Below are positions 1-10,492 of a DNA stretch of 10,492 nucleotides, in pieces. The notes beneath the pieces were generated by a model. It searched no databases, was not told the origin of the DNA, and saw only the letters and a list, made by a program, of their open reading frames with translations. Positions within the stretch are counted from its first letter, which is position 1. Each line of letters starts with the position of its first letter. A program made the position numbers and the translations under genes. The stretch is from Propionibacteriaceae bacterium (GTDB taxonomy: Bacteria; Actinomycetota; Actinomycetes; Propionibacteriales; Propionibacteriaceae), in contig DAIESZ010000241.1 of NCBI GenBank assembly GCA_027346035.1, forward strand, positions 1 through 10,492, read 5' to 3'.

Positions 1-168
1 CCACTGGCCGTTGGTGTTCAGCCCCCGGAGGTAGAGGTACGTGAACACGAGCGAGTGCGTGAACGTCGCGTCTCCGACGATGAGGAGGACGACCCCGAGC
101 TTGTTCATCCGTCCTGCCGACTCAGGGTCGAGGTGACCCTCGGCCAGCACAGGAGCATGGGCGGTCAT
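1..168 (-). CDS. ctaE: Cytochrome c oxidase subunit III-like protein, N-terminal 56 residues (runs off the window)
   Basis: The first 56 codons of a gene that continues past base 1. Its ATG (168-166) overlaps the ctaD stop in an ATGA, so translation is probably coupled to ctaD. After about 22 soluble residues comes one hydrophobic segment, beginning LGVVLLIVGDATF and ending TYLYLRGLN. This resembles the first helix of heme-copper oxidase subunit III, where a pattern of the type LGxWLFLASExxxF...YxYLR is usual. Being directly downstream of subunit I is the normal place for subunit III, which stabilises the D-pathway side of subunit I. With only one helix visible, another small membrane subunit of the oxidase cannot be ruled out. 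Confidence 0.62.
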   Translation of the reverse strand, partial: MTAHAPVLAEGHLDPESAGRMNKLGVVLLIVGDATFTHSLVFTYLYLRGLNTNGQW

Positions 169-2105
169 GGCGCCCCCACCTCGACGCGCTCGGGCGGAGC
201 GCCGGGAGTCGTCGGTGGGCTCACGCCGTCAGCCCCGTGGCCGTTCTCGCTGTAGCCGTAGAAGTCCTCCGTGACAACCGGGAGCACCTCGAAGTTCTCG
301 AGCGGGACCGGCGTCGGCGTCTGCCACTCCAGCGTGCGGGCACCCCACGGGTTGGCGCCCGCCACCTCGCCCGCACGCCAGGAGTGGATCAACGCCCCGA
401 GGAAGGTCAGCATCCCGAGCATGATCGTGTAGGCCCCGATGGAGGACACGAGGTTGCCGACGTGGAAGTACGTCCCGGGGTCGGCAACGCGACGCGGCTC
501 GGCTGCCAGGCCGACGGCGAACATCCCCATGAAGGTCACGTTGAAGCCCACCTGCGCCACCCAGAACCCGATCGCTCCCCACCGCTCGTCGAGCATGCGG
601 CCGGTCATCTTGGGGAACCAGTACGCGAGGGCGCCCATCGCGCCGGTCAGCCCGGCGCCCATGAGGGTGTAATGGAAGTGGGCGGTGACGAACATCGACC
701 CGTGCATGGCCTGGTCGACCGGGATGTCCGAGAGGTAGATGCCCGTGATCCCACCGATGGTGAAGTTCCACAGCAGCGCATAGACCGCCATGACGGGCAG
801 CCGCATCCACACCCGCCCTCGCCACAGCGTCCCGAGCAGGACGAGGAAGAGCAGGCCGGTCGGGATCGAGATCAGCTCGGTCGTCACCATGAAGGGACCG
901 CCGAGCACCGGCGCCCAGCCGCTGACGTACATGTGGTGGGCCCACACGAAGAGGCTGAGGCCAGCGATGCCGGCGATCCCGAGGACCGCACTCGTGAAGC
1001 TGAAGAGCGGCTTGCGCGTGAAGACCGGCGTGATCTCCATGAGCGCCACGATCGCCGGAAGCAGGATGACGTAGACCTCCGGATGTCCCATGAGCCAGAA
1101 GAGGTTCGAGTAGAGCCAGGCGCTCCCGCCGATCGACGCGTCGTAGAAGCCCGCTCCCATGCCGCGGTCCATGCCGAGCAGGATCATCGCCACCTCGAAC
1201 ATCGGGAAGGCGACCAGGCCGAGGGCCACACTGGCCACGGTGCCGAAGACGAAGATCGGCGTCCGCGACCACGACATACCGCGGGCGCGGAGCTTGACCG
1301 CCGTGGTCGTGATGTTCATCCCGGCCACACCGGTCGAGATGGCGAAGGTGACGATCGTGACGAGGAAGGCGTCCATGCCCCGGTTGGCCTGGTCGGCCAG
1401 GGGCGCGTAGGCGGACCAGCCGGTCGAGATGCCGCCGAGCACGAGCGCCGAGAGCAGGACCGGCACCGCGGCGAAGAGCAGCCAGAAGCTCAGGGCGTTC
1501 AGCCGCGGGAAGGACATGTCCCTCGCGCCGATCATGATCGGGAGGATGAAGTTGCCGAAGGGCCCGCTCACCATGACGATCGTCGCGATCACCATGATGA
1601 TGCCGTGGATCCCGACGAAGGAGTTGTAGGTCGCCGGGTCGACGAACCGGGATCCCGGCGTGATGAGGTTGGTGCGGATCAGCATCGCGAGCGTGCCGCC
1701 GCAGGCGAAGAGGACCATCGTGATGACGAGGTACTGCATCCCGACGACCTTGTGGTCGGTCGTGAACTTGAGGTAGCGCCACGCGCCGAGGTCCTTGCCG
1801 GCGAGATAGAGCTCGTCCTCGTGCGTGAGGTCCTTGCCGCGCAGCCACCGGACCGGGCCGACGAAGGCGCCCACGCCGACGAGGAAGCCCACGACCCACG
1901 CCACGAGGGTGAGGATGGTGACGGCGTCGTCCTTGTGGTCTCCGCTGTCGAGGGTGGGGAAGGTCGAGCTCGTCACCCACCAGGTGGCGGTGGCGAGGAG
2001 CAGTCCGGCCACGATGCCGGTGAACACGTTGAGCCGGCGCATCAGCCCCCCCGCCGCAGCGGGGGCTGCTGGCCGGGACGGAGCAGCGGTGGCGGACTGC
2101 GTCAC
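165..2105 (-). CDS. ctaD: Cytochrome c oxidase subunit I, heme-copper oxidase catalytic subunit
   Basis: 646-residue membrane protein, the site of O2 reduction and proton pumping. The GTG start at 2105 follows a strong AGGAGGT. Ligands align with mitochondrial COX I as follows: heme a His167 and His478, heme a3 His476, CuB His341 with His390-His391, Tyr345 for the His-Tyr cross-link in GHPEVY, and heme-propionate Arg538-Arg539. D-pathway residues Asn185, Asp196, Asn203 and Glu343 are present. Oddities: Leu419 stands where the K-pathway Lys319 (bovine) should be (IPTGLLF instead of IPTGVKVF). Met356-Glu357 replace Ser255-His256. The Mg-site HD pair is His468-Gly469. About 110 residues precede the canonical TTDHK helix-I start, with two extra membrane segments near 25-43 and 62-85. 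The C-terminal tail from about residue 576 is soluble. Family assignment is very secure; proton-pathway consequences are inferred. Confidence 0.96.
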   Translation of the reverse strand: MTQSATAAPSRPAAPAAAGGLMRRLNVFTGIVAGLLLATATWWVTSSTFPTLDSGDHKDDAVTILTLVAWVVGFLVGVGAFVGPVRWLRGKDLTHEDELYLAGKDLGAWRYLKFTTDHKVVGMQYLVITMVLFACGGTLAMLIRTNLITPGSRFVDPATYNSFVGIHGIIMVIATIVMVSGPFGNFILPIMIGARDMSFPRLNALSFWLLFAAVPVLLSALVLGGISTGWSAYAPLADQANRGMDAFLVTIVTFAISTGVAGMNITTTAVKLRARGMSWSRTPIFVFGTVASVALGLVAFPMFEVAMILLGMDRGMGAGFYDASIGGSAWLYSNLFWLMGHPEVYVILLPAIVALMEITPVFTRKPLFSFTSAVLGIAGIAGLSLFVWAHHMYVSGWAPVLGGPFMVTTELISIPTGLLFLVLLGTLWRGRVWMRLPVMAVYALLWNFTIGGITGIYLSDIPVDQAMHGSMFVTAHFHYTLMGAGLTGAMGALAYWFPKMTGRMLDERWGAIGFWVAQVGFNVTFMGMFAVGLAAEPRRVADPGTYFHVGNLVSSIGAYTIMLGMLTFLGALIHSWRAGEVAGANPWGARTLEWQTPTPVPLENFEVLPVVTEDFYGYSENGHGADGVSPPTTPGAPPERVEVGAP

Positions 2106-2109
2106 GATG

Positions 2110-2116
2110 ACCTCCT
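2110..2116 (-). promoter_or_regulatory. Strong Shine-Dalgarno sequence for ctaD
   Basis: AGGAGGT on the minus strand, four bases before the GTG at 2105. It sits in the 31-base gap between ctaC and ctaD, the only non-overlapping junction in this operon. It fixes the ctaD start at the GTG and suggests subunit I is initiated independently rather than by coupling. Confidence 0.85.
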
Positions 2117-2136
2117 CAGGTCGGGCTGGGACGAGA

Positions 2137-2898
2137 TCATGACGACGTCTCCGCGGGGTGCTGGAGCCAGGCGTTGAAGTCGGCCTCGCTCACGACGTGG
2201 ACGGTGGTCTGCATGTACGAGTGGTAGAGGCCGCACAGATCAGCGCAGCGGACCTGGAACGTCCCGATCTGCGTGGGGCGCACGGTCGCCACCGTCGTCT
2301 CGCCGGGATTGGCGTCGACCTTGATCCCGAGCTGGACGAGCCAGAAGGAGTGGACGACGTCCTTGGAGGTGACTCGGAAGGCGACCGTCTGACCCACGGG
2401 CAGGTAGAGATCGCTGGAGTCCTTGTTTCCCTCGTCCGGGTAGGTGAAGCTCCAAGCCCACTGCTGGCCGGTCACGTCGACGACGATGGGCTCTTGTGCC
2501 GGGTTGGCCTCGGCCGTCCTCGGTGCGATGACGACGAGTCCCCAGACGAGTAGGACCAGGCAGAGCACCCCGGACCCGAGGAGCCAGACGGTGAAGACCC
2601 GGCGGTTGTCGCGGAGCGGGTAGCCGTCCTCCATGGGCGGCTCGGAGCCGCGGTGCCGCCAGCGGAACGCGGAGTAGAGCAGGATGGCCCATACCAACGC
2701 GGCCACGGGGGCCGAGAGCCCGGTGAACCACGTGACCGTCGTCTCGATCTCCTGCATCGTCGGCGAGGCCGCTTGACCCATGAGCCGAGCCGGGATCGGC
2801 GCGAACAGCAGCAGGAGCAGCGTGAGGACGGCCCAGATGACGAGGATGGGGAATATGGGGGGACGGCGCCACGCCGGGCGCGCGCGCACCGGTTTCAT
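2137..2898 (-). CDS. ctaC: Cytochrome c oxidase subunit II with CuA centre
   Basis: 253 residues. Subunit II accepts electrons from cytochrome c at the CuA centre and passes them to heme a. Hydrophobic segments lie near residues 15-33 (signal anchor or cleaved signal), 60-79 and 102-124, followed by an extracytoplasmic cupredoxin domain. The aromatic electron-entry motif is QQWAWSF (145-151). The CuA ligands are complete: His183 in VVHSF, then Cys218, Cys222, His226 and Met229 in CADLCGLYHSYM. The residue between the cysteines that normally donates to Mg as Glu (bovine Glu198) is Asp220. The sequence ends soon after the CuA motif with no fused cytochrome c domain, so this is aa3-like rather than caa3 in subunit II. 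The ATG (2898) overlaps the stop of the upstream cupredoxin gene in an ATGA. Subunit I follows after 31 bases. Confidence 0.95.
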   Translation of the reverse strand: MKPVRARPAWRRPPIFPILVIWAVLTLLLLLFAPIPARLMGQAASPTMQEIETTVTWFTGLSAPVAALVWAILLYSAFRWRHRGSEPPMEDGYPLRDNRRVFTVWLLGSGVLCLVLLVWGLVVIAPRTAEANPAQEPIVVDVTGQQWAWSFTYPDEGNKDSSDLYLPVGQTVAFRVTSKDVVHSFWLVQLGIKVDANPGETTVATVRPTQIGTFQVRCADLCGLYHSYMQTTVHVVSEADFNAWLQHPAETSS

Positions 2899-3581
2899 GC
2901 GGTCACCGTCACGGTGCCGGACATGTAGCCGCGAGTGGACATCGCGTTCCCGAAGTTGGCGTAGGTGCCGTCACCGCAGGGGTATTCGCAGTTGAAGACG
3001 TACTCTCCGGGTCCTTTCGTCAGGAACGTGAACGTCACGACGTGGGGCTGGGGGTAGCCGTTGGCGAGGTTCTTCGCGTCGTCGGCCACCGCGGGCAGCG
3101 GCGCGCTGACGAAGAGTTCGTCCTGCCCGCTCTCGGCCAGACTGTGCAGGGTGAACGTGTGGCCGACGGCTTTCGAGTCGATCTCGGTCACGTCCTTGCC
3201 GTCGACGTTCTCTGTGCCGCCCACCGTGCCGTGGACCTTGGCGAAGTAGGGTTTGGTGATCTCCCCGCCGGTGTCGTACTGCTTGATGGTGATGGTGACG
3301 AGGCTGTGTGCGGGCAGCACCAGGTGGGTCGATGGCCCGTAGGTGACCCAGTCCGGATGTGTGCCACCGTCCGGGCCGTGCGGGCCCGCCATGCTGTCGG
3401 GCCACGTCTGCAGCTCGAGGTAGGCGTGCGGCACGCTGCCTTGAGGCGTCTGCGCCGTTCCGCGCACTACCGCGGTCAGCGGCGGCGGATCGCTCTGGGC
3501 GTGAGACACAGCGGCGCCTGTCAGTCCCAGTGCGACTGCACCGGCAAGGACCGTGGCGCCGACCCCTACGACACTCTTCAT
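2895..3581 (-). CDS. Secreted cupredoxin-like protein, first gene of the oxidase operon
   Basis: 228 residues from the ATG at 3581. That start was chosen because a clear signal peptide begins there: MKS, then a hydrophobic stretch to about residue 25, with likely cleavage after SHA (residue 28). A GTG at 3635 would add 18 charged residues and run through the palindromic operator, so it is unlikely. The C-terminal part reads like a cupredoxin fold related to the CuA domain: VGHTFTL (His141), then GEYVFNCEYPCG (Cys198, Cys202), ending GYMSGTVTV. It keeps the C-x3-C of CuA but lacks the following H-x2-M, so a normal binuclear CuA is unlikely. Possible roles are an accessory oxidase subunit, a copper carrier or an electron donor. 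It overlaps ctaC by four bases. I recognise the fold class, not a characterised protein. Confidence 0.8.
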   Translation of the reverse strand: MKSVVGVGATVLAGAVALGLTGAAVSHAQSDPPPLTAVVRGTAQTPQGSVPHAYLELQTWPDSMAGPHGPDGGTHPDWVTYGPSTHLVLPAHSLVTITIKQYDTGGEITKPYFAKVHGTVGGTENVDGKDVTEIDSKAVGHTFTLHSLAESGQDELFVSAPLPAVADDAKNLANGYPQPHVVTFTFLTKGPGEYVFNCEYPCGDGTYANFGNAMSTRGYMSGTVTVTA

Positions 3582-3607
3582 GCGCCCCCATACCTTCTCC
3601 CCGAGGC

Positions 3608-3625
3608 CGTCACAACGTTGTGACG
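3608..3625. promoter_or_regulatory. Perfect 18-base palindrome, likely operator of the oxidase operon
   Basis: CGTCACAACGTTGTGACG is a perfect inverted repeat, nine bases per arm with no spacer. It starts 26 bases upstream of the cupredoxin ATG at 3581, in the gap between two divergent operons. Its position close to the oxidase start suggests a repressor or activator site for a dimeric regulator. The half-sites (TCACA...TGTGA) are in the reverse order to CRP/FNR sites (TGTGA...TCACA), so a CRP-type regulator is not indicated. The regulator is unknown and is not evident in this window. Confidence 0.65.
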
Positions 3626-3631
3626 TAACGC

Positions 3632-3660
3632 ACACTGGCCCCCGGAACCCGGCAGTTCAA
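3632..3660 (-). promoter_or_regulatory. Weak candidate promoter for the oxidase operon
   Basis: On the minus strand, TTGAAC (3660-3655) and CAGTGT (3637-3632) are separated by 17 bases. The -35 is fair and the -10 is poor. If used, transcription would start at about 3625, so the 18-base palindrome would lie over the first transcribed bases, a usual place for a repressor site. The rest of the 177-base gap (3582-3758) shows no further element I can defend, including no clear promoter for the plus-strand ctaG operon. Confidence 0.3.
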
Positions 3661-3758
3661 CCTGTCTCGTAGCGAAAGTGTCGGATTTGCAGCCAATTCG
3701 TAGGCGACTCCCAGACTGCTCACAGGTTCGCGAGGATTAGCGGAATTAGCCTGCGCCC

Positions 3759-4622
3759 ATGGCCCTGTGGCGCGAGGTGATGGACGCGTGGGTGTTTGCG
3801 CCCGTGCCGATCCTGCTCGCCACGGTGACCCTCCTCGCTTATGGCGTGGGCGTCCGGAAGGTCACCGCGTCGAGGGCGGCCGGCTGGGCGGGCCGCCGCA
3901 CCGCGGCATACGTGGCAGGGGTCCTCAGCGGCCTGTTCGCCATCGTGGGGCCCGCGGGAGCGCTCGACGGCACGTTCTTCACGGCTCACATGCTTCAGCA
4001 CCTGGTCCTCATGCTCGTTGCCGCGCCACTGGTCGTGATCGGCGCGCCCGTGCTGCTCCTGCTCGAAGCGAGCCCACCTCGGCTTCGGCGCCAGTGCGTG
4101 GTGCCTCTCCTCCGGAGCCGGCTGGCTCGATGGCTCACTCGGCCGGCCGTGGGGTGGGCCCTCTTTGCAGGGACCGTGCTCGGCACGCACTTCTCACCCT
4201 TCTACAACTACGCGATCGAGCACCCGCTGGTGCACGACTACGTCGAGCATCCGCTCTACCTCACGGTGGCGGTCATCTTCTACTACCCGCTCCTCGGGTC
4301 CAACCCGGTGCCCCACGGCCCGGCACCGCTGGTGCGGGTGCTCTCGCTCTTCCTCATGGCTGGGCCGATGACCATGGCCGGCTTCTTCATCTACACCGCG
4401 CGCAGTGTCCTCTACCCCGCCTACCTCAGTGGTGCGCGGACTTTCGGACCGGACCCGTTGGCGGACCAGCAGCTGGCGGGCGCCCTCATGTGGTGCCTCG
4501 GCATGGTCGTCGAGGTTGGCTGGGTGGCCCTGGCCGTCCCCGTGTGGCTGCGGGCGGAGGAGCGCCAGGCGCAGCGCCTCGACCCGCAGGTCCTGGACGG
4601 CCGCCCGGCCGGTGTCCCATGA
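3759..4622 (+). CDS. ctaG: Cytochrome c oxidase assembly protein, caa3-type CtaG family
   Basis: 287-residue membrane protein of the Caa3_CtaG family, which supports assembly of the oxidase, probably CuB delivery to subunit I. About seven hydrophobic segments are visible. Family landmarks are the AHMLQHLVLML block (His77, Gln80, His81), the loop with His160 and His164, SNPVP (181-185), and the late LADQQLAGALMW block (235-245). His and Met residues in these motifs are the likely copper-handling positions (inference). No good Shine-Dalgarno lies in front of the ATG at 3759; the nearest GAGG ends 23 bases away. The start could therefore be leaderless or slightly wrong. An in-frame ATG at 3780 is preceded too closely by GAGG. 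It is first in a plus-strand operon divergent from the oxidase subunits and overlaps the next gene by ATGA. Confidence 0.93.
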   Translation: MALWREVMDAWVFAPVPILLATVTLLAYGVGVRKVTASRAAGWAGRRTAAYVAGVLSGLFAIVGPAGALDGTFFTAHMLQHLVLMLVAAPLVVIGAPVLLLLEASPPRLRRQCVVPLLRSRLARWLTRPAVGWALFAGTVLGTHFSPFYNYAIEHPLVHDYVEHPLYLTVAVIFYYPLLGSNPVPHGPAPLVRVLSLFLMAGPMTMAGFFIYTARSVLYPAYLSGARTFGPDPLADQQLAGALMWCLGMVVEVGWVALAVPVWLRAEERQAQRLDPQVLDGRPAGVP

Positions 4623-5017
4623 CCGCCAGGCAGCCGCGTCGCCCCGTGTCGCGACGGGCCCGCCGCCTGACCGGTGCCACCGTCGCGGGCGTCGTGCTGT
4701 GTCTCAGTGCAGGCGCCTTCGAGCTCAGCCGCGCCCTGGGCGGCAACTCGCTCAGCTGGGTGTACACGATCGAGTGGCCGCTGATCGCGGCCTACGGGAT
4801 CTACATCTGGCACAAGCTGATCTCCGAGGAGTCCCAGGCGGCCCAGACCGCCCAGCCGGCGCGCCCGTCGAGCACCACGGCGAGCACGGCGACGATGCCG
4901 GAGGAGCCGCCACCCGCGGCTGCCGACGCCGGGCTGACCGCGTGGCAGGACTACCTCAGCCGGCTGCACGCCGCGGACCCACCGGGCGGCCCCCCAGCAC
5001 GAGAGCCGAACACGTGA
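4619..5017 (+). CDS. Small membrane protein between ctaG and sco
   Basis: 132 residues, starting at an ATG inside the ctaG stop (ATGA) and ending inside the GTGA start of the Sco gene. The N-terminus is very basic (residues 4-18). A hydrophobic segment follows near 20-38, then an LSWVYTIEWPLIAAYGIYIWHKL stretch that forms a second segment near 46-66. The tail is Ala/Pro/Thr-rich and disordered, followed by a short soluble end with the pattern WQDYLSRLHAA. The aromatic WVYTIEWP block resembles small uncharacterised actinobacterial membrane proteins I have seen next to respiratory genes, but I cannot name a family. Its position between two copper-loading factors suggests an accessory role in oxidase assembly. 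Confidence 0.82.
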   Translation: MTARQPRRPVSRRARRLTGATVAGVVLCLSAGAFELSRALGGNSLSWVYTIEWPLIAAYGIYIWHKLISEESQAAQTAQPARPSSTTASTATMPEEPPPAAADAGLTAWQDYLSRLHAADPPGGPPAREPNT

Positions 5018-5793
5018 GGACAGCCGCACGGGCGCGCGAGCTGGCGGTCGCTGTCCTGGGGGGCCTGCTGCTCACGTCGTGCGCCTCGCCGGGCCCGGCC
5101 CCCGACGCGACGGCTGCGCGCGCCGACGGACCGGCCAGCGGCACCGTCGTGAGCCGGGCGGTGCCCCAGTCCGTCAGCTCGCTGCCGCTTCGCGACCACC
5201 TGGGCCGGCCCTTCACGCTCGAGTCCCTGCACGGGAAGGTCGTCGTGCTCAGCGACTTCCTCACGACGTGTCAGGAGGTGTGCCCGATGACGAGCGTCAC
5301 GCTGCGGGATGTCGCCGATGCTGCCAGACGGGCGGGCCTCGGGAGCCAGGTCGAGGTCCTCGAGGTCACCGTCGACCCGGAGCGCGACACGCCACCTCGG
5401 CTCGCGGCATACCAACGCCTTTTCGGTGCTCGCGAGAACTGGCGCTTCGCGACCGGGCGTCCCGCCGATGTGGCCCGGCTCTGGCAGTTCTTCGGGGTCG
5501 CCTACGGCCGGACCCCCGACCACCCTCCGTACCCCAGGGACTGGCTCACCGGCGAGCCGCTCACCTACGCCGTCATGCATCAGGACGTCGTCTTCGTCAT
5601 CGACCGCCAGGGACGGGAGCGTTGGCTCACCGTGGGGCCGGCGGCCACGGGCGGGGCTCAGCCACCACCCACCCTCCGGGCCTTCCTCAACGACGAGGGC
5701 CGGACCAACCTCGCCTCCCCCGGTGCGGCGTCGTGGACGGCGCGCGACGTCGAAGCGGCCGTCGCCTGGGCAGGCGGGGAGAAGATCGGTTGA
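5014..5793 (+). CDS. sco: Sco/SenC-family copper chaperone lipoprotein
   Basis: 259 residues from GTG 5014, overlapping the previous stop by four bases. Sco proteins load copper into the CuA site of subunit II and have a thioredoxin fold. The N-terminus is a lipoprotein signal with lipobox LTSC (Cys23 becomes the lipidated first residue), followed by a linker. The thioredoxin-like domain starts near residue 57 (LPLRDHLGRPFTLESL). The copper ligands are present: Cys86 and Cys90 in TCQEVCP, and His189 in YAVMHQDVVFVID. The VTVDPERDTP block (118-127) is typical of the family. The C-terminus extends about 50 residues past the fold (from about 210) with the pattern SWTARDVEAAVAW. It probably serves the CuA site of the subunit II encoded in this window. 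Confidence 0.93.
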   Translation: MRTAARARELAVAVLGGLLLTSCASPGPAPDATAARADGPASGTVVSRAVPQSVSSLPLRDHLGRPFTLESLHGKVVVLSDFLTTCQEVCPMTSVTLRDVADAARRAGLGSQVEVLEVTVDPERDTPPRLAAYQRLFGARENWRFATGRPADVARLWQFFGVAYGRTPDHPPYPRDWLTGEPLTYAVMHQDVVFVIDRQGRERWLTVGPAATGGAQPPPTLRAFLNDEGRTNLASPGAASWTARDVEAAVAWAGGEKIG

Positions 5794-6023
5794 TGGAGGA
5801 CCTGCCCCGGCCCAACCGAACCCAGGCCTGGCTCATCGTGCTGGCGGGGCTGGCGTATGCCGTGGGCTATCCCACCGCGATCGTTGCCGGCTGGGTGGGC
5901 GGCTGGGTGCTCGTCTCGCTCGGCGGTCTGCTCCTGCTGGCCCTGGGCGTGGTGACGATCCGGCGAGTCGGACGGACGGGGGCGGACGACACGTCTGGTC
6001 CCGGTGGGCGACACGGTGATTGA
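5793..6023 (+). CDS. Small two-helix membrane protein, last gene of the assembly operon
   Basis: 76 residues, too short to stand out alone. Support comes from the TGATG overlap with the Sco stop and from its composition. After a 12-residue polar start there are two hydrophobic segments, near residues 13-34 (WLIVLAGLAYAVGYP) and 36-57 (VGGWVLVSLGGLLLLALG). A basic IRRVGR follows, then a Gly/Asp-rich tail. I do not recognise a family. Small hydrophobic subunits or assembly helpers are common at the ends of oxidase gene clusters, so a role with the oxidase is plausible but unproven. Confidence 0.72.
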   Translation: MEDLPRPNRTQAWLIVLAGLAYAVGYPTAIVAGWVGGWVLVSLGGLLLLALGVVTIRRVGRTGADDTSGPGGRHGD

Positions 6024-6040
6024 CGACTGGGCACCCGTGT
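6011..6040. repeat. Imperfect inverted repeat around the gntR promoter
   Basis: Left arm ACACGGTG (6011-6018) pairs with right arm CACCCGTGT (6032-6040) except for one unpaired base, with a 13-base centre. Arm centres are about two helical turns apart and the TTGACG box lies between them. It could be an operator for the GntR-type regulator encoded just downstream, or a weak hairpin at the end of the preceding operon. No T-run follows, so it is not a typical intrinsic terminator. Confidence 0.35.
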
Positions 6041-6049
6041 GCCTAAATG
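6020..6049 (+). promoter_or_regulatory. Candidate promoter of the gntR/acyl-CoA operon
   Basis: TTGACG (6020-6025) is a near-consensus -35, followed after 18 bases by TAAATG (6044-6049), a moderate -10. The next bases, through 6067, form an unusually AT-rich island in this GC-rich region. Transcription would begin near 6056, leaving a leader of about 34 bases with AGGAGG before the GTG at 6090. The -35 overlaps the stop codon of the preceding gene, and no terminator separates the two operons. Confidence 0.45.
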
Positions 6050-6079
6050 GCCGTACATATTCTGCAAAGGGCCGTTGCG

Positions 6080-6085
6080 AGGAGG
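6080..6085 (+). promoter_or_regulatory. Shine-Dalgarno sequence that fixes the gntR start
   Basis: AGGAGG lies four bases before the GTG at 6090. This favours that start over an in-frame GTG at 6039, which has no ribosome binding site and would lie upstream of the predicted transcription start. Confidence 0.75.
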
Positions 6086-6089
6086 CCGC

Positions 6090-6857
6090 GTGTCGAGCGC
6101 CGAGAGGCAGACCGCGTTCCGACGGGTCGCCGACGACCTGCGCACGGCCCTGGCGGGTGACTCCTTCGCCGCAGGTGTGCCGCTGCCGACAGAGGCCGAG
6201 CTCTGCGACCGCTACGGTGTCAGCCGGCAGACGGTGCGTCGGGCCTTCCAGGACCTCGTCGCCGAGGGTCTGGTCGTGCGGGTGCCCGGCCGGGGCACGT
6301 TCCCGGCGAGCGGCGACGGGCGCTACATCCGGCAGCTCGGCTCAATCGAGGACCTCATGGCCCTGTCCGCGGACAGTGCCCTGCAGGTCCTCGACCCGCT
6401 GACCGGAAGCGTCGACCCCGCGGCGGCGGGGCGGCTGCACCTGCCGGACGACCGGGTCTTCACCGCGAGCTTCGTGCGCCTCCACGACGGACGGCCCTTC
6501 GGGCACACCCGCGTCCACCTGCCGCCCGCCGTGGGGCGGCGACTGGCCGAGGCCCCCGAGCTGGCGGGCCCCGGGCGCACGAGCACGGTCACCGTCATCG
6601 GCCTGTTGGACCAGCTGCTCGACGAGCCGATCGCGGAGGCGGAACAGAGCATCGCCGTCGCGTCTGCGCCACCCGACGCCTCGGCGGCCCTGGGCCTCGC
6701 GGAGGGTGCGGCCGTCCTCCGAGTCGACCGCACCTACCTCGACGGCGCCGGGACCCCCGTGGAGCTCGCCGTGAGCCACTTCCACCCCGAGCGCTACACG
6801 TACCGCGTCCGCCTGCGGCGCTCCCGACCACCACGACGAGAGGACCGAGCCCCATGA
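6090..6857 (+). CDS. GntR family transcriptional regulator, HutC subfamily (UTRA effector domain)
   Basis: 255 residues from GTG 6090. The N-terminal winged helix-turn-helix covers about residues 5-72, with the family hallmarks PLPTEAELCDRYGVSRQTVRRAF (31-53) and the wing VRVPGRGTF (63-71). Residues of about 85-245 match a UTRA small-molecule-binding domain; landmarks are VFTASFVRLHDGRPFGHTRVHLP, the EPIAEAEQSI block and the VLRVDRTYLDGAGTPVELAVSHFHPERY ending. HutC-type regulators usually repress neighbouring catabolic genes until an intermediate binds the UTRA domain. The stop overlaps the acyl-CoA dehydrogenase start by ATGA, so the regulator is co-translated with the genes it probably controls and may autoregulate through the dyad at 6011-6040 (inference). 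The ligand is probably a C5 acid or its CoA ester. Confidence 0.93.
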   Translation: MSSAERQTAFRRVADDLRTALAGDSFAAGVPLPTEAELCDRYGVSRQTVRRAFQDLVAEGLVVRVPGRGTFPASGDGRYIRQLGSIEDLMALSADSALQVLDPLTGSVDPAAAGRLHLPDDRVFTASFVRLHDGRPFGHTRVHLPPAVGRRLAEAPELAGPGRTSTVTVIGLLDQLLDEPIAEAEQSIAVASAPPDASAALGLAEGAAVLRVDRTYLDGAGTPVELAVSHFHPERYTYRVRLRRSRPPRREDRAP

Positions 6858-8047
6858 GTCCCACCAGTCCCCCGCATCCCGGCACTCCCATGGAAGGGCT
6901 GAACGAGGAGGAGCGGGCCGTCGTCGAGACGGTGCGCGCCTTCGTCGACCGTGACGTCAGGCCGGTCGCCCGCGAGCTCGACCACAGCAACACCTACCCG
7001 GAGAAGCTGATCGAGCAGATGAAGCAGCTGGGGATCTTCGGCCTCGCCATCCCGGAGCCGTGGGGCGAGGTGAAGGTGAGCACGCCGTGCTACGCACTGG
7101 TCACCGAGGAGCTGTCCCGCGGCTGGATGAGTCTGGCCGGGGCGATGGGCGGGCACACGGTCGTGGCCAAGCTCATCCTCGACCACGGCACCCAGGAGCA
7201 GAAGGACGCCTACCTGCCGAGGATGGCGACCGGCGAGCTGCGGGCGACCATGGCCCTGACGGAGCCGGGCGGCGGGTCTGACCTGCAGGCCATGCGCACG
7301 ACCGCGCGGCGCGACGGCGACCACTACGTCGTCAACGGGTCGAAGACGTGGATCACCAACGCCCGCAAGGCCGGCCTGATCGCCCTGCTCTGCAAGACCG
7401 ACCCGTCGGCCGAGCCGGCACACCGCGGGATCAGCATCCTGCTCGCCGAGAAGGGGCCCGGGTTCTCCCTCTCGCGCGACCTGCCCAAGCTCGGCTACAA
7501 GGGGGTCGAGAGCTGTGAGCTGGCCTTCGACGACTTCCGCGTCCCGGCTTCGGCGCTGCTCGGCGAGCAGGAGGGTCGGGGGTTCGGGCAGATGATGCGC
7601 GGCCTGGAGATCGGCCGGATCCAGGTGGCGTCGCGGGCGCTGGGCGTGGGGCGGGCGGCCCTCGAGGACTCGCTGCGCTACGCCCAGGAACGGGAGAGCT
7701 TCGGCGTGCCGATCTGGAAGCACCAGTCGATCGGCAACTACCTCGCCGACATGGTCACCAAGCTCACCGCCGCGCGACAGCTCGTCCTTTATGCCGCGCG
7801 GCGCTATGACTCCGGCGAGCGCGCCGACATGGAGGCCGGCATGGCGAAGCTCTTCGCGTCCGAGACGGCGATGCAGATCGCCCTCGACGCGGTCCGGATC
7901 CACGGCGGTTACGGCTACTCCACCGAGTTCGACGTCGAGCGCTACTTCCGCGATGCACCGCTCATGATCGTCGGCGAGGGCACCAACGAGATCCAGCGCA
8001 ACGTCATCGCCCGGCAGCTCATCGGCCGCGGGACGGTGGCCCCGTGA
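6854..8047 (+). CDS. Acyl-CoA dehydrogenase, FAD-dependent
   Basis: 397 residues, the usual length. The family oxidises an acyl-CoA to the 2,3-enoyl-CoA and passes electrons to ETF. The N-terminal helical domain covers about 15-130. The FAD/substrate beta domain follows, with MALTEPGGGSDL (133-144) and WITNA (166-170). The C-terminal helical domain includes RESFGVPIWKHQSI. The catalytic base aligns to Glu375 in VGEGTNEIQR, the same place as medium-chain acyl-CoA dehydrogenase Glu376. The KLGYKGVESCELAFDDFRVP region is typical of the short/branched-chain group. It overlaps both neighbours by four bases. Next to citramalyl-CoA-type enzymes, likely substrates are methylsuccinyl-CoA or another short branched or dicarboxylic acyl-CoA. 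It lacks the N-terminal extension I associate with the ethylmalonyl-CoA-pathway methylsuccinyl-CoA dehydrogenase, so the substrate stays open. Confidence 0.95.
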   Translation: MSPTSPPHPGTPMEGLNEEERAVVETVRAFVDRDVRPVARELDHSNTYPEKLIEQMKQLGIFGLAIPEPWGEVKVSTPCYALVTEELSRGWMSLAGAMGGHTVVAKLILDHGTQEQKDAYLPRMATGELRATMALTEPGGGSDLQAMRTTARRDGDHYVVNGSKTWITNARKAGLIALLCKTDPSAEPAHRGISILLAEKGPGFSLSRDLPKLGYKGVESCELAFDDFRVPASALLGEQEGRGFGQMMRGLEIGRIQVASRALGVGRAALEDSLRYAQERESFGVPIWKHQSIGNYLADMVTKLTAARQLVLYAARRYDSGERADMEAGMAKLFASETAMQIALDAVRIHGGYGYSTEFDVERYFRDAPLMIVGEGTNEIQRNVIARQLIGRGTVAP

Positions 8048-8892
8048 GCGTCCCGTCGGCCCGGTCCGCGCCCGCTGTGGCGCGCACGATGCTGTTCGTG
8101 CCCGGCGACCGGCCCGACCGGTTCGCCAAGGCCGCCGCGAGCGGCGCCGACCTCGTCGTGTGCGACCTCGAGGACGCGGTCGCGCCCCAGCAGAAGGAGG
8201 CGGCCCGGAGCGCCGTTTCCGACTGGCTGGGCGCCGGTGGGCGCGCCGCCGTACGCGTCAACTCCGTCGACACCGAGTGGTATGCCGCGGACTGCGACGC
8301 GCTGTCGGGCCTGTCCGGTCTCGAGGCCGTGCTCGTGCCCAAGGCCGAGGGCCCCGAGGCGCTGGCCCGCCTCGCGACCCGGCTCGGCGGCATACCCCTC
8401 GTCGCGCTCGTCGAGACAGCACTGGGCCTGCATCGCGCGGTCGAGCTCGCGTCCAGCCCCGGTGTCGTGCGGCTCGCCTTCGGCGCCATCGACTTCGCGC
8501 TCGACGCCGGCACGGCCGACGACGACGAGGCGCTGCTCTACGCCCGTTCCGGTCTGGTCGTGGCCTCCCGGGTCGGCGGGCTGGGGCAGCCGGTGGACGG
8601 GGTCACGGTCGCCCTCGACGACCCCGAGGCAGCCGCGCGGGACGCTGTCAAGGCGCGTCGCCTCGGGTTCGGGGGCAAGCTGTGCATCCACCCCCAACAG
8701 GTCGGGCCCGTGAACGCGGCGTTCAGCCCGACGGCCGCGGAGATCGAGCACGCCCGCCGCCTCGTCGGCGCGGCCGGTGCGGGAGCCGCCACGCGGGTGG
8801 ACGGCCAGATGGTCGACGTGCCGGTGCTCGAGCGTGCCCAGCGCATCCTGGCCCAGGCCGAGCTGTCCGCCGGGCCGGCACAGGAGCGGTGA
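8044..8892 (+). CDS. CitE-like acyl-CoA lyase (HpcH/HpaI aldolase family), candidate (S)-citramalyl-CoA lyase
   Basis: 282 residues from GTG 8044 (GTGA overlap with the previous stop). The family is a TIM barrel that cleaves or forms C-C bonds of malyl-, methylmalyl- or citramalyl-CoA with Mg2+. Visible motifs are LFVPGDRPDRFAKA (17-30), VVCDLEDAV (38-46), AVRVNS with Arg71, VPKAEG (98-103), ALVETALGL with the Mg ligand Glu124, FGAIDFALD with the Mg ligand Asp150, and GKLCIHPQQV (211-220). Length and sequence fit the stand-alone CitE-like lyases rather than the citrate lyase beta subunit, since no citrate lyase alpha/gamma or ACP genes are nearby. Between a CoA transferase and a mesaconyl/itaconyl-CoA hydratase-like gene, (S)-citramalyl-CoA to acetyl-CoA plus pyruvate is the best guess. 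L-malyl-CoA or beta-methylmalyl-CoA are alternatives. Confidence 0.9.
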   Translation: MSVPSARSAPAVARTMLFVPGDRPDRFAKAAASGADLVVCDLEDAVAPQQKEAARSAVSDWLGAGGRAAVRVNSVDTEWYAADCDALSGLSGLEAVLVPKAEGPEALARLATRLGGIPLVALVETALGLHRAVELASSPGVVRLAFGAIDFALDAGTADDDEALLYARSGLVVASRVGGLGQPVDGVTVALDDPEAAARDAVKARRLGFGGKLCIHPQQVGPVNAAFSPTAAEIEHARRLVGAAGAGAATRVDGQMVDVPVLERAQRILAQAELSAGPAQER

Positions 8893-10055
8893 TGGGCGCA
8901 CTCGATGGACTCACCGTCGTCTCGCTCGAGCAGGCCGTCGCGGCACCCTTCGCCACCCGGCAGCTGGCCGACCTGGGTGCGCGGGTGATCAAGGTCGAGC
9001 GCGCCGCCGGCGACTTCGCCCGGGGCTACGACCACACGGTCAAAGGGCTCTCGAGCTACTTCGCCTGGCTCAACCGCGGCAAGGAGAGCATCGTCCTCGA
9101 CATCAAGGACCCCGCCGACCGGGCTCTGCTGACCGCGATGATCGGACGCGCGGACGTGTTCGTGCAGAACCTCGCGCCGGGGGCAGCATCGCGGCTCGGA
9201 CTCGATGGCGAGACACTTCGCGCCGGACATCCCGGGCTCATCACCTGCTCGATCTCCGGGTACGGCGACGACGGGCCCTACCGGACGAAGAAGGCCTACG
9301 ACCTGCTCGTCCAGTGCGAGACCGGCCTGCTGTCCGTGACCGGCACCCCGGAGAGTCCGGCCAAGGCAGGCATCTCCGTCGCCGACATCGCCGCGGGGAT
9401 GTACGCCTACAGCGGCATCCTCGCCGCCCTCTACGAACGCGAACGCACGGGCGAGGGCACCAACCTCTCGGTCGCCATGCTCGACGCCCTCGGGGAGTGG
9501 ATGAGCCAGCCCTACCTCTTCGCGCAGTACGGCGGCACTCCTCCGCCCCGCACCGGCGCCGAACACGCGAGCATCGCCCCCTACGGCCCTCACCACGCAG
9601 GCGACGGCGGCCAGGTGTTCATCGGCATCCAGAACGAGCGCGAGTGGGCGGTCCTCTGCGATCGCGTCCTGGGCCAGCCGGAGCTTGCGCGGGATCCCCG
9701 CTTCCGGAGCAATCCTGACCGGGTCAGGCACCGCACTGAGCTCGCCGGCATCATCGAGGACGCCATCGCGAGCCTCACCGCCGACCAGGTGAGCGAACTG
9801 CTCGAGCAGGTCGGTATCGCCAACGCCCGGATGCGCACGATGGCGGAGTTCGCCGAGCACCCGCAGCTCGCGGCCCGCGACCGGTGGCGTGACGTGGACT
9901 CCCCCGCCGGACCGGTGCGCTCCCTGCTGCCGCCGGTCGGCGTCACGGGTCGGGAAGCCGCGATGGGCGCCATTCCCACCCTCGGTCAGCACACCGAGGC
10001 GCTGCGAGCGGAGTTCGGCTCGCAGGCCGACACGCCACAGAGAGGACGCTCATGA
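8892..10055 (+). CDS. Class III CoA transferase (CaiB/BaiF family), candidate itaconate/mesaconate CoA transferase
   Basis: 387 residues from the ATG at 8892, which overlaps the previous stop (TGATG) and is preceded by AGGAG at five bases. The family moves CoA between carboxylic acids through an aspartyl-CoA anhydride. The catalytic Asp aligns to Asp137 in KKAYDLLVQ, followed by ETGLLSVTGTPE, as expected. Other family blocks are the N-terminal LTVVSLEQAVAAPFATRQLADLGARVIKVE, NRGKESIVLDI (61-71) and ISGYGDDGPY (121-130). The large domain is complete through the C-terminal LGQHTEALRAEFG. The family contains oxalate, carnitine, succinate-dependent itaconate and mesaconyl-CoA C1/C4 transferases. 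Operon context favours activation of a C5 dicarboxylate or intramolecular CoA transfer on mesaconyl-CoA. Confidence 0.92.
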   Translation: MGALDGLTVVSLEQAVAAPFATRQLADLGARVIKVERAAGDFARGYDHTVKGLSSYFAWLNRGKESIVLDIKDPADRALLTAMIGRADVFVQNLAPGAASRLGLDGETLRAGHPGLITCSISGYGDDGPYRTKKAYDLLVQCETGLLSVTGTPESPAKAGISVADIAAGMYAYSGILAALYERERTGEGTNLSVAMLDALGEWMSQPYLFAQYGGTPPPRTGAEHASIAPYGPHHAGDGGQVFIGIQNEREWAVLCDRVLGQPELARDPRFRSNPDRVRHRTELAGIIEDAIASLTADQVSELLEQVGIANARMRTMAEFAEHPQLAARDRWRDVDSPAGPVRSLLPPVGVTGREAAMGAIPTLGQHTEALRAEFGSQADTPQRGRS

Positions 10056-10492
10056 CCGACAGCACCTCGCCCGGCCCGACGGTCCGGCGCACGGAGCTCA
10101 TCACCCCCGACCCCGCGGAGGCCCTTGCCGGGGTGCTCGACATCGAGCCCCCACCCGCCGCCGAGGGCCTGGCCCCCCTCTGGCACTGGATCTACCTGCT
10201 CGAGCGGCGCGCCCAGAGCGAGCTCGGCCCGGACGGGCACCCGCTGACCGGGGTGCCGGCGCCGCCCGGCCCCGGACGACTGCGGATGTTCGCCGGGGGC
10301 CGGGTCACGGCATACGGCACGCTGCGGTTCGGCGCCCCGGCGACGCGCACGACCCGCGTGGTCAGCTCCGTCGAGAAGCAGGGTCGCTCCGGGCCCCTGA
10401 CCTTCGTGACCACCCGCAGCGAGATCGAGCAGGACGGCACGGTCGTGGTCGCCGACCAGCAGGACATCGTCTACCGCGCGGCGGAGAGCACG
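10052..10492 (+). CDS. Mesaconyl-C4-CoA / itaconyl-CoA hydratase-like protein, N-terminal 147 residues (runs off the window)
   Basis: The first 147 codons of a gene cut by the window end. The ATG lies in an ATGA overlap with the CoA transferase stop, with GAGG six bases upstream. The region matches the N-terminal hotdog (FAS1-like/MaoC-N) domain of the HTD2-like acyl-CoA hydratases. Landmarks are LAPLWHWIYLLER (40-52), ELGPDGHP (57-64), RMFAGGRV (78-85), VEKQGRSGPLTFVT (107-120) and QQDIVYR (136-142). Mesaconyl-C4-CoA hydratase (Meh) and the Pseudomonas-type itaconyl-CoA hydratase have this layout, with the catalytic hotdog domain in the C-terminal half that is not visible here. The reaction would add water to give (S)-citramalyl-CoA for the CitE-like lyase two genes upstream. 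The precise isomer used is inferred. Confidence 0.85.
   Translation, partial: MTDSTSPGPTVRRTELITPDPAEALAGVLDIEPPPAAEGLAPLWHWIYLLERRAQSELGPDGHPLTGVPAPPGPGRLRMFAGGRVTAYGTLRFGAPATRTTRVVSSVEKQGRSGPLTFVTTRSEIEQDGTVVVADQQDIVYRAAEST

Follow-up and report, generated by a model that had tools for sequence, protein, structure and literature searches.

The window, a 10,492-nucleotide stretch that is one whole contig of a Propionibacteriaceae genome (2.43 Mb, 384 contigs, 77% complete), encodes an A-type haem-copper oxidase in which the K-pathway has been lost from both subunit I and subunit II. At the level of the aligned sequences, this loss goes with the gain of Glu410 and Ser413 on helix VIII of subunit I and, in the main clade of such enzymes, with retention of the D-pathway. 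Glu410 and Ser413 occurred together in 468/468 rows that lack the K-pathway lysine (348 from one row set and 120 A2-like homologues; these rows are clustered by sampling, and the number that matters is that of changes of state, which is three). Glu410 was found in 0/103 Lys-bearing rows (47, plus 56 non-duplicates out of 59 further loci). The K-pathway counts as indispensable to A-type oxidases, and it is still debated whether its lysine serves to deliver protons or to compensate charge. On balance, we consider it probable that the window encodes an A-type oxidase without a K-pathway that is fed through the D-pathway, with Glu410-Ser413 by the haem a3 tail as a compensating site. It is a candidate for a working oxidase, its activity being predicted from sequence. 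The features of the window are collected in Table 1.

Table 1. Features of the window and of the oxidase subunits encoded in it (residue numbers are those of the window proteins unless a reference enzyme is named)
Feature	Position	Strand	Observation
Subunit I, COX1/CtaD-like, 646 aa	165..2105	minus	two extra N-terminal TM helices
Gly469 (place of bovine Asp369)	699..701	minus	mostly Asp in other groups
Asp460 (bovine 360)	726..728	minus	Asp in 219/219 main-clade rows and in the 120 A2-like homologues listed
Leu419 in place of the K-pathway lysine (bovine Lys319)	849..851	minus	non-Lys in 468/468 Glu410 rows
Ser413 (position of bovine Ala313)	867..869	minus	Ser in 468/468 Lys-less rows
Glu410, helix VIII	876..878	minus	sole column in which every Lys-less group has gained a protonatable residue
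Met356-Glu357, helix VI (bovine S255-H256)	1035..1040	minus	Met in place of the K-pathway Ser; Glu ordinary
Tyr345 (bovine Y244), cross-link tyrosine, helix VI HPEVY motif	1071..1073	minus	395/395 rows, five groups
Glu343 (bovine E242), D-pathway inner end, kept	1077..1079	minus	219/219 E_main rows
Asp196 (bovine D91), D-pathway entrance, kept in the window protein	1518..1520	minus	alignment
Subunit II (CoxB), complete CuA motif CADLCGLYHSYM	2137..2898	minus	TIGR02866 168.7 bits (cut-off 147.7); PF00116
Subunit II Phe102, place of the K-pathway entry Glu (bovine SUII E62, R. sphaeroides E101)	2593..2595	minus	alignment
Exported cupredoxin-like protein (CUP)	2895..3635	minus	directly upstream of subunit II
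caa3-type CtaG assembly factor	3759..4622	plus	PF09678 194 bits; divergent from the operon
ORF with SCO1/SenC copper chaperone domain (residues 262-404)	4405..5793	plus	PF02630 71.8 bits
GntR/UTRA regulator, acyl-CoA dehydrogenase and CitE-like lyase genes	6039..8892	plus	probably an unrelated catabolic operon

All ligands of haem a, haem a3 and CuB were retained in the window subunit I, the metal ligands being H341, H390, H391, H476 and H478 (bovine H240, H290, H291, H376 and H378). These ligands and Tyr345 were intact across the groups, except for one Lys-bearing row that was gapped at both helix X histidines. The D-pathway set N185, D196, N203 and E343 (bovine N80, D91, N98 and E242) was complete. 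From the window alone, the original prediction had read subunit I as lacking the K-pathway lysine while keeping the D-pathway and the cross-link tyrosine, and all three parts of this reading stood. Three members of the K-pathway set were lost (L419, M356 and subunit II F102), and Thr416 (bovine Thr316) was the only member kept. The AlphaFold model of subunit I (mean pLDDT 87.1, pTM 0.89) placed the extra N-terminal helices at residues 27-48 and 58-78, and the protein scored 517.4 bits against the NCBIfam CtaD_CoxA equivalog TIGR02891, below the curated cut-off of 670.75. The nearest named relative among the matches listed was that of Intrasporangium chromatireducens Q5-1 (90% over 623 residues). 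Because the three further COX1 matches of the same genome (L001, L002 and L004, some of them partial) all carry the lysine, the window enzyme is an additional oxidase.

The register that places Leu419 at the position of Lys319 is secure, because Thr409, Ile412, Pro415 and Gly417 are common, wholly or mostly, to Lys-less and Lys-bearing oxidases, the closest solved chains align to the window subunit I without gaps within helix VIII, and the model superposes over the whole chain on R. sphaeroides aa3 (1.4 Å over 491 residues). A misalignment of helix VIII was ruled out on these grounds. A substitute lysine elsewhere in the protein was also rejected, since the group-specific lysines (120, 429, 431 and 578 in E_g3; 590 in E_main) differ between the Lys-less groups.

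The E-type rows comprised the loci found together with the best 120 of 7,854, 7,996 and 7,998 scored homologues of three queries. Lys-bearing rows came from Actinomycetota, Chloroflexota and seven named plasmid records (five Pseudomonadota, two Actinomycetota); the 59 further Lys-bearing loci were the best-scoring ones and test the Lys-bearing rows only. Phyla beyond Actinomycetota and Chloroflexota were hardly sampled, iron-oxidisers such as Acidithiobacillus are not represented, and L181, which is not A-type, was excluded from the state counts. In the first alignment of 205 rows, 202 were without the lysine and all 202 had Glu at 410; the three Lys rows were the paralogues from the window's own genome. 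According to their record titles, the first-found loci belonged to Actinomycetes, Acidimicrobiia, Thermoleophilia/Solirubrobacterales, and Ktedonobacteria or other Chloroflexi. One of the Lys-less operons, an aerobic oxidase operon in a record titled as a Bifidobacterium breve MAG (L038), probably carries a wrong organism label.

Three Lys-less groups were distinguished. The main clade (E_main) was present in at least 8 of 246 Actinomycetota genomes, the window's own included, as judged from the 30 best loci, which also placed the A2-like group (E_A2) in at least 2 genomes and E_g3 in at least 4. Of 201 Chloroflexota genomes, 15 had the main clade and 7 the A2-like group among the loci read, the partly masked L145 being left out. 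E_A2 has the A2-type helix VI motif YSHPAVY and was represented by 9 rows and by 120/120 of the homologues listed, among whose names were Thermoflexus, Dehalococcoidia, SAR202, Ilumatobacteraceae and Armatimonadota. E_g3 (L102, L104, L105 and L111) has an ordinary short-loop actinobacterial aa3 sequence with the Glu410 motif, and the motif was present in 120/120 of its homologues among the matches listed. The nearest solved structures to members of all three groups are Lys-bearing, that of E_g3 being a mycobacterial aa3.

Columns 112-611 (500 columns) were scored for the gain of a protonatable residue, defined as its presence in 90% or more of the rows of every Lys-less group but in less than 50% of those of both Lys-bearing groups, and for its loss, defined as the reverse. 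By this measure, 410 alone was gained and 419 alone was lost. Over columns 100-614, the two states were fully separated by 410, 413 and 419, and the next best column was 373 (score 0.87). Columns 373 (mostly Met, Ile or Leu versus Ala or Val between the states) and 377, both on helix VII, differ with state and plausibly fill the space vacated by the lysine. An absolute specificity of Ser413 was weakened in the Lys-bearing sample: Ala was present at 413 in 47/47 rows of one set, and 2 Ser and 3 Gly were found among the 59 further loci, so that E410 alone is exclusive to the Lys-less state. The original prediction had named Glu357 and Glu410 as candidate replacements for the lysine and had asked whether they are co-conserved with its loss. 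The co-conservation of Glu410 held up, as it accompanies the loss in every row examined; Glu357 was dropped, since Lys-bearing oxidases carry it too.

The K-pathway was likewise lost at its entry in subunit II. In R. sphaeroides, E101 at the start of the K-pathway is called essential in the available part of PMC9687966. Glu was present at the corresponding position in 42/42 Lys-bearing loci and in 52/52 further non-duplicates, as against 3/101 Lys-less loci (otherwise Q in 43, V in 29, T in 8, other residues, and one masked). The three exceptions rule out a strict loss. A further 24 subunit II rows had no assigned state, their subunit I copy having been dereplicated; Glu occurred in 4 of these, namely the Lys-bearing L173-L175 (copies of L138, L140 and L141) and the Lys-less L076. 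Among 253 subunit II columns, the entry position was the most state-dependent, and it was L, I and I in the three E_g3 loci that include a subunit II. In the alignments, the two ends of the K-pathway, which lie in two genes, are thus lost together. The CuA motif residues Cys, Cys, His and Met were conserved in 74/74 aligned subunit II rows.

Two trees, one quick (57 rows) and one careful (56 rows), were computed with columns 404-424 excluded. Three changes of state were needed on both, and the starred branches force three on the 57-row tree. In the 56-row tree, E_g3 was nested among Lys-bearing aa3 oxidases (supports 99/87, 99/93 and 99/95), and L171 (E) was sister to L172 (K) with support 100/99; the placement of L154 and the deepest split of this tree were weakly supported. 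Forcing all E rows into a single clade cost 111 log units (p-AU 5.6e-8, in a test whose group was chosen after viewing a first tree), and a single change of state was rejected by this test and by both trees. The trees are unrooted and do not distinguish gain from loss. In three independent pairs, E410 and S413 tracked the lysine each time, subunit II E62 in about 1.9 and Ser255 in 1, and E343 did not track it consistently. With three independent comparisons, statistical significance is out of reach (sign test, p 0.25).

An acid was present at the D-pathway entrance (196, 197 or 203) in 217/217 ungapped main-clade rows. Asp196 itself was gone in 42 of these, with the acid shifted to 203 or 197. 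Part of the main clade (L058-L084 and L151-L160) has a remodelled entrance, in which Glu takes the place of Asn203 and Asp196 is exchanged, for Arg in 34 rows and otherwise for another residue; Glu203 was present in 38/219 main-clade rows. Because the entrance acid is kept in 217/217 rows, even in the 42 without Asp196, we favour the D-pathway as the sole entry. The A2-like Lys-less group has no Glu343 (Ala in 9/9 rows and in 120/120 homologues listed), so a D-only route in that group has to run through the A2 version of the pathway.

According to the available part of PMC12901375, the O→E proton, at the least, comes through the K-pathway in ordinary enzymes, the K319M substitution blocks the reduction of haem a3 in this step, and K319 may also act in charge compensation. 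Since K319M blocks haem a3 reduction, compensation of some kind is required in K-less enzymes, and with the pathway absent the O→E proton must come from elsewhere. As the single gained carboxylate, Glu410 is the natural candidate for the holder of the missing proton or charge. We infer the following sequence of events for the window enzyme. All chemical and pumped protons would enter by the D-pathway, including the proton for the first reduction of oxidised haem a3/CuB. Glu410, acting via Ser413 and Thr416 next to Tyr345 and the farnesyl tail of haem a3, would hold the proton or charge of Lys319. The step through Thr416 would not be universal, since this residue is replaced by Phe, Ile or Val in 13/219 main-clade rows. 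Electrons would arrive via CuA of subunit II, possibly from the cupredoxin-like protein of the operon. Feeding through D alone, pumping, the part played by Glu410 and the identity of the electron donor would all follow from this reading of the sequences.

Glu410, whose position we take to be that of bovine Met310, lies about 13 Å towards the P side of 419 and about 180 degrees round helix VIII in an ideal helix, in which 419, 413 and 410 are at -60, +60 and +120 degrees from Thr416; a helix break at 412, before Pro415, in the AlphaFold model makes these angles approximate. Ideal helix geometry thus suggests that Glu410 is a different site from 419 rather than a like-for-like substitute. Ser413 and subunit II Ser109 occupy the places of bovine Ala313 and subunit II Pro69, and the Ser413 position presumably corresponds to R. 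sphaeroides A356. In the parts of the two papers that were available, bovine Ala313 and subunit II Pro69 touch the haem a3 farnesyl tail (PMC5947679), and A356 is among the residues outlining the K-channel (PMC9687966). From the tail contacts of Ala313 and Pro69 and from the role of A356 as a channel outline residue, Glu410-Ser413 would flank the haem a3 tail, above the old K-channel.

The same contact could mean that Glu410 and Ser413 are a structural adaptation round haem a3, to the type of its tail or to packing, in an enzyme for which the K-pathway is dispensable and Glu410 carries no protons. Besides the contact of bovine Ala313 with the tail (available part of PMC5947679), the covariation of subunit II 109 and of helix VII columns 373 and 377 with state speaks for such a role. 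We nevertheless think it quite improbable, as it leaves unexplained why the sole gained protonatable residue tracks the sole lost one in every lineage, and why the entry Glu has gone from subunit II as well.

A second pathway from the N side would be another way to supply protons, running along the interface of subunits I and II (helices VIII and IX, subunit II TM2 and the haem a3 tail) to Glu410-Ser413 and on to Tyr345. Position 109 of subunit II would contribute to it: Ser or Thr is present there in 93% of main-clade rows, including the window (Ser109), and in 100% of the 9 A2-like Lys-less rows, forming a polar patch with Glu410 and Ser413, whereas the Lys-bearing groups have mostly Pro109 (94% of K_A2 and 68% of K_A1 rows). 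In E_g3, helix IX has Asp454 in 107/120 rows, which would fit the same path. However, the Ser/Thr109 change is missing in the three E_g3 loci, which have P or G, and no new polar track was seen: in subunit I, only 410, 413 and 460 combined polar residues in each of the Lys-less groups with their absence from one Lys-bearing group or more, and of these 460 is Ser in most E_g3 and variable among Lys-bearing rows. We therefore regard an interface pathway as unlikely, though not quite to the degree of the structural role, and retain feeding through the D-pathway with Glu410-Ser413 as the compensating site. Where position 454 of the E_g3 oxidases (L102, L104, L105, L111 and P0122-P0241) is not Asp, it is Asn (13/120); the other groups have mostly Thr or Ser there, and Asp/Asn454 is a possible partner of Glu410.

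The loss of K-pathway residues also raises the question of whether the enzyme is a proton-coupled oxidase at all, rather than a degenerate or NO reductase-like protein, or one that takes its protons from the outer side. The NO reductase glutamate is three residues before Pro. Glu410 is five before Pro, at H+19 of the window sequence HHMYV...E410, and HPEVY is the oxidase form of the helix VI motif. NO reductases (cNOR/qNOR) too have a Glu after the His pair, their motifs being HHx(Arom)(Arom)x17E and H-x-(Arom)-x-E in the available part of PMC3084760, but neither motif occurs in the window protein, and the NOR Glu is at H+21, a different helix position from H+19. An identity of Glu410 with the NO reductase Glu was rejected on this basis. 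Since the haem and CuB ligands, Tyr345, the CuA ligands and the D-pathway acids are all kept, an enzyme that is not proton-coupled seems very improbable, and we proceed with a D-fed oxidase.

The genes for the cupredoxin-like protein, subunit II and subunit I form a tight operon. CUP has five invariant residues (H159, C216, C220, M232 and M238, each in 66/66). No Pfam or NCBIfam family was found for it, with scattered weak matches only in a scan of 36 relatives, and its profile gave a weak match to auracyanin B (E 0.013) at the Cys loop. CUP was encoded upstream of subunit II in 48/48 E_main loci having at least 1.7 kb of upstream sequence; as a universal partner of the swap it was set aside, the flanks in the other groups being too short for a count. 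It may be the copper electron carrier for the Lys-less oxidase. In relatives, a subunit III-like gene is often next, and the window contig ends before that point; of four such genes tested, one reached Pfam COX3 and two matched QoxC weakly.

CUP resembles AcoP of Acidithiobacillus ferrooxidans as described in the available part of PMC4059628: both are single-domain, exported, cupredoxin-like proteins encoded with cytochrome c oxidase genes, and both have a Cys-Met spacing of 12 residues (C159/M171 in AcoP, C220/M232 in CUP). The copper ligands of AcoP are H85, C159, H166 and M171, with the spacing C-x6-H (PMC4059628, same part). Compared with that description, CUP differs in two ways: its Cys-Met interval contains no conserved His, and a further Cys, C216, is invariant.

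In comparison with the A1-type aa3 oxidases of M. smegmatis, R. sphaeroides and bovine mitochondria, the window enzyme lacks K319 and subunit II E62 and has Glu410/Ser413 and two extra N-terminal TM helices. It also has Gly at the place of bovine Asp369, as do 218/219 main-clade rows; bovine Asp369 is one of the ligands at the Mg site, close to the proton exit. Like the R. sphaeroides K362M mutant (3om3), it has a non-polar residue in place of the same lysine within the same fold, but K362M was engineered, whereas the substitution seen here occurs in nature and goes with Glu410 and Ser413 in 468/468 rows.

Degli Esposti et al. 2021 (PMC8239418, available part) describe COX1 proteins with two extra N-terminal helices as a basal group, with iron-oxidisers among its members, and refer to variants of the K-channel. 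As in this '2TM' group, the window has both extra helices and a linked caa3-type CtaG; unlike in it, the swap also occurs in the E_g3 branch, which is without the long N terminus. The original prediction had left room for the sequence falling into an already described K-less clade, and this applies in part: extra-helix COX1 is described, but the available text of PMC8239418 on 2TM COX1 makes no mention of the Glu410/Ser413 swap or of the loss of subunit II E62. No description of the swap was found in searches of an open-access library that omits most subscription journals. What appears to be new here is accordingly the Glu410/Ser413 swap with the loss of the subunit II entry as a variant, the extra-helix COX1 being known from PMC8239418 (available part).

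Tentatively, and at somewhat less than even confidence, we suggest that A-type oxidases exist in two interchangeable wirings, one with Lys319 and the K-pathway and one with E410/S413 and no K-pathway in either subunit. In the latter, the carboxylate by the haem a3 tail would do the lysine's job, and protons would arrive via D or a new interface path; with at least three switches between the two, the K-pathway would not be obligatory for pumping. The swap recurs on at least three tree branches and makes the long-standing question of proton supply testable. A natural family in which the pathway is lost in two subunits and one intramembrane carboxylate is gained is a ready-made experiment on the purpose of the lysine. 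Such a family would show that protons of the reductive phase can arrive another way, and it gives a three-residue swap for a well-studied enzyme.
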